From the NCBI RefSeq assembly GCF_963457605.1, contig NZ_OY735139.1:2572001-2636000 (forward strand): a stretch of DNA of 64,000 nt, written 5' to 3'. Below the pieces are notes generated by a model. The model saw only the letters and a list, made by a program, of their open reading frames with translations. It did no database searches and was not told the DNA's origin. This document shows positions 1-64,000 of the stretch, in pieces. Each line of letters begins with the position of its first letter. Positions within the stretch are counted from its first letter, which is position 1. The position numbers and the translations under genes are program-made. Source of the DNA: an uncultured Gellertiella sp. (GTDB taxonomy: Bacteria; Pseudomonadota; Alphaproteobacteria; Rhizobiales; Rhizobiaceae).

Positions 1-180
1 TATGGCGGTGAGTGGGTCTACCGGCGCACCGCGCCAAATATCTATGTCCGCCAGCGGATTGAAGTTGCGAGCGTCGCCGGCGACCGCGCCTTGCTGTCCC
101 GCGGGCTTGAACGCGGGATGGAGGTCGTGACCGACGGGGCCGCCGAGCTTTTCGGCACCGAGTTCGGGACGCCGCATTGA
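1..180 (+). CDS. C-terminal end of an RND efflux periplasmic adaptor (membrane fusion) protein, partial
   Basis: An open frame enters from the left edge and ends at TGA 178-180. It reads about 59 residues, including [19 protein letters not shown] and [19 protein letters not shown], which resembles the last beta-domain of CusB/CzcB-type adaptors (a 'G-x-V-V-x-x-G-A-x-x-L' ending). Its stop overlaps the ATG (180-182) of a CzcA/CusA-type pump gene, the usual adaptor-pump order, and this coupling supports the call more than the short sequence does. The rest of the gene lies outside the window. It could be an adaptor for metal or for another substrate. Confidence 0.6.
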
Positions 181-890
181 TGCTTGCCTGGCTGGTTCGC
201 GCCGCGCTGACCCAGCGCGTGCTGGTGATCGCCATGGCGGCGCTGCTCGTAGTCCTCGGCTTGCGCGCCACTGGCGACGTTCCGCTCGACGTCTTTCCGG
301 AATTCGCGCCGCCAATGGTCGAGGTGCAGACCGAAGCGCCGGGCATGTCGACCGAAGAAGTCGAAAGTCTGGTCACCGTCCCGATCGAGGTGGCGGTGAG
401 CGGCGTGCCTGACCTTGCGACGCTGCGCTCAAAATCGGTGCTGGGGCTGTCCTCAGTCCAGATCCTGTTCAAGCGCGGCACCGATGTGATCCGCGCGCGC
501 CAATTGGTGCAGGAGCGCGTGACGCAGGCCCAGGCGCGCCTTCCCGCCGCAGCCCGGCCGCCAGTCATGCTGCCACCGCTTTCATCGACCAGTCGTGCGA
601 TGAAGATCGGCATTACCTCGACCAAGCTTGATCAGATGCAGATCTCGGAGCTGGCGCGCTGGACGGTCCGGCCACGGTTGATGGCGGTGCCTGGGGTCGC
701 CAATGTCGCGATCTGGGGCCTGCGCGACCGGCAGTTGCAGATCCTCGTCGATCCTGACCGCCTGCGCGCAGCGGGGGTAACACTTGCCGAACTGCGCTCA
801 GCCGCTGGCGATGCGGTGCTGGTCGGTGGCGGCGGGTTCGTCGGCCATCGAACGCGCACGGCCTGCCATGCTCGATCGCGACCGGCTTGA
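180..890 (+). pseudogene. Truncated heavy-metal-type RND efflux pump (CzcA/CusA family), 5' part only
   Basis: The first about 221 codons read like the start of a CzcA/CusA inner-membrane proton-driven pump: one N-terminal membrane helix ([19 protein letters not shown]), the typical [18 protein letters not shown] stretch, then the first periplasmic PN1/PN2 region up to [14 protein letters not shown]. Whole family members are over 1,000 residues. After about position 842 the similarity stops and the frame runs into 16 unrelated codons and a stop at 888-890, because the DNA is joined to a helicase fragment in another frame. The gene must be non-functional. Translation would start at ATG 180, overlapping the stop of the adaptor gene. 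Confidence 0.8.
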
Positions 891-2589
891 CGCCTACGAG
901 CCGCTCGAACCCGCTAACGGTCGGATGCGCGGCGTCATGGATGACGTGTTCGGCGATGGTCTCGATCAACATCTGTGGATTCCGCCATCCCTACCCTATT
1001 ACGGTCCCGAGCGATCCGGGCCGCCACTGACCAAGGCGCTGATCTTCTCGTCCTGGTCGATGGTGCCCGATGCGATCGCGTCAATCCTGTCCTACGAAGC
1101 CGAACGGCGTATGGGTGTCGGCGCTTCGGGGCAGCGATATTTCGGTCATGTTCGCCCACGCCCCATCCAGTTCCGGCAAAACCAAGGGCGACTTGTCGCC
1201 ATGCGGGCAATGCACCTGGTCTATCCGTCGCCGACCTTGGCGCGCCTTGCCGACCCTCTTGCGATCTTTGGAGCGTCGAACGAGACCCTGTCGGTCGAAG
1301 CCATGCGTAAAGCCGTCGCCGACCGCTTGCGCGAGAGCGTCGCCGCACTCGCCGAGCGGTCAGGCGACACCGCAGATGGCCGCGATTGGGAATGGGCTGC
1401 CCCGGCCGTCATCGACGCCATGGCGAAAGCCAGCTCCGTCGCCTGGGTCGACTCGCCTTCCGGCTTCGCCCTCCTCGGCAACAAAGAGGGTTTCAAGGAG
1501 CATGTCGCCGAACTGCGGACTGTGACGACCGAACGCACCTTTGGACCCGTACCGGACACGCTGATTGACCTCCTGGTCGATGTCGCTCTCGGCAGCCCCG
1601 CAGTCTGTGCGCTGCGCTCCCTGCACCGGATCGCGCCCGATCTCGCTTGGGACGATCATCGACTGCTGAAGGCGGCGAACCAGATCTCCTGGGGTTTCCG
1701 CACGCTTTTCAACCAGCACGATGCCGTCGCCCTCCTCCGCAAGGACGACGATGATCGCTATTGGCGCCAGGTGCTTACCTACGGCGTTGAGCATAACCTT
1801 CAGGCCGTTCTCGACGAGTACGTCCACTATCTGCTCGACGCCGAGGGCTTGGGCGCCAAGCCAGCCGTTGATCGTATCGCTGGGATCAGCAAGGCGATCT
1901 CGGAGGCGTTGGCCATTCGCCCCTCGCAGATCGATGTTGAGGATCCGACGGTCGACGGTAAGAAGCTGGTGATCAACAAGTTTCAGATGCGCGGGCGCTT
2001 CGCCATGCGCCTGGCCGACTACAAGGACGAGGAAGGCGGGGCCGCACGCCTCTCCAGCGTTCGCGACGCCTTCAACTCACCGTTCCGACCCTTCGCGCTT
2101 GCCACGACCTCCGTCGGACAGGAAGGCCTCGACTTTCACCCTTATTGCTATCGGCTCTATCACTGGAACTTGCCCGGAAATCCTGTCGATCTCGAGCAGC
2201 GCGAGGGGCGTGTCCACCGCTTCAAAGGTCACGCCATCCGCCTAAATCTGGCGCATCGGCAGGTCGACGTGGTGCGTGGGCGCGAGAGAGATCACGATGA
2301 TCCCTGGCAGATCATGTTCGACGCAGCTCGCGCCGAGACCGAGAATGACTCTGACCTCATTCCCTACTGGATTTACGAAGGCCCGGTGAAGGTCGAACGC
2401 CGCGTGCCCATGCTCCCGTTCAGCCGCGAGGTCAGACGACTCGAGTGGCTCAAGCGAAGCCTGACCGTCTATCGCCTCGCGTTCGGGCAACCGCGTCAGG
2501 AAGACCTGCTGGAGTATCTTCACAGCCTCATGGGAACCGCCATGGCGGCGGAAGATCTCGCCGACCTGCAAATCCGGCTCCAACCGTGA
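843..2589 (+). pseudogene. 5'-truncated SF2/SNF2-type helicase, C-terminal part
   Basis: From about position 843 an uninterrupted frame of about 580 codons reads as the C-terminal half of a large superfamily 2 helicase. Visible motifs are LIFSSWSMVPDAI (start of the second RecA-like domain), ATTSVGQEGLDFH (motif V) and EQREGRVHRFKGHA (motif VI, with arginine fingers). The Walker A and DExH half is absent because the DNA joins the interior of an RND gene upstream, and no convincing start codon with a ribosome site precedes it. Related full-length proteins of this type occur in defence and mobile regions, but the precise subfamily cannot be fixed here. It converges with the HipA-like gene, 11 bp away. 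Most likely a remnant left by a deletion. Confidence 0.7.
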
Positions 2590-2600
2590 CGTCGCGCCGC

Positions 2601-4454
2601 TCAGTCGCCTTCAGCGGCAAGTGCCGTGCAGCGTTCCCCGACCAAGGCGATCACCTTGCCCTGCGCTGTTTTGGCGGCCTCAGCCTCGGCCGCGAAGACA
2701 GGTAGCTGAAGCCCCTGCGCCCGTTCGGCCACACGCGCGGTCAGGTCCGCAATCGCAGTCTCGGCATCTCCGGCGGATACGCCGATTGTCCGCGCCAGCG
2801 CGAGGAAGTCCTGGCGCGTCAGACGGTCATCCTTGCCGTTGAGCTTGAGCGCCATCCGATCGCCCCCCAAACCCGGGAAGACGCGCGTGGTGACGGCGTC
2901 GTAGAGCGGCGCGAAGCGCACGCTCGTGAAGGCCTTGGCATCCACCTCGGCGACTTTTAGCACAGCGAGATTCTTGAGGTGCATATCGCCATCGGCGATG
3001 AGCCAGGCGAACACGGCGCGGCGAAACAGGATATCGAGATCGCTGGCCGGATCAGTTGACAGCGGTCGTAGGCCGCGCGCCATCCGCTCGATCGTTCCGT
3101 CGTATTTGGCGGATGCGGGAAGGTCCAGAATGGAGCAAAAGTCCTCCATCGCCAGACGCCGCTGATCCGCTGGCCCGCGACGAATATCGAACCGCTCGAC
3201 GACCAGTGCAGGCGACATGCCGTCGGGCATCTCCAGCAGCGCGGCGTCGGGCACATCGAACCCGGCCGAGCGGCCAAGCTCCAGGCAAAGCCACTCGACG
3301 ACCGGCAACGTCTCGAAGCCCGCCGTACCGGCGGGCTTGAGGATATGGGTGAACGGCTGATCGATGGCCGGAACGAGGGCGCCATCAGGCATCAGGCTCA
3401 TCGGCGCCTTGATCTGGACGCCCGACAGGCGCGGCGTTTCCGCGCGTGCGAAGATGCGCGCCAGGTTCTGCTCGAAGGTCTCCTCGATCTCGCCCCGCGC
3501 CGGACCGGCGTAGCGGCCCGTGAAGCGACCGGCGTCGATGTATCCAGCCAGTGTTGTCGTGAGAATGTCAGCAGGCAGCGCCGCCAGTTCCTCTCGACCC
3601 TCGACGATGACGATGTTCGACATATATCGCCGTCCGCGCCGGAGCGCCTCGCGTTCATCGCGTTCGTGGAGAACCTGCGCCAGCCAGCCCTCGGGAAGCA
3701 GCGATTCGATGAAGGCCGGCAGCTTGCCCGGTGTGGTTTCGCGCACGAGGGCCGGTCCCGCTCGACGCCCCGGCTTCCAGCGCCATTCAAATCCATCGTG
3801 GGTCAGCCGGCCGAGCGGCTCACCGTGCCAGGCGACGAGGAGATCGAGCGCTGCCTTGTTGACCGGCGCCTTGGCAACGCCCGGCTGAGCTAGCAGAAAG
3901 CGTTCGGCGCCTTCACCTTCGCGATACCATTCGTTCTCACGCGCCAGCACCCAGACGGCGTCGGCCGCGGCTTGGGGCGTCCCATGCTCCTCCACCAGAC
4001 GCGCCGCCATCTGCGCACGCATGTCGGCGGTAACCGCGCTCGCATGTTCGCTGCGCAGGCGGAACGCTTCGAGAAAGCGCTGGCGCGGTGATGAGGCATC
4101 GATGCGCAATTCGCCCAAGTCGTCGCCGATGACAGCGATCGCCGTCGATGGATGCTTCGGCGCTTCGTTCTGGATGATCTCGAGCGTCCGCAACCGCGTG
4201 CGCTGGTTGCGGCGGCCGCTGATAAACAGCCGCCCGTCGGGCGTCGGCGCGAGTAGCGCTGCACTCGCCGACGACAGATAGGCGTTGGGATAGAGATAGT
4301 GTGCAATCCGGACCGCATGACCGAGGATCGTCGCCTCGATATCCCCTTGGTCGTCGACGTAAATCCCACGCACGAGCTGGATCAACTCGCCGGCCTGCGC
4401 GCGCTGATGGGCGCGCTTGGCGTCAATTGTCTCACCGACCAAATGAAGAGCCAT
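2601..4454 (-). CDS. HipA-family serine/threonine kinase with fused N-terminal AbiEi/wHTH-like domain
   Basis: 617 residues from ATG 4454. The C-terminal about 400 residues carry HipA kinase signatures: P-loop-like RLSGVQIKAP, HILKP with the ATP lysine, ERFD, the catalytic DGDMHLKN and the metal-binding PLYD. HipA toxins phosphorylate translation components such as glutamyl-tRNA synthetase. The first about 200 residues are not HipA; LIQLVRGIYV, SSASAALL and the winged-helix-like layout resemble AbiEi-type antitoxin/regulator domains. No separate hipB lies next to it, so regulation may sit in the same chain. ATG 4454 is preferred over 4469 because the predicted -10 box (4482-4487) puts the transcript start near 4475 and the second palindrome then ends just before the start codon. 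Confidence 0.82.
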   Translation of the reverse strand: MALHLVGETIDAKRAHQRAQAGELIQLVRGIYVDDQGDIEATILGHAVRIAHYLYPNAYLSSASAALLAPTPDGRLFISGRRNQRTRLRTLEIIQNEAPKHPSTAIAVIGDDLGELRIDASSPRQRFLEAFRLRSEHASAVTADMRAQMAARLVEEHGTPQAAADAVWVLARENEWYREGEGAERFLLAQPGVAKAPVNKAALDLLVAWHGEPLGRLTHDGFEWRWKPGRRAGPALVRETTPGKLPAFIESLLPEGWLAQVLHERDEREALRRGRRYMSNIVIVEGREELAALPADILTTTLAGYIDAGRFTGRYAGPARGEIEETFEQNLARIFARAETPRLSGVQIKAPMSLMPDGALVPAIDQPFTHILKPAGTAGFETLPVVEWLCLELGRSAGFDVPDAALLEMPDGMSPALVVERFDIRRGPADQRRLAMEDFCSILDLPASAKYDGTIERMARGLRPLSTDPASDLDILFRRAVFAWLIADGDMHLKNLAVLKVAEVDAKAFTSVRFAPLYDAVTTRVFPGLGGDRMALKLNGKDDRLTRQDFLALARTIGVSAGDAETAIADLTARVAERAQGLQLPVFAAEAEAAKTAQGKVIALVGERCTALAAEGD

Positions 4455-4456
4455 AG

Positions 4457-4487
4457 GATTATCTCGCATCTCAGATGCGCGTTAATC
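4457..4487 (-). promoter_or_regulatory. Operator 2 of the HipA-like gene (31-bp imperfect palindrome)
   Basis: Arms of 15 bases around a single central base at 4472 (outer GATTA, inner CGCATCT/AGATGCG). It is an imperfect copy of the palindrome at 4512-4542, centre to centre 55 bp. It covers the predicted -10 box and ends two bases before ATG 4454, so a bound protein would block transcription. The likely binder is the N-terminal domain of the adjacent kinase; this is inference. Confidence 0.75.
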
Positions 4488-4510
4488 CCACCATCCGGCT
4501 TCGCGTGCAA
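4482..4510 (-). promoter_or_regulatory. Predicted sigma70-type promoter of the HipA-like gene
   Basis: On the minus strand TTGCAC (4510-4505) is followed after exactly 17 bases by GATTAA (4487-4482). The -10 lies inside operator 2 and the -35 abuts operator 1. Confidence 0.6.
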
Positions 4511-4511
4511 G

Positions 4512-4542
4512 AATTATCGCGCATCTGAGATGCGCGATAATT
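4512..4542 (-). promoter_or_regulatory. Operator 1 of the HipA-like gene (31-bp perfect palindrome)
   Basis: Perfect 15-bp arms, AATTATCGCGCATCT and its reverse complement, around one central G at 4527. It sits immediately upstream of the predicted -35 box. Together with the copy at 4457-4487 it forms a twin-operator arrangement typical of autoregulated toxin-antitoxin genes. Confidence 0.8.
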
Positions 4543-4560
4543 CCGACGCGAAGAGTAGTT

Positions 4561-4594
4561 GGAGCGCGCCGACCCGGAATGATCGGCGCGCTCC
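4561..4594 (-). terminator. Strong hairpin between the ParB operon and the HipA-like gene
   Basis: Perfect 12-bp stem GGAGCGCGCCGA (4561-4572) and its complement (4583-4594) with a 10-base loop. It follows the recombinase-ParB-ParB operon, whose last gene ends at 4760, and precedes the kinase promoter. There is no clear U tract on the minus strand, so it may be an insulating or Rho-assisted terminator. The rest of 4595-4759 shows nothing recognisable. Confidence 0.5.
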
Positions 4595-4759
4595 AGAACA
4601 GTCATGCCGCGAACGGCACGCAGCCAGCCCTATGACGACTGGCCTAGCGGGCTCCGAGCGGGTTCGCCGCCATCCCCGCCACCGCCCTTGATCCGCCCCT
4701 CGCGGCGGCTTCTCCGACGGTCCCGGCGCTTCTGGGTCCCGGTCCCCAAGCTTGAACTG

Positions 4760-5611
4760 TCAGGGCGTCGTCGATTGATCGAGCGAGGTGGCCTGCACGA
4801 TGGCGCGGAAATTCTCCAGAAATTCAGGGTGCCGCCCTGCCAGAAATCCCTCGATCTCAGGCTTCGCCAGCAAGCGCTCGATAAAGCCGGACGCCACGAC
4901 CAGGACCAGCATGTCGTCGCCATAGGAGACCTCAAGCTCCTTATAGTCCTCACTCACCGACGCCATCTCCCGTTCGAGACGCCCCATCTGCTCGGCCGAC
5001 AACCCCGTCGCCTTCTTGAGTTCGTCAGGCTTGTGCAGATCTGACGGCTTCGAGGTCGCCAGGAGCGCCTTGGCATAACTGACCGTATAATTGTTCGCCG
5101 ACACCATCAGTTCGGCCACCTCGAGCTGACGGATCGGCTTCATCTTGCGCAGCTTCTGGAAGGCGTGGTGCCCAACCGGCTTGTCCTTCAGCAGCTCCGC
5201 GACATCCCCGCTGATCCCTGCCAGCAGATGGCGGCGCTGGCGGATCACCTTCACGTCGACATTAAGCGCGCGCACGATCATGTAGTGTTCCTGAATCGTC
5301 GCCAGCCGGTTGACCCGCTTGTTGTAGGTGAAGGACTCGTCGTCGTCGGCGACAACGCAAGGGGCCTCGGCCGCACCAAGAAACCGCAGGGCATCCAGCC
5401 GCATGTGTCCGTCGAGGAGAAGGTAGCTGCCGCCTTTCTGGCGCGCGATCGACAGCGGCTCGATTAGCCCGACTTCCGCAACAGATGCCGCGATCCGGCG
5501 ATATTTGACGGACTCACGCACACCCGCCGGCAGCGCCTTGGTCGCCAAGAGCTCACCGATCGGGAGAGCTAGGATCTTGCGCTCGAAGGCGATTTTGACC
5601 GTATCGGACAT
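4760..5611 (-). CDS. ParB-like protein with RepB C-terminal domain
   Basis: 283 residues. The N-terminal ParB/Srx-type nucleotide-binding fold is seen in SVAEVGLIEPLSIARQ and GSYLLLDGHMRLDALRFLG, followed by a helical region (HHAFQKLRKMKPIRQLEVAELM) and a C-terminal part like the RepB C-terminal domain of plasmid partition proteins. It lies one base after the preceding ParB gene (stop ends at 5613), so the two are translated together. The canonical ParB GERR box is replaced by DGHMR. There is no parA, repC or repeated parS-like site in view, so ordinary plasmid partition is unlikely; a role with the serine recombinase upstream is inferred. Confidence 0.8.
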   Translation of the reverse strand: MSDTVKIAFERKILALPIGELLATKALPAGVRESVKYRRIAASVAEVGLIEPLSIARQKGGSYLLLDGHMRLDALRFLGAAEAPCVVADDDESFTYNKRVNRLATIQEHYMIVRALNVDVKVIRQRRHLLAGISGDVAELLKDKPVGHHAFQKLRKMKPIRQLEVAELMVSANNYTVSYAKALLATSKPSDLHKPDELKKATGLSAEQMGRLEREMASVSEDYKELEVSYGDDMLVLVVASGFIERLLAKPEIEGFLAGRHPEFLENFRAIVQATSLDQSTTP

Positions 5612-5612
5612 C

Positions 5613-6497
5613 TTACGCCTTCGTCGGTCCGATCCGCTCGGCCAGTGCGCGCGGCAAGGTGCTCAGCCCCTCCGCGCGCAGCAGCGTCACGAAATGATCG
5701 TCGGCCAGCAGACGCCGCATCGCGTTGGCGACGAACAGCAACCGGCTGCGCGCCAAGGAGGCGCGCTTGATCAGCAGCTTCTGCCGCTCCGTTTCGCGCT
5801 GATAGGCGCGGATCAGGCTCTCCGATGTGACCGGCTTTTGGGTGCGACCAACCCGCGATCCGCGCTTGTGGAGCTGCTTGCCGCTGGTGTTGCGCTGTTC
5901 GATGATCTGCCGGATCGCGAGCACCTGATTGCCCGGGATCGACTTTTCCTCATAGGCCTGCGCCAACGCCTGCTGAACCTCGCCTTCCTTGGCGCGGGCG
6001 ATCTCCATGGCGATCGAATGCGGGATGACGCCGCGCTCGACCGCCGCGATCAGCTTCTCCTCTCCATTGTCGAGTAACAGGCAGATCGCACTGACATACT
6101 CGACGGAGAAATCGACCTTGGCGGCAATCTCCGGGTGCGAATAGCCCCGGGCGCTCAGTGCGCCGATGGCGTGAACCAGTTCCAATGGGCTGTGCTGGCG
6201 CCGCGCCAGGTTCTCGACCAAGCTCATAACGTAACAATCTTCCTCGGCCGCATCGATCACGATGGCCGGGATTTCGGTCTGGCCGAGCGCGATGAAGGCC
6301 TCAAGGCGACCTTGACCGCACACCAGGTCAAACCGCGTCTTTCCGGGTCGCTGGCTGACCGTGATCGGCTTCTTCAGCCCGAGATGGGCAATGCTATTCA
6401 CCAGCTCCTGGAAGATCCGCTTGTTGCGTACCCGCGGATTGAGAATGGTGATCAGATCGACCGGCACCGAGCGGATTTCGGGGGGCGGCGCGCTCAT
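5613..6497 (-). CDS. ParB/Spo0J-family protein
   Basis: 294 residues from ATG 6497. N-terminal ParB domain: VDLITILNPRVRNKRIFQEL, LGLKKPITVSQRPG and the CTP/nuclease-box equivalent CGQGRLEAFIALGQ, then ENLARRQHSPLE and a helix-turn-helix (YSHPEIAAKVDFSVEYVSAI). Its ATG overlaps the stop of the serine recombinase by four bases (ATGA), and the next ParB-like gene follows after one base. The tight three-gene unit implies one complex or one process. In this protein the box reads CGQGR, close to the canonical GERR-type box. ParB proteins bind DNA and can slide as clamps; the function in this context is not known to me. Confidence 0.82.
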   Translation of the reverse strand: MSAPPPEIRSVPVDLITILNPRVRNKRIFQELVNSIAHLGLKKPITVSQRPGKTRFDLVCGQGRLEAFIALGQTEIPAIVIDAAEEDCYVMSLVENLARRQHSPLELVHAIGALSARGYSHPEIAAKVDFSVEYVSAICLLLDNGEEKLIAAVERGVIPHSIAMEIARAKEGEVQQALAQAYEEKSIPGNQVLAIRQIIEQRNTSGKQLHKRGSRVGRTQKPVTSESLIRAYQRETERQKLLIKRASLARSRLLFVANAMRRLLADDHFVTLLRAEGLSTLPRALAERIGPTKA

Positions 6498-8062
6498 GCG
6501 GCAACCTTCAGCGGCACGCGGCGCGTCAGATCGAAAAACGCCTCCAAGGTATCGAAGCGGTAGGCATCGAGCAGGATGCCGTTCTCTGGTGCGAGCCGCA
6601 GATTCGGCGTGGCGCCGACGTCCAGCCATGGCAGCAAGTAGTAGTCGTGTATGGCGGCATTATCTTCCTGCATCCGCGCCACGATGGTGATGCTGGGCCT
6701 CAACCCGCTGTCGAAGCGCACCTTCCAGCGCAGCCCGCCGGCGGGGCTGATGTGGCACCGAGAGATCACCAGCGAGGCCGTGAACTCGTCATTGATATGC
6801 AGTAGGTCGGTGACGGGGTCGCGGCGCACCGTGCCGCCGGCCGCGCCAATGTCGGCGATGACCTGTGCCACGACATCGGGATGCAGTGTCCGCAGCGTTC
6901 GATTGGTCTCAACGTAGCGATAGTCCCGCGAGGGGGCGTACCCGACAAGCTGATAGGCGCGCACCAGGCTTCCGAAACGGTGTCGGAACGTCGAGCTGGA
7001 CGGCATGTCCTCGACCTCGTCGATCACGAGCCCAGACAACCAGCCCTTTTCGACCAGCAAAGCAGACAGCCGACCAAGAAGCTCCTCGTCGGTGAAGCGG
7101 CGACTGCGCTCTTGGATAATCCGCTGGGCCGCCTCGAAGAAATCACGCTCGACGATCGCCTCGAAAGCCCCATCACCCCGGACCCACATATCGGGCGTGT
7201 TCACCACCCGCTTCGCCTTCAGCTTGAAGGACGCCCGATTGTAGACGTTGTTGCCGATGTACTTTTCATTGGTCAGCACCTGGTGAACGGTTCCGCGCGT
7301 CCATGGCCGACCAAGATCGGTGAGGATGCCCTCATCATTGAGGGCTGCGGCGATCTCCGTTTCGGTGCGGCGCTGTACGACGAACATCCGGTAGAGACGC
7401 CGGACCACCTCGATCTCTTCAGGTGGCCCCGGCCTCAGCACGACCCGGTCCGTTTGCAGGCTCTTCTGCTCTCCATGATTGAGGACCGCTTTGGGCTGGC
7501 GATGCTCATCTACGAGATAGCGGCGTAGGCCAAAGCCCGCTGCGCCGCCTTGACGGAAACCGAGGCGGATCAACCGGCACTGGCCGGTGAAAACCTTCAC
7601 CGACAGCTCACGGCTATATTCGCCAGCCATCGCCCGCTTCATGCTCTTGATGATCGTCGCGCTCAGGCTGCCATCATTCTCGAACTGCTCGGCGCAGTAT
7701 TGAACGGCGATCCCCGCTTCCCGGCAGATGAACTCGTAATAGGCGCTCTCATCTGCGTCCTGAAACCGGCCCCAGCGGCTCACGTCATAGACCAGGATCG
7801 CCTTGAAGTCGGTCTGACCGTTTCGCACGTCGGCGATGAGCTGCTGAAGCGATAACCGACCATCGAGCCGAAGGCCGCTTTTGCCCGAGTCCTCGTAGGT
7901 CTTCACGATCTCGAAGCCACGCCGAGCGGCGTATTGGGCGATGATTTCGGCCTGGTTCTCGGTCGAATATTTCTGATGCTCCGTCGACATACGGACATAC
8001 TGCGCAGCGCGCACCGGAGGTCGCGGCGATGCTTCAGCAGTGACCGACTCCGATAAGTTCAT
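6494..8062 (-). CDS. Large serine recombinase (resolvase/invertase superfamily)
   Basis: About 522 residues. The N-terminal catalytic domain has YVRMSTEHQ with the nucleophile serine near residue 26, then VYDVSRWGRFQDADES with the catalytic arginines. A recombinase domain follows, with TEIAAALNDEGI, the HTH-like TRGTVHQVLTNEKYIGNNVYNR, and a long C-terminal region (about residues 330-520) without an obvious zinc ribbon. Family members use a covalent 5' phosphoserine intermediate to integrate or excise DNA. It is the first gene of the operon with two ParB-like genes, overlapping the next by ATGA. GTG 8065 or ATG 8062 may start it; neither has a strong ribosome site. A divergent small HTH gene begins at 8138 and may control it. 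Confidence 0.85.
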   Translation of the reverse strand: MNLSESVTAEASPRPPVRAAQYVRMSTEHQKYSTENQAEIIAQYAARRGFEIVKTYEDSGKSGLRLDGRLSLQQLIADVRNGQTDFKAILVYDVSRWGRFQDADESAYYEFICREAGIAVQYCAEQFENDGSLSATIIKSMKRAMAGEYSRELSVKVFTGQCRLIRLGFRQGGAAGFGLRRYLVDEHRQPKAVLNHGEQKSLQTDRVVLRPGPPEEIEVVRRLYRMFVVQRRTETEIAAALNDEGILTDLGRPWTRGTVHQVLTNEKYIGNNVYNRASFKLKAKRVVNTPDMWVRGDGAFEAIVERDFFEAAQRIIQERSRRFTDEELLGRLSALLVEKGWLSGLVIDEVEDMPSSSTFRHRFGSLVRAYQLVGYAPSRDYRYVETNRTLRTLHPDVVAQVIADIGAAGGTVRRDPVTDLLHINDEFTASLVISRCHISPAGGLRWKVRFDSGLRPSITIVARMQEDNAAIHDYYLLPWLDVGATPNLRLAPENGILLDAYRFDTLEAFFDLTRRVPLKVAA

Positions 8063-8137
8063 CACACCGGCTGCTTTCGTTTAGGCTCCGAGCGGACAGG
8101 TTCGACTTCCCACCAAATCTATTGGGAGTCAGGACGA

Positions 8138-8518
8138 ATGTCGTTCTCCGAGAAAGACCGAAAACTTCAGTCGAAAACTGGAAACTCTTTTCCGTCGCCC
8201 CAGCCAAACGAGCCGCTCGCCGCCGCGATCGCCGCGGCGCTGAAGGCGGAATTCGGCAACACCCCCTCCGCCCACAAGACCGTGGCGCAGCTCACGCGCT
8301 CAAACGAGCGCGCGGTTCGGAATTGGTTCGAGGGCAAGAACAGCCCCAGCGGGGGGAACCTGGTAATCCTGATGCGACACTCTGATCTCGTCCTCCGCAC
8401 GATGCTCAGCCTGGCGGATCGGCAAGACTTGGTTTTGGCGATCGGTCTGGCGAGCCTGCGACGACAGCTTGTTGACGCCGTCGCGGCGATCGACGGACTG
8501 CCCCTCGCGCCTGACTAA
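8138..8518 (+). CDS. Small helix-turn-helix protein
   Basis: 126 residues. The core PLAAAIAAALKAEFG, HKTVAQLTRSNERAVRNWFEGKNSPSGGNLVILMRHSDLVL looks like a helix-turn-helix whose recognition helix is ERAVRNWFEGKNSP, a type common in phage-like and integrative elements. It starts 75 bp from the recombinase start in the opposite direction (preceded by TTGGGAGTCAGGACG), so it could repress or activate the recombinase operon. The rest, a leucine-rich C-terminal helix, may mediate dimerisation. Specific function unknown. Confidence 0.65.
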   Translation: MSFSEKDRKLQSKTGNSFPSPQPNEPLAAAIAAALKAEFGNTPSAHKTVAQLTRSNERAVRNWFEGKNSPSGGNLVILMRHSDLVLRTMLSLADRQDLVLAIGLASLRRQLVDAVAAIDGLPLAPD

Positions 8519-8658
8519 CGGCTACCGGACGACAAGCACGACCCCGCCGATTTGCACGCCATTGCCGCCGCGAGCCCTACGCCGGAGCGTTCGCTCTTTT
8601 CATGTCGGGTCTATCGGCTCCAATCGGCATCAGACGCCAATCTCGTTGGAGTAGAGTT

Positions 8659-8949
8659 ATGTCGATGAAATCTGAGGCCCTCAAAAAGCGGATGATCCGC
8701 CGCCATGAGCTTCGGCAGATCGTACCGCTGGCCGACACCACCATCTATGAGATGGAACAGCGCGGCGAATTCCCTCGTCGCTTTGCGCTCACCCCGCGCT
8801 GTGTGGTGTGGGATCTGGCCGAGGTCGAAGCCTGGCTGACCGAGCGCCTAGCGACAGCCCGGCGATCACCCATCGACCGGGCGCCGCATCCCGATGTACG
8901 CAAGCGCAAGGCGCGTCCCGTCAAAGCGCCGGATCAGGCGCGAGCATAG
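8659..8949 (+). CDS. AlpA-family excisionase/transcriptional regulator
   Basis: 96 residues from ATG 8659, preceded by TTGGAGTAGAG as ribosome site. Sequence RRHELRQIVPLADTTIYEMEQRGEFPRRFALTPRCVVWDLAEVEAWL is the typical MerR-like winged-helix layout of AlpA proteins (xxI-x-x-x-x-x-G-x-FP-x-x-x-x-L-x-x-R-x-V-x-W). AlpA proteins activate integrase genes or act as excisionases in P4-like elements. The C-terminus is basic (RKRKARPVK). Its 3' end overlaps the 3' end of the convergent integrase gene by 29 bp, so their transcripts are antisense to one another at the ends. Confidence 0.82.
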   Translation: MSMKSEALKKRMIRRHELRQIVPLADTTIYEMEQRGEFPRRFALTPRCVVWDLAEVEAWLTERLATARRSPIDRAPHPDVRKRKARPVKAPDQARA

Positions 8950-10177
8950 GCATCGATGGCGGAATCAGGACCGGCACGCGCTTCTGCCCCGCGACCCAGG
9001 CATCGATGATATCAGACCATTCCTGCATCATATGCCGCCGCTGATGCTCGTATTCCGCCTTGTTGTAGACTCCCCGCGAGGACCGCCCATCTTCATGGGC
9101 CAGGCACTTTTCGATCCAGTCACTGTTGAACCCCAGTTCGTTGAGCAGGGTCGATCCGGTCCGGCGCAAGTCATGTACCGTGAACGGCTCCAGCGGTAAG
9201 CCTTCCTTCTTCGCGCGATCAACGACGGCATAGGTGACGCGGTTGAAGGTCGCCCGGGACATCGGCGCATCCGCATCATACCGAGACGGCAGAAGGTAGC
9301 GCGAGTTGCCCGCGCAGGTCTTCAACGCGATCATGATGTCGAGGCATTGCTGCGAGAGATAGACGTTATGCGCCTTGGATCGCTTCATGCGCTGTTTGGG
9401 GATCGTCCACACAGCGTTCTCGAAGTCGACCTCGTCCCAGACCGCATCCTGCAGCTCGCTCTTGCGCACCATTGTCAGCAGGAAGAGGCGCATCCCGAGT
9501 CGGATCGTTGGCAGCGTTGCCACATGGTCGAGCTGCTTGAGCATCACGCGGATTTCCGTGGGCGACAGCGACCGGTCCTTTGGAACGAACGTCGCGATCG
9601 AGGCGGGGCCGACATCGTCGGCCGGATTGGCAACCTTCTCGCCGTGCAAGATCGCAAACCCGTAGATCTGCTTGAGGATGTCGCGGACATGTATCGCAGT
9701 CGCGGGAGCGCCGCGATCGACGATCTTACCGCAGTGGGCGCGCAGGTCATCCGGCGTGATTTCTGTCAGCAGCCGATTCTTCCAGACTGGCAGAAGCTCT
9801 CGTTCGAAAATCGAACGCCGCATCGCGCGGGTGCTGTCTGCCATCGGCGCCTTCACCAACCAGCGCTCACCAAACTCACCAAAGCTCTTGGCCTCTTTGA
9901 TCCGGCGTTTGTCGCGTTGCTTTTCCTGGGCCGGGGACCTGCCTTCAAAGACTGCACGCTTGGCGTCGATCGTCGCTTCACGGGCTCGCGCGAGCGACAA
10001 GCCGGAGGGACCGTACTTCCCGAGCGTGAGCGTCTCGCGCCGCCCATGCAGCCGGTAGTCCAGCCGAAACGTCAGCGTCCCGGAGGTTGAGACCTGAACA
10101 TAAAGGCCATCACGGTCCGTGACCTTGTAGGCTTTTTCGCGTGGTTTCAGGTTCTTAAGGGCAACATCGGTGAGCAT
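8921..10177 (-). CDS. P4-type tyrosine recombinase (site-specific integrase)
   Basis: 418 residues from ATG 10177, which has an excellent ribosome site (AGGAGGT, about 6 bases upstream); a longer frame to 10231 exists but has no such signal. N-terminal DUF4102 arm-binding domain (DGLYVQVSTSGTLTFRLDY, LGKYGPSGLSLARAR), SAM-like core domain, and catalytic domain with R in MVRKSEL, K in MKRSKAHNVYLS, HDLRRT, then LAHEDGRSSRGVYN ending in the tyrosine. The gene lies next to the 3' end of guaA, a known target of such integrases, and reads away from it. It should catalyse integration and excision of the element to the left. Confidence 0.93.
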   Translation of the reverse strand: MLTDVALKNLKPREKAYKVTDRDGLYVQVSTSGTLTFRLDYRLHGRRETLTLGKYGPSGLSLARAREATIDAKRAVFEGRSPAQEKQRDKRRIKEAKSFGEFGERWLVKAPMADSTRAMRRSIFERELLPVWKNRLLTEITPDDLRAHCGKIVDRGAPATAIHVRDILKQIYGFAILHGEKVANPADDVGPASIATFVPKDRSLSPTEIRVMLKQLDHVATLPTIRLGMRLFLLTMVRKSELQDAVWDEVDFENAVWTIPKQRMKRSKAHNVYLSQQCLDIMIALKTCAGNSRYLLPSRYDADAPMSRATFNRVTYAVVDRAKKEGLPLEPFTVHDLRRTGSTLLNELGFNSDWIEKCLAHEDGRSSRGVYNKAEYEHQRRHMMQEWSDIIDAWVAGQKRVPVLIPPSMPMLAPDPAL

Positions 10178-10198
10178 ACCGACCTCCTCTACGAAAAA

Positions 10199-10343
10199 TA
10201 CCGTCAGGCGATTTTTGGCCATTTTCGCCAACTTTATCGCTTGATTTACAATGGCTTAGTGCGGAAAAAATACCGTCACTGGCTTCAATGCCTCTGACGG
10301 TATCGCTGGATTGGGCCAAGTGCAAGTTTGCCGGATACCGTCA
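10199..10343. repeat. Four ATACCGTCA sites between integrase and guaA
   Basis: The 9-mer ATACCGTCA occurs with its TACCGTCA core at 10199-10206, 10271-10278, 10336-10343 (plus) and inverted at 10295-10302 (TGACGGTAT). Spacing and mixed orientation next to the attachment site fit arm-type binding sites of the integrase, or an operator controlling it. The 10344-10469 rest is AT-rich and holds no gene. Confidence 0.7.
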
Positions 10344-10443
10344 CGCATGACGCCAGAACCAACCGCTGCTCCGCGATTGATCTCGATAGACAACGCGAGA
10401 TAATCTTTTTATTTCAATGTTTTGATGGGACAATGCCGATTGA

Positions 10444-10500
10444 TCGCGATAGCCAAAAATGGCCCCGAATCATTCCCACTCGATTGTTCCGGGCGGCTTT
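10444..10500. other. Presumed attachment site (attR) at the 3' end of guaA
   Basis: The integrase-bearing region ends at the last codons of guaA (…GTIEWE, stop at 10470-10472). P4-type integrases that use the conserved guaA 3' end keep the gene intact, as here. The exact core cannot be fixed because the other end of the element, and thus the direct repeat, is not in the window; no second copy of CCCACTCGATTGTTCC was found between 1 and 10443. Confidence 0.55.
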
Positions 10501-12032
10501 GACGTGACGTCATAGACCACCCGGTTGATGCCGCGCACCTCGTTGATGATGCGGGTGGCGGCGCGGCCGAGGAATTCCATGTCATAGTGGTAGAAATCCG
10601 CCGTCATGCCATCGACCGACGTGACGGCGCGCAGGGCGCAGACGAATTCGTAGGTGCGGCCATCGCCCATCACGCCGACCGTCTGCACCGGCAGCAGCAC
10701 GGCAAAGGCCTGCCAGATCGCGTCATAGAGGCCGGCCTTGCGGATTTCGTCGAGATAGATCGCATCCGCTTCGCGCAGGATTTCGAGCTTTTCGCGGGTC
10801 ACGCCGCCGGGGCAGCGGATCGCCAGACCCGGTCCGGGGAAGGGATGGCGGCCGATGAAGCTGTCGGGCAGGCCGAGCTCGCGGCCCAGTGCCCGGACCT
10901 CGTCCTTGAACAGCTCGCGCAGCGGTTCGACCAGCTGCATGTTCATCCGCTCCGGCAGGCCGCCGACATTGTGATGCGACTTGATGGTGACCGAGGGGCC
11001 GCCGGTGAAGGAAACGCTTTCGATCACGTCGGGATAGAGCGTGCCCTGGCCGAGGAAGTCGGCACCGCCGAGCTTCTTTGCCTCGTCCTCGAAGGTCTCG
11101 ATGAACAGGCGGCCAATGATCTTGCGCTTGGTTTCCGGATCGGAAACGCCCTCAAGTTCGCCGAGGAACTTCTCGGATGCATCCACATGCAGGAGATGCA
11201 GGTTGTAATGTTGCTCGAACATCGCAACGACGTTCTTCGCTTCGTCCTTGCGCATCAGGCCGTGGTCGACAAGGATGCAGGTCAGCTGGTCGCCGACCGC
11301 TTCATGGATCAAAAGCGCGGCAACCGAACTGTCGACGCCTCCAGACAGGGCGCAGATGACGCGCCTGTCGCCGACCTGCTTGCGGATCGCCTCGACCGCG
11401 CGGTGGCGATAGGCCGACATCGTCCAGTCACCCTTGATGCCGGCGATATGGTGGACGAAATTGGCAATCAGCTTGGCGCCGTCTGGCGTGTGGACCACTT
11501 CAGGGTGAAACTGCACGGCATAATATTTGCGCTTCTTGTCGGCGATGAAGGCAAAGGGCGCGTTCGGCGAGGTGCCGACGACCGAGAAGCCGGGCGGGAT
11601 CGCAGTGACGCGGTCGCCATGGCTCATCCACACCTGATGGCGGGACCCGACCGACCAGAGACCTTCAAACAGCGGGCAATCCTGTTCGATCTCGAGGAAG
11701 GACCGGCCAAATTCGCGGTGGTGGCCGCTCTCGACCTTGCCGCCGAGCTGCGCGCACATCGTCTGCTGGCCATAGCAGATGCCGAATATCGGCACGCCGC
11801 TGTCAAACAGGATTTTTGGCGCGCGCGGGCTGTTTTCGTCGAGCGTCGAGGCTGGGCTGCCGGACAGGATGACACCCTTCGGCTTCAGCCGCTCAAAACC
11901 CTCGGCGGCGGACTGGAAGGGAACGATTTCGCAATAGACGCCGGTTTCGCGAACGCGCCGGGCGATCAGCTGGGTTACCTGGCTGCCAAAATCGACGATG
12001 AGAACGGTATCGGAAGGTGCTGTCTGGGTCAT
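10470..12032 (-). CDS. guaA: GMP synthase (glutamine-hydrolysing)
   Basis: 520 residues, full length. It converts XMP to GMP with ATP and glutamine. The N-terminal class I amidotransferase domain has FGICYGQQ with catalytic Cys86 and HPEVVH with His176/Glu178; the ATP pyrophosphatase domain has the P-loop SGGVDSS (230-236); the C-terminal dimerisation domain ends in KPPGTIEWE. Start ATG 12032. The 3' end is the border with the integrated element and reads normally. Upstream, in the same direction, lie the nucleosidase and thioesterase genes with a 41-bp gap. Confidence 0.98.
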
Positions 12033-12073
12033 GGCGAGCCTTTAGAGAAAAAGGCCCGGTCTTGCAATCACCT

Positions 12074-12754
12074 TCATCGGCGAAGGGGCGGTTTTATTGT
12101 GCCGATTGTCCCCCGGAACCCTTGCAGGGCACCGGTTTCAAGCGCCTCGAACAGAAGGTCGATGGCACGGCTGAGCTTCTCGTCCACCACATGCAGATAC
12201 CCGGTCCAGTCGCTCAATCGGTTCAGCTCCGCCTTGCCGTCGGAAATGCCGCGAAGGCCGATCAGCGGGATGCCGTGATGCTGGCAGGCACGCAGCACCG
12301 CATAGGTTTCCATCTCGACCAGATCCGCATCGATATCGGCATAGGCCGCCCCCGAAATGATGTTGGCCCCGGTCGACAGCCGGGCCGGTGCGATGCCGGG
12401 AATGGTGATTGGCAGCTCGATTTCCGCAGGCAGGTCGACAAATGGCGTGCGGCCCTTTTCAAAACCGAGCGGACATGCATCCATGTCCCGGTAGGAAACG
12501 GACCGGATCTGGTAGACTTCGGTATGTTCAAGGGTGGCGGAGCCCGCCGATCCCAGGCAGACCACGAGATCGGGCAGCTTTGCCTGCGCCTTCAGGCTTT
12601 CCAGCACCCGCGCGGTGGCAATTCCGGCCTCGACGGGGCCGACCCCGGTCAGCACTGGCTCGATCCGGGCACGCAGATGCGGGCCATATTCCGCATCGAC
12701 CGCCATCAGGAACAGGATCCTGTGGCCCGCAATCTCCTTCAGCGGCGTGTTCAT
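12074..12754 (-). CDS. 5'-methylthioadenosine/S-adenosylhomocysteine nucleosidase family protein
   Basis: 226 residues from ATG 12754. Phosphorylase/nucleosidase fold: MAVDAEYGP with the general-acid glutamate position, LTGVGPVEAGIATA, CLGSAGS, ADIVEMETYAVLRA-like VEMETYAV for ribose binding and RGISDG with the catalytic aspartate. Such enzymes cleave adenine from MTA or SAH, feeding methionine salvage. Its ATG overlaps the stop of the thioesterase gene (ATGA), so the two are co-translated, and guaA follows 41 bp downstream. Substrate preference is not certain from sequence, but the catalytic residues are all present. Confidence 0.85.
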   Translation of the reverse strand: MNTPLKEIAGHRILFLMAVDAEYGPHLRARIEPVLTGVGPVEAGIATARVLESLKAQAKLPDLVVCLGSAGSATLEHTEVYQIRSVSYRDMDACPLGFEKGRTPFVDLPAEIELPITIPGIAPARLSTGANIISGAAYADIDADLVEMETYAVLRACQHHGIPLIGLRGISDGKAELNRLSDWTGYLHVVDEKLSRAIDLLFEALETGALQGFRGTIGTIKPPLRR

Positions 12755-13194
12755 CCGGCAATGCCTTCCCGGCCACGGATCACCATCATCGTGCCGGTCA
12801 TCGAGGCGATCAGCTTGGCGGGCCCGTCGCTGAGCGCATAGGCGCGGCCATCGGCAACGATGATGGTCGAGCCGGGCTTGGTCACCTCGCCGCGAAACAG
12901 GAAGCGCTCGCCACGTCCGGGTGACAACAGGTTGATCTTGAATTCGATGGTGAGAATCGAGGCCTCGTCGTCGATGACGGTATAGGCGGCATAGCCGCAG
13001 GCGGTATCGAGCGCGGTGGAAATGATGCCTGCATGCAGGAAGCCGTGTTGCTGGGTCAGCAGCGGATCGAAGGGCATCTCGATTTCGATGGTGCCCTGTT
13101 CGATGCGCGTCAGCTCGGCACCGATGGTCTTCATCGCCGCCTGCCGTGCAAAACTCTCTGCTATCCGCCCCCTGAAATCGCCCGCCTCTGCCAT
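12751..13194 (-). CDS. PaaI-family hotdog-fold thioesterase
   Basis: 147 residues. The sequence QQHGFLHAGIISTALDTACGYAA is the hotdog central helix region with the HG-G-x-x-x-x-x-x-D pattern of PaaI thioesterases, which hydrolyse acyl- or aryl-CoA thioesters; LTIEFKINLLSPG and TGTMMVI form the following strands. It overlaps the nucleosidase gene by four bases. The natural thioester substrate cannot be told. Confidence 0.85.
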   Translation of the reverse strand: MAEAGDFRGRIAESFARQAAMKTIGAELTRIEQGTIEIEMPFDPLLTQQHGFLHAGIISTALDTACGYAAYTVIDDEASILTIEFKINLLSPGRGERFLFRGEVTKPGSTIIVADGRAYALSDGPAKLIASMTGTMMVIRGREGIAG

Positions 13195-13273
13195 CCGTTA
13201 CCCCTGCCAAAACCGGTGCGACCTTGGCACGGCGGGGTGGACCAGACAAGCGGCGGGCGCAAACTTCCGGAAC

Positions 13274-14356
13274 CTATCCAAGTCGGGCGAGATGCTGGTC
13301 CCAGTTCACGGCGCTCTGTGTGCCGAGAAGCTGGCCCTCGTAGCTGGAAACGGCAAAGCCGCGCCGATCCGGGGCGATGCCGGCTGCATCCCGGATCCAG
13401 CTTTCGTCGAGCACCCGACCCGAGGTGGCGTCGATGGTGACGGCATAGCCGAGCTTCGGCGAGGCAAGCCCGACCGTGTGGTCCCGGCGGTTACAGGCGA
13501 TGGCCCCGACATAATTGGCAAGCCGGGCGGTGACCGTCTCCGGCAGGGACAGGAAGGTGAGGTCTTCCCCCTTTGCAAAGGAGCCGACCAGCGGCGGATT
13601 GTCGGTGCGCGCCCCCTCGTACTGGCAGGCAAACCACACCCTGCCCCTGTCATCGACATCCACATGGCGTGTCGACAATTGCCGCAGCGCTGCGGGCAGG
13701 TCATGCCGCTCGATCAGGCTTCCCGTCGCCGCATCCAGCAGCACCAGCGACGGCTGCATATGGTCGAGGTTGAGCTTGGTGCGGCCAAAATCCGGATGGG
13801 TCTCGATGCCGCCATTGGCAATCACCAGCATGCGCCCGTCATCGGAGACGGAAATGTCATGGGTGCCGATGCCGTGATTGTCGAATTCGCCGATCCGGCG
13901 GAAGCCGGCCCCGGCATCATAGATCCCCGTCATGCCGCGATTGGCGGAAAAATCGTTTTCGCTGGCATAGAGAAACCGGCCGTCCGGCGAAAAGCAGCCA
14001 TGGCCGAAGAAATGCCGGTCTTGCCCGGCGCTGACCACGACGGGCTCGCCGCCACCTTTCGGATCGGTCACCATCAGGAAGGTGCCGGGCCTGCGGGCAA
14101 AGGCGGCCACCCGGCCTGTCGCCCGGCAATGGGTGACGCCATGGGCACGCGATGGCAGCAGCGAGCGGGAAATGATCTCGCCGCGCTCGCTGATCAGCGC
14201 AAGGCCAAAACTGCCATCTTCGGCACGGAAGGCCGAGGCATAGACGGCATCGGCTTGTTCCAGCGCAAACAGCTGACGGGGTGCGAGGCCCGCCAGAAAG
14301 GCGATGCCTGCCGCCTTGACCAGGCAGCGGCGGTCGACAAGCGGCCCCTGTGCCAT
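13274..14356 (-). CDS. DUF1513 protein with Tat-like signal, iron operon
   Basis: 360 residues from ATG 14356. The N-terminus DRRCLVKAAGIAFLAGLAP looks like a twin-arginine type export signal (D-R-R-x-L). The mature part reads as a beta-propeller-like repeat protein: GHGCFSPDGRFLYASEND, GTHDISVSDDGRMLVIANGG, STRHVDVDDRGRVWFACQ, typical of DUF1513. It is the last gene of a four-gene unit (imelysin, di-haem oxidoreductase, imelysin, DUF1513), one base after the preceding stop. Family members are found in just this arrangement in iron-responsive operons, but their biochemical role is unknown; periplasmic location is expected. Confidence 0.85.
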   Translation of the reverse strand: MAQGPLVDRRCLVKAAGIAFLAGLAPRQLFALEQADAVYASAFRAEDGSFGLALISERGEIISRSLLPSRAHGVTHCRATGRVAAFARRPGTFLMVTDPKGGGEPVVVSAGQDRHFFGHGCFSPDGRFLYASENDFSANRGMTGIYDAGAGFRRIGEFDNHGIGTHDISVSDDGRMLVIANGGIETHPDFGRTKLNLDHMQPSLVLLDAATGSLIERHDLPAALRQLSTRHVDVDDRGRVWFACQYEGARTDNPPLVGSFAKGEDLTFLSLPETVTARLANYVGAIACNRRDHTVGLASPKLGYAVTIDATSGRVLDESWIRDAAGIAPDRRGFAVSSYEGQLLGTQSAVNWDQHLARLG

Positions 14357-14357
14357 G

Positions 14358-15449
14358 TCAGTCTCCGTCCGAGAAGGAGAAGCCGGCCCCGAGCCCGAGC
14401 GCCTTGCCGTAATCATCGCCGAGACGAACGATCAGGTCCTTGCTGTTCAGCATCAGGAAATCCACCTTGGCCCGTTCGGTCTTGTCGGTGATCGACCGTT
14501 CGATGTCGGGCGTCACGGTCGGGGCCATGCGAACGAGCGATTTCAGCACGAAGCCGATGGAGCTTGCAATCGAGCGCTGGTCGTCCTTCAGCAGGATTTC
14601 CATATGGGCCTTCTTCCAGAGCGTCGAGAGACCTTCGAGATTGGCCGTCATCAACGTCCAGGTCTTGCCCGAGCGCCAGAAGGGCGCTGCCTTCGGGTTG
14701 GACTTGCTGTCGGTGACGGGGAAAAAGCCCTTCAGCCTTTGCTCGCGCACCATTTCGGCGCCATGCACCATGGTGCCGAGCAATTCGGTGACGGCCTCTT
14801 TTTCGTCGCGGAATGCCGGGTTTTGCGGTCCCGGCTTCTTCCAGCGGTCGCCGATGCCATCGGGCGCGTCCCAGGCACTGGCAAGCTCGCCCGCAATGGT
14901 GTGGAGATTGCCGGAAATGGCCGCCCCGTAGCGGCAGCGGTGGCCGTTCTTTTCGCTCGCCAGCACCTCGTTACCGGTGCCATAGAGCACGAATTCCAGC
15001 GCCCCCAGCCCTTGCACGCCGACGCTCTTGCCGGCCAGCGTGCCGGCATTGGTGGCGGTCTCGTCCCGGGTGGCGAGGATCGCCTGGATCTGCTTCAGGC
15101 CGATGCTCTTGCGGTCGGGATAATAGAGCACCCGCTCGAAACGGTTCATCTCCAGCGCCGGGCCGGAGCGGATGATTTCGATGGCCCCCCAGGCTTTGAG
15201 CGTCTCGTCAAAAGCCGCCCGGGCCTTTTCTTCGCCCGCGGGCGAGGGGGCGGCGCAAAGCGCGCTCATGGCGTCGCCGAGCTGGACGGTCCTGTCGAGA
15301 AAGCGGTGGTAGCCGGGCCGGATCACCTCATCGACCACATGGCCCAGAACCGTCTCGGTCCTGTCGACTTTTGCGGGTGCATCCGTGGCGAAGGCGGGTC
15401 CCGCCAGCGCGAGGAGGCCGAGCGAGGCAAGCAGGGGGATATGGCGCAT
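14358..15449 (-). CDS. Imelysin-family periplasmic protein (second copy of the operon)
   Basis: 363 residues with an N-terminal signal peptide (LLASLGLLALAGPAFA). Imelysin-like all-helical protein: LKAWGAIEIIRSGP, RVLYYPDRKSIG, and VQGLGALEFVLYG, which occupies the place of the family's GxHxxE motif but has Gly where His is usual. Its ATG shares one base with the stop of the di-haem oxidoreductase gene (TGATG), so the two are coupled. Imelysins are thought to take part in iron uptake rather than peptidolysis. The divergent motif suggests that the two imelysins of the operon do different jobs. Confidence 0.85.
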   Translation of the reverse strand: MRHIPLLASLGLLALAGPAFATDAPAKVDRTETVLGHVVDEVIRPGYHRFLDRTVQLGDAMSALCAAPSPAGEEKARAAFDETLKAWGAIEIIRSGPALEMNRFERVLYYPDRKSIGLKQIQAILATRDETATNAGTLAGKSVGVQGLGALEFVLYGTGNEVLASEKNGHRCRYGAAISGNLHTIAGELASAWDAPDGIGDRWKKPGPQNPAFRDEKEAVTELLGTMVHGAEMVREQRLKGFFPVTDSKSNPKAAPFWRSGKTWTLMTANLEGLSTLWKKAHMEILLKDDQRSIASSIGFVLKSLVRMAPTVTPDIERSITDKTERAKVDFLMLNSKDLIVRLGDDYGKALGLGAGFSFSDGD

Positions 15450-16984
15450 CAGATGGACTCCAGAAAGGTGGTCAGGGATTGCCGGTCGATGGCATTGAGG
15501 GTCTTGAAGGCATCGCGCGCCTTTGCCGCCTCGCCGCCGTGCCAGAGAATGGCTTCGTCGAGCGTGCGGGCCCGCCCGTCATGCAGGTAGAACGTGTTGC
15601 CGTTGACTGTCTTCGTCAGGCCAAGCCCCCAGAGTGGTGGCGTCCGCCATTCCTGGCCGCTGGCGTCACCCACCGACTGGCCATCGGCCAGACCTTCGCC
15701 CATGTCATGCAGCAGGAAATCGGAATAGGGCCAGATCAGCTGGTAGGACAGCGGACCAAAGGCCGCATCCCTGCGGCTCACGTATTTCGGCACATGGCAG
15801 GCGGGGCAGCCGAGCCCGTAAAACACCTGCTTGCCCTTCAGCACATCGGCAAAACTTGCCTTGCGCCGGGCCGGGACGGCCAGATTCTGCGCATAGAAAG
15901 TGAGGAGATCCAGGACCGGGTCCGGGGCTTCCGTCTTGCCCAGTCGTTTCTGCACGCCATCAGGGCGTTTCAGGCAGGCGGTCTGGCGCGGCTGGCAGTC
16001 GCCTTGCGGCTGGTCCACATCCGGCGAGGAGATGCCGATGTCTCCGGCCAGAGCCGCCGCCGTCTGGTCACGCACCGTCGCATTCTGCGCCTTCCAGCCA
16101 AACCGGCCGAGGGCGGGCTTGCCGGTCCGGTGATCGCGCACCATGGCGGCACGGCCGGAAATTCCGTCCCCGTTGCGGTCGTCCGGGTCTTGATGGGCGA
16201 GGATATCGCCGGGATCGATCGCCTCGACCAGCCCGAGGCCGATCATCGGCTGGGTCATGCGCGGCGACAGGTTTGTCTCCGGCGCAAGCGGTCCATAGGC
16301 CGGGTGTTCGATGGCATAGCGGGGAACGCGGAGGCTGACCGTGGTTCCGTCGGCCAGAACCTCGCGCCTTTCGCCATAGGTCACGGCAACCGCACCCTCG
16401 GCGGCAAGGCCCGGGATCGCCCTGTCCTGCAACTGGGAGCCATAGACCGGATCGGGAAAATTCAGCGCCTGATGGGCTGCAACCGCCTGTTTCTCCTCCG
16501 GCGTCGCCGCAGGCCGCGCCAGCCGCAGGAAGAAGGAGGTGGCATCCCCATTCGGAAGCGGCGGATGGCCGCGCCCGTCGCGCTGGTGGCAGCTTTCGCA
16601 GGAGCGGGCATTAAACAGCGGGCCAAGCCCGTCGGAGGCCTGCGTCGAGGAGGGGGCGGGAACCCAGCGCTTGCGAAACAGCGCCCGTCCCAGATGAAAC
16701 CGCATTTCCTGATCGGTCGGCAGGTTGCCGGAAAGGTGTGAAAACGCCTTGCGGTCGGGCGGTTCGATGGATGTCGCCGCCCCGCCGGACAGCGTCTCGA
16801 ACGGCTCGGCCGCAGCAAAGTCCGATGCCGGGGCGACCGTCGCTGCAACCCTGGCTCGCTCTGCGGGCGTCAGGTCGGACCGCCAGTCCATGCCAATATC
16901 CACCGCCCTGACCATGGGGGGCAGCGCAAGGGTCGCGCCGGCGACACCGAGGGCAATGAAGAAAAGGCGGAAGAGCCTGAGCAT
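15449..16984 (-). CDS. Di-haem oxidoreductase (DHOR/thiol-oxidoreductase-like cytochrome)
   Basis: 511 residues with a signal peptide in the first 27 residues (LFFIALGVAGATLALPPMV). Two c-type haem motifs: CESCH at 129-133 and CPACH at 393-397. DPDDRNGDGISGR (about 267-278) is a Ca-binding-like loop typical of this family. The protein should be a periplasmic di-haem electron carrier or oxidase, possibly reoxidising or reducing iron for the imelysin proteins beside it. It is the second gene of the operon; a hairpin at 17006-17033 separates it from the first gene. Confidence 0.9.
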   Translation of the reverse strand: MLRLFRLFFIALGVAGATLALPPMVRAVDIGMDWRSDLTPAERARVAATVAPASDFAAAEPFETLSGGAATSIEPPDRKAFSHLSGNLPTDQEMRFHLGRALFRKRWVPAPSSTQASDGLGPLFNARSCESCHQRDGRGHPPLPNGDATSFFLRLARPAATPEEKQAVAAHQALNFPDPVYGSQLQDRAIPGLAAEGAVAVTYGERREVLADGTTVSLRVPRYAIEHPAYGPLAPETNLSPRMTQPMIGLGLVEAIDPGDILAHQDPDDRNGDGISGRAAMVRDHRTGKPALGRFGWKAQNATVRDQTAAALAGDIGISSPDVDQPQGDCQPRQTACLKRPDGVQKRLGKTEAPDPVLDLLTFYAQNLAVPARRKASFADVLKGKQVFYGLGCPACHVPKYVSRRDAAFGPLSYQLIWPYSDFLLHDMGEGLADGQSVGDASGQEWRTPPLWGLGLTKTVNGNTFYLHDGRARTLDEAILWHGGEAAKARDAFKTLNAIDRQSLTTFLESI

Positions 16985-17005
16985 GGTGCGTTCTTTGTGT
17001 GTCTG

Positions 17006-17033
17006 GCCCTGCCGCGCGCAGGCGGGGCAGGGC
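17006..17033 (-). terminator. Intercistronic hairpin in the iron operon
   Basis: GCCCTGCC (17006-17013) pairs perfectly with GGCAGGGC (17026-17033). No U run follows on the minus strand, so it is more likely a partial attenuator or an mRNA-stabilising stem between the first and second gene than a full terminator. Confidence 0.45.
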
Positions 17034-17049
17034 GGATTGTCGTCTGCGC

Positions 17050-18327
17050 CTATTTGAACACGGCCTCGGGCTGATCGAGGCTCTTCGACCCCTGGATCTT
17101 GATGCCGCTCAGGCCAAGTGTCGCGATGATCCGCTCGACCGTCTTCGACTGGTCAACGAGGTCGGCAATGGCGTCATTGACCAGCGCATTGCCTGCGGTA
17201 TTGCCCTCGGCGATCATCTGGTCATAGGCTTCGCCGCCTTCGGCGCGTTTTGCAATGGCCTGCATGGCGTTCACGGTCTTTTGAAGCTTGGCCTGCATCT
17301 CGTCATCAAGCGCCTTGTCCTTTGCCCGCACCATTGCCGACAGGGAAGGCCCCTGCATTTTCGTGCCGTCGCTGCGGGTATAGGTGCCGATATAGGCCTC
17401 CTCGAGGCCCAGCGCATCGTTCAGATGGGAATTGTGGGTATTGTCGGAAAAGCAGTCCTGCTCCTCTTCCGGATCATGCAGCAGCACGCCGAGCTTCATC
17501 CGCTCGCCTGCCATTTCGCCATAGGAGAGCGAGCCCATGCCGGTAAGAATGGCGCTGACGCCTTTGGTGGCGTCATCGGTGATCACCCGGGCCGCCTCGC
17601 CCCCTGGCTGCCATTTGGATACCATGTCGCTGAGATCGGAGACCAGCAGGGCGGATGCCGCCTTCAGATAGGCAGCGCGCCGGTCGCAATGGTCGTGGGT
17701 GCAGGCCTTGAGGTCATAATCCGTCGCGGGCCGGTTGCCTGCCCCCGGTCCGGTGCCGTTCAGGTCCTGTCCCCAGAGCAGGAATTCGATGGCGTGATAG
17801 CCGATGGCAACATTGGCATCGACGCCACCGGCCTTGTGCAGGGTCTTTGCCAGCAGATCCGGCGTGATGGTGGAGGCATCCACCGGCTTGCCGTCGACGG
17901 TCAGACGGGTATTGGCAATCACGTTGGCGGTGAAAAGCGCGTTCTCGTCGCTCTCGCTGCCATAGGAGGCATCGACATAGTCGATCAGCCCCTCATCCAG
18001 CGGCCAGGAATTCACCCGGCCCTCCCAGTCGTCGACGACGGGATTGCCGAAACGGTAAACCTCGGTATGCGGATAGGGCACGCGCGCCCTGATCCAGGCG
18101 GCCCTCGCAGCCTTCAGTCCAGCCTCGTCCGGCTTGGCAAGAAAGGCGTTGATGGCCACGTCCAGATCCTTGGCGGCAAGCCAGGTGTCTTCGAATTTCG
18201 CCAGTCCAACCTCGGCAAAATGCGCGGCAACGGCCTTTTCATCCGGCACGGAGGCCGCATGGGAAGGGGTGGCAAAGCCTGCGGCCAGCAACAGGGCAAA
18301 GGTGGAAAGGGTGCGGGTCGCGCTCAT
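17050..18327 (-). CDS. Imelysin/IrpA-like iron-regulated periplasmic protein
   Basis: 425 residues from ATG 18327, with ribosome site TGAGGAG six bases upstream; signal peptide LSTFALLLAAGFATPSHA. The family hallmark GxHxxE is present as GYHAIEFLLWG (176-186: Gly176, His178, Glu181), with the second half-repeat seen in GSLSYGEMAGERMKLGVL. First gene of the iron operon. IrpA-type imelysins are induced under iron limitation in several bacteria and are proposed to bind iron in the periplasm. A candidate Irr-type box lies upstream at 18401-18417. Confidence 0.9.
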   Translation of the reverse strand: MSATRTLSTFALLLAAGFATPSHAASVPDEKAVAAHFAEVGLAKFEDTWLAAKDLDVAINAFLAKPDEAGLKAARAAWIRARVPYPHTEVYRFGNPVVDDWEGRVNSWPLDEGLIDYVDASYGSESDENALFTANVIANTRLTVDGKPVDASTITPDLLAKTLHKAGGVDANVAIGYHAIEFLLWGQDLNGTGPGAGNRPATDYDLKACTHDHCDRRAAYLKAASALLVSDLSDMVSKWQPGGEAARVITDDATKGVSAILTGMGSLSYGEMAGERMKLGVLLHDPEEEQDCFSDNTHNSHLNDALGLEEAYIGTYTRSDGTKMQGPSLSAMVRAKDKALDDEMQAKLQKTVNAMQAIAKRAEGGEAYDQMIAEGNTAGNALVNDAIADLVDQSKTVERIIATLGLSGIKIQGSKSLDQPEAVFK

Positions 18328-18362
18328 GATCACTCCTCAGGCGGGTTGATGCCTACAGCGCG

Positions 18363-18417
18363 TTCATGGCCGAAATTTAAACTGGTGTCAAATACTCTAG
18401 TTTGGAATATTTCGAAG
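18363..18417 (-). promoter_or_regulatory. Candidate promoter and Irr-box-like palindrome upstream of the iron operon
   Basis: TTTGGAATATTTCGAAG at 18401-18417 is an interrupted inverted repeat (GGAA/TTCG) that matches about 14 of 17 positions of the rhizobial iron control element pattern TTTRGAAYNRTTCYAAA. Ten bases downstream on the minus strand is TTGACA (18391-18386), a perfect -35; the -10 at 17-bp spacing (CATGAA) is poor. Iron control by Irr is inferred. Confidence 0.4.
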
Positions 18418-18427
18418 CTGGAGCCGG

Positions 18428-19717
18428 TCAGCCCTGCCTTTTCAGCATGCCGAAGAAGAAGCCATCTGTGTCGGTGGCGGCGGGAGTGAGCGTCAGCGTC
18501 TTGCCGTCCCGGCTGTGCGGACGGGGGGCCTTTTCGCCGAAGAGCCGGGTCCAGCTGTCGCCTGCGGGTTCGATCACGAACTCGGGATGGTCCGCGCAGA
18601 AGCGGTCCAGCTGGTGCTCGTTTTCCTGCGGCAGGATCGAGCAGGTAATGTAGACGAGGTGGCCTGAAGGCCTGACGAAGCGGGCGGCCTGCGCCAGCGC
18701 GTCCTGCTGCTGGGAAAGCCGCTCGTCGAGATTCTTCTCGTTCAGCCGCCATTTGGTGTCGGGGCGACGGCGCCAGGTCCCGGTTCCCGTGCAGGGCGCA
18801 TCGACCAGCACCCGGTCGAGCTTGCCCAGCAGGCTGTCGAGGGCGGCTTTCGAATCATGCACCTGCACATTGCGGGTTCCGGCACGCTTCAGCCGCTCGA
18901 TGATCGGGGCAAGCCGCTTGCGGTCGGAATCATAGGCATGGATCTGCCCCTTGTTCTGCATGGTCGCGGCCATCGCCAGCGTCTTGCCGCCGCCGCCTGC
19001 GCAATAGTCGAGTACCTGTTCGCCTTCGCCGGGCAGGGCGAGATCGGCAACAATCTGCGAGCCCTCGTCCTGGACTTCGAACCAGCCCTTCTGGAAGGAC
19101 AGTTCGGCGGTGACATTCGGCAGCCGCGAGGGGCCTTCACCGGCGGGAATGCGGATGCCCTGGCGGGCGATCCGGGCGGCGTGCGCGCCAGCCCTCTCCA
19201 GCGCCTTCACCACCTTGTCGCGTCCGGCCTTCAGTGTGTTGGCGCGAAGATCAAGCGTCGGGCGTCCGGCAAGCGCCTTTGCCTCGGCAAGCCACTGGTC
19301 GCCAAAGCTTTCGATGAAGGCGGCCTCCACCCATTCCGGGATGTCGCCCTGCACATGCAGCGGCGCGTCCGCCAGGGACCGGCTGGCAAATGCCTGGAGC
19401 GAGGCTTCGGAAATCGCAGGCGGCGCGAACTTGTCGTCGACCAGCTCTGCTGAAAGCCCTTCCGGCGTCATGCCCCACTGGCGGAACAGCACCGCATGGC
19501 CAAGTGCGACCGGGCTGTCGTCATCCATCATGAAGCCGTGGGACAGGCGCATCCTCAGCGCATCATAGACAATATTGCCGATGGCGGCGCGGTCGCCCGA
19601 TCCGGCAAAGCGGTGGCTGAGACCCCAATCCTTCAGCGCATCGGCAACCGGCCGCTTGCGTGTTTCGATATCGGCCAAAACCTCGATGGCTCCTGCGAGC
19701 CGTCCACCCAGACGCAT
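18428..19717 (-). CDS. rsmB: RsmB/NOP-family 16S rRNA m5C methyltransferase
   Basis: 429 residues from ATG 19717 with GGAGAG upstream. The N-terminal NusB-like region is followed by a SAM-dependent methyltransferase domain: VQDEGSQIVADL, YCAGGGGKTLAMA (motif I), VLVDAPCTGTGTWRRRPD with one catalytic cysteine and VYITCSILPQEN with the second cysteine and motif. These enzymes methylate C5 of a cytosine in 16S rRNA (C967 in E. coli). A longer reading frame to 19807 exists but has no ribosome site. Lies in the same direction as the iron operon, downstream of nothing obvious. Confidence 0.85.
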   Translation of the reverse strand: MRLGGRLAGAIEVLADIETRKRPVADALKDWGLSHRFAGSGDRAAIGNIVYDALRMRLSHGFMMDDDSPVALGHAVLFRQWGMTPEGLSAELVDDKFAPPAISEASLQAFASRSLADAPLHVQGDIPEWVEAAFIESFGDQWLAEAKALAGRPTLDLRANTLKAGRDKVVKALERAGAHAARIARQGIRIPAGEGPSRLPNVTAELSFQKGWFEVQDEGSQIVADLALPGEGEQVLDYCAGGGGKTLAMAATMQNKGQIHAYDSDRKRLAPIIERLKRAGTRNVQVHDSKAALDSLLGKLDRVLVDAPCTGTGTWRRRPDTKWRLNEKNLDERLSQQQDALAQAARFVRPSGHLVYITCSILPQENEHQLDRFCADHPEFVIEPAGDSWTRLFGEKAPRPHSRDGKTLTLTPAATDTDGFFFGMLKRQG

Positions 19718-19876
19718 GCTGTGCTCTCCATGTCGGGCCTTGTCGGCAGAGCCTGCCAGAGGTCCCGGTATCGGTGGGGTGGTAACGGTGATTGACGCCA
19801 AGAGCAAGGCTTGATGGTTATGCCGGTCCCCGGCGCGGACGGTTTACCGGCGGCGCGGCCTTCCGGCAGCCGGTGC

Positions 19877-20263
19877 TCAGCCAATCGTTTCGTAGCAGAC
19901 CTTGGCGGTACCGGACGAAATCATGCCGAGATTGCGGGCCGCTGCCCTGGAAACGTCGAGGACACGGCCACGCACGAAGGGGCCGCGATCATTGATGCGC
20001 ACGATCACGCTCTTGCCGTTGCGGCGGTTGGTGACCTTCACCTTGGTGCCGAACCGGAGAGACCGGTGCGCGGCGGTCAGCGTTGCCGAATTCATTCGCT
20101 CGCCCGAAGCGGTGCGCGATCCCGCAGCATACCACGAGGCGCCGCCGCAGCCGGCGTTGCCGGCAAGAGCCGGAAGCGGCAGGGTGAGTGTCGCGGCGAG
20201 CAGCGCCGAAAACGCGAAGTTGAGCTGAAACTTATGCAATACGGACAGTCCCTTTTCAATCAT
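19877..20263 (-). CDS. RlpA-family septal ring lytic transglycosylase-like protein
   Basis: 128 residues. Signal peptide [17 protein letters not shown], then a single double-psi beta-barrel: [44 protein letters not shown] and [14 protein letters not shown]. These are the RlpA signatures with the catalytic Asp/His-type positions in RINDRGP. No SPOR domain, so it is a short member. It should be periplasmic and act on denuded peptidoglycan strands at septa. A perfect palindrome at 20346-20364 lies 83 bp upstream. Confidence 0.88.
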
Positions 20264-20345
20264 TCGGAAGCCAGGGTTTTCCCCGTCTCCCGGATGGTTA
20301 AAGCGGCGTGAAACATGGCGAAAAAGTGCAATTCGAGATCACGGA

Positions 20346-20364
20346 ATGTTACAGACTGTAACAT
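20346..20364. promoter_or_regulatory. Perfect 19-bp palindrome upstream of rlpA
   Basis: ATGTTACAG-A-CTGTAACAT, nine-base arms around one base. It sits in the 390-bp AT-rich gap 20264-20653 between rlpA and an SDR gene (both leftward), and has the size and symmetry of a dimeric repressor site. The binder is unknown. The remainder of this gap shows no gene that I can support. Confidence 0.55.
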
Positions 20365-20653
20365 AAGGTGTAAATGCGCAGCCGAGCGGACAATCAGGAA
20401 AAACGAGTCCCGAAGGAAAATAGGAAATAAAAACAATGTCAGGCCATTTCATAGCCTGCGATGCGGGGGAGGCTGTGGCCCGTTCACGGAATCGGCTGAA
20501 ATATTTTTCCACACGCAGGAACAAAAGCCCTGAAAACCGTGATTTTAACCCGGTGTTAACCCTGTTTGCGGGGTAAAACAGACTCGCAGAGGGCTGAAAA
20601 CAGGATTTTCCATCCCGTGACCCTTGGCGTCCTGAGGGTCCGGCCTCGGCCCT

Positions 20654-21526
20654 TCAGCCGCGCCATTTCCCGTCAAGGATGAGATCCGCCAGCGACGCGC
20701 GGTATTCAGGATAGTCAAAATCAAAGCCCGTCTGGCGGATCTTCGCATTCGAAACCCGCTGGTTCTTGCCATAGAAGGAGCGGGCCATGGCTGAAAGATT
20801 GGCGGTCTCGAAGGCCTGTTCCGGCGGTGGCGCGATGCCCATCAGCCGCGCGGCCTCGGTGACCACATCCTGCGGCGGAGCGGGTTCGTCGTCGGTCACA
20901 TTGTAGATGCCTGCCAACCTGCGTTCGGCCAGATGCAATGCCGCCCTGCCGATATCCTCGACCCGGATGCGGTTGAACACCTGGCCGGGTTTGATCAGCC
21001 GACGGGCCGTGCCCTGTGCCAGATTGACGAATGTGTTGCGGCCTGGCCCGTAAATGCCGGAAAGGCGCAGCACGCTGACCGGCACGCCGAAAGCCTGACC
21101 CAGTTCGCTCCACGCCGCCTCTGCCACCAACCGCTCGGCTCCGCGTGCGGCTTCCGGCTGGCAGGCCGTCTCTTCGGTCACCCATTCCCCCTTGTGGTCG
21201 CCATAGACGCCGACGGTCGAGAGATAGCCGATCCACTGCAGCCCGGGCGCAAGCGTCTTCAGCCGGTCTTGCAGCGCAAGCGGCAGGGCGTCACCCTCGG
21301 GACCCGGCGAAATCGACTGGACGATGTGGGTGACATCGCCAAGCGCCGTCTCCAGGTCGGCAGAGAGTTCAATGCCGTCAAACAGATATGGGGTGATGCC
21401 CAGCGCCTTGAGGCCCCCAGCCTTTTCCATCGAGCGGGTGGTGCCCGAGACGGCAAATCCCCCCGTCATGAAGGTATCCGCGATGGCCTTGCCGGAATAG
21501 CCCGCCCCAAAAATCATCAGTTTCAT
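20654..21526 (-). CDS. SDR-type NAD(P)-dependent epimerase/dehydratase
   Basis: 290 residues from ATG 21526. N-terminal nucleotide-binding GAGYSGKAIA (Rossmann), later LSTVGVYGDHKGEWV with the Tyr region and VLRLSGIYGPGRNT, RIRVEDIGRA, GIYNVTDDEP, the pattern of extended SDRs like YeeZ. The substrate is not apparent. Its ATG overlaps the stop of queG by four bases (ATGA), so it is co-translated with queG; a much longer frame reaching back into queG is an artefact of that overlap. Confidence 0.85.
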   Translation of the reverse strand: MKLMIFGAGYSGKAIADTFMTGGFAVSGTTRSMEKAGGLKALGITPYLFDGIELSADLETALGDVTHIVQSISPGPEGDALPLALQDRLKTLAPGLQWIGYLSTVGVYGDHKGEWVTEETACQPEAARGAERLVAEAAWSELGQAFGVPVSVLRLSGIYGPGRNTFVNLAQGTARRLIKPGQVFNRIRVEDIGRAALHLAERRLAGIYNVTDDEPAPPQDVVTEAARLMGIAPPPEQAFETANLSAMARSFYGKNQRVSNAKIRQTGFDFDYPEYRASLADLILDGKWRG

Positions 21527-22698
21527 TGCGGTTCTCCCATGGGTCGCTCCATTGCCATCGCCCATTCGCGCTCGACCGAAGCATCCGGTTCGTTTTGCCG
21601 TTGTGCCGCAAAGCGGGAAAGCCCGCCAGCCCCCAAAAACCGTGACAGCGCCCAGACCGCCATCCCGCGCACCAGCGGCGAGGGGTCGGAGATGAGAGCC
21701 GCGACCGGTTCGGCCAGTGCGGAAAGGCCTGAATTCCCGGCGGCAATCAGCACGTTGCGGACAAAGCGGTCGCGTCCGATCCGCTTGACCGGCGAGCCGC
21801 TGAACAGGCTGCGAAACCCGGCATCGTCGAGCGTGAGCAGATGGGCTATATCCGGTTCGAGCAGGTCGGCCCGCGCCTGGAGACGGATTTCGCGGGCGCT
21901 TTGCGCAAACTTGTTCCACGGACAGGCGGCAAGGCAATCGTCGCAGCCATAGATCCGGTTGCCGAAGAACGGGCGCAGAGCCGGATCGATCTCGCCCTTG
22001 TGTTCGATGGTCAGGTAGGAAATGCAGCGCCGCGCATCGATCTGGTAGGGGGCGGGGAAGGCGTCGGTCGGGCAGGCGTCGAGGCAGGCGCGGCAGTTGC
22101 CGCAATGGTCGGTCTCGGCCGCATCCGCTTCCAGCTTCGCGGTGGTGAAGATCGAGCCGAGGAACAGCCAGCACCCATGGGTGCGGCTGACGAGATTGGT
22201 GTGCTTGCCCTGCCAGCCAAGCCCTGCCTCCGCCGCCAGCGGCTTTTCCATCACCGGCGCGGTGTCGACGAAGATCTTGACGTCCTCGCCGGAGCGCGCG
22301 GCAAAGCGGGATGCTATTTCCTTCAGCCGTCCCTTCATCACATCATGGTAGTCGCGATTGCGGGCATAAACGGAAATATGGGCCTTGTCGGCTTTGGCTT
22401 GCAGATAGCGGGGGTCGCGCTCAGGCCCGTAATTCATCGCAAAGACCACGATGCTCGCGACATCAGGCCAGAGCCCCTGCGGGCTGGCCCGCCGCTCCAG
22501 CGTTTCGGCCATCCAGTCCATGGTGCCGTGGCGACCGAGGTCGACGAATTCGGCAAGATGCGCGGAAGCCTCGGCGTTCGACCGGGCAAGGGTGACCCGG
22601 CAGAGATCAAAACCGTGACGGGCGGCTTCGTCCTTCAGAAACCGGGTCAGCTTCTGCCGTCTGGCCTGCTCGCTGTGTGCCTGCCCGGTTCCCATCAT
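21523..22698 (-). CDS. queG: Epoxyqueuosine reductase
   Basis: 391 residues. Reduces epoxyqueuosine to queuosine in tRNA, using cobalamin and two [4Fe-4S] clusters. The clusters are shown by CGNCRACLDACPTDAF and CDDCLAACPWNKFA; the cobalamin/active-site region by FVDTAPVMEKPLAAEAG with the catalytic aspartate, and GLGWQGKHTNLVS. A HEAT-like C-terminal tail follows. Two adjacent ATGs (22698, 22695) may start it. It lies nine bases after the GST gene and overlaps the SDR gene. Confidence 0.95.
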   Translation of the reverse strand: MMGTGQAHSEQARRQKLTRFLKDEAARHGFDLCRVTLARSNAEASAHLAEFVDLGRHGTMDWMAETLERRASPQGLWPDVASIVVFAMNYGPERDPRYLQAKADKAHISVYARNRDYHDVMKGRLKEIASRFAARSGEDVKIFVDTAPVMEKPLAAEAGLGWQGKHTNLVSRTHGCWLFLGSIFTTAKLEADAAETDHCGNCRACLDACPTDAFPAPYQIDARRCISYLTIEHKGEIDPALRPFFGNRIYGCDDCLAACPWNKFAQSAREIRLQARADLLEPDIAHLLTLDDAGFRSLFSGSPVKRIGRDRFVRNVLIAAGNSGLSALAEPVAALISDPSPLVRGMAVWALSRFLGAGGLSRFAAQRQNEPDASVEREWAMAMERPMGEPQ

Positions 22699-22707
22699 CC
22701 TGGCCGG

Positions 22708-23400
22708 TCAGAAATCGAGGTCCGCATAATGCGACACCGGGGTCAGTCCGCGCACCCGGTCATTCAGCAGCGGGCGGAAGGAGGGGCGCGATTTCAGCCG
22801 CTGGTACCAGTCCTTGACCAGCGGGCTTTCGTTCCAGTCGATCTCGCCGAGATAATCCAGGACAGAGAGTGCGCCGGCGGCGGCAAGATCCGCATAGCTC
22901 ATCCGGTCGCCCGCCAGCCACTGGCGCGAGCCTGCAAGCCAGGTCAGATATTTCATGTGCTGGCGAATATTGGCGCGCGCGGTGCGCAGCACCTTGCTGT
23001 CGGGCGCGCCGCCGCCCTGATCGGCGGTCATCTGCAATTTATAGGCTCGCTCGCGCGCCAGCGGTCGCGTGACATCCTGTTCCATCTTGACCAGGAACCA
23101 TTCGGTCAGGCGGCGGATCTCGGCCCGCTGGAACGGATCTTCCGCCAGCAACCGCCGGTCGCGCTTCAGCACGCCATGGGTCTCGTCCAGATATTCGGAA
23201 ATCACCATCGCGCCGCAGAGGGCCCGCATGCTGTCGTCGACATAGACCGGCAGCGTGCCTGCCGGGTTCAGCGCCAGAAAATCGCGGCGCTTTTCCCAGG
23301 GCTGCTCCTCGATAATGTCGGCTTGATAATTGTATTCCGACAGAATGAGCCGGACGAACCGTGACGCAGAAGACATGGGATGGTGATAGAGCGTGGGCAT
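22708..23400 (-). CDS. Glutathione S-transferase family protein
   Basis: 230 residues. N-terminal thioredoxin-like domain: LYHHPMSSASRFVRLILSEY with the active-site serine region and NPAGTLPVYVDDS with the cis-proline (T-L-P); MVISEYLDE provides the glutathione gamma-glutamyl contact. The C-terminal helical domain has AGDRMSYADLAAAGALSVLDYL with the N-capping aspartate motif. It is upstream of queG and the SDR gene, in the same direction. Divergent from uppP with a 146-bp gap. Substrate unknown. Confidence 0.9.
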   Translation of the reverse strand: MPTLYHHPMSSASRFVRLILSEYNYQADIIEEQPWEKRRDFLALNPAGTLPVYVDDSMRALCGAMVISEYLDETHGVLKRDRRLLAEDPFQRAEIRRLTEWFLVKMEQDVTRPLARERAYKLQMTADQGGGAPDSKVLRTARANIRQHMKYLTWLAGSRQWLAGDRMSYADLAAAGALSVLDYLGEIDWNESPLVKDWYQRLKSRPSFRPLLNDRVRGLTPVSHYADLDF

Positions 23401-23546
23401 GGAGACTCGAAATCTGTTTTTCCTGGAGGTGAACGGGCTGAAAGACCTGCACCTCTGGTCATCACGGGGTAATAAAAGCTATAGGTGCTTGCCCTTCGCA
23501 ACACAAGCGAATCAGCGGTTTTCACCATGTTTCAAAAGGAAAATAC

Positions 23547-24353
23547 ATGGCCGATCAGTCGATCATCAGCGCTCTCGTTCTGGGTCTCGTCGAGGGGCTG
23601 ACCGAGTTCATCCCGGTTTCCTCCACCGCGCATGTGCTGCTGACGCAGCATTTTTTGGGTTTCAAGTCGCCGGGCGATACCTTTCCGGTCCTCATCCAGT
23701 TGGGTGCCATTCTGGCGATCCTTCTGGTGTATTTTCGCAAGCTTCTCGAGATCGCGACGGCCCTGCCGACCAGTCCGACGGCGCGGCGATTCGTGGTTTC
23801 GGTGCTGATCGCCTTCCTGCCGGCAGCCGTGATCGGCGCCATCGCCCATGATTTCATCAAGCGGGTGCTGTTTGAAACGCCGGTGCTGATCTGCATCGTG
23901 CTGATCCTTGGCGGTATCGTTCTGCTGGTTGTCGATCGCATGGAGTTCAAGCCGCGCTACAGGAATGTCATGGATTTCCCGCCGCTGCTTGCCTTCAAGA
24001 TCGGCCTGTTCCAGTGCCTTGCCATGGTCCCCGGCACCTCGCGTTCCGGCGCAACCATCGTCGGTGCGCTCTTGATGGGAGCGGACAAGCGTTCGGCTGC
24101 CGAGTTCTCGTTCTTCCTCGCCATGCCGACCATGCTCGGAGCCTTCGTGCTCGATCTCTACAAGAACCGCCATGCACTGAGCATGGACGACACCTCGCTG
24201 ATCGCCGTCGGCTTCATCATGGCCTTCGTTTCTGCCCTGCTGGTGGTGCGCTCGCTGCTCGATTTCGTCTCGAAGCGCGGCTACGGCGTGTTTGCCTGGT
24301 GGCGCATCGCCGTGGGAATCGCGGGCCTGATCGGCCTTTACGTCTGGGGCTGA
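23547..24353 (+). CDS. uppP: Undecaprenyl-diphosphate phosphatase
   Basis: 268 residues, polytopic membrane protein. Motifs [17 protein letters not shown] (residues about 16-32) and [11 protein letters not shown] (about 158-168) are the two active-site signatures of BacA/UppP, which dephosphorylates undecaprenyl pyrophosphate to recycle the lipid carrier for peptidoglycan. About eight hydrophobic segments are visible. A strong terminator follows at 24374-24400. Confidence 0.97.
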
Positions 24354-24373
24354 GAAACCCTCTTGAAAACAGC

Positions 24374-24400
24374 AAAAAGGCCGGGTTACCCGGCCTTTTT
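24374..24400 (+). terminator. Rho-independent terminator of uppP
   Basis: Perfect 12-bp stem AAAAAGGCCGGG / CCCGGCCTTTTT with a TTA loop, ending in five T. The A run on the other side makes it usable from the right as well, for the small gene at 24457-24621. Confidence 0.9.
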
Positions 24401-24456
24401 CATGCAATCTGCAAAGATCGGCTTGTCGGCCGCCGTCCGTAACCGGCTGAGGGATA

Positions 24457-24621
24457 TTACTGCGCCTTGGCGACAGGAATCGACGCGGTGGTGCAGGGGT
24501 CCACGCCATAGGCGGGGCTGCATTCGGCCTTCCCGGCGGCATCAGTACCGGGGGCAAGGAAGGAACCTGCGATAACAACGAATGCCGCACACGCAAAAAA
24601 CAGTGCGATGGACTTGCCCAT
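24457..24621 (-). CDS. 54-residue exported small protein
   Basis: ATG 24621 to TAA 24457-24459; AGAGG sits seven bases upstream of the ATG. The product begins MGKSIALFFACAAFVVIAG, a signal peptide or membrane helix, continues FLAPGTDAAGKAE and contains two cysteines (34 and 43) in CSPAYGVDPC, ending in KAQ. The cysteines could form a disulfide in the periplasm. I recognise no family. The shared bidirectional terminator lies 57 bp downstream. Evidence is the signal-like N-terminus, the ribosome site and the terminator. Confidence 0.6.
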   Translation of the reverse strand: MGKSIALFFACAAFVVIAGSFLAPGTDAAGKAECSPAYGVDPCTTASIPVAKAQ

Positions 24622-24800
24622 GTAGAAGCCTCTTCAACGGGTTGAGTGTGAGCCTGCGGTGCCGATTCCCGGCGGAACGCATGCGGTTTTATTTCGGGAT
24701 TTCGTCCCCATCAATAGAAGAGTTTGCTAAATCCTCTGTTAACGCCGGACAGTCAGATTGAATGTGATCTCTTTGCAGCTTTTTAATGATCCCTGAAGTC

Positions 24801-24832
24801 AAAAACGGCCAGCAAGGTTCCCCTTCTGGCCG
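24801..24832 (-). terminator. Terminator after the NDUFA9-like gene
   Basis: On the minus strand CGGCCAG(AAGG)…CTGGCCG (24832-24801 region) is followed by TTTTTGACTT, a normal Rho-independent form. The rest of 24622-24916 is AT-rich and without a gene. Confidence 0.75.
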
Positions 24833-24916
24833 AATTTACATGGATTTCAGAGAGGTATCGGACGGTTCGGCAGCCGATGTTGCCAAAGGGTGACACCGAA
24901 GCGCGGGCAGGGCTGC

Positions 24917-25897
24917 TCAGGCAGCCTTGCCGGAGCCGGTAAACTGGCCTTCGGGGCGATATTGCACGAGATAGGAGGGCAGCACCGCGCTTGCAATCGC
25001 CGGAACGATGCCCATGCCCTTCAGCGTCCGCCCTTCGGCCTCGGCAGCTTTTGAGACGACATTGTCTGACTTCAGCAGCGTCACCTGATCCGGTGTGACA
25101 GGCGGCGTGACGAAGGGCACGAGGCCAGCAATCGAACCGAGCAGCGAGGCGAGGCCGAAGGGCAGCGAGACCAGTGGCTTGCTGCGGTCGGTCACCGACA
25201 GAACCAGTTCCATGCATTCCCGGAAGGTCAGGACTTCAGGTCCGCCCAGCTCATAGGTGGAACCAGCGGCAAGGCGGCCTTCCACGGCGCGGGCAACGGC
25301 CTCCGCCACGTCTTCGACATAGACCGGCTGGAACCGGGTGCGGCCCCCGCCGACCAGCGGCAGGAAGGGCATGGCGCGGGCCATGGAGGCGAAACGGTTG
25401 AAGAAATCGTCCTCAGGTCCGAAAATGACCGAGGGGCGCAGGATGATCGCATCCGGCTTGATCGCCAGAATCGCAGCCTCCGCATTGCCCTTGGTGCGGG
25501 CATAGGAGGAAGCCGACTGGCTGTCGGCGCCGATGGCGGAGACATGTGTCAGGGTCGCGCCGACGCCGCGAGCCGCCTCGGCAATTGCCCTGGCGCCAAA
25601 ATCCTGCACGGTTTCGAAGGTGTTGCGGCCCTTGTTCGACAGCAGGCCAACGCAATTGACCACATGATCTGCCCCCTGAACGGCGGCATCGATGGAACGC
25701 CGGTAACGCAGGTTTGCCTGGGTCAGGGAAATCTGCCCGACATTGCCGAGCGGCTGCAGAAAGCCCGCAAGGTCAGGGCGGCGAACGGCGACCCGGATTC
25801 GATAGCCGCGCCGTGCAAGGGCGCGCACCACATGCCTGCCGACAAAGCCCGATCCGCCAAAAACGGTTACCAGCGGCGGAAGGTTGGACAGGGTCAT
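24917..25897 (-). CDS. NDUFA9-like NAD(P)H-binding protein (atypical SDR)
   Basis: 326 residues. Rossmann motif VFGGSGFVGRHVVRAL (residues about 11-26), then VVNCVGLLSNKG, LTHVSAIGAD, ASSYARTKGNAEAAI and RPSVIFGPEDDFFNRF, which match the complex I NDUFA9 subunit family of alphaproteobacteria and mitochondria. In bacteria these proteins are usually free accessory reductases near quinone or cell-envelope genes. There is a C-terminal hydrophobic stretch (GLASLLGSIAGLVPFV). Terminator follows at 24801-24832. Confidence 0.88.
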   Translation of the reverse strand: MTLSNLPPLVTVFGGSGFVGRHVVRALARRGYRIRVAVRRPDLAGFLQPLGNVGQISLTQANLRYRRSIDAAVQGADHVVNCVGLLSNKGRNTFETVQDFGARAIAEAARGVGATLTHVSAIGADSQSASSYARTKGNAEAAILAIKPDAIILRPSVIFGPEDDFFNRFASMARAMPFLPLVGGGRTRFQPVYVEDVAEAVARAVEGRLAAGSTYELGGPEVLTFRECMELVLSVTDRSKPLVSLPFGLASLLGSIAGLVPFVTPPVTPDQVTLLKSDNVVSKAAEAEGRTLKGMGIVPAIASAVLPSYLVQYRPEGQFTGSGKAA

Positions 25898-26055
25898 CGG
25901 AGGCTCCTTGTTTGGCGGTCCCGGGGTGGCCGGGTGCCACCCTTCGTCGATTCTGCGGCATGACGCAGCGATGCGCTGTTCTTAGCCGAAAAGCGCCCTG
26001 AGGTGAAGGCCTCCGGGCATGACGGCAAACGGCAGATCAGATATCCCGGGCGGGA

Positions 26056-26343
26056 TCAGATGCCTTCGACCAGCACCATTTCCGCATCGGCCACCTTCTG
26101 GCGGATTTTGGCGGCGATCTGGTATTCCGGCGAATTGTAGCAATCGACCGCATGCTGCAGCGACGGAAATTCGATCACCACATTGCGGGCACGGGCCTTG
26201 CCTTCGAGCTCGACGAACTGACCGCCGCGGGCGAGGAAATTCGCGCCGTATTTCTCGAAGGCGGGCTTTGCCGCTGCCACATAGTCCTTGTAGTTCTCGG
26301 TGTCGCGCACATCGACGCGTGCAATCCAGTATCCCTTGGCCAT
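26056..26343 (-). CDS. DUF1330 domain protein
   Basis: 95 residues, a small ferredoxin-like alpha/beta barrel protein: KGYWIARVDVRDTENYKDYV, FLARGGQFVELEG and FPSLQHAVDCYNSPEYQ are the typical DUF1330 strands and helices. It lies 35 bp downstream of pyrF, in the same direction, so a shared transcript is likely. Function unknown; the fold is related to dimeric alpha-beta barrel monooxygenase-like proteins. Confidence 0.9.
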   Translation of the reverse strand: MAKGYWIARVDVRDTENYKDYVAAAKPAFEKYGANFLARGGQFVELEGKARARNVVIEFPSLQHAVDCYNSPEYQIAAKIRQKVADAEMVLVEGI

Positions 26344-26378
26344 CTCTGGTCCTCCCTGCTGAAAAAATAGTGGTGAGA

Positions 26379-27068
26379 TCAGGCCTCTGCCATGTCCCTG
26401 AGGATGGCGCGGGCGGCCTGAAGCGGATCGGGGGCTTTGACCACCGGCCGGGCGACGACGAGATGGGTGGACCCGGCGCGCATTGCCGCCTGCGGCGTCA
26501 TCACCCGTTTCTGGTCTCCCCTGTCGGCACCGGCGGGGCGGATGCCCGGCGTGACGATTGCCATGTCGGGGCCGACGATGCTGCGGACCGCAGAGGCCTC
26601 CTCCGCCGAGCAGACGATGCCGCCCATGCCGGCCAGGCGGGCCTGTTCGGCACGGCGCAGCACCAATGTATGGGGATCATATTCGTAGCCCGCCTCGATC
26701 ATGTCCTGCTCATCCATCGAGGTCAGCACGGTCACGCCCAGGAGGCAGAGCGGCGAGCCTTTGGCCGCCTCGACGGCAGCCCGCATCGCTTTCGGATAGG
26801 CATGCAGGGTCAGCATGCTCATGCCCATGCGGGCAATATTCTCGACGCCCGAGGCCACGGTATTGTCGATGTCGAGCAGCTTCATGTCGAGGAAGACCTT
26901 CTTGCCGCTGGCGGCGAGATCACGGGCAAATTCAAGGCCGCCGGCAAATACCAGCTGATAGCCGATCTTGTAGAACAGGATATCGTCGCCGAGCTTCAGG
27001 ACGAGGTCTTCGGCCTCGCGGATGGTCGGCACATCAAGCCCGATGATCAGGCGGTCGCGCGGCTGCAT
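26379..27068 (-). CDS. pyrF: Orotidine 5'-phosphate decarboxylase
   Basis: 229 residues. Decarboxylates OMP to UMP, the last step of de novo pyrimidine synthesis. Signatures: [17 protein letters not shown] and [13 protein letters not shown], which carries the catalytic Asp-x-Lys-x-x-Asp-Ile motif, then VTPGIRPAG and [12 protein letters not shown] for phosphate binding. Start ATG 27068. The usual rhizobial neighbour is the DUF1330 gene, as here. Confidence 0.96.
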
Positions 27069-27176
27069 GGCTTCCTCATCTGTTTTGGAACGGTGATTTG
27101 CCGTCCAGTCGCATGAGAAAGGCGATCCCGCAAGGCTTCCCTGCCGGTTTTCGACGGAAAAAAGCCCGACAGCGCC

Positions 27177-27770
27177 TCACCCGCGACGATAGAGCCAGAT
27201 CTGCGCGGGCGGAATATTGCGCATGATGAAATCGAAATGCTGGATGTGATAGCGGTCCGGCATGGCGGCAATCGGCGAGACCGGCCCATAGGAAAACTGC
27301 ACGACGGGACGGCCTGGCGGCAAGCGGTCAAGCAACTGCTCCAGCATGTGGACACGGGCATGCATCGGGAAATTCAAAAGCGGAATGCCCGAAATCACGC
27401 TGTCGAACTGCTGGCCTTCCAGATGGGCGAGCGTGTGATCTAGGTTGAACGCATCGCCGTGGATGAAGTTGACACCCGGATATTGCTCGACCAGATGCTG
27501 GTAGAAATCCGAGGAATACTCAATCGAATAGATCTTTTCCGGGGGCACGCCGCGACCGAGGATCGCCCTGGTGATCACCCCGGTGCCGGGTCCGAGTTCG
27601 AGAACAGGCAGGCCGGACTGCGGATTGATGACGCTTGCCATCCTGCGGGCGGTGTAGCCGGAGGTCGGCACGATGGCCCCGACGCTGCGGGGCTTGTCCA
27701 TCAGACCCCGAAAGAACCGGATTTCGTCACCGAACTTCCGCTCAAACCGCTCCTTGATCCGCAAAGCCAT
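27177..27770 (-). CDS. pmtA: Phospholipid N-methyltransferase
   Basis: 197 residues from ATG 27770. SAM-binding motif VLELGPGTGVITRAIL (about residues 55-70), IYSIEYSSDFYQHL, and the start MALRIKERFERKFGDEIRFFRGL is as in rhizobial PmtA, which methylates phosphatidylethanolamine to phosphatidylcholine. A longer frame with other ATGs (27806, 27890) exists, but the family start is at MALR and a GC hairpin covers 27796-27812. Sits in the dnaN-pmtA-pyrF strand run without obvious overlap. Confidence 0.85.
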   Translation of the reverse strand: MALRIKERFERKFGDEIRFFRGLMDKPRSVGAIVPTSGYTARRMASVINPQSGLPVLELGPGTGVITRAILGRGVPPEKIYSIEYSSDFYQHLVEQYPGVNFIHGDAFNLDHTLAHLEGQQFDSVISGIPLLNFPMHARVHMLEQLLDRLPPGRPVVQFSYGPVSPIAAMPDRYHIQHFDFIMRNIPPAQIWLYRRG

Positions 27771-27940
27771 CCGCGATCCCCATTTTTTCTTATTTAGCCG
27801 GATCATCCGGCTGCCCCTGAAGCTCAACGGCAGAATTAAGCCAAATTTATGAGCCTGTCCTGATGAAAAGCGAACCATGCTTGAAATCACCGGAAACAGG
27901 CGTGTGCCTTCAGGCTTTTCCCGCCGGGCAGGCCCGTGTG

Positions 27941-29059
27941 CTAAACCCGCATCGGCATCAGCACATAGAGCGCATCGTCGCCCGCGAGATCGCGGATCAG
28001 CGTCGGCGACCCTGCATCCGCCAGCATGAAGATCGCGTCCGTACCGGACAGCTGGCCGGTGATATCGAGCAGATAGCGGGCGTTGAAGCCGATTTCCATC
28101 GGATCGCTGTCATAGCTGACCGCCACTTCTTCCGTGGCGCTGCCGCTGTCGGGATTGTTGACCGTCAGCGTCAGCTGTCCGTCGCCGATGGCGAGCTTGA
28201 CGGCCCGGCCCCGCTCGGAGGAAATCGTCGAGACGCGGTCGACGGCCTGGGCGAAGCTCTGGCAATCCACCCGCATTTCCCGGTCGTTGCCGGCCGGAAT
28301 GACGCGCTGGTAATCGGGGAAGGTACCGTCGATCAGTTTCGAGGTCAGCACGATGGAGCCGATGGTCAGCCGGATCTTGGCGTCCGAGACCTCGACGCCG
28401 ATCATCGCGTCCGGCTGGTCCATCAGCTTCTGCAATTCGCCGACCGTCTTGCGCGGGATGATGATCCCCGGCATGCCTTCGGAGCCGGAAGGGGCGACGA
28501 CATCGGCACGCGCCAGCCGGTGGCCGTCGGTCGCCACCGCCCGTATCTTCAGCTCGCCGCCGCTCTCGATCGTGTGGAAGAAGATGCCGTTGAGGTAGTA
28601 GCGGGTTTCCTCGGTGGAGATCGCAAACTGGGTGCGGTCGATCAGCATCTTGAGATCAGCCGCTTTCAGGCTGAACGTGTGACTGAAGCTTCCGGCAGTC
28701 AGGTCGGGGAAGTCCGCCTCCGGCAGGCATTGCAGCGAGAATTTCGACCGGCCCGAGGCGACCGTCATCGACGAGCCATCGGGGTTGGTGGCAAGCAGCA
28801 CCTCCGCCCCGTCGGACAGCTTGCGCACGATGTCATAGAGAAGATGGGCGGGAACCGTGGTCGAACCGGCCTGTTCCACATTGGCAGGCGTTGCTTCGGT
28901 GATTTCCAGATCGAGGTCGGTCGCCTTCATGTCGAGGCTTGCGCCATTGGCGCGCAACAGCACGTTCGACAGGATCGGGATCGTGTTGCGGCGCTCGACC
29001 ACCCGGTGCACATGGTTCAGCGACTTCAGGAGGTTCGAACGCTCGAGAGTTATACGCAT
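27941..29059 (-). CDS. dnaN: DNA polymerase III beta clamp
   Basis: 372 residues from ATG 29059, the length usual for the alphaproteobacterial sliding clamp. The start MRITLERSNLLKSLNHVHRV, the middle RVIPAGNDREM and the end LYVLMPMRV are classical. The protein forms a ring-shaped dimer that tethers polymerase to DNA. A 33-codon upstream extension is not supported. Divergent from rsmI with a 279-bp gap (29060-29338), which holds their promoters and otherwise nothing I recognise. Confidence 0.98.
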   Translation of the reverse strand: MRITLERSNLLKSLNHVHRVVERRNTIPILSNVLLRANGASLDMKATDLDLEITEATPANVEQAGSTTVPAHLLYDIVRKLSDGAEVLLATNPDGSSMTVASGRSKFSLQCLPEADFPDLTAGSFSHTFSLKAADLKMLIDRTQFAISTEETRYYLNGIFFHTIESGGELKIRAVATDGHRLARADVVAPSGSEGMPGIIIPRKTVGELQKLMDQPDAMIGVEVSDAKIRLTIGSIVLTSKLIDGTFPDYQRVIPAGNDREMRVDCQSFAQAVDRVSTISSERGRAVKLAIGDGQLTLTVNNPDSGSATEEVAVSYDSDPMEIGFNARYLLDITGQLSGTDAIFMLADAGSPTLIRDLAGDDALYVLMPMRV

Positions 29060-29338
29060 GGAATGATACCGCTTTCGATCTTCACAAGGCCCTGGTCGAA
29101 AGGGCCCCTGGGGAGTATTCGCCATCCGGCTTTGACCGGGGTGATAGTGGACGGGCAAAATGACAGAAATTCAACGCTCATTGCAAGCCAAGAACGCGGC
29201 AGAGGCGGGCGCAGCGTGATTCTTGCCCGTTATCCACATCTGTGAAGCCCGCCTGCCGGTCTTGTGCCGGGCGAAGGCCTCGCCCATAAAGATCGGCAAG
29301 CCCGATCCCGAAATGGCCGCTGGCCGAGAAGAATGCCG

Positions 29339-30268
29339 ATGAATGACGACCAGACCCCGCCCTCCGGCGACAAAGTGAAACCGGCGCGCAGCTATCGCCT
29401 GAACAATATCAGCGTGCCCGCAAGGCCGCTGGAGCCTGCCCTCTATCTGGTCGCAACCCCGATCGGCAATCTTGGCGATATCACGTTGCGGGCACTGGAA
29501 ACGCTTGCCGGAGCCGACGTTCTGGCCTGCGAGGACACCCGCGTCACACGGGTGCTGCTCGACCGCTTCGGCATCCAGAACCGGCCCTATGCCTATCACG
29601 AATACAATGCCAACGAGGCCGGGCCGAAACTTCTCGCCCAGCTTGAAGCCGGGCGCTCGGTGGCGCTGGTGTCGGATGCGGGAACACCGCTGGTTTCCGA
29701 TCCCGGTTACCGGCTTGGCCAGCTGGCGATTGCCGCCGGACACAGGGTCGTGCCGATCCCCGGTGCCTCGGCACCACTGGCCGCGCTGGTCGGCTCCGGC
29801 CTGCCGAATGACGCCTTCTTCTTCGGCGGTTTCCTGCCGGTCAAGGACAAGGCGCGTCGCGCCCGGCTTGGCGAATTTGCCGCTCTGGAAGCAACGCTGC
29901 TGTTCTTTGAATCGCCGCACCGGATCGGCGCGACGCTCATTGCAGCCGCCGACGTGTTCGGGGCGGATCGTCCGGCGGCGGTCTGCCGGGAACTGACCAA
30001 GACCTTCGAGGAATTCCGGCGCGGGCCGCTTGGCACGCTTGCCGCCGACTATCAGGACAAGACCGTCAAGGGCGAGATCGTGCTGGTCATCGGGCCATCG
30101 ACCTCTGTTGTGGAAACCTCGGAAGAGGATATCGACGCCATGCTGCTGAAATATGGCGAGACGCTGCCCGCCGCCAGGGCCGCCGCCGAGGTGGCATCGA
30201 TAACCGGGCTTGCCCGCAAGCTTCTCTACCAGCGCCTCCTCGACATCAGGGCGGCAGATGCCGGCTGA
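29339..30268 (+). CDS. rsmI: 16S rRNA 2'-O-methyltransferase (C1402)
   Basis: 309 residues. SAM-dependent tetrapyrrole-methylase fold: LYLVATPIGNLGDITLRALE, CEDTRVTRVLLD, LVSDAGTPLVSDPG and PIPGASAPLAAL are the RsmI signatures; the C-terminus LARKLLYQRLLD binds RNA. It adds a 2'-O-methyl group to C1402 of 16S rRNA. ATG 29339 is chosen because GAGAAG lies seven to eight bases upstream; ATG 29333 is too close to it. Overlaps yraN by 11 bases. Confidence 0.95.
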   Translation: MNDDQTPPSGDKVKPARSYRLNNISVPARPLEPALYLVATPIGNLGDITLRALETLAGADVLACEDTRVTRVLLDRFGIQNRPYAYHEYNANEAGPKLLAQLEAGRSVALVSDAGTPLVSDPGYRLGQLAIAAGHRVVPIPGASAPLAALVGSGLPNDAFFFGGFLPVKDKARRARLGEFAALEATLLFFESPHRIGATLIAAADVFGADRPAAVCRELTKTFEEFRRGPLGTLAADYQDKTVKGEIVLVIGPSTSVVETSEEDIDAMLLKYGETLPAARAAAEVASITGLARKLLYQRLLDIRAADAG

Positions 30269-30629
30269 GGTTTCCCCGGCGCGGCGGCGAAAGAAGGCGG
30301 AGCGGCGGGGCCGCTGGTCGGAATGGATGGCGGCCCTCTGGCTGCTCGCCCATGGCTACCGGATCGTCGCCCTTCGCCACCGCACGCCGCTTGGCGAAAT
30401 CGACATCATCGCGCGGCGCGGCACGCTCGTCCTCATCGTCGAGGTCAAGGCGCGCCGGGAGCCAGGGGCCGCACTCGATGCGGTGTCCGCAGCTGCGCAA
30501 CGGCGCATTCGCGCGGCAAGCGATCTCTGGCTCTCCCGCCAGCCGGATGCCCATCTCCTCTCCCTGCGCTATGACATCATTGCCATCGTGCCCGGGCGAT
30601 GGCCGCAGCATCTGGCGGATGCGTTCTAG
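30258..30629 (+). CDS. yraN: YraN-family (UPF0102) endonuclease-like protein
   Basis: 123 residues, ATG 30258 overlapping the end of rsmI. Contains the core GEIDIIARRGTLVLIVEVKAR, i.e. the PD-(D/E)xK-like E-I-D...E-V-K catalytic pattern of UPF0102 proteins, related to Holliday-junction resolvases. The final codon is TTC and the stop TAG (30627-30629) is the first triplet of a 103-bp intergenic repeat, so the repeat supplies the stop. rsmI-yraN is a conserved pair. Confidence 0.93.
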   Translation: MPAEVSPARRRKKAERRGRWSEWMAALWLLAHGYRIVALRHRTPLGEIDIIARRGTLVLIVEVKARREPGAALDAVSAAAQRRIRAASDLWLSRQPDAHLLSLRYDIIAIVPGRWPQHLADAF

Positions 30630-30729
30630 AGTCTGTCAGGTTCATATTGAACCAGACAGACTCTAGGGCCCTTTGTTTTCGTTTGTCTTTTCGGGAAAGC
30701 CGGATTCCACTTTTCCCTGACAAACTCTA
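30627..30729. repeat. 103-bp RIME-like palindromic repeat, copy A
   Basis: Begins TAGAGTCTGTCAGG and ends CCTGACAAACTCTA, near-perfect 14-base inverted ends. Inside are a hairpin (30627-30665, TAGAGTCTGTC…GACAGACTCTA) and a second one (GGGAAA…TTTTCCC). It is the reverse complement of copy B with about 4 differences. The hairpin at the end of yraN may also serve as terminator. Confidence 0.88.
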
Positions 30730-30837
30730 GGTCTTGTCCTCAGGGCAAATATGGAACTTCGCTCGATTTTTAGCGAAATCCGAAAACGCCCCGCCTGTTA
30801 CGCTCCAGCCAATGGATTGAAGCACCGGGGACATCGC

Positions 30838-31404
30838 ATGGTTTGGAAAATGATAGTGGCAAGCGCGGTTGCCATCGGGGCGCGCGATCTCAGGGATCTG
30901 ACATCGGCCCTTGCCACGCCGCCGAAAGCGCCGCCTGTCGTCTGCGCAGATGCCTTCGGCATGGTGCTGAAGGATGCGCCCATCGAACCTGTCGTCTGCG
31001 CAGATGCCTTCGGCATGGTGCTGAAGGATGCGCCCATCTCGTGGGTGCTGAAGGGCAATCCGGTCGCCCGCCTTGCCGAACATTCGCGCAGCGCCGACGA
31101 AGCGGCGGTCACGGCGGTCTGGGATTGCACGGCGGGCCAGTTCCGCTGGTATTTCGGCTGGGACGAAACGGTGATCATCCAGGAAGGCGAGGTGCATGTG
31201 ACCGCCGAGGATGGCAGCGAGCGACTGCTGAAGGCCGGCGACATCGCCTATTTCAAGGGCAAGACCTGGGCGACCTGGACCATCGACAGCTATGTCCGCA
31301 AGATCGCCTTCGTCCGCAAGCCGTTTCCGGCCCCGCTGGCAATTGCCTACCGGCTGCGCAATCTGCTGCGTCCGGCCCGGTCCGGCACCGGCATCGCCGC
31401 CTGA
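30838..31404 (+). CDS. Cupin-domain protein with a fresh 18-residue internal duplication
   Basis: 188 residues from ATG 30838 (GGGGA upstream). The C-terminal half is a cupin resembling the EutQ/DUF861 type: TAGQFRWYFGWDETVIIQEGEVHVTAED and LLKAGDIAYFKGKTWATW. Near the N-terminus an 18-residue unit VVCADAFGMVLKDAPI plus two residues is repeated in tandem; the two 51-bp copies (30934-30984 and 30988-31038, period 54) are identical. Without the duplication the protein would be about 170 residues. The gene stands between yraN and gshB, which often are adjacent, so it may be an insertion. Function unknown; the N-terminus MVWKMIVASAVAIG may be a weak signal. Confidence 0.78.
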   Translation: MVWKMIVASAVAIGARDLRDLTSALATPPKAPPVVCADAFGMVLKDAPIEPVVCADAFGMVLKDAPISWVLKGNPVARLAEHSRSADEAAVTAVWDCTAGQFRWYFGWDETVIIQEGEVHVTAEDGSERLLKAGDIAYFKGKTWATWTIDSYVRKIAFVRKPFPAPLAIAYRLRNLLRPARSGTGIAA

Positions 31405-31517
31405 TCGCCCATTCCCCGCCTTGATCGAACGGGCTGCCGTGCGGGCGGCCCGTTGCGTTTGCGCGTCCGGCGTCCTACATCTGGCAGGACAATCACAGAG
31501 CAGAAAACGGGACTTTC

Positions 31518-32465
<948 letters not shown>

Positions 32466-32629
32466 TCCTGTCCGCAAGCCGGGAAGGCTGGCCCCGGTTT
32501 GTTCCCGGCCTGCAACCGGCCACACGCAAAATACCAACTGCCGGGCGTTTTTGTTCCTTTAATGTTCTTGTTTAGGGAGCGTTAATATGCAAGGATTGCC
32601 TCTGCGGACATGGCGTGGAGGCAGGGCAG

Positions 32630-34162
32630 ATGGTGGCGCGGGTCAGTACGATTGCATTTCAGGGGATCGAGGGCGTGCCTGTCGACGTGCAGGTGATGGT
32701 CGCCCCCGGCAAGGTCAACATGCATATTGTCGGCCTGCCGGACAAGGCGGTGGCGGAAAGCCGCGAGCGGGTGCAGGCGGCGCTGCATGCCTCCGGCCTT
32801 GCCCTGCCGCCGAAGAAGATCACCGTCAATCTGGCACCGGCGGATCTGCCCAAGGAAGGCTCGCATTTCGACCTGCCGATCGCGCTCGGGCTGATGGCGG
32901 CGCTCGGAGCCATTCCGGGCGATGCGCTGGAAGGCTATGTGGTGCTTGGCGAACTGAACCTCGACGGCACGCTTGCCGCCATTGCCGGGGCGCTGCCTGC
33001 CGCAATCGGGGCCAATGCGCTGTCGAAGGGGCTGATCTGCCCGGCAGACAGCGGGCCGGAGGCCGCCTGGGCGGGGACCGAGATCGACATTCTCGCACCG
33101 CGCAGCCTGATTGCGCTCGCCAATCATTTTCGCGGCACCCAGGTGCTGACGCGCCCGGAACCGGCGGTGCGGGCAGCGCCCGCGCGTTTCCCCGACCTTG
33201 CCGATATCCGCGGGCAGGAAAGCGCCAAGCGGGCGCTGGAAGTGGCGGCAGCGGGCGGGCATAACCTGCTGATGGTCGGCCCGCCCGGCTCCGGCAAATC
33301 CATGCTGGCCGCACGGCTGCCCTCGATCCTGCCGCCACTGTCGCCAAGGGAATTGCTCGAGGTCTCGATGATCCATTCGGTTGCCGGGCAACTGTCGGGC
33401 GGCAAGCTCTCCGACCGGCGGCCCTACCGCACGCCCCACCATTCCGCCACGATGGCAGCGCTTGTCGGCGGCGGGCTCCGGGCGCGACCGGGGGAGGCGT
33501 CGCTTGCCCATCACGGCGTGCTGTTTCTCGACGAATTTCCGGAATTCTCGCCGCAGGCGCTGGACGCGTTGCGCCAGCCGCTCGAGACCGGCGAATGCAT
33601 CATTGCACGGGCCAATCACCGGGTCTCCTATCCCGCCGAAATCCAGCTGGTGGCGGCGATGAATCCCTGCCGTTGCGGCATGGCAGGCGAACCCGGCCAT
33701 ACCTGCAGCCGGGGGCCGCGCTGCATGAGCGACTATCAGGGAAGGATTTCCGGGCCGCTGATGGACCGCATCGACATCCGCATCGACGTGCCCGCCGTTT
33801 CCGCCAGCGACCTGATCCGCCCGCTGAGTGCAGAAAGGAGCGCCGACGTCGCACTGCGGGTCGCCCGCGCCCGGCTGCTCCAGCATGAGCGCTTCGAAAA
33901 TGTCGGCAGCGGCCACCTGACGACCAATGCCAGGGCCACCACCGACCTGATCGAGAAACTCGCCGAACCCGATGCGGGCGGCCTGCAATTGCTGCGCGAT
34001 GCGGCGGAAAAGCTGAAATTTTCGGCGCGGGGCTATCACCGGGTGCTGAAGGTTGCCCGCACGCTCGCCGATCTCGACCAGCAGCCAAGGGTCGGACGCA
34101 TCCATCTGGCGGAGGCGATCTCCTACCGTATAGCTGGCGAACGACTGCCGGCTGCGGCATGA
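32630..34162 (+). CDS. comM: ComM/YifB-family Mg-chelatase-like AAA+ ATPase
   Basis: 510 residues from ATG 32630 (GTG 32615 is a weaker alternative). N-terminal Lon-like domain (GLPDKAVAESRERVQAAL, NLAPADLPKEGSHFDLPIAL), then the AAA+ core with Walker A VGPPGSGKSML, Walker B GVLFLDEFPEF, a zinc-type CRCGMAGEPGHTC stretch and RISGPLMDRIDIRID. The family helps in homologous recombination during transformation as a branch-migration helicase. Follows gshB and precedes a GNAT gene 67 bp later. Confidence 0.93.
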   Translation: MVARVSTIAFQGIEGVPVDVQVMVAPGKVNMHIVGLPDKAVAESRERVQAALHASGLALPPKKITVNLAPADLPKEGSHFDLPIALGLMAALGAIPGDALEGYVVLGELNLDGTLAAIAGALPAAIGANALSKGLICPADSGPEAAWAGTEIDILAPRSLIALANHFRGTQVLTRPEPAVRAAPARFPDLADIRGQESAKRALEVAAAGGHNLLMVGPPGSGKSMLAARLPSILPPLSPRELLEVSMIHSVAGQLSGGKLSDRRPYRTPHHSATMAALVGGGLRARPGEASLAHHGVLFLDEFPEFSPQALDALRQPLETGECIIARANHRVSYPAEIQLVAAMNPCRCGMAGEPGHTCSRGPRCMSDYQGRISGPLMDRIDIRIDVPAVSASDLIRPLSAERSADVALRVARARLLQHERFENVGSGHLTTNARATTDLIEKLAEPDAGGLQLLRDAAEKLKFSARGYHRVLKVARTLADLDQQPRVGRIHLAEAISYRIAGERLPAAA

Positions 34163-34182
34163 TGCGGGTTCGACAGAGTTGG

Positions 34183-34215
34183 AGTCTTTCTGGTTCAATA
34201 TGAACCAGAAAGACT
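34183..34215. repeat. Solo hairpin related to the RIME-like repeat
   Basis: Perfect 15-bp arms AGTCTTTCTGGTTCA and complement around ATA. Its centre matches the first hairpin of the 103-bp repeats (CTGGTTCAATA…), so it is probably a half element. It lies between comM and the GNAT gene, and could also end comM transcription. Confidence 0.75.
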
Positions 34216-34229
34216 TTAAGGGGGCAGGG

Positions 34230-35108
34230 ATGGATGACACCCGCGTGATCGCAATCGGCAGGCAGGAGCGCGACTGGCATGTGAGATTCGCCGCGCATCT
34301 GCTGGATGTCTTTGGCGATGTCGACTTTTCCGACTGGATCAACCGGGGCTTCTGGCCGGAGGCCTATCTGGTTCACGCCGTGGTTTCGGGCGAAAACATC
34401 CTCGGCACCGTCGGCGCGACGGGCATGACCTTTGTCTTTGGCGATGGGCAGAGACGGGAAGGGCTGCAGCTTGGATCGGTGGCAACGGCAGTCCCGGAAC
34501 GCGGGCGGGGATATGCGCGGCTGTTGATGGAACGGGTCTTGACCCGAGCGGAGCGGCAGGGAAGGCCGGTGCTGCTGTTTGCCAATCCCGATGTCGCGGA
34601 CTTCTACCCCCGCTTCGGCTTCCGCCTGCTGGTGCCGCAACGGCTGGTGCTGCCGCTTGCGATTGCGCCGCGCCCGTCGTCCTGGCGTCAACTCGATCCC
34701 GGCAATGCGGCAGATTGCGCGCTGCTCTTTCGCCTTTGCGGGGAAAATCCGCCGCATGGCGGTGCGCTTTCGGCGCTTGCCGATGCGACCACGATCCTCT
34801 GGTATCTCTGCAACGGTCTCGCGACGGCCCGGATCAGCGCCGACGGTACCGTCATTGCCATCTGCGCGGTCGATGGCGATTGCCTGCGGGTGCTGGAATG
34901 GCTCGGGCCCGCGCCGCCGGATCCGGGTGAAGCGCTCGGTGCCTTCGTCGCTGCACCGGTTTCATGGGTGGAGTTCGGCTTCGTGCCCACGGCAGACTGG
35001 CGCATCCCGGCACCGGACATCATCGATGACCCCGACAACCTGATGTTCTGGCACGGTCCCGCCCTGCCGCCGGGTCCGCTCTGCTTTCCGGCGATGCAGC
35101 ATACCTGA
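34230..35108 (+). CDS. GNAT-family N-acetyltransferase
   Basis: 292 residues from ATG 34230, preceded by AAGGGGGCAGGG. The N-terminal acetyltransferase domain has LQLGSVATAVPERGRGYARLLMERVL, the acetyl-CoA binding pattern (Q/R-x-x-G-x-G/A), and VLLFANPDVADFYPRFGFR, typical of the A and B motifs. The C-terminal half is a second GNAT-like or substrate domain. The acceptor is unknown. A longer reading frame back to 34179 would cross the hairpin at 34183-34215 and is rejected. Confidence 0.85.
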   Translation: MDDTRVIAIGRQERDWHVRFAAHLLDVFGDVDFSDWINRGFWPEAYLVHAVVSGENILGTVGATGMTFVFGDGQRREGLQLGSVATAVPERGRGYARLLMERVLTRAERQGRPVLLFANPDVADFYPRFGFRLLVPQRLVLPLAIAPRPSSWRQLDPGNAADCALLFRLCGENPPHGGALSALADATTILWYLCNGLATARISADGTVIAICAVDGDCLRVLEWLGPAPPDPGEALGAFVAAPVSWVEFGFVPTADWRIPAPDIIDDPDNLMFWHGPALPPGPLCFPAMQHT

Positions 35109-35188
35109 TACCAAGCATTCCTGATGGCTTCCCATCAGTGATCCCGTGGTGTCGGGGGCACCCTGAGGTGCCCCGGGGAAAGCAGGCT

Positions 35189-35291
35189 TAGAGTTTGTCA
35201 GGGAAAAGTGGAATCCGGTTTTCCCGAAAAGACAAACGAAAACAGAGGGCACTAGAGTCTGTCTGGTTCAATAAGAACCTGACAGACTCTA
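35189..35291. repeat. 103-bp RIME-like palindromic repeat, copy B
   Basis: Same element as copies A and C; inverted relative to A, in the same orientation as C. Its last triplet on the minus strand (35291-35289, TAG) would be the stop codon of an undamaged cysK. The element ends at both sides with TA, which would fit a TA target duplication, but this cannot be proven. Confidence 0.88.
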
Positions 35292-35318
35292 AGCGCCGAG
35301 GCCGTCGAACAGCGCGGT

Positions 35319-35529
35319 CTGGCCGACCTTGTCATCCTCGATCGCCGCTGTCAGCGCGGCACCGGAGGAAATGCCAACCGGCACGCCTTCGAGACGAGAG
35401 ATAGCGCTCTGCGAAGGAGGGAATGATCACCACGATGGTCTTGCCCGCATTTTCCGGGCGCTGGCCGACCTTGATCGCCGCTGTCAGCGCGGCACCGGAG
35501 GAAATGCCAACCGGCACGCCTTCGAGACG
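35319..35529. repeat. Direct duplication at the 3' end of cysK
   Basis: Copy 1 (35319-35396) repeats copy 2 (35461-35529) with one 9-base insertion and otherwise identical bases as far as I read. The inserted copy (35319-35394, 76 bp) lies between codons for RYLS and the native tail TALFDGLGA, shifting the frame. Confidence 0.88.
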
Positions 35530-36333
35530 GGCGACCAGCCGGGCATTTTCGAATGCCTCGTCATTGGTCACGGTGACGACTTCGTCATAGACGCTCTTGT
35601 CAAGAATGGCGGGCGCAAAACCGGCACCGATGCCCTGGATCTTGTGCGGACCGGGATTGCCGCCGGAGAGAACCGGGCTGTCGGCGGGCTCGACGGCGAT
35701 GACCTGCACGCCCGGCTTTTTCGCTTTCAGCACCTGGCCTGTGCCGGTGATCGTGCCGCCGGTGCCGATGCCGGAAACGAAGATGTCGATTTCGCCATTG
35801 GTGTCGTTCCAGATTTCCTCCGCCGTGGTCTTGCGGTGTATTTCGGGATTGGCCGGGTTTTCAAACTGCTGCGGGATGATGGAATCGGGCGTCGAGGCGG
35901 CCAGTTCTTCCGCCTTGGCAATTGCCCCCTTCATGCCCTTCGGCCCCTCGGTCAGCACCAGTTCCGCGCCGAGCAGCGCCAGCATCTTGCGCCGTTCGAC
36001 AGACATGGTTTCCGGCATGGTGAGGATCAGCCGGTAGCCCTTGGCGGCGGCGGCAAAGGCAAGCGCGATGCCGGTGTTGCCGGAGGTCGGCTCGATCAGT
36101 GTCGTCTTGCCGGGGGTGATCTTGCCCTGTGCTTCCAGCGATTCGATCATCGCCACGCCGATGCGGTCCTTGACCGAGGCAATCGGGTTGAAGAATTCCA
36201 GCTTGGCAAGCAGATGTGCCTTCACGCCCTTTTCCCGGGCGAGCTTGTCCAGCCGGACAATCGGTGTGTCGCCGATGGTCTCGGTGATGGAGGAATAGAT
36301 ACGGCCTCGGCCGGGCTTGCGCGTCTCGGACAT
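35332..36333 (-). CDS. cysK: Cysteine synthase A with an altered C-terminus
   Basis: 333 residues. Makes cysteine from O-acetylserine and sulfide with pyridoxal phosphate. Visible: [24 protein letters not shown] with the PLP lysine, [20 protein letters not shown] (substrate loop), [14 protein letters not shown] (phosphate loop) and [12 protein letters not shown] 76-bp duplicated segment after [11 protein letters not shown] pushes the frame off, so the expected tail TALFDGLGA is replaced by 20 unrelated residues. All catalytic parts lie upstream and are intact, so activity is possible, but the C-terminus, which packs on the surface in this family, is changed. Start ATG 36333. Confidence 0.9.
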
Positions 36334-36601
36334 TTAAGGAGTCTCCCGTTCTCTGATGCCATCACCATAGGGAGAAGATTACCCGCAATCCAGCCAAGGC
36401 CAGCCCCGGAAAGGGCAAAAAGCGGAATGGCGTTGCTGGAGAAGGGCAATTTGCAAACCGGTTTTGCGCGCCTCCCGGCAGCCCCCCCCCGTAAGAGCTG
36501 ATCTGTCTTGCACCTTAACTCAAGAAAATGCTTAATAAGAAAAATGCAGTTCTGGAATCCGCGGCCTGCAATTGCGCAGCGCCGATCCTGAGAGGGGAGA
36601 C

Positions 36602-36922
36602 ATGGCGGGGAAGAAGGCGGCACAAGACAACCATCACCAGATCCTGTCTGAAATCCGTGATGCTCTGCTGCGTCAATGCGATCTGTTTGAGCAAGGCCAG
36701 CGCCAGTCATTCGCCAACAACGAGAAATATCGGGAGATCAGGCAGGCGGAACTGGACAGGACCCGGGCGCAGCAGGAGGCGGTGACGGCGGAGAACCGCA
36801 GCGATATGCTGAAAACCCAGAATCACCTGAAATTCATGCGCAGAATTCAGCTGGTGATCGCAGCATTTTTCCTTGCCCTCCTCGCGGGCGGGGCTGTCCT
36901 GCTTGTTTACCTGCGTCCATGA
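36602..36922 (+). CDS. Small coiled-coil protein with C-terminal membrane helix (first of a pair)
   Basis: 106 residues from ATG 36602 (GGGGAG upstream). The N-terminal half is a charged helix (HHQILSEIRDALLRQCDLFEQGQRQ) and the middle is Gln/Arg-rich coiled coil (QAELDRTRAQQEAVTAEN); a single C-terminal membrane helix follows (LVIAAFFLALLAGGAVLLVYL). It looks like a tail-anchored membrane protein. The neighbour at 37005-37310 has the same layout and a similar IRDxLxRQ motif, so the two are probably paralogues. Family not recognised. Confidence 0.6.
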   Translation: MAGKKAAQDNHHQILSEIRDALLRQCDLFEQGQRQSFANNEKYREIRQAELDRTRAQQEAVTAENRSDMLKTQNHLKFMRRIQLVIAAFFLALLAGGAVLLVYLRP

Positions 36923-37004
36923 GGACTGGTCTCATTCTTCCCCGATGCACCCCATTTTCACCGGCGACAGGATTATTGATGTCGCCCGACAAAAGAGGCC
37001 AAGC

Positions 37005-37310
37005 ATGAGCAAGCCCGACCTCACCCTTGATGATATCGGCCAGATCCTCACGGATATCCGCGACCTTCTGGAGCGCCAGGGCAAGCGGGCGGAGAGTTTT
37101 GCGGAAGAGGCGAGGGCGTACAGGGAGCGATCCCTGTCGATTGAGGAAAAGTCATTGGCGCAACAGACCGAAGCGATTGCAAACCAGGCGCAGTCCATCG
37201 AGACGCAACATCAATCTGCCCGCCACTACAGAATGGTGGTGAGGATCTGCGGCGTTGTCATTCTTGTCGTTCTGGCCCTGATGATCTACGCAAGCCACAT
37301 GATCGTTTAG
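37005..37310 (+). CDS. Small coiled-coil protein with C-terminal membrane helix (second of a pair)
   Basis: 101 residues from ATG 37005 (AAAGAGG upstream). DDIGQILTDIRDLLERQGKR resembles the start of the preceding protein (HHQILSEIRDALLRQ); a coiled coil with repeated EKSLAQQTEAIANQAQSIETQ follows, then a membrane helix ICGVVILVVLALMIYASHM. Eighty-two bases separate the two genes, so they may form one transcript. Function unknown. Confidence 0.6.
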   Translation: MSKPDLTLDDIGQILTDIRDLLERQGKRAESFAEEARAYRERSLSIEEKSLAQQTEAIANQAQSIETQHQSARHYRMVVRICGVVILVVLALMIYASHMIV

Positions 37311-37406
37311 CCTCCGGCCGAGGTCGCGAACTATTCCAGCAAGCGCTGCCCGCCAGATCCCGTAAGCCGCATCAGGCTGTCAGGGTGACGTCGAACCTGA
37401 CACCCT

Positions 37407-37892
37407 CTATTGCAGGCCGGTCGACCCGAATCCGCCCGTGCCGCGATCCGTAACGCCTGCCAGTTCCGCTTCGCGCAGCACGGCCTGCACCACGGGGGCA
37501 ATCACCATCTGGGCGATCCGCATGCCGCGCTCGATGACGAATTTTTCCTCGCCGAGATTGATCAGCAGCACCTGCACCTCGCCGCGATAATCGCTGTCGA
37601 TGGTTCCCGGCGTGTTGAGGCAGGTGACGCCATTCTTGAAGGCGAGGCCTGAGCGCGGGCGGATCTGGCCTTCAAAGCCCGCGGGGATCTCGAAGATCAG
37701 CCCCGTCGGTACCAGCGCCCGCTTGCCGGGTTTCAGCACCAGCCGCTGCCCCTCGTCAATTGCCGCACGCAGGTCCATGCCCGCCGAGCCTGCCGTTTCA
37801 TAGGCGGGCAGCTCGATCATCTCGCCATGCGGCAGGCGCACGAGGCTGATGACGGGGGTGATCGCGGCGTGTTTGCTGGCGTTTTCGGGCAT
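37407..37892 (-). CDS. dut: dUTP diphosphatase
   Basis: 161 residues. All five dUTPase motifs are visible: [40 protein letters not shown] and [10 protein letters not shown]. Hydrolyses dUTP to dUMP, preventing uracil incorporation into DNA. Start ATG 37892. A weak hairpin GTCAGG…CCTGAC (37379-37401) follows its end. Confidence 0.97.
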
Positions 37893-37978
37893 CGATGGTC
37901 TTTCTCAGGCCGTTCTACAATTGCATAACGTCCGTCTAGCCGCTAGAAGACCCGCCATTCAACAGGAATTTCACGCGC

Positions 37979-39562
37979 ATGGCTGAATCCCTTGCCGAGG
38001 CGGTTTCCCGCCGTCGTACCTTTGCCATCATTTCCCATCCGGACGCCGGTAAAACGACGCTGACGGAAAAGCTGCTGCTGTTCGGCGGTGCCATCCAGCT
38101 TGCCGGCGAAGTCAAGGCCAAGAAGGATCGCATCCAGACCCGGTCGGACTGGATGAAGATCGAACGGGAGCGCGGCATCTCGGTCGTCACCTCGGTGATG
38201 ACCTTCGAATATAATGACGTGGTGTTCAACCTTCTCGACACACCCGGCCACGAAGACTTTGCCGATGACACCTATCGCACGCTGACGGCGGTCGATGCGG
38301 CGATCATGGTGATCGACGCCGCCAAGGGCATCGAGCCCCGGACGCTGAAACTCTTCGAAGTCTGCCGGTTGCGCGATATCCCGATCATCACCTTCGTCAA
38401 CAAGATGGACCGGGAAAGCCGCGATCCCTTCGAGATCCTCGACGAGGTGGAAGAAAAGCTGGCGCTCGATACCGCCCCCGTCACCTGGCCCATCGGTCGG
38501 GCGAAGAGTTTCTGCGGCTCCTATCATCTGGCGCAAAACAGCGTGCGCGGATCCGACAAGGAAGAGCAGACCACCGGTGTCACCGGGCCTGCCGCCGTCG
38601 CGGAGCGCCTGCCGGAAAACGAGCGGCAGACCTTCATCGACGAATTGGAACTGGCGCGCGAGGCCTGTCGCCCGTTTGATCGCGATGCCTTTCTCGAAGG
38701 TCACCTGACGCCGGTCTTCTTCGGTTCGGCGCTGCGCAATTACGGGGTGCGCGACCTCATCAATGCGCTGGCCGATTTTGCCCCGCCACCGCGTGCACAG
38801 GTCGCCGATGTCAGGACCGTCGAGGCGACCGACGAGAAGATGACCGCCTTCGTCTTCAAGATCCAGGCCAACATGGACCCGAACCATCGCGACCGCATCG
38901 CCTTTGTCCGCGTCTGCTCCGGCAAGCTGGAGCGCGGCATGAAGGCGCGGCTGTCGCGCACGGGCAAGCAGATGGGCCTGTCGGCACCGCAATTCTTCTT
39001 CGCCTCGCAGCGCCAGCTCGCCGATACCGCCTATGCCGGCGATGTCGTCGGCATTCCGAACCACGGCACGCTGCGCATCGGCGATACGCTGACCGAAGGC
39101 GAATCGCTGGTGTTCCAGGGCGTGCCGAATTTCGCGCCGGAAATCCTGCGCCGTGTCCGGCTTGAGGATGCGATGAAGGCAAAGAAGCTGAAGGAGGCGC
39201 TGCAGCAGATGGCGGAAGAGGGCGTCGTGCAGCTGTTTTCGCCGGAGGACGGCTCGCCCGCCATCGTCGGCGTGGTCGGTGCGCTGCAGCTCGACGTGCT
39301 GAAGGAGCGGCTGCAGGCCGAATATGGCCTGCCGGTTTCCTTCGAAATGTCACGCTTTTCGGTCTGCCGCTGGGTCTCGTCCGAGGCCGCTGCCGACCTC
39401 GACAAGTTCCTCACCGTACGGCGAGGGGATATTGCGCGGGATCTCGACGGTGACCCGGTTTTCCTCGCCCAGGACGCCTTCTCGCTGCGCTACGAGGCCG
39501 AACGCTACCCGTCGATCAGGATGGTTGCGATCAAGGAATATCACGCCGTCAAGGCGGCGTGA
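37979..39562 (+). CDS. prfC: Peptide chain release factor 3
   Basis: 527 residues, a translational GTPase that recycles RF1/RF2. G-domain motifs SHPDAGKTTLTEK (G1), RGISVVTSVM (switch region), DTPGHEDF (G3), NKMDRE (G4); then domain 2 (HRDRIAFVRVCSGKLERGMK) and the RF3-specific C-terminal region (VGVVGALQLDVLKERL). Start ATG 37979. It is divergent from dut with an 86-bp gap and convergent with the GFA gene. Confidence 0.97.
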   Translation: MAESLAEAVSRRRTFAIISHPDAGKTTLTEKLLLFGGAIQLAGEVKAKKDRIQTRSDWMKIERERGISVVTSVMTFEYNDVVFNLLDTPGHEDFADDTYRTLTAVDAAIMVIDAAKGIEPRTLKLFEVCRLRDIPIITFVNKMDRESRDPFEILDEVEEKLALDTAPVTWPIGRAKSFCGSYHLAQNSVRGSDKEEQTTGVTGPAAVAERLPENERQTFIDELELAREACRPFDRDAFLEGHLTPVFFGSALRNYGVRDLINALADFAPPPRAQVADVRTVEATDEKMTAFVFKIQANMDPNHRDRIAFVRVCSGKLERGMKARLSRTGKQMGLSAPQFFFASQRQLADTAYAGDVVGIPNHGTLRIGDTLTEGESLVFQGVPNFAPEILRRVRLEDAMKAKKLKEALQQMAEEGVVQLFSPEDGSPAIVGVVGALQLDVLKERLQAEYGLPVSFEMSRFSVCRWVSSEAAADLDKFLTVRRGDIARDLDGDPVFLAQDAFSLRYEAERYPSIRMVAIKEYHAVKAA

Positions 39563-39599
39563 CCGGCGTTTTCCGGCGGAATGGCTGCCCGAATGGGCT

Positions 39600-40013
39600 T
39601 CACCCCTTCCGCTCATGCGGCGACCGGGTGATCTCAAGGCCACCCAGATCCTGCGCCCATGGCAATCCGGAACCGACCCAGCTCTGGCGGGCCGGTCTCA
39701 AAAGTCCGCGCTGGGCAATGGTGCCGATGCGGATGCCGACCCTGTCTTCCCCTTCGCTCCGGCGGAACAGATTGGAGCCGCAGGTGGCGCAGAAATATTG
39801 CGTGCTCTTGCGGCCACTCGATCCCGTCTTGACGTAAAAGGCAGGCTCGCCCCCGGTCACCGCAAAATCCGGTTCCATCGCCGTGACCGTTGCCCGGTAG
39901 GGCGATCCCGACAGGGCCTGGCAGTCGCTGCAATGACAAAGGCTGATGTCAGGGGAAACGAGGGTCGCCTGATAGGCAATTGCGCCGCAAAAGCATTGTC
40001 CGTTGATTTTCAT
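39600..40013 (-). CDS. GFA-domain (glutathione-dependent formaldehyde-activating) protein
   Basis: 137 residues. Zinc-binding cysteines CFCGAIAY, CHCSDCQALSG and FCATCGSNL in the order typical of the GFA fold. Members bind glutathione or formaldehyde adducts, but most, like this one, have no proven function. Follows the pirin gene in the same direction, with a hairpin between them at 40033-40070. Only 37 bp from prfC's end. Confidence 0.9.
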   Translation of the reverse strand: MKINGQCFCGAIAYQATLVSPDISLCHCSDCQALSGSPYRATVTAMEPDFAVTGGEPAFYVKTGSSGRKSTQYFCATCGSNLFRRSEGEDRVGIRIGTIAQRGLLRPARQSWVGSGLPWAQDLGGLEITRSPHERKG

Positions 40014-40032
40014 CGCTCTGCCTTTCCATCAA

Positions 40033-40070
40033 GAAAGCCGGTCTCCCCACCAGGGTAGAAACCGGCTTTC
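40033..40070 (-). terminator. Hairpin terminator-like structure after the pirin gene
   Basis: GAAAGCCGGT (40033-40042) pairs perfectly with ACCGGCTTTC (40061-40070). On the minus strand the stem ends with CTTTCTTG, a short U-rich end. It lies 21 bp after the pirin stop codon. Confidence 0.65.
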
Positions 40071-40090
40071 CCGCGTCAAGGTCATTTTCG

Positions 40091-41002
40091 TCAGTGGGCG
40101 GGCTTGATGAAAGTACCATTCTGGAGTTCACGCATCGCCTGCATGATCTCCTCGCGGCTGTTCATCACGATCGGCCCGTGCCAGGCAACAGGCTCCTCAA
40201 TCGGCTTGCCCGAAACCAGCAGGAAGCGGATGCCTTCGTCTCCCGCCTGGACCGTCACCTCGTCGCCTGTGTCGAAGACGACAAGCGTGCGGTTGCCGGA
40301 CATGTCGCGAATGTTGACTTCCTCGCCATTCACCTCCTTCTCGACCTTGACGCCAAACGGCTTCGATGCGTCGCGGAAGGTGCCGGAACCGGCGAAGATA
40401 TAGGCGAAGGCCTTGCGGTAGGTATCGACCGGGAAGGTCTTGCGCTTGCCCGGCGGCACCGAGATATCGAGATAGACGGGATCGGCGGCAATGCCGTCGA
40501 CCGGGCCGCCCTTGCCCCAGAAATTGCCGCAGATCACCCGCACCGCCGTGCCGTCATCATCGATGACAACCGGGATGTCGGCAGATTTCACATCCTGGTA
40601 GCGCGGCGCGGTCATCTTCAGCGACGAGGGCAGGTTCGCCCAGAGCTGGAAGCCGTGCATGCGCCCGGCAAAGTCGCCCTGCGGCATTTCCTGATGCAGG
40701 ATGCCGCTGCCCGCCGTCATCCACTGCACGTCGCCAGCCCCGAGCAGGCCGCGATTGCCGAGGCTGTCGCCATGTTCGACCGTTCCGGCCAGCACATAGG
40801 TGATCGTTTCGATGCCGCGATGCGGATGCCAGGGAAAGCCGCGGACATAGTCGGCCGGGTTGTCGTTGCGGAAATCATCCATCATCAGGAAGGGATCGGT
40901 CAGCGAGGGATCACCGAAGCCGAAGACGCGGTGGAGATGCACACCCGCTCCTTCCATGGCCGGACGGGCGACGCTTTCGTGTTTTACAGGGCGGATAGAC
41001 AT
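40091..41002 (-). CDS. Pirin-family protein
   Basis: 303 residues from ATG 41002. Cupin-type pirin: FPWHPHRGIETITYVLAG with the metal-binding His-x-His region, NRGLLGAGDVQWMTAGSGILHQEM, and a second cupin half (CGNFWGKGGPV, YIFAGSGTF). Some bacterial pirins are quercetin dioxygenases, others regulate pyruvate dehydrogenase; which applies here is unknown. A longer frame to 41203 lacks a ribosome site. Confidence 0.9.
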   Translation of the reverse strand: MSIRPVKHESVARPAMEGAGVHLHRVFGFGDPSLTDPFLMMDDFRNDNPADYVRGFPWHPHRGIETITYVLAGTVEHGDSLGNRGLLGAGDVQWMTAGSGILHQEMPQGDFAGRMHGFQLWANLPSSLKMTAPRYQDVKSADIPVVIDDDGTAVRVICGNFWGKGGPVDGIAADPVYLDISVPPGKRKTFPVDTYRKAFAYIFAGSGTFRDASKPFGVKVEKEVNGEEVNIRDMSGNRTLVVFDTGDEVTVQAGDEGIRFLLVSGKPIEEPVAWHGPIVMNSREEIMQAMRELQNGTFIKPAH

Positions 41003-41225
41003 GAGGGTAATCCTCTCAATCGGTTCGAGTTGACCGGAATATATGCGGTTTTTGTCTAATGCTAAGAGAGGGGCCACGAACGCAGTGTTCACCATCGCGC
41101 GCCTTGCGGCCAAATAGATCCGTTGGAATGCGGGTGGATCGGCGGGCGTTAACCCTTTATTAGGGTGATTTGTCAAAGCTTGTGGATGGCATCTATCCGC
41201 CATGTCCTGGTGAAGGAGCGTCTGA

Positions 41226-42044
41226 ATGTGCCGTTGGGCTGCCTATCGAGGCGAACCTCTCTATCTGGAAGAACTGGTGACCTCACCGGCCCATTCGCTG
41301 ATCGAGCAGTCGCACCATGCCACCCGCGCCAAGACGCCGACCAATGGCGATGGTTTTGGCGTTGCCTGGTATGGCGACCATGCCGAGCCCGGCCGCTACC
41401 GCGACATCCTGCCCGCCTGGGCCGATTGCAACCTGAAAAGCATTGCCCGCCAGATCCGCTCGCCGCTGTTTCTCGCCCATGTCCGGGCGGCCACCGGCGG
41501 CGGCACGCGGCGTGACAATTGCCATCCCTTCGTCCATGAAAACTGGTCCTTCATGCACAATGGCCAGATCGCCGATTTCGACCGGGTGCGCCGCTCGATG
41601 GAAACCATGCTCGGCGACGATCTCTACTGTGCCCGCACCGGCACCACCGACAGCGAGCTGATCTTCCTGCTCGCCTTCCATTTCGGCCTTCGCGAAAATC
41701 CGGTGCAGGCCTTTGCCGATACGATTGCCTTCATCGAACGGCTGTCCTTTCACCTGACCGGATCGGCGCTGGTGCGCTTTACCGCCGCCTATTCCGATGG
41801 CACGGCGCTTTACGCCATCCGCTACGCCACCGACCGCAAGGCCCCGACGCTCTATGCCGCACCGATGGGACGGGGCGAGGGCTATTGCCTGGTGTCCGAA
41901 CCGCTGAACGACGATATCGACACATGGGTGGAAATCCCCGATGGCAGCGCGGTCATTCTCGGCGAAGACGGGCTGGATCTGGTGATGTTTGAACCGGGCA
42001 CCGCGCTTGGCCTCGACCACGCCGCTGAACGGCGCACCGGCTGA
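41226..42044 (+). CDS. Class II glutamine amidotransferase
   Basis: 272 residues. The product starts MCRWAAYRGEPLYLEELV, so Cys2 becomes the N-terminal nucleophile after methionine removal. FGVAWYG, AHVRAATGGGTRRDNCHPF and FMHNGQIADF are standard class II (Ntn) glutaminase motifs. The protein resembles YafJ-type predicted amidotransferases, which lack a synthetase partner domain, so the ammonia acceptor is unknown. Divergent from pirin across a 223-bp AT-richer gap (41003-41225) that holds no gene. Confidence 0.9.
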   Translation: MCRWAAYRGEPLYLEELVTSPAHSLIEQSHHATRAKTPTNGDGFGVAWYGDHAEPGRYRDILPAWADCNLKSIARQIRSPLFLAHVRAATGGGTRRDNCHPFVHENWSFMHNGQIADFDRVRRSMETMLGDDLYCARTGTTDSELIFLLAFHFGLRENPVQAFADTIAFIERLSFHLTGSALVRFTAAYSDGTALYAIRYATDRKAPTLYAAPMGRGEGYCLVSEPLNDDIDTWVEIPDGSAVILGEDGLDLVMFEPGTALGLDHAAERRTG

Positions 42045-42050
42045 AAAACC

Positions 42051-42410
42051 TCAGCCAGCAATCCCGAGCTCTGCCCTGAGCTTCTTCGTCAGCCCGGCGC
42101 TGACAAGCGCGTAGGAGCGTCGCAGGTAGGTCTCGAGTTCTTCCCCGGATAACGGTGCGCCGGACTGGATCGCCACCCATTTGCGCCTGGCGAAATAGGG
42201 GGCCTGCCCGATGCCTGCAAGCGATGTCAGGATTTCAAAGCTCTCCTCGGTGCATTTCAGTGCCATCGCCGGCTGGCCTTCGCGGGTGTTCAGCAGCGCA
42301 AACACCTTGTCGCCCACCTTGGCCACGCGCGATTCCCACTGGTCGACGAGCTTGGTTCCGGCAAGGCTGTTGATGAAATGATCGAATGCCTGCGGGTCGT
42401 AAAGGGTCAT
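42051..42410 (-). CDS. MmcQ/YjbR-family DNA-binding-like protein
   Basis: 119 residues. The sequence VGDKVFALLNTREGQPAMALKCTEESFEIL and YFARRKWVAIQSGAPLSGEELETYLRRSYALV is the CyaY-like fold of the MmcQ/YjbR family. Its role is not known. Its ATG overlaps the coaBC stop (ATGA), so the two are co-translated, and it converges closely with the amidotransferase gene. Confidence 0.9.
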   Translation of the reverse strand: MTLYDPQAFDHFINSLAGTKLVDQWESRVAKVGDKVFALLNTREGQPAMALKCTEESFEILTSLAGIGQAPYFARRKWVAIQSGAPLSGEELETYLRRSYALVSAGLTKKLRAELGIAG

Positions 42411-43621
42411 GTCGTCTCCGTCAGCCGGTCGGATATCAGTTGCGCAAGGCGGGTCGCCACCTCCTGCTTGTCGAGGTCGGGCCAGGTGTCGATGCCCGCA
42501 GCCGAGATGATCTCCACCCGGTTGCGGGTGCCGCCCATGACGCCCGATTGCGGCGAGACATCATTGGCGACGATCAGGTCTGCACCCTTGCGCGCAAGTT
42601 TCGCCAGGCCGTTTGTGGCAATATCCTGCGTCTCCGCAGCAAAGCCGACCACCAGGCGGGGGCGTTGCGCATGGTGTCCGACGGTCTTCAGGATGTCGGG
42701 ATTCTCCGTCAGTTGAAGGGGAGCGGGGCCGCTTCCCTCCTGCTTCTTGATCTTCTGCCCGGCCTCGGAGGCCACGCGCCAGTCCGCAACCGCTGCCACC
42801 ATCACCGCCGCATCCACGGGCAGCCGGGCGAGCACGGCCTCAAGCATTTCGTCAGCGCGCTCGACATGCAGGGTAGTGACACCTGCGGGGTCGGGGATAG
42901 ACACCGGACCGGAGATCAGCGTCACCTCGGCCCCGAGACCGGCAAGGGCTTTTGCAATCGCATGACCCTGGCGGCCGGAGGAGCGGTTGGCGATATAGCG
43001 GACGGGATCGATCGGCTCATGGGTCGGGCCTGAAGTGACGAGCACCGACCGGCCCTTGAGCGGTTTCGGACTGTCGTCAAGCAGGGCTTCTGCCGCAGCA
43101 ACGATGTCGAGCGGCTCGGCCATCCGCCCGAGGCCCGCTTCGCCGCTCTCCGCCATTTCGCCTGACATCGGCCCGATGAAATGCAGGCCATCGGCCTTGA
43201 GCTGCGCGACATTGCGCTTTGTCGCGGGATGCGCCCACATTTTCGGGTTCATCGCCGGGGCGATCAGCACCGGGCCGTCGGTGGCAAGCAGCACGGTCGA
43301 GGCCAGATCGTCGGCAAGCCCATGGGCCATTTTCGCCATCAGGTCGGCGGTCGCGGGCGCAATCACGACCAGGTCGCAATCCCGCGCCAGCCGGATATGG
43401 CCGACATCCTGTTCGTCCTCCCGGGAAAACAGCTCCGTATAGACAGGCGTTGCCGTGAGAGCGCCGACCGCAAGCGGCGTGATGAAGGCCTGCGCGCCCG
43501 CCGTCATCACCGGCGTCACGCGTGCCCCCCGCTCGCGCAACCGGCGAATGAGGTCGAGGCTTTTATAGGCCGCGATGCCGCCGGAGAGGATGAGGAGAAG
43601 GCGCTTGCCAACGAGGGACAT
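42407..43621 (-). CDS. coaBC: Bifunctional phosphopantothenoylcysteine decarboxylase/phosphopantothenate-cysteine ligase
   Basis: 404 residues. Two steps of coenzyme A synthesis. N-terminal flavoprotein decarboxylase (LILSGGIAAYKSLDLIRRL, APATADLMAKMAHGLADDL, APAMNPKMWAHPATKRN with the active-site His/Asn region) and C-terminal CTP-dependent ligase (VLVTSGPTHEPIDPVRYI, NRSSGRQGHAIA, AAVADWRV, NDVSPQSGVM). Start ATG 43621. Overlaps the YjbR-like gene by four bases. Confidence 0.97.
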   Translation of the reverse strand: MSLVGKRLLLILSGGIAAYKSLDLIRRLRERGARVTPVMTAGAQAFITPLAVGALTATPVYTELFSREDEQDVGHIRLARDCDLVVIAPATADLMAKMAHGLADDLASTVLLATDGPVLIAPAMNPKMWAHPATKRNVAQLKADGLHFIGPMSGEMAESGEAGLGRMAEPLDIVAAAEALLDDSPKPLKGRSVLVTSGPTHEPIDPVRYIANRSSGRQGHAIAKALAGLGAEVTLISGPVSIPDPAGVTTLHVERADEMLEAVLARLPVDAAVMVAAVADWRVASEAGQKIKKQEGSGPAPLQLTENPDILKTVGHHAQRPRLVVGFAAETQDIATNGLAKLARKGADLIVANDVSPQSGVMGGTRNRVEIISAAGIDTWPDLDKQEVATRLAQLISDRLTETT

Positions 43622-43683
43622 GGGGCAATCCGAAAAAAGGCTGAAGGTGGCGACAGCCTAAAGGCTGCGGCCCGGCTTGGCAA

Positions 43684-44337
43684 TCATGCGCCTGAAGCCG
43701 CGTTCTGTGTGCAGAGACCGTTCAGCACCAGATCGACATGCGCCTCGAGAAAGGCCTTCGGATCAATCGGGTCATGCCGCTCGAACAGGATCTTCCAGAT
43801 GATCGACATCAGGGCGGGGGCAATCAGTATCACCGGCAGGTCTGCCGCTGGACCCTTGCGGATTTCGCCGCGTGCCACGCCCCGTTCGACAATGCGTGCA
43901 AGCAGATCCCGGCCCCGGGAAATGATCTGCTGGTGGTAGAGTTCGGTCAGGGCCGGAAACTGCGACCCCTCGGCAATCAGGATGCGAAACAGCGTGCCGA
44001 CTTCGGGCCGGTTCAGCCGCTGATGCATCATCGTGAAGACGGCGCAGAGCAGATCGCGGGTGCTGCCGGGAAAGTCGAGGCTCATCAGCTCGATGCCCGA
44101 CAGGGCCGGTTCGATGCGGGCCTTGACGGTGGCCAGAAACAGGCTCTCCTTGTCCTCGAAATAGCGGTAGATCGTGCCCTTGGCGATCCCGGCCCGGCGC
44201 GCGACATCCTCCAGCCGGGCGGCGGCAAAACCGCGCGAGGCAAATTCTTCGAGGCCGGCGGCAATGATTTCACCGGGCCTTGCTTCCTTTCGCCGCTGCC
44301 GGCGCGGCGGCCCGGAGGGAGTATCGCTCTCGTTCAT
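43684..44337 (-). CDS. TetR-family repressor
   Basis: 217 residues from ATG 44337. N-terminal HTH: IIAAGLEEFASRGFAAARLEDVARRAGIAKGTIYRYFEDKESLF, a textbook TetR recognition region. The C-terminal ligand domain (VGTLFRILIAEGSQFPALTELY) resembles AcrR-type members. It is divergent from a DevBCA-type exporter operon, and two palindromic sites lie in the gap, so control of that operon and of itself is inferred. The ligand is unknown. Confidence 0.9.
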   Translation of the reverse strand: MNESDTPSGPPRRQRRKEARPGEIIAAGLEEFASRGFAAARLEDVARRAGIAKGTIYRYFEDKESLFLATVKARIEPALSGIELMSLDFPGSTRDLLCAVFTMMHQRLNRPEVGTLFRILIAEGSQFPALTELYHQQIISRGRDLLARIVERGVARGEIRKGPAADLPVILIAPALMSIIWKILFERHDPIDPKAFLEAHVDLVLNGLCTQNAASGA

Positions 44338-44359
44338 GGTTCTCAACCTAGCGTGATAC

Positions 44360-44373
44360 TGACCGAGAAGTCA
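44360..44373. promoter_or_regulatory. Candidate TetR operator 1
   Basis: TGACCGAGAAGTCA, a 14-base inverted repeat with the half site TGAC(C/T)GA. A second, better copy is at 44408-44421. They lie between the tetR start and the exporter operon. Confidence 0.6.
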
Positions 44374-44407
44374 TTAAAAACTTGAATGGCGGGCGCCGAA
44401 ATGATAG

Positions 44408-44421
44408 TGACTGATCGGTCA
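44408..44421. promoter_or_regulatory. Candidate TetR operator 2
   Basis: TGACTGATCGGTCA, a nearly perfect 14-base palindrome ending one base before a 103-bp RIME-like repeat. Centres of the two sites are 48 bp apart. Confidence 0.65.
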
Positions 44422-44422
44422 T

Positions 44423-44525
44423 TAGAGTTTGTCAGGGAAAAGTGGAATCCGGTTTTCCCGAAAAGATAAACGAAAACAAAGAGTATTAGAGTCTGTCTGG
44501 CTCAGTAAGAACCTGACAGACTCTA
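44423..44525. repeat. 103-bp RIME-like palindromic repeat, copy C
   Basis: Same orientation as copy B, differing by about 7 bases. It is wedged between the operators and the first exporter gene (44551), so the exporter transcript would start with it as leader or begin inside it. Confidence 0.88.
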
Positions 44526-44550
44526 ATCGGCAGGAAAGCGAAACAGGCAG

Positions 44551-45720
44551 ATGTCCACGGGGGAAGGCGACAGGCCGAGGCAAGATCTGGCAGAAGGAGA
44601 CCTGCCGCTGCTGATCGACAGGAGCGCCTCGCAACCGGGCAGATCCTCGGCGGCACGCTGGCTCTGGCTGCTTCTGCCGGTTCTTCTCATTGCCGGACTT
44701 CTTGCCTGGCGATTTCTCCCCTTGGGACAGGATCAGGCGACAGCGCTCGCGCCTGCAGCCGGGACCGTAAAATCGGACATTTTCGGTCTTGGCACCATCC
44801 TGCCGCGTGGCCGGGTGCTGGTGATCGCCCCGCCTTCCGGCTCAGGTGATGCCCGGATCGCCCGGATCGAGGTGGCGGAAGGTCAGACGGTTTCAGCCGG
44901 TGAGGTGCTCGCCCGGCTCGACAACCAGGCCCAGCTCGAAGCCATGGTTGATGTCGCCCGCTCCGCCGTCGATGCGCGGCAGGCCGCTCTCGAACAGACC
45001 CGGGTTGCGGTTTTCGCCAACCGGGCCGAAGCCGAAGCCGCGCTTGCCCGGGGCGAGGCGCAGGCGGAAAATGCCGCCAGCGATTTTGCCCGGTCTGAAG
45101 CGCTCGCCAAACGTGGTGTCATTGCAGGAGACTTGCTCGACAGCAAGCGCACCCTGATGCGCGAGACCCGGCTTGAGGCGGAGCGGCTGAAGGCGGTGCT
45201 GACGCGCTTTGCCGTTGCCGATCCGGAACGGCAGGTCGACGTATTATTGGCCGCCAAGACACTGGAACAGGCGCGCGCCGATTTCGCCCGGGCCAAGGCG
45301 GATCTGGAAAAGGCCGTGGTGCGCGCCCCGGTGTCCGGCACGATCCTGAAAATCATGGCGCGGTCAGGCGAAAGGGCGGCAAGCCAGGGCATTTTCCGGC
45401 TGGCCGATCTCGCCGACATGACCGTCGATGTCGAGGTCTACCAGACCGATATCGGTCGGGTTCAAACGGGTGATACGGTCGATATTTCGTCGGATTCGCT
45501 TCCCCGTCCGATGAAGGGCAGAGTGGAGCGGATCGGGCTTGAAGTCGGCAAGCAGGTGCTGGTCGATACCAGTCCCGCCGCCAATACCGATGCGCGGGTG
45601 GTGATTGCCACGGTGGCACTTGCCCCCGGAGACACCATCCTTGCGGCCCGATTTACCAATCTGCAGGTTACCGCCGCCATTCATGCGCGTCCCGCGCCCC
45701 CGCCGGGATCGGGGTCATGA
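44551..45720 (+). CDS. DevB-type membrane fusion (HlyD-family) protein of an ABC exporter
   Basis: 389 residues. A cytoplasmic N-terminus, one membrane helix (ARWLWLLLPVLLIAGLLAW), then biotinyl-lipoyl-like half motifs (VAPPSGSGDARIARIEVAEGQ, VVRAPVSGTILKIMARSGE) separated by a long coiled coil (about residues 140-255), as in adaptors of tripartite ABC pumps. The next two genes encode the permease and ATPase; the permease gene overlaps it by four bases. A periplasmic adaptor bridging to an outer-membrane channel is expected. Substrate unknown; the TetR neighbour suggests toxic compounds. Confidence 0.9.
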   Translation: MSTGEGDRPRQDLAEGDLPLLIDRSASQPGRSSAARWLWLLLPVLLIAGLLAWRFLPLGQDQATALAPAAGTVKSDIFGLGTILPRGRVLVIAPPSGSGDARIARIEVAEGQTVSAGEVLARLDNQAQLEAMVDVARSAVDARQAALEQTRVAVFANRAEAEAALARGEAQAENAASDFARSEALAKRGVIAGDLLDSKRTLMRETRLEAERLKAVLTRFAVADPERQVDVLLAAKTLEQARADFARAKADLEKAVVRAPVSGTILKIMARSGERAASQGIFRLADLADMTVDVEVYQTDIGRVQTGDTVDISSDSLPRPMKGRVERIGLEVGKQVLVDTSPAANTDARVVIATVALAPGDTILAARFTNLQVTAAIHARPAPPPGSGS

Positions 45721-46892
45721 GCCGGATTCTGGAATATCTGCTGGGACGCCTCCCTGTCGGCTGGCTGCAGCTTACCCATAACCGGCCCCGGTTGCTGGCG
45801 GCCCTTGCGGGGGTGGCCTTTGCCAATGTGCTGGTCTTCATGCAGCTCGGCTTTTTCGGGGCGCTGGTCGGCAGCATTGCCTTGCCCTATGAGCAACTCG
45901 CAGGCGACGTGCTGATCTCGGCCTCCGACATGAACACGCTTGCCGATGCCGGTCCCTTGCCGCGCCAGCGGCTTTATGAAGCCCTGTCCGTGCCGGGTGT
46001 TGCCGATGTGACACCGCTGTTTTACGGCAAGCTCGACTGGAAGCAGCCGGATGGCACCATCCGGGGGCTGGACGTGTTCGGGGTCGATCCCGCCAAGCCT
46101 GCCTTCCGGTTCCTGAAGGGCAATCCCGCCCTGCATGACCTGACACTGGCCGATCATGCGCTGATCGACCGGGGGACACGCAATGTGGTGGGCGATGTGC
46201 TCCAGCGGATCGGCAGGGGCGAGCCCTACCAGTTCGAGGCCAAGGGGCGCAGGCTCACGGTCTCCGGCCTGTTCCAGATCGGCGGCGGCTTTACCACCGA
46301 CGGCTATCTCGTGGTCTCCGACCAGACCTTCCTGCGGCTCTACCCGCAACGGCTGGCAGGCGCACCGAACCACATTCTGGTGACGGCGGCAAAGGGCATC
46401 CAGCCCGCAACGCTTGCCGCCCGCCTCGGTCAGGTCCTGCCCGCCTATGACAGCGTCGCCCGCACGGTCAGCGATGCGGTCGCCAGGGATCAGGCCTTCC
46501 AGACCACGCAAAGGCCGGTGGGGCTGGTGTTCGGCTTCGGCATCGTCATCGGCACGCTGGTCGGCAGCATCATCGTCTATCAGGTGCTTTCCACCGATGT
46601 CGCCGATCACCTCAAGGAATATGCGACCTTCAAGGCCATCGGCTATGGCCAGCGCTTCTTTCTGGGCATCGTCTTCGAGGAGGCGCTGATACTCGCGATC
46701 CTCGGCTTCATTCCCGGCGTGGTTCTGTCGGTGATCCTCTATCGCCTGATTGCCGACAAGACGGGATTGCCGCTGCACATGACGGAATGGCGGCCCTGGA
46801 TCGTGCTCTCGGGGACGATCCTGATGTGTTCGCTGTCCGGCATGGCGGCAACCCGGCGGTTGGCGCGGGCCAATCCCGCCGACCTGTTTTGA
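45717..46892 (+). CDS. DevC-type ABC exporter permease (FtsX-like)
   Basis: 391 residues with four membrane helices: one near the N-terminus (RLLAALAGVAFANVLVFMQ) and three at the C-terminus (LVFGFGIVIGTLVGSIIVYQ, a second around IVFEEALILAILGFIPGVVL, a third near WIVLSGTILMCSLSG). Between the first and second is a large periplasmic domain, the layout of DevC/MacB-type permeases. Overlaps devB-like ATGA at 45717-45720. Confidence 0.9.
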   Translation: MSRILEYLLGRLPVGWLQLTHNRPRLLAALAGVAFANVLVFMQLGFFGALVGSIALPYEQLAGDVLISASDMNTLADAGPLPRQRLYEALSVPGVADVTPLFYGKLDWKQPDGTIRGLDVFGVDPAKPAFRFLKGNPALHDLTLADHALIDRGTRNVVGDVLQRIGRGEPYQFEAKGRRLTVSGLFQIGGGFTTDGYLVVSDQTFLRLYPQRLAGAPNHILVTAAKGIQPATLAARLGQVLPAYDSVARTVSDAVARDQAFQTTQRPVGLVFGFGIVIGTLVGSIIVYQVLSTDVADHLKEYATFKAIGYGQRFFLGIVFEEALILAILGFIPGVVLSVILYRLIADKTGLPLHMTEWRPWIVLSGTILMCSLSGMAATRRLARANPADLF

Positions 46893-46903
46893 GGGAGGGG
46901 GAA

Positions 46904-47596
46904 ATGCCAGCCAGTCCCGATGCCCCCCTTCAGATCTCCGGCCTCAGCCACTGGTTCGGCACCGGCGAGGCCCGCAAGCAGGTGCTCTATGACATCGACC
47001 TGACATTGGCCAGGGGCACGCTGACGGTGCTGCTTGGCGCGTCCGGTTCCGGCAAGACGACCCTGCTGACGCTCGCGGGCTGCCTGCGACGGCTGGAGGC
47101 GGGCAGCATCAACCTGCTCGGGCAGGAACTCAAGGGTGCCGGCGAAGCCGCCCTTGTCGAAAGCCGCCGCAGGCTCGGTTTCATCTTTCAGGCGCATAAC
47201 CTGCATGAAAGCCTGACGGCGCTGCAAAATGTGCGGATGGGGCTGGAAGTGCACGGCAAGCCCGCCATGCGGCACTGGCAGCAGGCCGCCGCGCATGTCT
47301 TGGGCGCGCTTGGCCTGTCCGACCGGCTTGATTACCTCCCCGCCAACCTGTCCGGCGGGCAGAAGCAGCGGGTGGCGGTGGCCCGCGCGCTGGTCGGCAA
47401 TCCCGAGATGATCTTTGCCGATGAACCGACGGCAGCCCTTGACCGCGACAGCGGCCTGCAGGTTGTCGAAATGCTGAAGCGCCTGGGGCGCGAACGCGGC
47501 ACGACCACCTTGATGGTCACCCATGACAACCGGATTCTGGATCTCGCAGACCGCATCATCACCATGCAGGACGGGCGCATCCTGAAACAGGCATAG
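46904..47596 (+). CDS. DevA-type ABC exporter ATPase
   Basis: 230 residues from ATG 46904 with ribosome site GGAGGGGG. Walker A GASGSGKTTLL, Q-loop FIFQAHNLHESL, signature LSGGQKQRVAVARAL, Walker B MIFADEPTAALD and H-loop VTHDNRI are complete. Powers the DevBC-type exporter. A GC-rich perfect hairpin (47622-47631 with 47637-47646) lies after its stop. Confidence 0.95.
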   Translation: MPASPDAPLQISGLSHWFGTGEARKQVLYDIDLTLARGTLTVLLGASGSGKTTLLTLAGCLRRLEAGSINLLGQELKGAGEAALVESRRRLGFIFQAHNLHESLTALQNVRMGLEVHGKPAMRHWQQAAAHVLGALGLSDRLDYLPANLSGGQKQRVAVARALVGNPEMIFADEPTAALDRDSGLQVVEMLKRLGRERGTTTLMVTHDNRILDLADRIITMQDGRILKQA

Positions 47597-47621
47597 GCCG
47601 GACGGTCTGCCGACAAGGTAA

Positions 47622-47646
47622 CGCGGACAGGCAAGACCTGTCCGCG
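47622..47646. terminator. Hairpin between convergent exporter operon and RNA helicase
   Basis: CGCGGACAGG / CCTGTCCGCG, ten perfect pairs with a CAAGA loop. No strong U run on either side, so a two-way, possibly Rho-assisted stop. Confidence 0.55.
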
Positions 47647-47671
47647 CGCTCTGTTCCTGTCAGGTCCGGGC

Positions 47672-49534
47672 TCAGTCCCGGAACTTCTTCTTCGGGCCGC
47701 TCTTGGCATAGTCCGGCTTGCCGCCGGTGCCCGGCTTGGCGAATTTCGGCTTTCCTGCCGGCTTGCCACCCGGCTTGTCGGCGCGGTCCTTGTCCCAGGT
47801 CTTGGCCGGAGGGCGATCCTCGTCGAAGCGGCGCACGGCAGGGGCACGCTTCGGACCACCGGCTCCACCGCCGGCTGAAAAGTCCGGCTTGCCGGGAAGG
47901 GCGGTGACGCGAATGCTGTTTTCCAGCATCCTGTTCGGGCCGAGAGCGGTCTCAAAGGTACCGACGCTGCCTGCGGCGATTTCAATGAAGGTTTCGGTCT
48001 GCTGCATCTTGATCGCGCCGATGTCGCGCTTGGAGATATTGCCGTTGCGGCAGAGCATCGGGATCAGCCAGCGCGGCTCGGCATTCTGGCGGCGACCGAC
48101 CGACAGCGAGAACCAGGTGCTGTCGCCGAAATCCTCACGCGGACCGGTGCGGTCTTCCCGCTCGAATGTCGGACGGTCGGGACGGTCGGTGCGCTCGCGC
48201 TTGCGGCCCGGTTCGAGAACGGTGATTTCCGTCAGTTCTTCCGGTGCCGAGCGTCCTTCACGATAGAGGCGCAGGAAAGCGGCGGCGACCTGTTCGGCGC
48301 TGTGGCTGGCAAGCAGCGTTGCAACCGTCTCGCTTTCGTCCTCGCTGATCCGGTCGGAGAGAATGGTGGAAGCCATCATCCGCTCGGCGTCCCTGGCTAG
48401 GATCTCGTCGGCGGAGGGGGCATTGACCCAGGCGGCGGTAATTCCGGCATCGCCAAGCACCCGTTCCGCCTTGCGCCGCGCATTGAGCGGCACGATCAGG
48501 GCGCTGACGCCCTTGGACCCGGCGCGCCCGGTGCGGCCCGAACGGTGCAGCAGGGTTTCGCGATTGGTCGGCAGATCCGCATGGATGACGAGTTCGAGAC
48601 CGGGCAGGTCGATGCCGCGTGCGGCAACGTCGGTTGCAATGCAGACCCGGGCGCGACCATCGCGCATTGCCTGCAGCGCATGGCTGCGCTCATTCTGCGA
48701 CAGCTCGCCGGAGAGAGCCACCACCGAGAAGCCCCGGTTGTTGAAACGGGCGGTCATGTGGTTGACGGCGGCGCGTGTCGAGCAGAACACCAGCGCATTC
48801 TTCGCCTCATAGAAGCGCAGCGCGTTGATGATGGCGTTTTCCCGGTCGGTGGGGGCCACCAGCATGGCGCGGTATTCGATGTCGTGATGCTGGTCGGCGT
48901 CACCGGCAGCGGTGATGCGCACGGCATCGCGCTGGTAGTTCTTGGCAAGCTGGGCAATCGAGCGGGAGACCGTCGCCGAGAACATCAGCGTGCGGCGTTC
49001 GGCGGGCGAGGCCTCGAGGATGAATTCGAGATCTTCGCGGAAGCCGAGATCGAGCATCTCGTCGGCCTCGTCGAGCACGACCGCCGACAGGCTGTCGAGG
49101 ATCAGCGAGCGCTTGGTGATATGGTCGCGCAGGCGGCCCGGGGTGCCGACGACGATATGCGCGCCGCGTTCCAGAACCCGGCGTTCGGTGCGCATGTCCA
49201 TGCCGCCGACACAGGAGGCAACGGTGGCACCGGTCAGCTCATAGAGCCATTCCAGCTCGCGCTGCACCTGCAGGGCCAGTTCGCGGGTGGGCGCAACCAC
49301 CAGGGCGAGCGGCGCGGTGGCGCGCTCGAAACGGGGCTTGCCCTTCAGCAACTGCGGTGCCAGCGCCAGCCCGAAGGCCACGGTCTTGCCGGAGCCGGTG
49401 CGGGCCGAAACCAGCGCGTCGGAGGTGCCGAGCGCCGGGTCGAGAACGGATTGCTGCACCGGCGTCAGGCCGGTGTAACCACGCTTATGCATTGCTTCGG
49501 CAATCGCCGGAACGATGCCTTCAAATTCTGTCAT
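47672..49534 (-). CDS. DEAD-box ATP-dependent RNA helicase
   Basis: 620 residues from ATG 49534. Motifs ARTGSGKT, PTRELALQ, GTPGRLRDHI, VLDEADEMLDLGF, MFSATVS, STRAAVNHM, ATDVAARGIDLPGL and HRSGRTGRAG run in order. A DbpA-like RNA-binding region and a Lys/Gly-rich tail (GGKPDYAKSGPKKKFRD) follow, as in CsdA/DeaD-type proteins acting in ribosome assembly or cold adaptation. Upstream, the 331-bp gap 49535-49865 to the phosphoesterase gene holds no gene; I see no clear structured leader. Confidence 0.93.
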   Translation of the reverse strand: MTEFEGIVPAIAEAMHKRGYTGLTPVQQSVLDPALGTSDALVSARTGSGKTVAFGLALAPQLLKGKPRFERATAPLALVVAPTRELALQVQRELEWLYELTGATVASCVGGMDMRTERRVLERGAHIVVGTPGRLRDHITKRSLILDSLSAVVLDEADEMLDLGFREDLEFILEASPAERRTLMFSATVSRSIAQLAKNYQRDAVRITAAGDADQHHDIEYRAMLVAPTDRENAIINALRFYEAKNALVFCSTRAAVNHMTARFNNRGFSVVALSGELSQNERSHALQAMRDGRARVCIATDVAARGIDLPGLELVIHADLPTNRETLLHRSGRTGRAGSKGVSALIVPLNARRKAERVLGDAGITAAWVNAPSADEILARDAERMMASTILSDRISEDESETVATLLASHSAEQVAAAFLRLYREGRSAPEELTEITVLEPGRKRERTDRPDRPTFEREDRTGPREDFGDSTWFSLSVGRRQNAEPRWLIPMLCRNGNISKRDIGAIKMQQTETFIEIAAGSVGTFETALGPNRMLENSIRVTALPGKPDFSAGGGAGGPKRAPAVRRFDEDRPPAKTWDKDRADKPGGKPAGKPKFAKPGTGGKPDYAKSGPKKKFRD

Positions 49535-49865
49535 GATCAGTCTTTCGGGTTTCGAGAGGCCGGGGCACCACAATCCGCGGGAGGCAAACGGGGGGTCCGG
49601 GCAAAACGGGCGGCATGGCCGCTAATCCAATTAAAGGTGCGCCGTTCCTACTCGAAACTTCAAGCTTTGTACAGGGGGCGCATGCGCCGCCTTGCGTCAA
49701 TCGTCCTTGCCACGGCAAGCTCCGCCAAAGCCCGTCGATAGTCCTGAAATCACGCTGATTCTTGACCTTTGTCACCCCATAAGACCAACGAGGAATGGCC
49801 GGACGGGGACTGCACGCCTATAAGAAATAAACTGTGCCCGAACCTGCGGAGATCCTGCAACCCCG
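49535..49865. other. Intergenic region, nothing recognised
   Basis: 331 bases between two divergent genes, without a supported reading frame, repeat or terminator. It should hold both promoters. A TATAAG-like box at about 49818-49823 is 44 bp before the phosphoesterase ATG, but no good -35 matches it. Confidence 0.4.
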
Positions 49866-50600
49866 ATGCTGATTGCGCTTCTGTCCGACATCCATGCCAA
49901 CCGGGAGGCTTTCGAGGCCACGCTTGCGGCAATCAAGGGCGTGGATCAGATCGTCATCCTCGGCGATATCGTCGGCTATGGGGCAGATCCCGGCTGGTGT
50001 GCCGACACCGTGCAGGACCTTGCCGCGTCAGGCGCAGTGGTTGTCCGCGGCAATCATGACCAGGCGGCCTGCGAGACCCGGTGCGACATGAATTCGACAG
50101 CCCGGATCGCCATCGAATGGACGCGGGACATGCTGTCCCCGGCGCAGAAAGCCTATCTCTCCGGCCTGCCGCTGACCGTGAATGAGGAGGACCGGCTCTA
50201 TGTCCATGCCGAGGGGAGTGCGCCCGGGGCGTGGCAGTATGTGACCGACATCGCCGATGCGCGGGCGCATTTCGCCGGAACCTCGACGCGGATCAGCTTC
50301 TGCGGCCATATCCATGTGCCCGCGCTCTATTGCCAGCCGGTCATCGGCAAGGTCACGAAATTCCTGCCGAATTCCGAAGCCCGCATCCCGTTGCTGGTCC
50401 AGCGGCGCTGGCTTGCGGTGATGGGATCTGTCGGCCAGCCACGGGATGACAATCCGGCAGCGGCTTTCGCGCTCTACGATACGGCACGGCGCGAATTGCA
50501 GTTCCGCCGCGTCGCCTACGATATTGAAACCGCGCAACACAAGATACGCCTGGCGGGCCTGCCGGAAGGACTCGCGGCACGCCTTGCGAGGGGGCACTGA
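49866..50600 (+). CDS. Metallophosphoesterase
   Basis: 244 residues. Calcineurin-like metal-binding motifs: LSDIHANREAFEA (D-x-H), VILGDIVGYGADPGWC (GD), VRGNHDQA (GNHD) and FCGHIHVPALY (GHxH). Cleaves phosphoesters; the substrate may be a phosphoprotein or nucleotide. The next gene, four bases later in the same direction, encodes a Ser/Thr kinase fused to a USP domain, so a phosphatase-kinase pair is possible. Confidence 0.9.
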   Translation: MLIALLSDIHANREAFEATLAAIKGVDQIVILGDIVGYGADPGWCADTVQDLAASGAVVVRGNHDQAACETRCDMNSTARIAIEWTRDMLSPAQKAYLSGLPLTVNEEDRLYVHAEGSAPGAWQYVTDIADARAHFAGTSTRISFCGHIHVPALYCQPVIGKVTKFLPNSEARIPLLVQRRWLAVMGSVGQPRDDNPAAAFALYDTARRELQFRRVAYDIETAQHKIRLAGLPEGLAARLARGH

Positions 50601-50603
50601 ACC

Positions 50604-52010
50604 ATGGCGGCAGCACGGCTTCACCCGGGCTTGGAACTCGACGGGTTCGCGTTGCAGGAGCTTGCCCATACCGGCGGCATGGCGCGGCTGTGGATCGTCA
50701 CCCATCCCGGCCACGAACAGCCACTGCTGATGAAGGTGCCGATGATCGGCGAGGGCGATGATCCCGCCGCCATCGTCAGCTTCGAGATGGAACAGATGAT
50801 CCTGCCTCGGCTCACCGGCCCGCATGTGCCGCAGCACATCGCCAATGGCGATTTTGCCACCCATCCCTATATCGTCATGGAACGGCTGCCGGGAAAGTCG
50901 CTCTACCCCATCCTCAAGGAACTGCCGCTGGCACCGAGGGCGGTGGCCGAACTGGGCGTGAAGATCGCCACTGCCGTCGACGCCCTGCATCGCCAGCATG
51001 TGGTGCATCTCGATCTCAAACCGTCGAACATCCTGTTTCGCGACAGTGGCGAAGCGGTGCTGATCGATTATGGCCTGGCCCGGCACAATCTGCTGCCGGA
51101 CCTGATGGAGGAGGAGTTTCGCCTTCCCTATGGCACGGCCCCCTATATGGCGCCCGAACAGATCCTGCGATGCCGCAGCGATTATCGCAGCGACATTTTC
51201 GCGATGGGCGTGCTTCTCTATTTCTTCGCGACCGGCGAGCGGCCGTTTGGCGATCCGCAACGGCTGAAGGGGCTGAAACGGCGTCTCTGGCGCGATCCCT
51301 GGCCGCCGCGTGCCCTGAACCCGGCAATTCCGCCCGCGCTGCAGGAGGTCATCCTCCGGGCGCTCGAGGTCAACCCGGCCCGCCGCTATCCGACGGCTGC
51401 CCAGATGGCGGCGGACCTGAAGGATCTTTCTGCCGTGACACTGTCGTCGCGAGCCCGCAAGGTGAAGCGCGATCCCTGTATCGAGGTGATCAGGCGGCGG
51501 TTCAATCCCGAGCCGCTGGAGCGGCCGCGGGTCCGGCAGCAGCCGGGCCAGCTTTCGAACGCGCCCATCGTCGCCGTCGCCATCGATCTCGGCGACAGTT
51601 CCGCCGACCTGATGGAGGCGCTGCGCGTGACGACGCAGAGGATCATCGAGAAGAGCCCGCAGGCCCGTGTCGCCTGCATCAACATTCTGAAGATCAACCG
51701 CCTGGCACTCGATACGATGCTGGATGAAAGCGGCCAGAACAAGCATGTGCAGCGGCTGGTGGAACTGAAGAACTGGGCCGCGCCGCTCGATGCGCCGGAG
51801 GGAGTGGTAACCTTTCATGTGCTGGAAGCCGTATCACCCGCCGATGCCATCCTCGATTATGCCAGGCAAAATTACGTGGATCACCTCGTCATGGGGGCGA
51901 GGGCCGCCTCCACCATGCGCTCGCTGCTCGGCAGTGTGTCCGGCGAGGTGGCGGCGCATGCGCCCTGCACGGTGACCGTGGTGCGCAAACGCGAAGCTCC
52001 GGGGAACTGA
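50604..52010 (+). CDS. Serine/threonine kinase fused to a universal stress protein domain
   Basis: 468 residues from ATG 50604. Eukaryotic-type kinase: LLMKVPM with the ATP lysine (44), HLDLKPSN with catalytic Asp137, DYG (155-157, in place of DFG), APYMAPEQ activation segment and SDIFAMGVLLY. From about residue 320 a UspA-like domain follows, ending in DHLVMGARAASTMRSLLGSVSGEVAAHAPCTVTVV, with the G-x(2)-G-x(9)-G(S/T)-like ATP-binding pattern modified. This arrangement is a known but rare architecture. Substrates unknown; no membrane segment, so cytoplasmic. Confidence 0.9.
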   Translation: MAAARLHPGLELDGFALQELAHTGGMARLWIVTHPGHEQPLLMKVPMIGEGDDPAAIVSFEMEQMILPRLTGPHVPQHIANGDFATHPYIVMERLPGKSLYPILKELPLAPRAVAELGVKIATAVDALHRQHVVHLDLKPSNILFRDSGEAVLIDYGLARHNLLPDLMEEEFRLPYGTAPYMAPEQILRCRSDYRSDIFAMGVLLYFFATGERPFGDPQRLKGLKRRLWRDPWPPRALNPAIPPALQEVILRALEVNPARRYPTAAQMAADLKDLSAVTLSSRARKVKRDPCIEVIRRRFNPEPLERPRVRQQPGQLSNAPIVAVAIDLGDSSADLMEALRVTTQRIIEKSPQARVACINILKINRLALDTMLDESGQNKHVQRLVELKNWAAPLDAPEGVVTFHVLEAVSPADAILDYARQNYVDHLVMGARAASTMRSLLGSVSGEVAAHAPCTVTVVRKREAPGN

Positions 52011-52016
52011 CCGGCC

Positions 52017-52475
52017 TCACACGTCCGGCATGAGCCTTGCGAGCAGGCGGGACAGCGTTGCGGCTTCTTCGTCGCTGAGAAGGGTGCCGAGATGGTTTTG
52101 CAGGGAGGGGCCATAGACGCTCCAGGCCTGAAGGCGCAGGGATGCGCCCTTGTCGGTCAGTTCCACCCAGCGCCCGCGCCCGTCCTCCTCGTAAGCCCGC
52201 CGGGTCAGCAATTGCTTTTGTTCCATCCGGTCGAGGAGACGGGAGAGGTTGTACTGGCTGAGCAGGATGCGCTGCTCGATTTCATAGGGGCGCAACCGTC
52301 CTCCCTCTGCGCGCGACAGTTCCAGCAGCACGTCATACCAGCCGAGCGGCGGCAGGCCGGCGGCCTTGAGGTCCGTCTCCACCGCCGCCAGCAGATGCTT
52401 TTGTGCCCGCATCAGCCGGACCCATGCTTCGGTGACGGCGGGGGAGGGCAGGGTCTGTTCCGAAATTGCACTCAT
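52017..52475 (-). CDS. MarR-family regulator
   Basis: 152 residues from ATG 52475. Winged HTH: GWYDVLLELSRAEGGRLRPYEIEQRILLSQYNLSRLLDRMEQKQLLTRRAYEEDGRGRWVELTDKG, the normal MarR layout with the wing at RGRW. ATG 52475 is preferred to 52520 because a direct-repeat operator lies at 52479-52490, right before it. Divergent from a GST gene; the pair probably responds to an electrophile or drug. Confidence 0.88.
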   Translation of the reverse strand: MSAISEQTLPSPAVTEAWVRLMRAQKHLLAAVETDLKAAGLPPLGWYDVLLELSRAEGGRLRPYEIEQRILLSQYNLSRLLDRMEQKQLLTRRAYEEDGRGRWVELTDKGASLRLQAWSVYGPSLQNHLGTLLSDEEAATLSRLLARLMPDV

Positions 52476-52478
52476 AGA

Positions 52479-52543
52479 TGCATTTACATCCACCTTGACA
52501 GCGGAAGCAAGCCTTTCCATATAAATGCAGTTGCATCTACATC
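52479..52543. promoter_or_regulatory. Direct-repeat operator in the marR/GST gap
   Basis: TGCATTTACATC at 52479-52490 and TGCATCTACATC at 52532-52543 differ in one base and are 53 bp apart, five turns of DNA. They flank the divergent promoters, so the MarR protein may bind both. Confidence 0.65.
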
Positions 52544-52560
52544 AACGGAAGGATCAAGCC

Positions 52561-53256
52561 ATGACAAGCCCGGCACTGACACTGGTCAGCCATCACCTCT
52601 GCCCCTATGTGCAGCGCGCTGCCATCGCGCTTGCCGAAAAGGGCGTGGCCTTCGAACGCCGAATGATCGATCTCGCCAACAAGCCGGACTGGTTTCTGGC
52701 GATCTCGCCGCTCGGCAAGGTGCCGCTGCTCCTGGTTCGCCGCCCTGACGGCAAGGAAGAGGTGCTGTTTGAAAGTGCGGCCATCGTCGAATATCTCGAA
52801 GAGACAGAGAAGGGTCCGACCCTCCATCCCGCGGATGCGCTGACCCGCGCCCGCCATCGCGGCTGGATGGAGTTCGGCTCCAGCCTGCTCGGCGATATCT
52901 GGGGCTACGAGACAACGCAGGATGCGTCCGTGTTCGAGGCCAAACGCCAGGCCATTCGCGGCAAGTTTGCGCAGGTTGAAAAGGCGCTTTCGGCGGGCCC
53001 CTATTTTGCCGGAAGCCAGTTCACGCTGGTGGACGCGGTCTTCGCGCCGATCTTCCGCTATTTCGAAACCTTCGACCGGATCGCCGATACCGGAATCTTT
53101 GCCGGCATGCCGAAGCTTGCCTGCTGGCGGCAGGCGCTTCAGGCCCGGCCCTCGGTCATCGCAGCCGTGGGGGCGGATTATCCCGAGCGGCTGCGTGCCT
53201 TTCTCGAAAGACACGACGCCTATCTGTTGACGCTTGCTGAAGACAAGGTCGTCTGA
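52561..53256 (+). CDS. Glutathione S-transferase family protein
   Basis: 231 residues from ATG 52561 (GGAAGGATCAAGCC upstream). N-terminal thioredoxin-like domain with LVSHHLCPYVQRAAIALAEK (CPYVQ motif of omega-like GSTs, with a cysteine) and SPLGKVPLLLV with the cis-Pro; ESAAIVEYLEE binds glutathione. C-terminal helical domain: GSQFTLVDAVFAPIFRYF. Divergent from marR. The cysteine suggests thiol-transferase or dehydroascorbate-type activity; substrate unknown. Confidence 0.9.
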   Translation: MTSPALTLVSHHLCPYVQRAAIALAEKGVAFERRMIDLANKPDWFLAISPLGKVPLLLVRRPDGKEEVLFESAAIVEYLEETEKGPTLHPADALTRARHRGWMEFGSSLLGDIWGYETTQDASVFEAKRQAIRGKFAQVEKALSAGPYFAGSQFTLVDAVFAPIFRYFETFDRIADTGIFAGMPKLACWRQALQARPSVIAAVGADYPERLRAFLERHDAYLLTLAEDKVV

Positions 53257-53315
53257 GGCGCAGAACGACCGGGCGGGAAGACCTCGCCCGACCGTTGCTG
53301 TCAACAATCTTTGGT

Positions 53316-54977
53316 TTAACCCAGCCGGATATGCGGAATATGCTTCTTCTCGACCTCGTCGAGTGCCTCCGCATAGCCCGCATCCGCATAGCGCATGACG
53401 CCGAGCGAGGTGTCGTTGGTCATCGCGCGGTCTAGCCGTTCATCGGCTTCCGGCGTGCCATCGGCAATGACCGTGACGCCGCAACTGGTCATGTAGCCGG
53501 AGTAGCCGCCGCCGCCGGAATGGACGACGACCAGGTCAGCCATCGAGGAACACAGCATCATCGCATCGATCAGCGGCCAGTCGGCAATCGCGTCCGATCC
53601 ATCCTTCATGCCCTCGGTCATGATATTCGGATGGGCCATGGCACCCGCATCGAGATGGTCGCGCGAAAAGGCGATGGGACCCTTGAGTTCGCCTGCGGCC
53701 ACCAGCAGATTGACGCGCCGGGCGAGATCGGTGCGCTCGCCATGGCCAAGCCAGGCGATGCGGGCGGGAAGGCCTTCGAAGGGGATATGGGCGCGGGCAA
53801 GCCGGATCCAGTTGGTGACGATCCGGTTCTCCGGGAACATTTCGAGGAGCAGGTCGTCGATCCGGGCGATATCGCTGTCCTCGCCCGACAGCGCCATCCA
53901 GCGATAGGGACCGATGGCGCGGCAGAACAGCGGCCTCAGATAGGCCTCGGTGAAGATCGGAATGTCAAAGGCATTGTCGACGCCGCCTTCGCGGGCCTGG
54001 GTGCGGATCAGGTTGCCATTGTCGAACACCTCGGCACCCGCCTTCTGGAAGGCGAGCATGGCCTTGACCTGTTCGACAATCGAGGCGCGGCTTTCGGCCA
54101 TCAGCTGTCCGGGCGCATCGACCCGCATCTGCCGCACCTCCGCGAGTGTCCGGCCACGCGGCACATAGCCATAGACGAGATCATGGGCGGAGGTCTGGTC
54201 GGTGACGATATCGGGTGTAATGCCGCGCGCGACAATTTCCGGATAGAGATCGGCGGCGTTGCCGGTGAGACCGACCGAGATCGGCTTTCGGTCCCTGACC
54301 GCCTCGTCGATCAGCGCCAGCGCCTGGTCGAGACTGTCGGCGATCACTTCGAGATAGCCGATTTCCTTGCGCTTGGCGGCGCGTTCCGGGTCGACATCAA
54401 CGCACAGGATCGCCGCCTCCGCCATCCGCCCGGCCAGCGGCTGCGCGCCCCCCATGCCGCCGAGGCCGGCGGTGAGGATGAAGCGGCCTCGCAGGGACCC
54501 GCCGAAACGCTTTTCGGCGATCCGCATGAAGATTTCATAGGTGCCCTGGATGACGCCCTGGCTGCCGATATATTGCCAGGCCCCGGCGGTGAGCCCGCCC
54601 CAGCAGATCAGGCCCTTTTTCTGCAGGTCGTAGAACACTTCGGCCTTCGCCCATTGGCCGACAAGGTTGCAATTGGCCATGATCACCAGTGGCGCCTTGG
54701 CATGGGTGCGGATGAGACCGACCGGCTTGCCGGACTGGATCAGCAAAGTCTGGTCCACCTCCATCTCGCTGAGCGCCCTGACGATGGCCTGATGCGCCTG
54801 CCAGTTGCGTGCCGCCTTGCCGAGTGCGGCATAAACGATCAGGTTGTCCGGGTCCTCGCCAACCGACAGGACATTTTCGAGCAGCCGCAGCAGGGCCTCC
54901 TGCCGCCAGCCCCGGGCACGCAGCACCGGGCCGCCTGGGACGGGGAAATTGGCATGGCGCGAGGGGCGGCTGTTCAT
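53316..54977 (-). CDS. Urocanate hydratase homologue, probably thiourocanate hydratase
   Basis: 553 residues, full length for the family. NAD-binding loop GLGGMGGAQP (171-180), TAGAWQYIGSQGVIQGTYE and TSCGVTVIADGTPEAD are HutU signatures, so it adds water across urocanate-like imidazole acrylates with NAD+ as electrophile. No hutI or hutG lies next to it; instead it closes a five-gene run with a MIO-less HAL-like lyase, an amidohydrolase, an M20 hydrolase and a DUF917 protein, so the likely substrate is thiourocanate, from ergothioneine. Overlaps the DUF917 gene by four bases (ATGA at 54974-54977). Confidence 0.88.
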   Translation of the reverse strand: MNSRPSRHANFPVPGGPVLRARGWRQEALLRLLENVLSVGEDPDNLIVYAALGKAARNWQAHQAIVRALSEMEVDQTLLIQSGKPVGLIRTHAKAPLVIMANCNLVGQWAKAEVFYDLQKKGLICWGGLTAGAWQYIGSQGVIQGTYEIFMRIAEKRFGGSLRGRFILTAGLGGMGGAQPLAGRMAEAAILCVDVDPERAAKRKEIGYLEVIADSLDQALALIDEAVRDRKPISVGLTGNAADLYPEIVARGITPDIVTDQTSAHDLVYGYVPRGRTLAEVRQMRVDAPGQLMAESRASIVEQVKAMLAFQKAGAEVFDNGNLIRTQAREGGVDNAFDIPIFTEAYLRPLFCRAIGPYRWMALSGEDSDIARIDDLLLEMFPENRIVTNWIRLARAHIPFEGLPARIAWLGHGERTDLARRVNLLVAAGELKGPIAFSRDHLDAGAMAHPNIMTEGMKDGSDAIADWPLIDAMMLCSSMADLVVVHSGGGGYSGYMTSCGVTVIADGTPEADERLDRAMTNDTSLGVMRYADAGYAEALDEVEKKHIPHIRLG

Positions 54978-56086
54978 GGGTTTGAACCTTTCGGGGTGGG
55001 GCCAAGCGCGTAACGGGCAATGTCGATTCCCATCGCCTTTTCGACGGCGGGATAGACGGCAGGATCAAGCACGCTTGAGGCGAGCGGAATGATCTCCATC
55101 GGCACATGCAGGACATGGACGCGCATGCCCTCGCGCAACTGGCCGACGCTCAGGGCTTCGCCCTCTTCGCTGAGCGTGGTGATCACCGAGGGGAAGGTGG
55201 CGAGCCGGACACCATCGGCATCCCCGACCGCCATATACTCGTTCATCACATGCAGCACGCGGGCAGCCGCGCCGGAGCCGATGGTGACGGTGCCGATATC
55301 GAAGGCTTCCTTCGTATAGGTTACCTTCTTGGTGGTGATGATCCCTTCGGTGAGGATATGGCCACCGGTGACGGTGCAGATCGCATCGATCACGGCGGCA
55401 ACGCCCTTTCGTTCGGCGGCAATGATCGCCTCGCCGAGCGCCAGCGCCATCGAGATGCCACCAAGGGCGGCATTTTTCTTCACATAGGATGCACGCAGCG
55501 GATTGCGCGCAGAGGCGATGAAGCCGCCGGACTGGTCGGATGCAGCGCGGAGAATGGGCGAGACCTTTGCGGTCGCGCCGCGCACGGTGAGTTCGATATA
55601 GCGGTTCTCGTCGCGATTGCCGCCTGCCGCCGTCTGGATCATCGGTTCGGGCGATCCCGCCATGCCGATGGACCCCATGTCGCCGGTCGGATGGGCCCTG
55701 ATGTCGCCGACCGCATCGACCACCCTGGTGCCGAGAATGGCCGAGGGCAGCCAGGCGTTCAGCGTCGAGGATTTGCCGTTCTGGCCGACGATCAGGCCGG
55801 CGATCCGTTCGCCGAGCGCCTCCTGCAACAGGCTGACAGCGCGGACATAGTCAACCCCGCGCATTTCCCAGGGGGTGGTGGAGGCAGGCGCGCCGATGGC
55901 GGCAGCGGTTGCCACCCAGTCATCGGGATCAAGTTCGTCGATGCCGACGAGTTCCGGCTTGCCGATCGACACGGCGGCATGGCCAAGCATCCGCCCGTGA
56001 TCGGCCCAGCCGCCCCCGCCCGCCGCATAGACGGAACCGCCCTTGACGGCGGCCTCCACGTCCCGTTCAACCAGTATCCGTCCCAT
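54974..56086 (-). CDS. DUF917 (S-methyl thiohydantoin desulfurase-like) protein
   Basis: 370 residues from ATG 56086. DUF917 signature features GGSVYAAGGGGWADHGRML, NGKSSTLNAWLPSAI, AHPTGDMGSIGMAG and SDQSGGFIASARNP. Related proteins sit in hydantoinase and thiohydantoin clusters, and a DUF917-like enzyme removes sulfur from the thiohydantoin formed in ergothioneine degradation (to give hydantoin-5-propionate). This gene lies between the M20 hydrolase (one base gap) and the urocanate hydratase homologue. The enzymatic role is inferred from family and context. Confidence 0.8.
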   Translation of the reverse strand: MGRILVERDVEAAVKGGSVYAAGGGGWADHGRMLGHAAVSIGKPELVGIDELDPDDWVATAAAIGAPASTTPWEMRGVDYVRAVSLLQEALGERIAGLIVGQNGKSSTLNAWLPSAILGTRVVDAVGDIRAHPTGDMGSIGMAGSPEPMIQTAAGGNRDENRYIELTVRGATAKVSPILRAASDQSGGFIASARNPLRASYVKKNAALGGISMALALGEAIIAAERKGVAAVIDAICTVTGGHILTEGIITTKKVTYTKEAFDIGTVTIGSGAAARVLHVMNEYMAVGDADGVRLATFPSVITTLSEEGEALSVGQLREGMRVHVLHVPMEIIPLASSVLDPAVYPAVEKAMGIDIARYALGPTPKGSNP

Positions 56087-56087
56087 C

Positions 56088-57347
56088 TCAGCCCTCTCTC
56101 CCAATCTGTCTGTCGAGCGCAATCACCGCCTCGAACAGCACTTCCGTGCCGAGCGCGATGGCGTCATTTTCCGCCCATTCCTCCGGCGCATGGCTGAGGC
56201 CATCGCGGCAGGCGACGAAGATCATCGCCGCTGGAGCCTTGCGGGCAATCCACGCGGCATCGTGGCCCGCACCCGAGGCCATGTTGCGGTGGCTGGCTCC
56301 AAGCCGGGTGCAGGCATCGCCGAGGATGGCAAGCAGGCCCGCATCGGAGGGAACCGGCGGATTATCGGAAACCACCATTGGCGGCGCGACCGCAACGCCC
56401 TCGATCCCGTCCATCCGCCTTGCCTCGGCTGACACCCAGCGCAGGAATGTTTCCATGTCCGGCCGGTGTTCGGCGCGGGCATCGATCAGCAGCCGCACCC
56501 GAGCGGGCACCACATTGGCGGCATTCGGCTCCATCCTGAATTCGCCGACTGTCGCGGTGAAATGGCCGGGTTGCCCGCTCAGCACCATCGCCGCCTCGCG
56601 AAGGGCAATGACGAAGCGGGAGGCAGCGACCAGCGCATCGGCGCGCGCGCCCATCGGCGTGGTGCCGGCATGTCCGGGGCTGCCGTCGAAAGTAAGCTCG
56701 ATCCGGGTGATCCCCGAGATCGCGGTAACAATGCCGATATCGGTCTTCGATGTCTGGAGCACCGGGCCCTGCTCGATATGCAACTCAAGGAAGCCGGCAA
56801 TTTCGGGCATGGCAAGAGCGGCAATCGCTTCCGGCTCGCCGCCGACTTCGGCAATCGCCTGCGCAAGCGTGCGGCCTTCCGCGGTTCGCGACAGCCAGCT
56901 GTCCGGAAACTGGGCGGTGAGGCCCCGGCTGCCGATGCAGGAAACGCCGAAGGCGGAGACTTCCTCGGCGAGAAAATCGGCAACCAGCAGATCACGGTCG
57001 AGGGCAATTCCCCGATCCGACAGGGCGCGCGCAACCTCAAGCGCGGCGATCACGCCTGCAATCCCGTCGAAGCGGCCGCCATCGGGGACGGTATCGGAAT
57101 GCGAGCCGAGCATGATGGCACCGTGCCCCGGTTTCTGTCCCTTGCGGAGTCCCAGCAGATTGCCTGCGGCATCGATCCGGGTTTCAAGGCCCGCGTCCCG
57201 CATTGCCTGGTCAAGCCAGGCCCGGCCTTCGAGGAAAAGTGGCGTGAAGGAGCGGCGCGTCCAGGGGCGGCCGGGTTCGGTAATAGTGCCGAGGGCTGCG
57301 ATATCGCGCCCGATGCGCGCGGCATCGACGGAAAGATTGCGGGTCAT
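56088..57347 (-). CDS. M20-family Zn hydrolase, N-carbamoyl amino acid type
   Basis: 419 residues. Two-domain M20/allantoate amidohydrolase-like enzyme: MLGSHSDTVPDGGRFDGIAG (metal His/Asp pair), FLAEEVSAFGVSCIGSRG (catalytic Glu-Glu), ELHIEQGPVL (metal His), GSPGHAGTTPMGARADAL (dimerisation/substrate region) and ASGAGHDAAW (metal His). These enzymes hydrolyse N-carbamoyl groups. In this cluster, N-carbamoyl-L-glutamate to glutamate is the expected step. It lies five bases after the amidohydrolase stop and one base before DUF917. Confidence 0.88.
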   Translation of the reverse strand: MTRNLSVDAARIGRDIAALGTITEPGRPWTRRSFTPLFLEGRAWLDQAMRDAGLETRIDAAGNLLGLRKGQKPGHGAIMLGSHSDTVPDGGRFDGIAGVIAALEVARALSDRGIALDRDLLVADFLAEEVSAFGVSCIGSRGLTAQFPDSWLSRTAEGRTLAQAIAEVGGEPEAIAALAMPEIAGFLELHIEQGPVLQTSKTDIGIVTAISGITRIELTFDGSPGHAGTTPMGARADALVAASRFVIALREAAMVLSGQPGHFTATVGEFRMEPNAANVVPARVRLLIDARAEHRPDMETFLRWVSAEARRMDGIEGVAVAPPMVVSDNPPVPSDAGLLAILGDACTRLGASHRNMASGAGHDAAWIARKAPAAMIFVACRDGLSHAPEEWAENDAIALGTEVLFEAVIALDRQIGREG

Positions 57348-57352
57348 GGCGG

Positions 57353-58729
57353 TCAGGCTTTCCGGCTTGAGAGATCGGCGGGCGGGCGAACAAACTGGCC
57401 GGTGCCCGGCGCTGCCACCACCCGGCTGCCATCATAGGCAAGCTTGCCGCGCAGCCAGGTGGCGGCGACCCGGTAGGGCAGGCGGATCCCGTCATAGGGG
57501 CTCCAGCCCACCACCGTATGGCCACTGTCGGCGGCACGGTAGATGTACTCGTCCGGCGCAAGTACGGTGATATCGGCGTCGCGGCCCGGTTTCAGGGCAC
57601 CCTTGCGGTGATCGAGCCGGAAATGTTTCGCCGGATTCTCGGCCATCAGCTTCGCCGCCCATGTCAGCGGTACATTGCGCTCCAGCGCACCCTTGACGAA
57701 GAGCGGGATCATCACCTCAAGGCCGGGGACACCCGAGGCATTGGCCAGCATGTCGGGATTGGTCTTGCGGTTTTCGGACCAGGCCACGTGGTCGGTCGAA
57801 ACCAGCCAGACCAGCCCGCCGCGCACCTGTTCCCAGAGCGCTTCGACCTCGCCACGCGGACGGACCGGCGGGTTGATCTTGGCCCTGCCGCCAAGGCGAG
57901 CCACGTCATGCTCCTCATCGAGCGTCAGGTAGTGGATGCAGCATTCGACCGTTGCCTCGAAACCATCGAGCCTGTAGGCGGACGCGATGTCATAGCCGCG
58001 CGCCAGCGAGCAATGCACGACATGCGCGGCGCATCCGGTTTGCGCGCCCGTTTCGAAGATGGTGTGCATGGCCAGCAATTCGGCGAGCGGCGGGCGGGAC
58101 AGGCCGTGGGCGCGCCAATCGGTAATTCCCGAATGACGAACCCGCTCCATGTAAATCCGCACCGACTCGTCATCCTCGTTGTGGACACCTGCGGTCAGGC
58201 CGGTCCTGGCAATCTCGGCAAAGCAGTCGGCCAGGAGCGGCGGGGTGATGCGGGGAAAGCGCTTCGGATCGGTGCCGAAGGTCGAAAACTTGAAGGCGGC
58301 GACCCCGGCTTCGGCCATTTCGGCAATCCGCACCGGGCCTTCGTTGGGATCAATGGTGCCGTAAAGGGCGAAATCGACCCTTGCCTGCGGGCTGGCATGG
58401 GCGATCTTGCTGCGCACCGCTTCCGCCGAACACACAAGGTTTCCCTCATCATAGGGCATGTCGACGATGGTGGTGACGCCGCCTGCCGCGGCCGCATTGG
58501 TCGACCAGATGAAATCCTCCTGATCCTTCTGCGACAGCGAATGCACCTGGGCGTCGATGGCTCCCGGCAGGATCAGTGCCTCGCCGAGATCGTGGCGCTC
58601 GCGGGCCGCTGGACCGATGCCGTCGCCGACCCTTGCAATCAGCCCGTCACGCACCGCAACATAGCCTTCCTCGATGATGCGGTCGGGGAGGATGACCTTA
58701 CCGGCAAGGACGAGATCGAAATCGGACAT
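57353..58729 (-). CDS. Amidohydrolase (dihydroorotase/hydantoinase type), likely hydantoin-5-propionate amidohydrolase
   Basis: 458 residues. TIM-barrel metal hydrolase. Motifs: ALILPGAIDAQVHS, in which the usual D-x-H-x-H is D-A-Q-V-H (first His replaced by Gln), GTFGTDPKR-like AFKFSTFGTDP with the Lys of the family, GVHNEDDE, AHVVHCSL and WLVSTDHVAW (Asp near the end). The modified metal site is shared by a subfamily that acts on cyclic amides. Context (carbamoylase M20, DUF917, urocanate hydratase-like) points to opening hydantoin-5-propionate to N-carbamoylglutamate. Confidence 0.85.
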   Translation of the reverse strand: MSDFDLVLAGKVILPDRIIEEGYVAVRDGLIARVGDGIGPAARERHDLGEALILPGAIDAQVHSLSQKDQEDFIWSTNAAAAGGVTTIVDMPYDEGNLVCSAEAVRSKIAHASPQARVDFALYGTIDPNEGPVRIAEMAEAGVAAFKFSTFGTDPKRFPRITPPLLADCFAEIARTGLTAGVHNEDDESVRIYMERVRHSGITDWRAHGLSRPPLAELLAMHTIFETGAQTGCAAHVVHCSLARGYDIASAYRLDGFEATVECCIHYLTLDEEHDVARLGGRAKINPPVRPRGEVEALWEQVRGGLVWLVSTDHVAWSENRKTNPDMLANASGVPGLEVMIPLFVKGALERNVPLTWAAKLMAENPAKHFRLDHRKGALKPGRDADITVLAPDEYIYRAADSGHTVVGWSPYDGIRLPYRVAATWLRGKLAYDGSRVVAAPGTGQFVRPPADLSSRKA

Positions 58730-58740
58730 GGCTTTCTCCC

Positions 58741-60312
58741 TCAGGCGACGTTCTTGCGGGCATCGGGCCGGGCAGGCGGCCCAAGCGCAAAGAAGTCATC
58801 GACGGCAGGTAGCGGTGAGCGGTCGGTGAGGATGCCCATGAAGGCATCGGAGGCAAGATCGAGTTCGATGGCCTCGATTTCGCAGGAGAGTGGCCGGTCG
58901 ACGGTCAGGAAGCGGGCATGCTTGCGCACGGCCTTGTAGACCTCGGCTGCCGTTCCCTCCGGCTGCATGCCCATGATGTCGAGTGCCTGCGCCGCGAGCA
59001 TCGCCTCGATGGCGGCAAGCCGCTTCAGCGCCTCCATCTGCCGGTCGAAACGGTCGATGACCAAAGGCAGGAAAGCTGCCTCGTCTTCAAGCCCGCCTGC
59101 CACCACCAGCGACTGGGCAGAGACCGGGTTGCACATTGACAGGACGCGCGAAAAGATTTCCCCTGCCAGCTTGATCATCGGGCCGAAGCCGGTGGCAATC
59201 GCCCCCTTCGGCACCAGATTGACGGGCAGGCCGGGGCGCACGCCATTGCCGAGCAGCACGCAGCGGTTGAAGGCATTGCGGGCGGCATGCGCCATGCAGA
59301 GCGCGGAGGATTCGAGCAGCAGCGTCACGTCAAGCGGCAACGAGCCGCCGGAGGTCAGCACCCTGCCATCGGCAATGACGGGATTGTCGTCGGAGCGGCC
59401 GGTGGCAGAGACGATGCGGAAGCCTGCCGCCATCAGGCTTTCGAATACCGCCCCGAACACCTGGGCGATCATCCGCACGCTCAACGGGTCCTGGATATGG
59501 GTGGTGACGTCCCAGTTCCATGGTTCTGCGGTCTGCAGCAGCCAGGCACCGGTCTGGGCCTCGCGCGGCGTTCCGACGGCGGTCACCGCCTGCCAGGGAT
59601 CGCGGGAGGCACCGAGCGCGCCGCAGGCCAAAAGTCCGGTGGCCAGCAGAACCCGGATTGATCCGGTGGCATTGCGCAGCGTTTCGGCCGCATTGGCAAA
59701 GCTGACGGCATTGACGCTGAGCGAGGCGAGGCTGTCACGCGGCGCCATGGCCAGCGGTTTCAGCCCGGCGGCGGCCAGCGCCTCGGCTGCATCCATGCGC
59801 CGGCCCCTGTAGACGGCTTCGCCTGCCCCCGTCAGCACCGCGCCGATCTGGCCCATGAGCCCGATATCGGCGCAGCCGATGGACCCCGTGCGGCGCACGA
59901 CCGGAATGACATCCCGTTCGAGCAGGGCAAGGAAGGCTTCGACCAGCGCCGGCGTGCAGCCGGTGTGGCCGGTCAGCGCGGTGTTGATGCGGATCGCCAT
60001 GGCGTTGCGGACAATGGAGGCAGGGAAAGCGGCACCGGTGCCGAAATGGTGGGCCCGGACCAGCCCCAGACTGAAGGTGTTGATCTCCTCGGCGGACCAC
60101 TCGACATCCTTCATCGCGCCGACACCTGTCGTTGCGCCATAGACCGGCTCGCCGCGCGCCAGCGCCTCGTCGAGCACGCGCCGCGCTGCTTCCACCCGGG
60201 CCATCCCTTCGGCGGATGCAAGGACACGCATCCTGCCCGCCCCGATCTCGGCAAGCCTTGCAAAGCCGATCGGCTGTCCGGAAAGTTCGATTGCGTCCGT
60301 TGAATGTTTCAT
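58741..60312 (-). CDS. HAL/PAL-family lyase lacking the MIO triad, probable ergothionase
   Basis: 523 residues from ATG 60312. General HAL/PAL fold: YGATTGVGAMKDVEWS (58-73) with the conserved tyrosine region, VRNAMAIRINTALTGHTG, GFGPMIKLAGEIFSRV and CNPVSAQS (Gln region). At the MIO position, where histidine lyases have GSVGASGDL, it reads GSIGCADIG (143-151), so Ala-Ser-Gly is Cys-Ala-Asp and the cofactor cannot form. Characterised ergothionases, which split trimethylamine from ergothioneine, are described as HAL homologues that work without MIO. It is the first gene of a five-gene run. Longer frames upstream are not supported. Confidence 0.82.
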   Translation of the reverse strand: MKHSTDAIELSGQPIGFARLAEIGAGRMRVLASAEGMARVEAARRVLDEALARGEPVYGATTGVGAMKDVEWSAEEINTFSLGLVRAHHFGTGAAFPASIVRNAMAIRINTALTGHTGCTPALVEAFLALLERDVIPVVRRTGSIGCADIGLMGQIGAVLTGAGEAVYRGRRMDAAEALAAAGLKPLAMAPRDSLASLSVNAVSFANAAETLRNATGSIRVLLATGLLACGALGASRDPWQAVTAVGTPREAQTGAWLLQTAEPWNWDVTTHIQDPLSVRMIAQVFGAVFESLMAAGFRIVSATGRSDDNPVIADGRVLTSGGSLPLDVTLLLESSALCMAHAARNAFNRCVLLGNGVRPGLPVNLVPKGAIATGFGPMIKLAGEIFSRVLSMCNPVSAQSLVVAGGLEDEAAFLPLVIDRFDRQMEALKRLAAIEAMLAAQALDIMGMQPEGTAAEVYKAVRKHARFLTVDRPLSCEIEAIELDLASDAFMGILTDRSPLPAVDDFFALGPPARPDARKNVA

Positions 60313-60403
60313 GCGTGCCCCTGCCTGTTGAAAGCAGTCTATTGGACTTTCGAGAAATATGGGATATCCCAAAACATGAACGGATGATGCGGGAAGACCA
60401 GCG
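60313..60403. promoter_or_regulatory. Divergent promoter region with palindrome (LysR target candidate)
   Basis: 91-bp gap between the lyase gene and the divergent regulator. TGGGATATCCCA at 60360-60371 is a perfect 12-base palindrome with further A/T flanks, of the kind LysR proteins bind next to a divergent start. The regulator's own start follows 32 bp later. Confidence 0.6.
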
Positions 60404-61561
60404 ATGGATACAGCCACGATCGTGATTGTCGAACGGCTGCTGGCGATTGGCGGTCTTCGGGAAACCGCGCGCCAGCTCGGCCGGCCTGCGGCAAGCATCG
60501 CGCTGGCGCTCAGCCGGATGCAGGGCGCGCTTGCGGTCGATCTGCTGCAGGTCTCCGGAGGTGCGATGCTGCGCACGCTCGATGGCGAAAGGCTTTTCCC
60601 GCTGCTTTGCGATCTCGCGTCGGAAGTCTCGGGTCTTTTCGGTTTGCCGCCCGGCCATCCCGTGCCGTCGCTCCGCCTCGATGCATTGCACCGGCTGCTG
60701 ACGGTGGCGCGCAAGGGCAGCATCCGGGCAGCCGCCCGGGAACTCGGCATCGGTCAGCCGCAACTGACGCGGCAACTCGCCCATGCGGAAGACAAGATCG
60801 GCAGCCGCCTGCTCACGCGTCTGCATGACGGTGCCGTACCGACGGAACGGGGGCTGGAGGTGATCAGGGCGGCCCGCAGCATTGAAGACCTGTGGCGGGA
60901 CATGGCGGCCCGCTCGGGTGAAAAATTCCGGCGGCAGGCGACCACCGTCCGGGTGGGATCGATTTTCCCGCTCGGGGCGGAAAGCAGCGTTGCGGGCCTG
61001 CTTGCCGGGCTTGCGGCGCGCTGGCGGCTCCACCATCCCCGCCAGCCGCTGTTCATCACCTCGATGATCGCCGAGGAACTGCTGAACGGCATAAGGCGCG
61101 GGCTGTTCGACATGGTGCTGCTTGACCTTGCCGAACTTCCCGCCGACCTCGACGGCGTCGAACTCTCGCGATCAGTGCTGGTGCTGGTTGCCTCGCGGGA
61201 AACGGCCGAGCGGGCAGGGGGAACGCTCGACAGCATTCTGCTGACATCGCCGCTCGCGGTGCCGAGTGCGCGCAGCGGCTTGCGCCAGATCATCGATGGC
61301 GTGCTGGAAACCGGGCCGTTCCTGGCCTGGCGCGGCAGGCAGGAGGCGGTGGACGTGGATTCGATCCCCGTCATCCTGCGGCTGGTCGCCGATCACGGTT
61401 TCGTCTCGTTCCTGCCCGCGGCCTCGCTGCCGGGCGAGGGGCGATTTGCCGCCCTGCCGCTGCCCGTTCCCGTCACGCTGCCGCTCTATGCGGCCTGGCC
61501 AAGGGGCAAGGGCGACCATGGCCTGGTCGCCCAGGTCGTGGCACTGGCAAAAGGAAAGTAA
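60404..61561 (+). CDS. LysR-family regulator with two tandem winged-helix domains
   Basis: 385 residues, against about 300 for ordinary LysR proteins. Residues 6-66 (RLLAIGGLRETARQLGRPAA, SIALALSRMQGALAVDLLQV) already resemble a LysR HTH, and residues 93-155 (DALHRLLTVARKGSIRAAAR, QLTRQLAHAEDKIGSRLLTR) are a second, more typical one. The effector domain begins near 175 (VRVGSIFPLGAESSVAGLLA). It is divergent from the ergothioneine-type operon and probably regulates it. Start ATG 60404. Confidence 0.88.
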   Translation: MDTATIVIVERLLAIGGLRETARQLGRPAASIALALSRMQGALAVDLLQVSGGAMLRTLDGERLFPLLCDLASEVSGLFGLPPGHPVPSLRLDALHRLLTVARKGSIRAAARELGIGQPQLTRQLAHAEDKIGSRLLTRLHDGAVPTERGLEVIRAARSIEDLWRDMAARSGEKFRRQATTVRVGSIFPLGAESSVAGLLAGLAARWRLHHPRQPLFITSMIAEELLNGIRRGLFDMVLLDLAELPADLDGVELSRSVLVLVASRETAERAGGTLDSILLTSPLAVPSARSGLRQIIDGVLETGPFLAWRGRQEAVDVDSIPVILRLVADHGFVSFLPAASLPGEGRFAALPLPVPVTLPLYAAWPRGKGDHGLVAQVVALAKGK

Positions 61562-61565
61562 TGAC

Positions 61566-63140
61566 TTACATAAGCCGCGTGGCGATATAGACAGTCGAGA
61601 GTGCGATGATCCACAGCGCGATCCGCCCGGAGCGGCTGTGGCGGGCCTCCGCCTTGCCGATCTCTTCTGCCGTCGCCTTGTCGAAGCGCACCCCGTGCTC
61701 GCTCATGTGCAGCAGTTCGGAATGGAACTTTTCCGTCTTGGCGACGATCTCGGGCAGGGCTTCGGCCAGTTTCAGCATGGCCTTTGCCCCGTCCTTGAGG
61801 TCGGTCGCAATGCGCCTTGGTCCGAGATTGTCACGGATCCAGCCGCCGACCACGGGTTCCGAGGCCTTCCACATGTTGAAGCGCGGGTTCAGCATCCGCG
61901 ACACGCCCTCGACCACCACCATGGTCTTTTGCAGCATCACCAGTTCGGGACGGGTTTCCATGTCGAAGAGTTCGGTGACCTCGAAGAGCAGCGTCAGCAG
62001 CTTGCCCATCGAGATGGTCTCTGCCGGCTGGCCATGGATCGGCTCGCCAATGGCGCGGATCGCCTGGGCAAAGCTTGCGATATCGTGATGGGAGGGTACG
62101 TAACCGGCTTCGAAATGCACCTCCGCCACCCGGCGGTAATCGCGGGTAATGAAGCCATAGAGGATTTCGGCAAGGAATCGGCGTTCCTTCTTGCCGAGCC
62201 GCCCGACGATGCCCATGTCGACGGCGACAATCATGCCTGCGGGATCGACGAACAGGTTGCCGGGATGCATGTCGGCATGGAAGAAGCCGTCACGCAGGGT
62301 ATGGCGCAGGAAGGATTGCACCAGCGTATCTGCAAGAAGATCGAGGTCATGGCCGGCGGCAGCGAGCGCGGCAACGTCCGACATCTTGGTGCCATCGATC
62401 CATTCCATCGTGATGACATCGCGCCCGGTGCGCTCCCAGTCAACCTTTGGCACCCGGAAGCCGGGATCGCTCGCGGTGTTCTCGGCAATTTCGGAAAGCG
62501 CTGCCGCCTCCAGCCGCAGGTCCATCTCGATCCGCGTCGTCTGTTCCAGCGTCCGCGTCACCTCGGTCGGACGCAGCCGCCGGTGGGCGGGAATGAAGGT
62601 TTCCTGCAGCCGGGCGACCAGATACATCGCCTCGAGATCACGGGCAAAGCGCTGGCGCACGCCGGGGCGCACCACCTTGACGGCGACCTTGCGGCGGCCC
62701 TCTGCCGTCTCCACTTCCGCCGGGTGCACCTGGGCAATGGAGGCCGCCGCAATCGGCGCATCAAAGCGGGTGTAGAGCGAGGTCATCGGTCGCCCGAGCG
62801 ATCCCTCGATGGCGGCCCTGGCCTGGGCCTCGGGGAAAAACGCCATCCGGTCCTGAAGCTTGGCGAGGTCATCGGCAAGCTCGGTGCCGACGACATCGGG
62901 CCGGGTCGCCAGGAACTGGCCGATCTTCACATAGGACGGCCCGAGCCGTTCCACCGCGCGGGCCACCCGGTCGCTGCGTTCGACCCGCCTTGAGCGCCCG
63001 CGTGCGAAGGGGGCGGCGAGCCGCCTGGCGAGGCGAAGGGCAGGCGGGATATCCTGATCCGGCAGGCTGGCAATCACGCCTTCGCGCACCAGCACGAAGC
63101 CGACCCGCAGGATGCGGAGATAGGCGGCGGGTGTGCTCAT
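61566..63140 (-). CDS. ubiB: UbiB-family ubiquinone biosynthesis kinase-like protein
   Basis: 524 residues from ATG 63140. ABC1/ADCK kinase-like: GPSYVKIGQFLATRPDVVG (KxGQ motif), AAASIAQVHPAE, VAVKVVRPG with the lysine, VITMEWIDGTK and FFHADMHPGNLFVDPAG (catalytic D-x-x-x-x-N), MGIVGRL. C-terminal membrane segment SGRIALWIIALSTVYIATRLM. Needed for coenzyme Q synthesis. It follows ubiE by four bases. Confidence 0.95.
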   Translation of the reverse strand: MSTPAAYLRILRVGFVLVREGVIASLPDQDIPPALRLARRLAAPFARGRSRRVERSDRVARAVERLGPSYVKIGQFLATRPDVVGTELADDLAKLQDRMAFFPEAQARAAIEGSLGRPMTSLYTRFDAPIAAASIAQVHPAEVETAEGRRKVAVKVVRPGVRQRFARDLEAMYLVARLQETFIPAHRRLRPTEVTRTLEQTTRIEMDLRLEAAALSEIAENTASDPGFRVPKVDWERTGRDVITMEWIDGTKMSDVAALAAAGHDLDLLADTLVQSFLRHTLRDGFFHADMHPGNLFVDPAGMIVAVDMGIVGRLGKKERRFLAEILYGFITRDYRRVAEVHFEAGYVPSHHDIASFAQAIRAIGEPIHGQPAETISMGKLLTLLFEVTELFDMETRPELVMLQKTMVVVEGVSRMLNPRFNMWKASEPVVGGWIRDNLGPRRIATDLKDGAKAMLKLAEALPEIVAKTEKFHSELLHMSEHGVRFDKATAEEIGKAEARHSRSGRIALWIIALSTVYIATRLM

Positions 63141-63144
63141 CGGG

Positions 63145-63921
63145 TCAGATCTTCCAGCCGGAATGCAATGCGGCAATGCCGCCGGTATAATTGGTGTATG
63201 TGACACGCTGGAAGCCCGCCTCGCGGATCATGGTGGCGAAATCCTGCTGGTTCGGGAACTTGCGGATCGATTCCACCAGATACTGGTAGGGCTCGGCATC
63301 GCCGGTGATCATCTTGCCGAAACGCGGGATCGCCTTGAACGACCACTGGTCATAGATCGTGTCGAGAAGCGGCATCTCCACTTCGGAAAATTCCAGCACC
63401 AGCAGCCGTCCGCCACGCTTCAGCACCCGGTGGGCTTCTTTCAGCGCCACCTCGATGCGCGGCACATTGCGAATGCCGAAGGCAATCGTGTAGGCGTCGA
63501 AGGAGCCCGCCTCGAAGGGCAGGTCCTCGGCATTGGCCTCGACGAAGGTGAGGTTCGGGGCAAGCCCCTTCTTTTCGGCCCGTTCGGCCCCGACGGCGAG
63601 CATCGAGCCGTTGATGTCAAGCACGGTTGCCTGCGCCAGCCGGCTGGAGGCCTCGACGATGCGAAAGGCAATGTCGCCGGTGCCGCCCGCCACATCCAGC
63701 ACCCTGTAGTCTTCCGACTTGCGCGGGTTGAGGGCGGCCACCATGGCATTCTTCCACACCCGGTGCAGACCCGCCGACATCACGTCATTCATGATGTCGT
63801 ATCGCTTGGCGACCTTATGGAAGACGTCATTGACCAGCGGCTGCTTTTCGCCTTCCGCCACGTCGCGAAAGCCGTAGGACGTGGCCATTCCACCCTTGGC
63901 GGAGGTGCGCTGTTCAGCCAT
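63145..63921 (-). CDS. ubiE: Ubiquinone/menaquinone biosynthesis C-methyltransferase
   Basis: 258 residues. SAM methyltransferase acting on demethyl-quinone precursors. Motif [43 protein letters not shown] and [18 protein letters not shown] match UbiE. Start ATG 63921. ubiE-ubiB is the usual rhizobial order. The 79 bases to the right edge hold its promoter; the next gene, probably divergent, lies outside the window. Confidence 0.97.
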
Positions 63922-64000
63922 GCGAGATACTCCATCACCCTGTCACGTGCAGTCTTTCAGACCGGACCATATCGAAATTGCTGCAATCGCGCTATCAAGG

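Follow-up and report, generated by a model that had tools for sequence, protein, structure and literature searches.

Ergothioneine is an antioxidant of fungi and some bacteria that is taken up by plants and animals. A five-step bacterial catabolism of this compound was reportedly reconstituted by Beliaeva, Leisinger and Seebeck in 2021, and the later steps of ergothioneine utilisation are said to have been described in Burkholderia sp. HME13. The ergothioneine pathway itself is not new: it is already modelled by NCBIfam, and its five-step reconstitution is cited from 2021 (Beliaeva, Leisinger and Seebeck, ACS Chem Biol 16:397, among the references in the accessible part of PMC9732360). For Burkholderia sp. 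HME13, the accessible text of PMC13405746 reports expression of an ergothionase with ergothioneine as sole nitrogen source.

The closest precedent of the locus described here is the 2021 reconstituted pathway, beside strain HME13. As in that pathway and in the NCBIfam Ert models, one enzyme is present for each of five families, with equal inferred steps and products; the present genome differs in also encoding trimethylamine oxidation, which is new. With HME13 the likeness is one of description: an ergothionase is reported there and predicted here. Also new are a divergent LysR-type regulator with two predicted winged-helix modules, which is associated with the operon within the order, a conserved predicted operator consisting of TGGGATATCCCA and a right arm, and an OsmF-type transporter that other families keep within the operon, whereas four genomes of the present genus yielded none.

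Organization of the locus

The window, i.e., the whole stretch of DNA that was analysed, comprises 64,000 nt of an uncultured Gellertiella sp. (Rhizobiaceae; assembly GCF_963457605.1, contig NZ_OY735139.1, positions 2,572,001 to 2,636,000, forward strand). Five tightly packed genes on the minus strand run from 60312 down to 53316 in the order ErtA-ErtD-ErtE-ErtC-ErtB, with open frames free of internal stops. The features of the locus are:

60404..61561, plus strand: LysR-type regulator (ErtR, a convenience name only), 385 aa, divergent, two predicted winged-helix modules
60313..60403: divergent promoter region between ErtA and the LysR gene, 91 bp
58741..60312, minus strand: ErtA, predicted ergothionase (ergothioneine trimethylamine-lyase), 523 aa, ATG start; HAL-fold with the MIO loop replaced (GCADIG)
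57353..58729, minus strand: ErtD, predicted hydantoin-5-propionate amidohydrolase, 458 aa; NF058538, 773 > 600 bits
56088..57347, minus strand: ErtE, predicted N-carbamyl-L-glutamate amidohydrolase of the M20 family, 419 aa; NF058540, 576 > 520 bits
54974..56122, minus strand: ErtC, predicted thiohydantoin desulfurase (old DUF917), 382 aa, TTG start; NF058529, 578 > 440 bits
53316..54977, minus strand: ErtB, predicted thiourocanate hydratase, 553 aa, ATG start; NF058530, 1036 > 930 bits

ErtB and ErtC overlap by 4 bp, whereas ErtE and ErtD are separated by 5 bp and ErtD and ErtA by 11 bp. ErtC may start at TTG, giving a 35 bp overlap with ErtE, or alternatively at an ATG at 56086, which places the two genes 1 bp apart. 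A longer mechanical frame of ErtA, extending to 60750, would overlap the LysR gene. The preliminary description of five co-oriented, closely spaced genes faced by a divergent LysR gene is thus borne out, with spacings from overlap to 11 bp and 91 bp between ErtA and the regulator.

Enzymes of the operon

Four of the five enzymes (ErtB, ErtC, ErtD and ErtE) exceed the NCBIfam equivalog cut-offs for the ergothioneine pathway. For ErtE the generic Zn-hydrolase equivalog NF009531 outscores the Ert model (663 > 486 versus 576 > 520), and Pfam assigns only broad families to the enzymes, the name S-Me-THD for DUF917 being the single hint. In the tree, ErtB groups with PDB entry 7ned at 100/99 support, apart from the HutU protein of the same genome. 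Entry 7ned, listed in the PDB as a urocanate hydratase, is presumably the Paenibacillus thiourocanate hydratase; it passes the thiourocanate hydratase equivalog (1022 > 930), which the HutU of this genome fails (687 < 930).

The HAL-like and urocanase-like folds, together with the score of ErtB against the broad hutU model TIGR01228 (688 > 375), could also suggest a diverged histidine-utilisation (hut) operon. This model is non-discriminating, however, since 7ned passes it too (702), and such an origin is extremely improbable: ErtA lacks the MIO tripeptide, the thiourocanate hydratase and desulfurase equivalogs are passed, and the operon is devoid of hutI, hutG and hutF. Moreover, hutI, hutG, hutU and hutH occur elsewhere in the genome, each above its own cut-off; the first three share the contig of the operon, at a distance of ∼84 kb, and hutH has a separate location. 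For this last reason a hut fragment, as the missing hut genes might have suggested, was dropped as an interpretation.

Ergothionase accepts ergothioneine sulfonic acid as well, and the operon might act on a close analogue of ergothioneine, i.e., S-methyl-ergothioneine, ergothioneine sulfonate or hercynine. Separate NCBIfam models exist for the S-methyl homologues of ErtB and ErtC, and a sulfonate pathway appears among the titles cited in the accessible part of PMC13405746. Ergothioneine itself is nevertheless the favoured substrate, and an analogue is improbable, because the plain thio models score above cut-off for both enzymes, whereas both S-methyl models remain below it (thiourocanate hydratase model NF058531 on ErtB, 735 < 880; thiohydantoin desulfurase model NF058532 on ErtC, 272 < 450). 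In addition, entry 8q9u, which we take to be the S-methyl enzyme and which the PDB lists as a urocanate hydratase, lies on a long branch outside the ErtB clade, and the desulfurase encoded here would be unneeded for hercynine.

The closest solved relative of ErtA, by sequence and by predicted fold, is the ergothionase from Treponema denticola (PDB entries 6s7j and 6s7q), with 22-27% identity in structural alignments. Ala-Ser-Gly is absent from the whole ErtA protein, and the loop at the MIO site, GCADIG, is one residue shorter than that of HAL. The Treponema enzyme likewise lacks the MIO tripeptide and has an equally shortened loop, although with the sequence GEGDIT, and both proteins have a Lys-Asp pair after an N-terminal Gly-Val-Gly. 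ErtA falls below the hutH equivalog cut-off (219 < 539) and passes no NCBIfam model, none for an ergothionase being matched. The AF2 models of ErtA and the LysR protein are built on 5 and 10 sequences, respectively, and loop 58-70 of the ErtA model has low confidence.

Proposed pathway

It is very probable that the operon degrades ergothioneine. The analysis establishes which genes are present, their families, their conserved clustering, the conservation of the operator and the predicted tandem fold of the regulator; what the enzymes do, which compound acts as inducer and in which direction, and the use for growth we infer. ErtA would cleave ergothioneine into trimethylamine and thiourocanate without a MIO cofactor, after which ErtB would hydrate thiourocanate to a thiohydantoin-type propionate. 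ErtC would then remove the sulfur as sulfide, yielding hydantoin-5-propionate, the ring of which could be opened by ErtD to give N-carbamyl-L-glutamate, the presumed substrate of ErtE for the formation of L-glutamate, CO2 and NH3. In this way the cell would gain usable nitrogen, carbon and sulfur, and ergothioneine presumably serves as a nitrogen and sulfur source.

The preliminary description had assigned one enzyme family to each step. Its families, the sequence of reactions and the end products match the five-step pathway already known, and four of the five proteins pass a pathway equivalog. Its conversion of ergothioneine to trimethylamine, sulfide and glutamate is likewise supported at the sequence level, but the product list was incomplete, as CO2 and NH3 are also products of this chemistry. 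The lyase does lack Ala-Ser-Gly, as had been stated, and hutI, hutG and hutF are indeed missing from the operon. Clustering of the other proteins with ordinary hut and pyrimidine enzymes had been named as evidence against the reading; for the two proteins compared in this respect the outcome favours it, as ErtB stands apart from ordinary urocanases and ergothionase is the closest relative of the lyase.

Trimethylamine would probably be oxidised further by a Tmm-Tdm-Dmm set encoded elsewhere in the genome, which includes a trimethylamine monooxygenase (835 > 675), a TMAO demethylase (1257 > 1100) and a DmmA-family protein (109 > 60), and a TMAO permease is encoded as well (828 > 690). The bacterium may therefore also use the trimethylamine released from ergothioneine. 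No match to egtD was found in the genome, in a search that covered this route of synthesis, as distinct from the EanB-type one, and that matched one of 14 control genomes, below cut-off; ergothioneine is therefore probably scavenged.

EgtU and other OsmF/OpuC-type proteins are quaternary-amine importers, according to the accessible part of PMC9732360. Of the 13 genomes in the order sample that are ErtC-positive, 7 encode an OsmF-type quaternary-amine transporter of the same class as EgtU, placed between ErtA and ErtD, as would be expected for a betaine substrate. Its binding protein matches the EgtUC chains (E 5e-28) and an OsmF equivalog. Unlike these sister operons, the operon in the window contains no EgtU/OsmF/OpuC-type importer, and a query with the OsmF-type protein from locus L028 found no homologue in this genome and three congeners, while three positive genomes were matched.

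Distribution among relatives

A scan for the lyase across 84,980 species, with one genome per species, confirmed 256 stretches, the best 80 of which were read. By title all of these 80 belong to Hyphomicrobiales, mostly to Rhizobium. Clustering of all five genes is seen in the present genome, in all seven relatives read and in 73 of the best 80 of 256 loci, with a position behind ubiB in 72 of these 80, and is more than chance. The assumption that the operon is complete everywhere proved wrong, since 7 of the best 80 of 256 loci do not have all five genes in the stretch read. Six of the seven contain ErtA alone; in these genomes ErtC occurs over cut-off elsewhere in four, in pieces in one, and is absent from one.

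The amount of ergothioneine left over in soil depends on who destroys it, and the spread of the loci over Hyphomicrobiales and Rhizobium makes root-associated bacteria likely consumers. Rhizobium johnstonii 3841 (L049) is among the strains with such a locus and is suited to testing.

The LysR-type regulator

Usual LysR proteins have a single N-terminal winged helix. The divergent LysR protein seems, as judged from models and profiles, to be a tandem winged-helix variant that departs from this architecture, with the following modules:

60404..60637, plus strand: extra N-terminal winged-helix and linker-helix module, residues 1-78 (AF2, profile match)
60671..60919, plus strand: canonical LysR winged helix and linker helix, residues 90-172 (Pfam, AF2, profile)

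Pfam assigns HTH_1 to residues 92-150 (59 > 27 bits) and LysR_substrate to residues 191-382 (72 > 28 bits). In the AF2 model, which has a mean pLDDT of 71 and low values at residues 174-256 and 360-385, the helices and strands of module 1 are ordered as in module 2 and have nearly equal lengths; the pLDDT of module 1 is 83-95 per block, except for 65 at residues 51-60. In addition, profile positions 5-74 match LysR HTH domains in the PDB. The two HTH modules of this protein align less well with each other than those of six other orthologs, a 3-residue gap being needed and the score being reached by 9 of 500 shuffles. Profile and Foldseek searches match CbnR and CcmR to the canonical winged helix of ErtR and the part behind it, but ErtR has a second winged helix and linker helix at its N-terminus. 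No report of a tandem-HTH LysR protein, and no on-topic report linking ergothioneine to a LysR protein, was found in the open-licence literature, and the LysR passages of PMC5882156 that were accessible do not mention a tandem HTH.

Regulator and gene order were compared within Hyphomicrobiales. Tandem LysR proteins were called by eye, from a start at model position 21 or lower, with three pieces joined for genome G245. Among the matches listed, such a protein is present in 11 of 13 ErtC-positive genomes versus 3 of 236 other genomes of the order (Fisher p 6e-15, ignoring kinship), and it adjoins ErtC in 9 of the 13. The regulator could still have its target elsewhere and lie beside the operon by chance, the palindrome belonging to another regulator: 68 of the best 80 of 256 loci, of the Rhizobium type, have the operon without an adjacent LysR gene, and the order sample includes three genomes with a tandem LysR but no ErtC over cut-off and two with the converse. 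The strong association argues against this possibility, and in the three genomes without ErtC over cut-off the LysR gene still adjoins ErtD, a lyase that has the short loop and the Lys-Asp pair, or both. The same site, moreover, lies ahead of the Rhizobium operon, which has no LysR gene beside it, and a related site precedes a remote Rhizobium LysR-OsmF locus, so that a chance neighbour is unlikely. The divergent LysR protein would most likely control the operon from the TGGGATATCCCA operator, responding to ergothioneine or thiourocanate.

Predicted operator

Alignment of the promoter region with those of five relatives, two of which are nearly identical, points to two conserved elements:

60357..60388: predicted operator, palindrome TGGGATATCCCA (60360-60371) with right arm TGAAC..ATG (conservation)
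60336..60346: conserved element on the left side, AGTCTATTGGA, with the shared core AG[A/T]CTA (conserved columns of the six-sequence alignment)

The operator site is the only one in the window with at most one mismatch, but the palindrome alone is not significant there, a count of 2 being reached in 11 of 100 shuffles, and the evidence for the operator is therefore its conservation. With at most one mismatch, the palindrome is found in 76 of 79 loci. A leave-group-out weight matrix detects the operator in 20 of 21 loci, each above all 300 controls, and finds none in locus L128; its seeds were picked by their match to the core, which makes the test fair for position and not blind to the motif. 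Five loci that did not serve as seeds at any stage (L121, L122, L123, L124 and L125) pass nonetheless, although L125 does so weakly. The genome holds no second good operator, as the 16 other matches all have three mismatches; a reversed control pattern gave 6 matches. The AGTCTATTGGA element may supply the other half of an extended site for the LysR protein.

There is about an even chance that these proteins form a subclass of LysR regulators in which each subunit has two winged-helix modules, which specifically senses ergothioneine or thiourocanate and reads an extended site, with a regulon that is split in Rhizobium and a pathway that is joined to trimethylamine oxidation in the present genus. 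If so, the usual LysR tetramer would carry up to eight winged-helix modules, and the extended site would consist of AGTCTATTGGA, about 13 bp, TGGGATATCCCAAAA and TGAAC..ATG, with a core that hardly changed even as identity between the proteins fell to about 40%. Regulator and betaine importer would have relocated jointly in Rhizobium with a related site kept, giving one regulon split across the genome, and in the present genus the link to trimethylamine oxidation could allow all three ergothioneine nitrogens to be used. The tandem regulator and its conserved operator make the switch of the pathway a direct binding question, and together they could serve as a sensor for ergothioneine or thiourocanate.

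Operon layout and naming

Re-reading of the window returned the same operon coordinates and intergenic gaps as the preliminary description, and its reading of the operon as one for ergothioneine degradation is borne out. The pathway itself is already known, and the operon is a well-supported new instance of it. The predicted products are ErtA (ergothionase-type lyase of the HAL fold), ErtB (thiourocanate hydratase), ErtC (thiohydantoin desulfurase, DUF917), ErtD (hydantoin-5-propionate amidohydrolase) and ErtE (N-carbamyl-L-glutamate amidohydrolase, M20). ErtD and ErtE are NCBIfam names, ErtA to ErtC are named by analogy, and ErtR is a convenience label coined here for the LysR protein. To a specialist, the unexpected features are a regulator with two predicted DNA-reading modules, its predicted operator and a probable split regulon.

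Features of the ert region
53316-60312, - strand: five closely spaced ert genes
56122 (TTG) or 56086 (ATG): start codon of ErtC
60312 (ATG): start codon of ErtA
60360-60371: palindrome TGGGATATCCCA between the divergent ErtA and LysR genes, predicted operator
60404-61561: LysR gene, divergent from the ert genes

Predicted tandem winged-helix modules of the LysR regulator

Pfam places a single HTH in the LysR protein of the window, at residues 92-150. Residues 1-80 also resemble an HTH, and in seven orthologs both parts align in the same register, with a 3-residue gap needed in the window protein; the self-alignment scores were reached by 0 to 9 of 500 shuffles. In the AF2 model (five sequences), module 1 consists of helices 3-15, 18-25 and 29-43, strands 48-51 and 54-57 and helix 59-78, and module 2 of helices 92-104, 107-114 and 118-132, strands 137-140 and 143-146 and helix 148-172. 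The pLDDT of both modules is mostly about 90, and the effector domain is poorly modelled. A profile of the seven orthologs searched against the PDB matches LysR HTHs at positions 5-74 (E 1e-5 to 2e-4) and again from position 91 onward. The N-terminal part is predicted to be the same module twice.

The order was sampled evenly with 249 genomes, of which 13 carry ErtC above its cut-off. Among the matches listed, a full-length tandem LysR occurs in 11 of these 13 ErtC-positive genomes and in 3 of the 236 others (Fisher, 6e-15, with kinship ignored). In two of the three ErtC-negative genomes, G085 and G122, it adjoins a lyase as well as ErtD; in the third, G154, its neighbour is an ErtA-like lyase.

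Predicted operator and probable split regulon

Across six sequences compared, the palindrome TGGGATATCCCA shows at most one changed base. To its left stands an AG[A/T]CTA element and to its right a TG[A/T]AC..ATG-like arm. The palindrome lies in the gap before ErtA in 76 of 79 ubiB loci (45 exact, 31 with one mismatch), which are mostly close Rhizobium relatives and hence not independent; the 1.66 Mb elsewhere in those loci contain no copy with one mismatch or fewer. A leave-group-out weight matrix located the site in 20 of 21 loci, each time outscoring every one of 300 random stretches taken from that locus, and did not recognise it in L128. A search of the own genome gave no second good site.

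In 7 of the 13 ErtC-positive genomes, ErtA and ErtD are separated by an OsmF-type transporter. In the two Rhizobium-type genomes of the order sample this transporter accompanies a tandem LysR away from the ert operon (L123:5444-10896, L124:9389-14775), with a related site, GGGATATCTTTT..GAACACA; in such genomes the ert regulon would be split in two. Among nine genomes searched, the OsmF-type binding protein was matched in three and had no homologue in six, including all four searched of the window's genus.

The ErtC-negative genomes G085 and G122 hold variant clusters (L121:9601-13745, L122:9411-16908) with a tandem LysR, an operator-like site, ErtD (771 and 777 against a cut-off of 600) and a HAL-fold lyase with 27-28% identity to ErtA, a short GASDIVAM loop and the Lys-Asp pair. 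L122 additionally encodes a UbiD-like decarboxylase and an M20 hydrolase, and neither ErtB nor ErtC occurs within the 19 kb read. These clusters possibly represent a sister pathway via a hydantoin. The lyase of G154 (L125:9726-12608; 37% identity, GCADIGLM loop) has no further ert gene beside it in the 19 kb read. At L128 (ErtC-ErtB) and L130 (ErtD-ErtC-ErtB) the ert genes adjoin a tandem LysR together with ABC-transporter genes of other types, which resemble glutamine/cystine and urea transporters (under cut-offs); neither ErtA nor ErtE occurs in the 19 kb read.

Loop residues of ErtA and placement of ErtB

Passages of PMC13405746 describe ergothionase as lacking the MIO cofactor, as reported from few genera and as expressed by Burkholderia with ergothioneine as only nitrogen source. 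At the MIO position HAL has GASGDLAP, whereas ErtA has GCADIGLM and the T. denticola enzyme GEGDITTL, both one residue shorter and without the MIO tripeptide. The motif R[R/K]TGSIGC[A/G]DIGLMGQI occurs in 94 of 109 aligned loop segments, the other 15 being variants, HAL-type loops or truncated pieces, and Lys68-Asp69 in 101 of the 107 covering that place. The six exceptions comprise one Arg-Asp variant (L129) and lyases that are diverged or HAL-type. Since numerous segments overlap and come from shared loci as repeated copies, these counts are not independent.

In a 33-row tree, the window ErtB, 16 relatives and PDB entry 7ned form one clade (support 100/99). Outside it fall 1x87 and 13 HutU-type sequences from the same order, one of them the own HutU, as well as 8q9u, which has a long branch. 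On the thiourocanate hydratase model 7ned scores 1022 and the own HutU 687, the latter reaching 967 on the hutU model.

Hut genes of the own genome (bit score, cut-off)
L022, ~84 kb from the ert operon: hutI (449, 298), hutG (373, 279), hutU (967, 375)
L035: hutH (687, 539)

Another HAL-like lyase of this genome (L036:7586-9097, near 1.05 Mb of the contig) falls below both histidine ammonia-lyase cut-offs (449 against 524, 440 against 539) and, by pairwise alignment, has no Ala-Ser-Gly at the aligned place.

Probable ergothioneine source and trimethylamine fate

Parts of PMC9732360 describe an ergothioneine importer that belongs to the quaternary-amine class, and cite by title a 2021 reconstitution of the five-step pathway. 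Because egtD has no match in the own genome, ergothioneine is probably scavenged. A trimethylamine-oxidation cluster is encoded near 2.02 Mb (L143, G000:C2:2013000-2030000), so that trimethylamine freed by ErtA would plausibly be usable.

Trimethylamine-oxidation cluster (bit score, cut-off)
trimethylamine monooxygenase (835, 675)
TMAO demethylase (1257, 1100)
DmmA-family subunit (109, 60)
HODM protein (233, 25)
TMAO permease (828, 690)
type III glutamine synthetase-like enzyme (668, 470)

Distribution of the operon

Thiourocanate hydratase exceeds its cut-off in 8 of 61 genomes (the own genome, itself among the eight, and near relatives); all eight have the five genes together, with the LysR gene adjoining in seven. 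ErtA relatives are encoded in 256 stretches of GTDB species genomes. Among the best 80 of these, read as loci, 68 have the order ubiE-ubiB-ErtA-D-E-C-B without LysR, four the five genes with ubiE, ubiB and LysR, one the five genes but no ubi gene within the stretch read, one short stretch ErtA and ErtD alone, and six ErtA alone next to ubiB; in these six genomes ErtC is above cut-off elsewhere in four, in pieces in one and absent in one.

Window positions 52017-53256, between ErtB and a kinase-like gene, hold MarR-type and glutathione-transferase-like genes (named by eye). This pair is missing from three congeners, where ErtB is immediately followed by the kinase gene, and it looks either inserted in the window genome or lost in the congeners.

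The operon can be plasmid-borne: Rhizobium sp. SL42 carries all five genes and LysR on a 750-kb plasmid. In this locus (L136:12049-20389, plasmid unnamed1) the tandem-type LysR gene, missing from the gene table, lies at 13533-14822 on the opposite strand between ErtA and ErtD. Polaromonas sp. JS666 plasmid 1, with no further ert gene within the 25.6 kb read, encodes an ergothionase-like lyase (L137:11980-13599; 33% identity, GAADIT loop, Asn-Lys-Asp) and is typed as conjugative.
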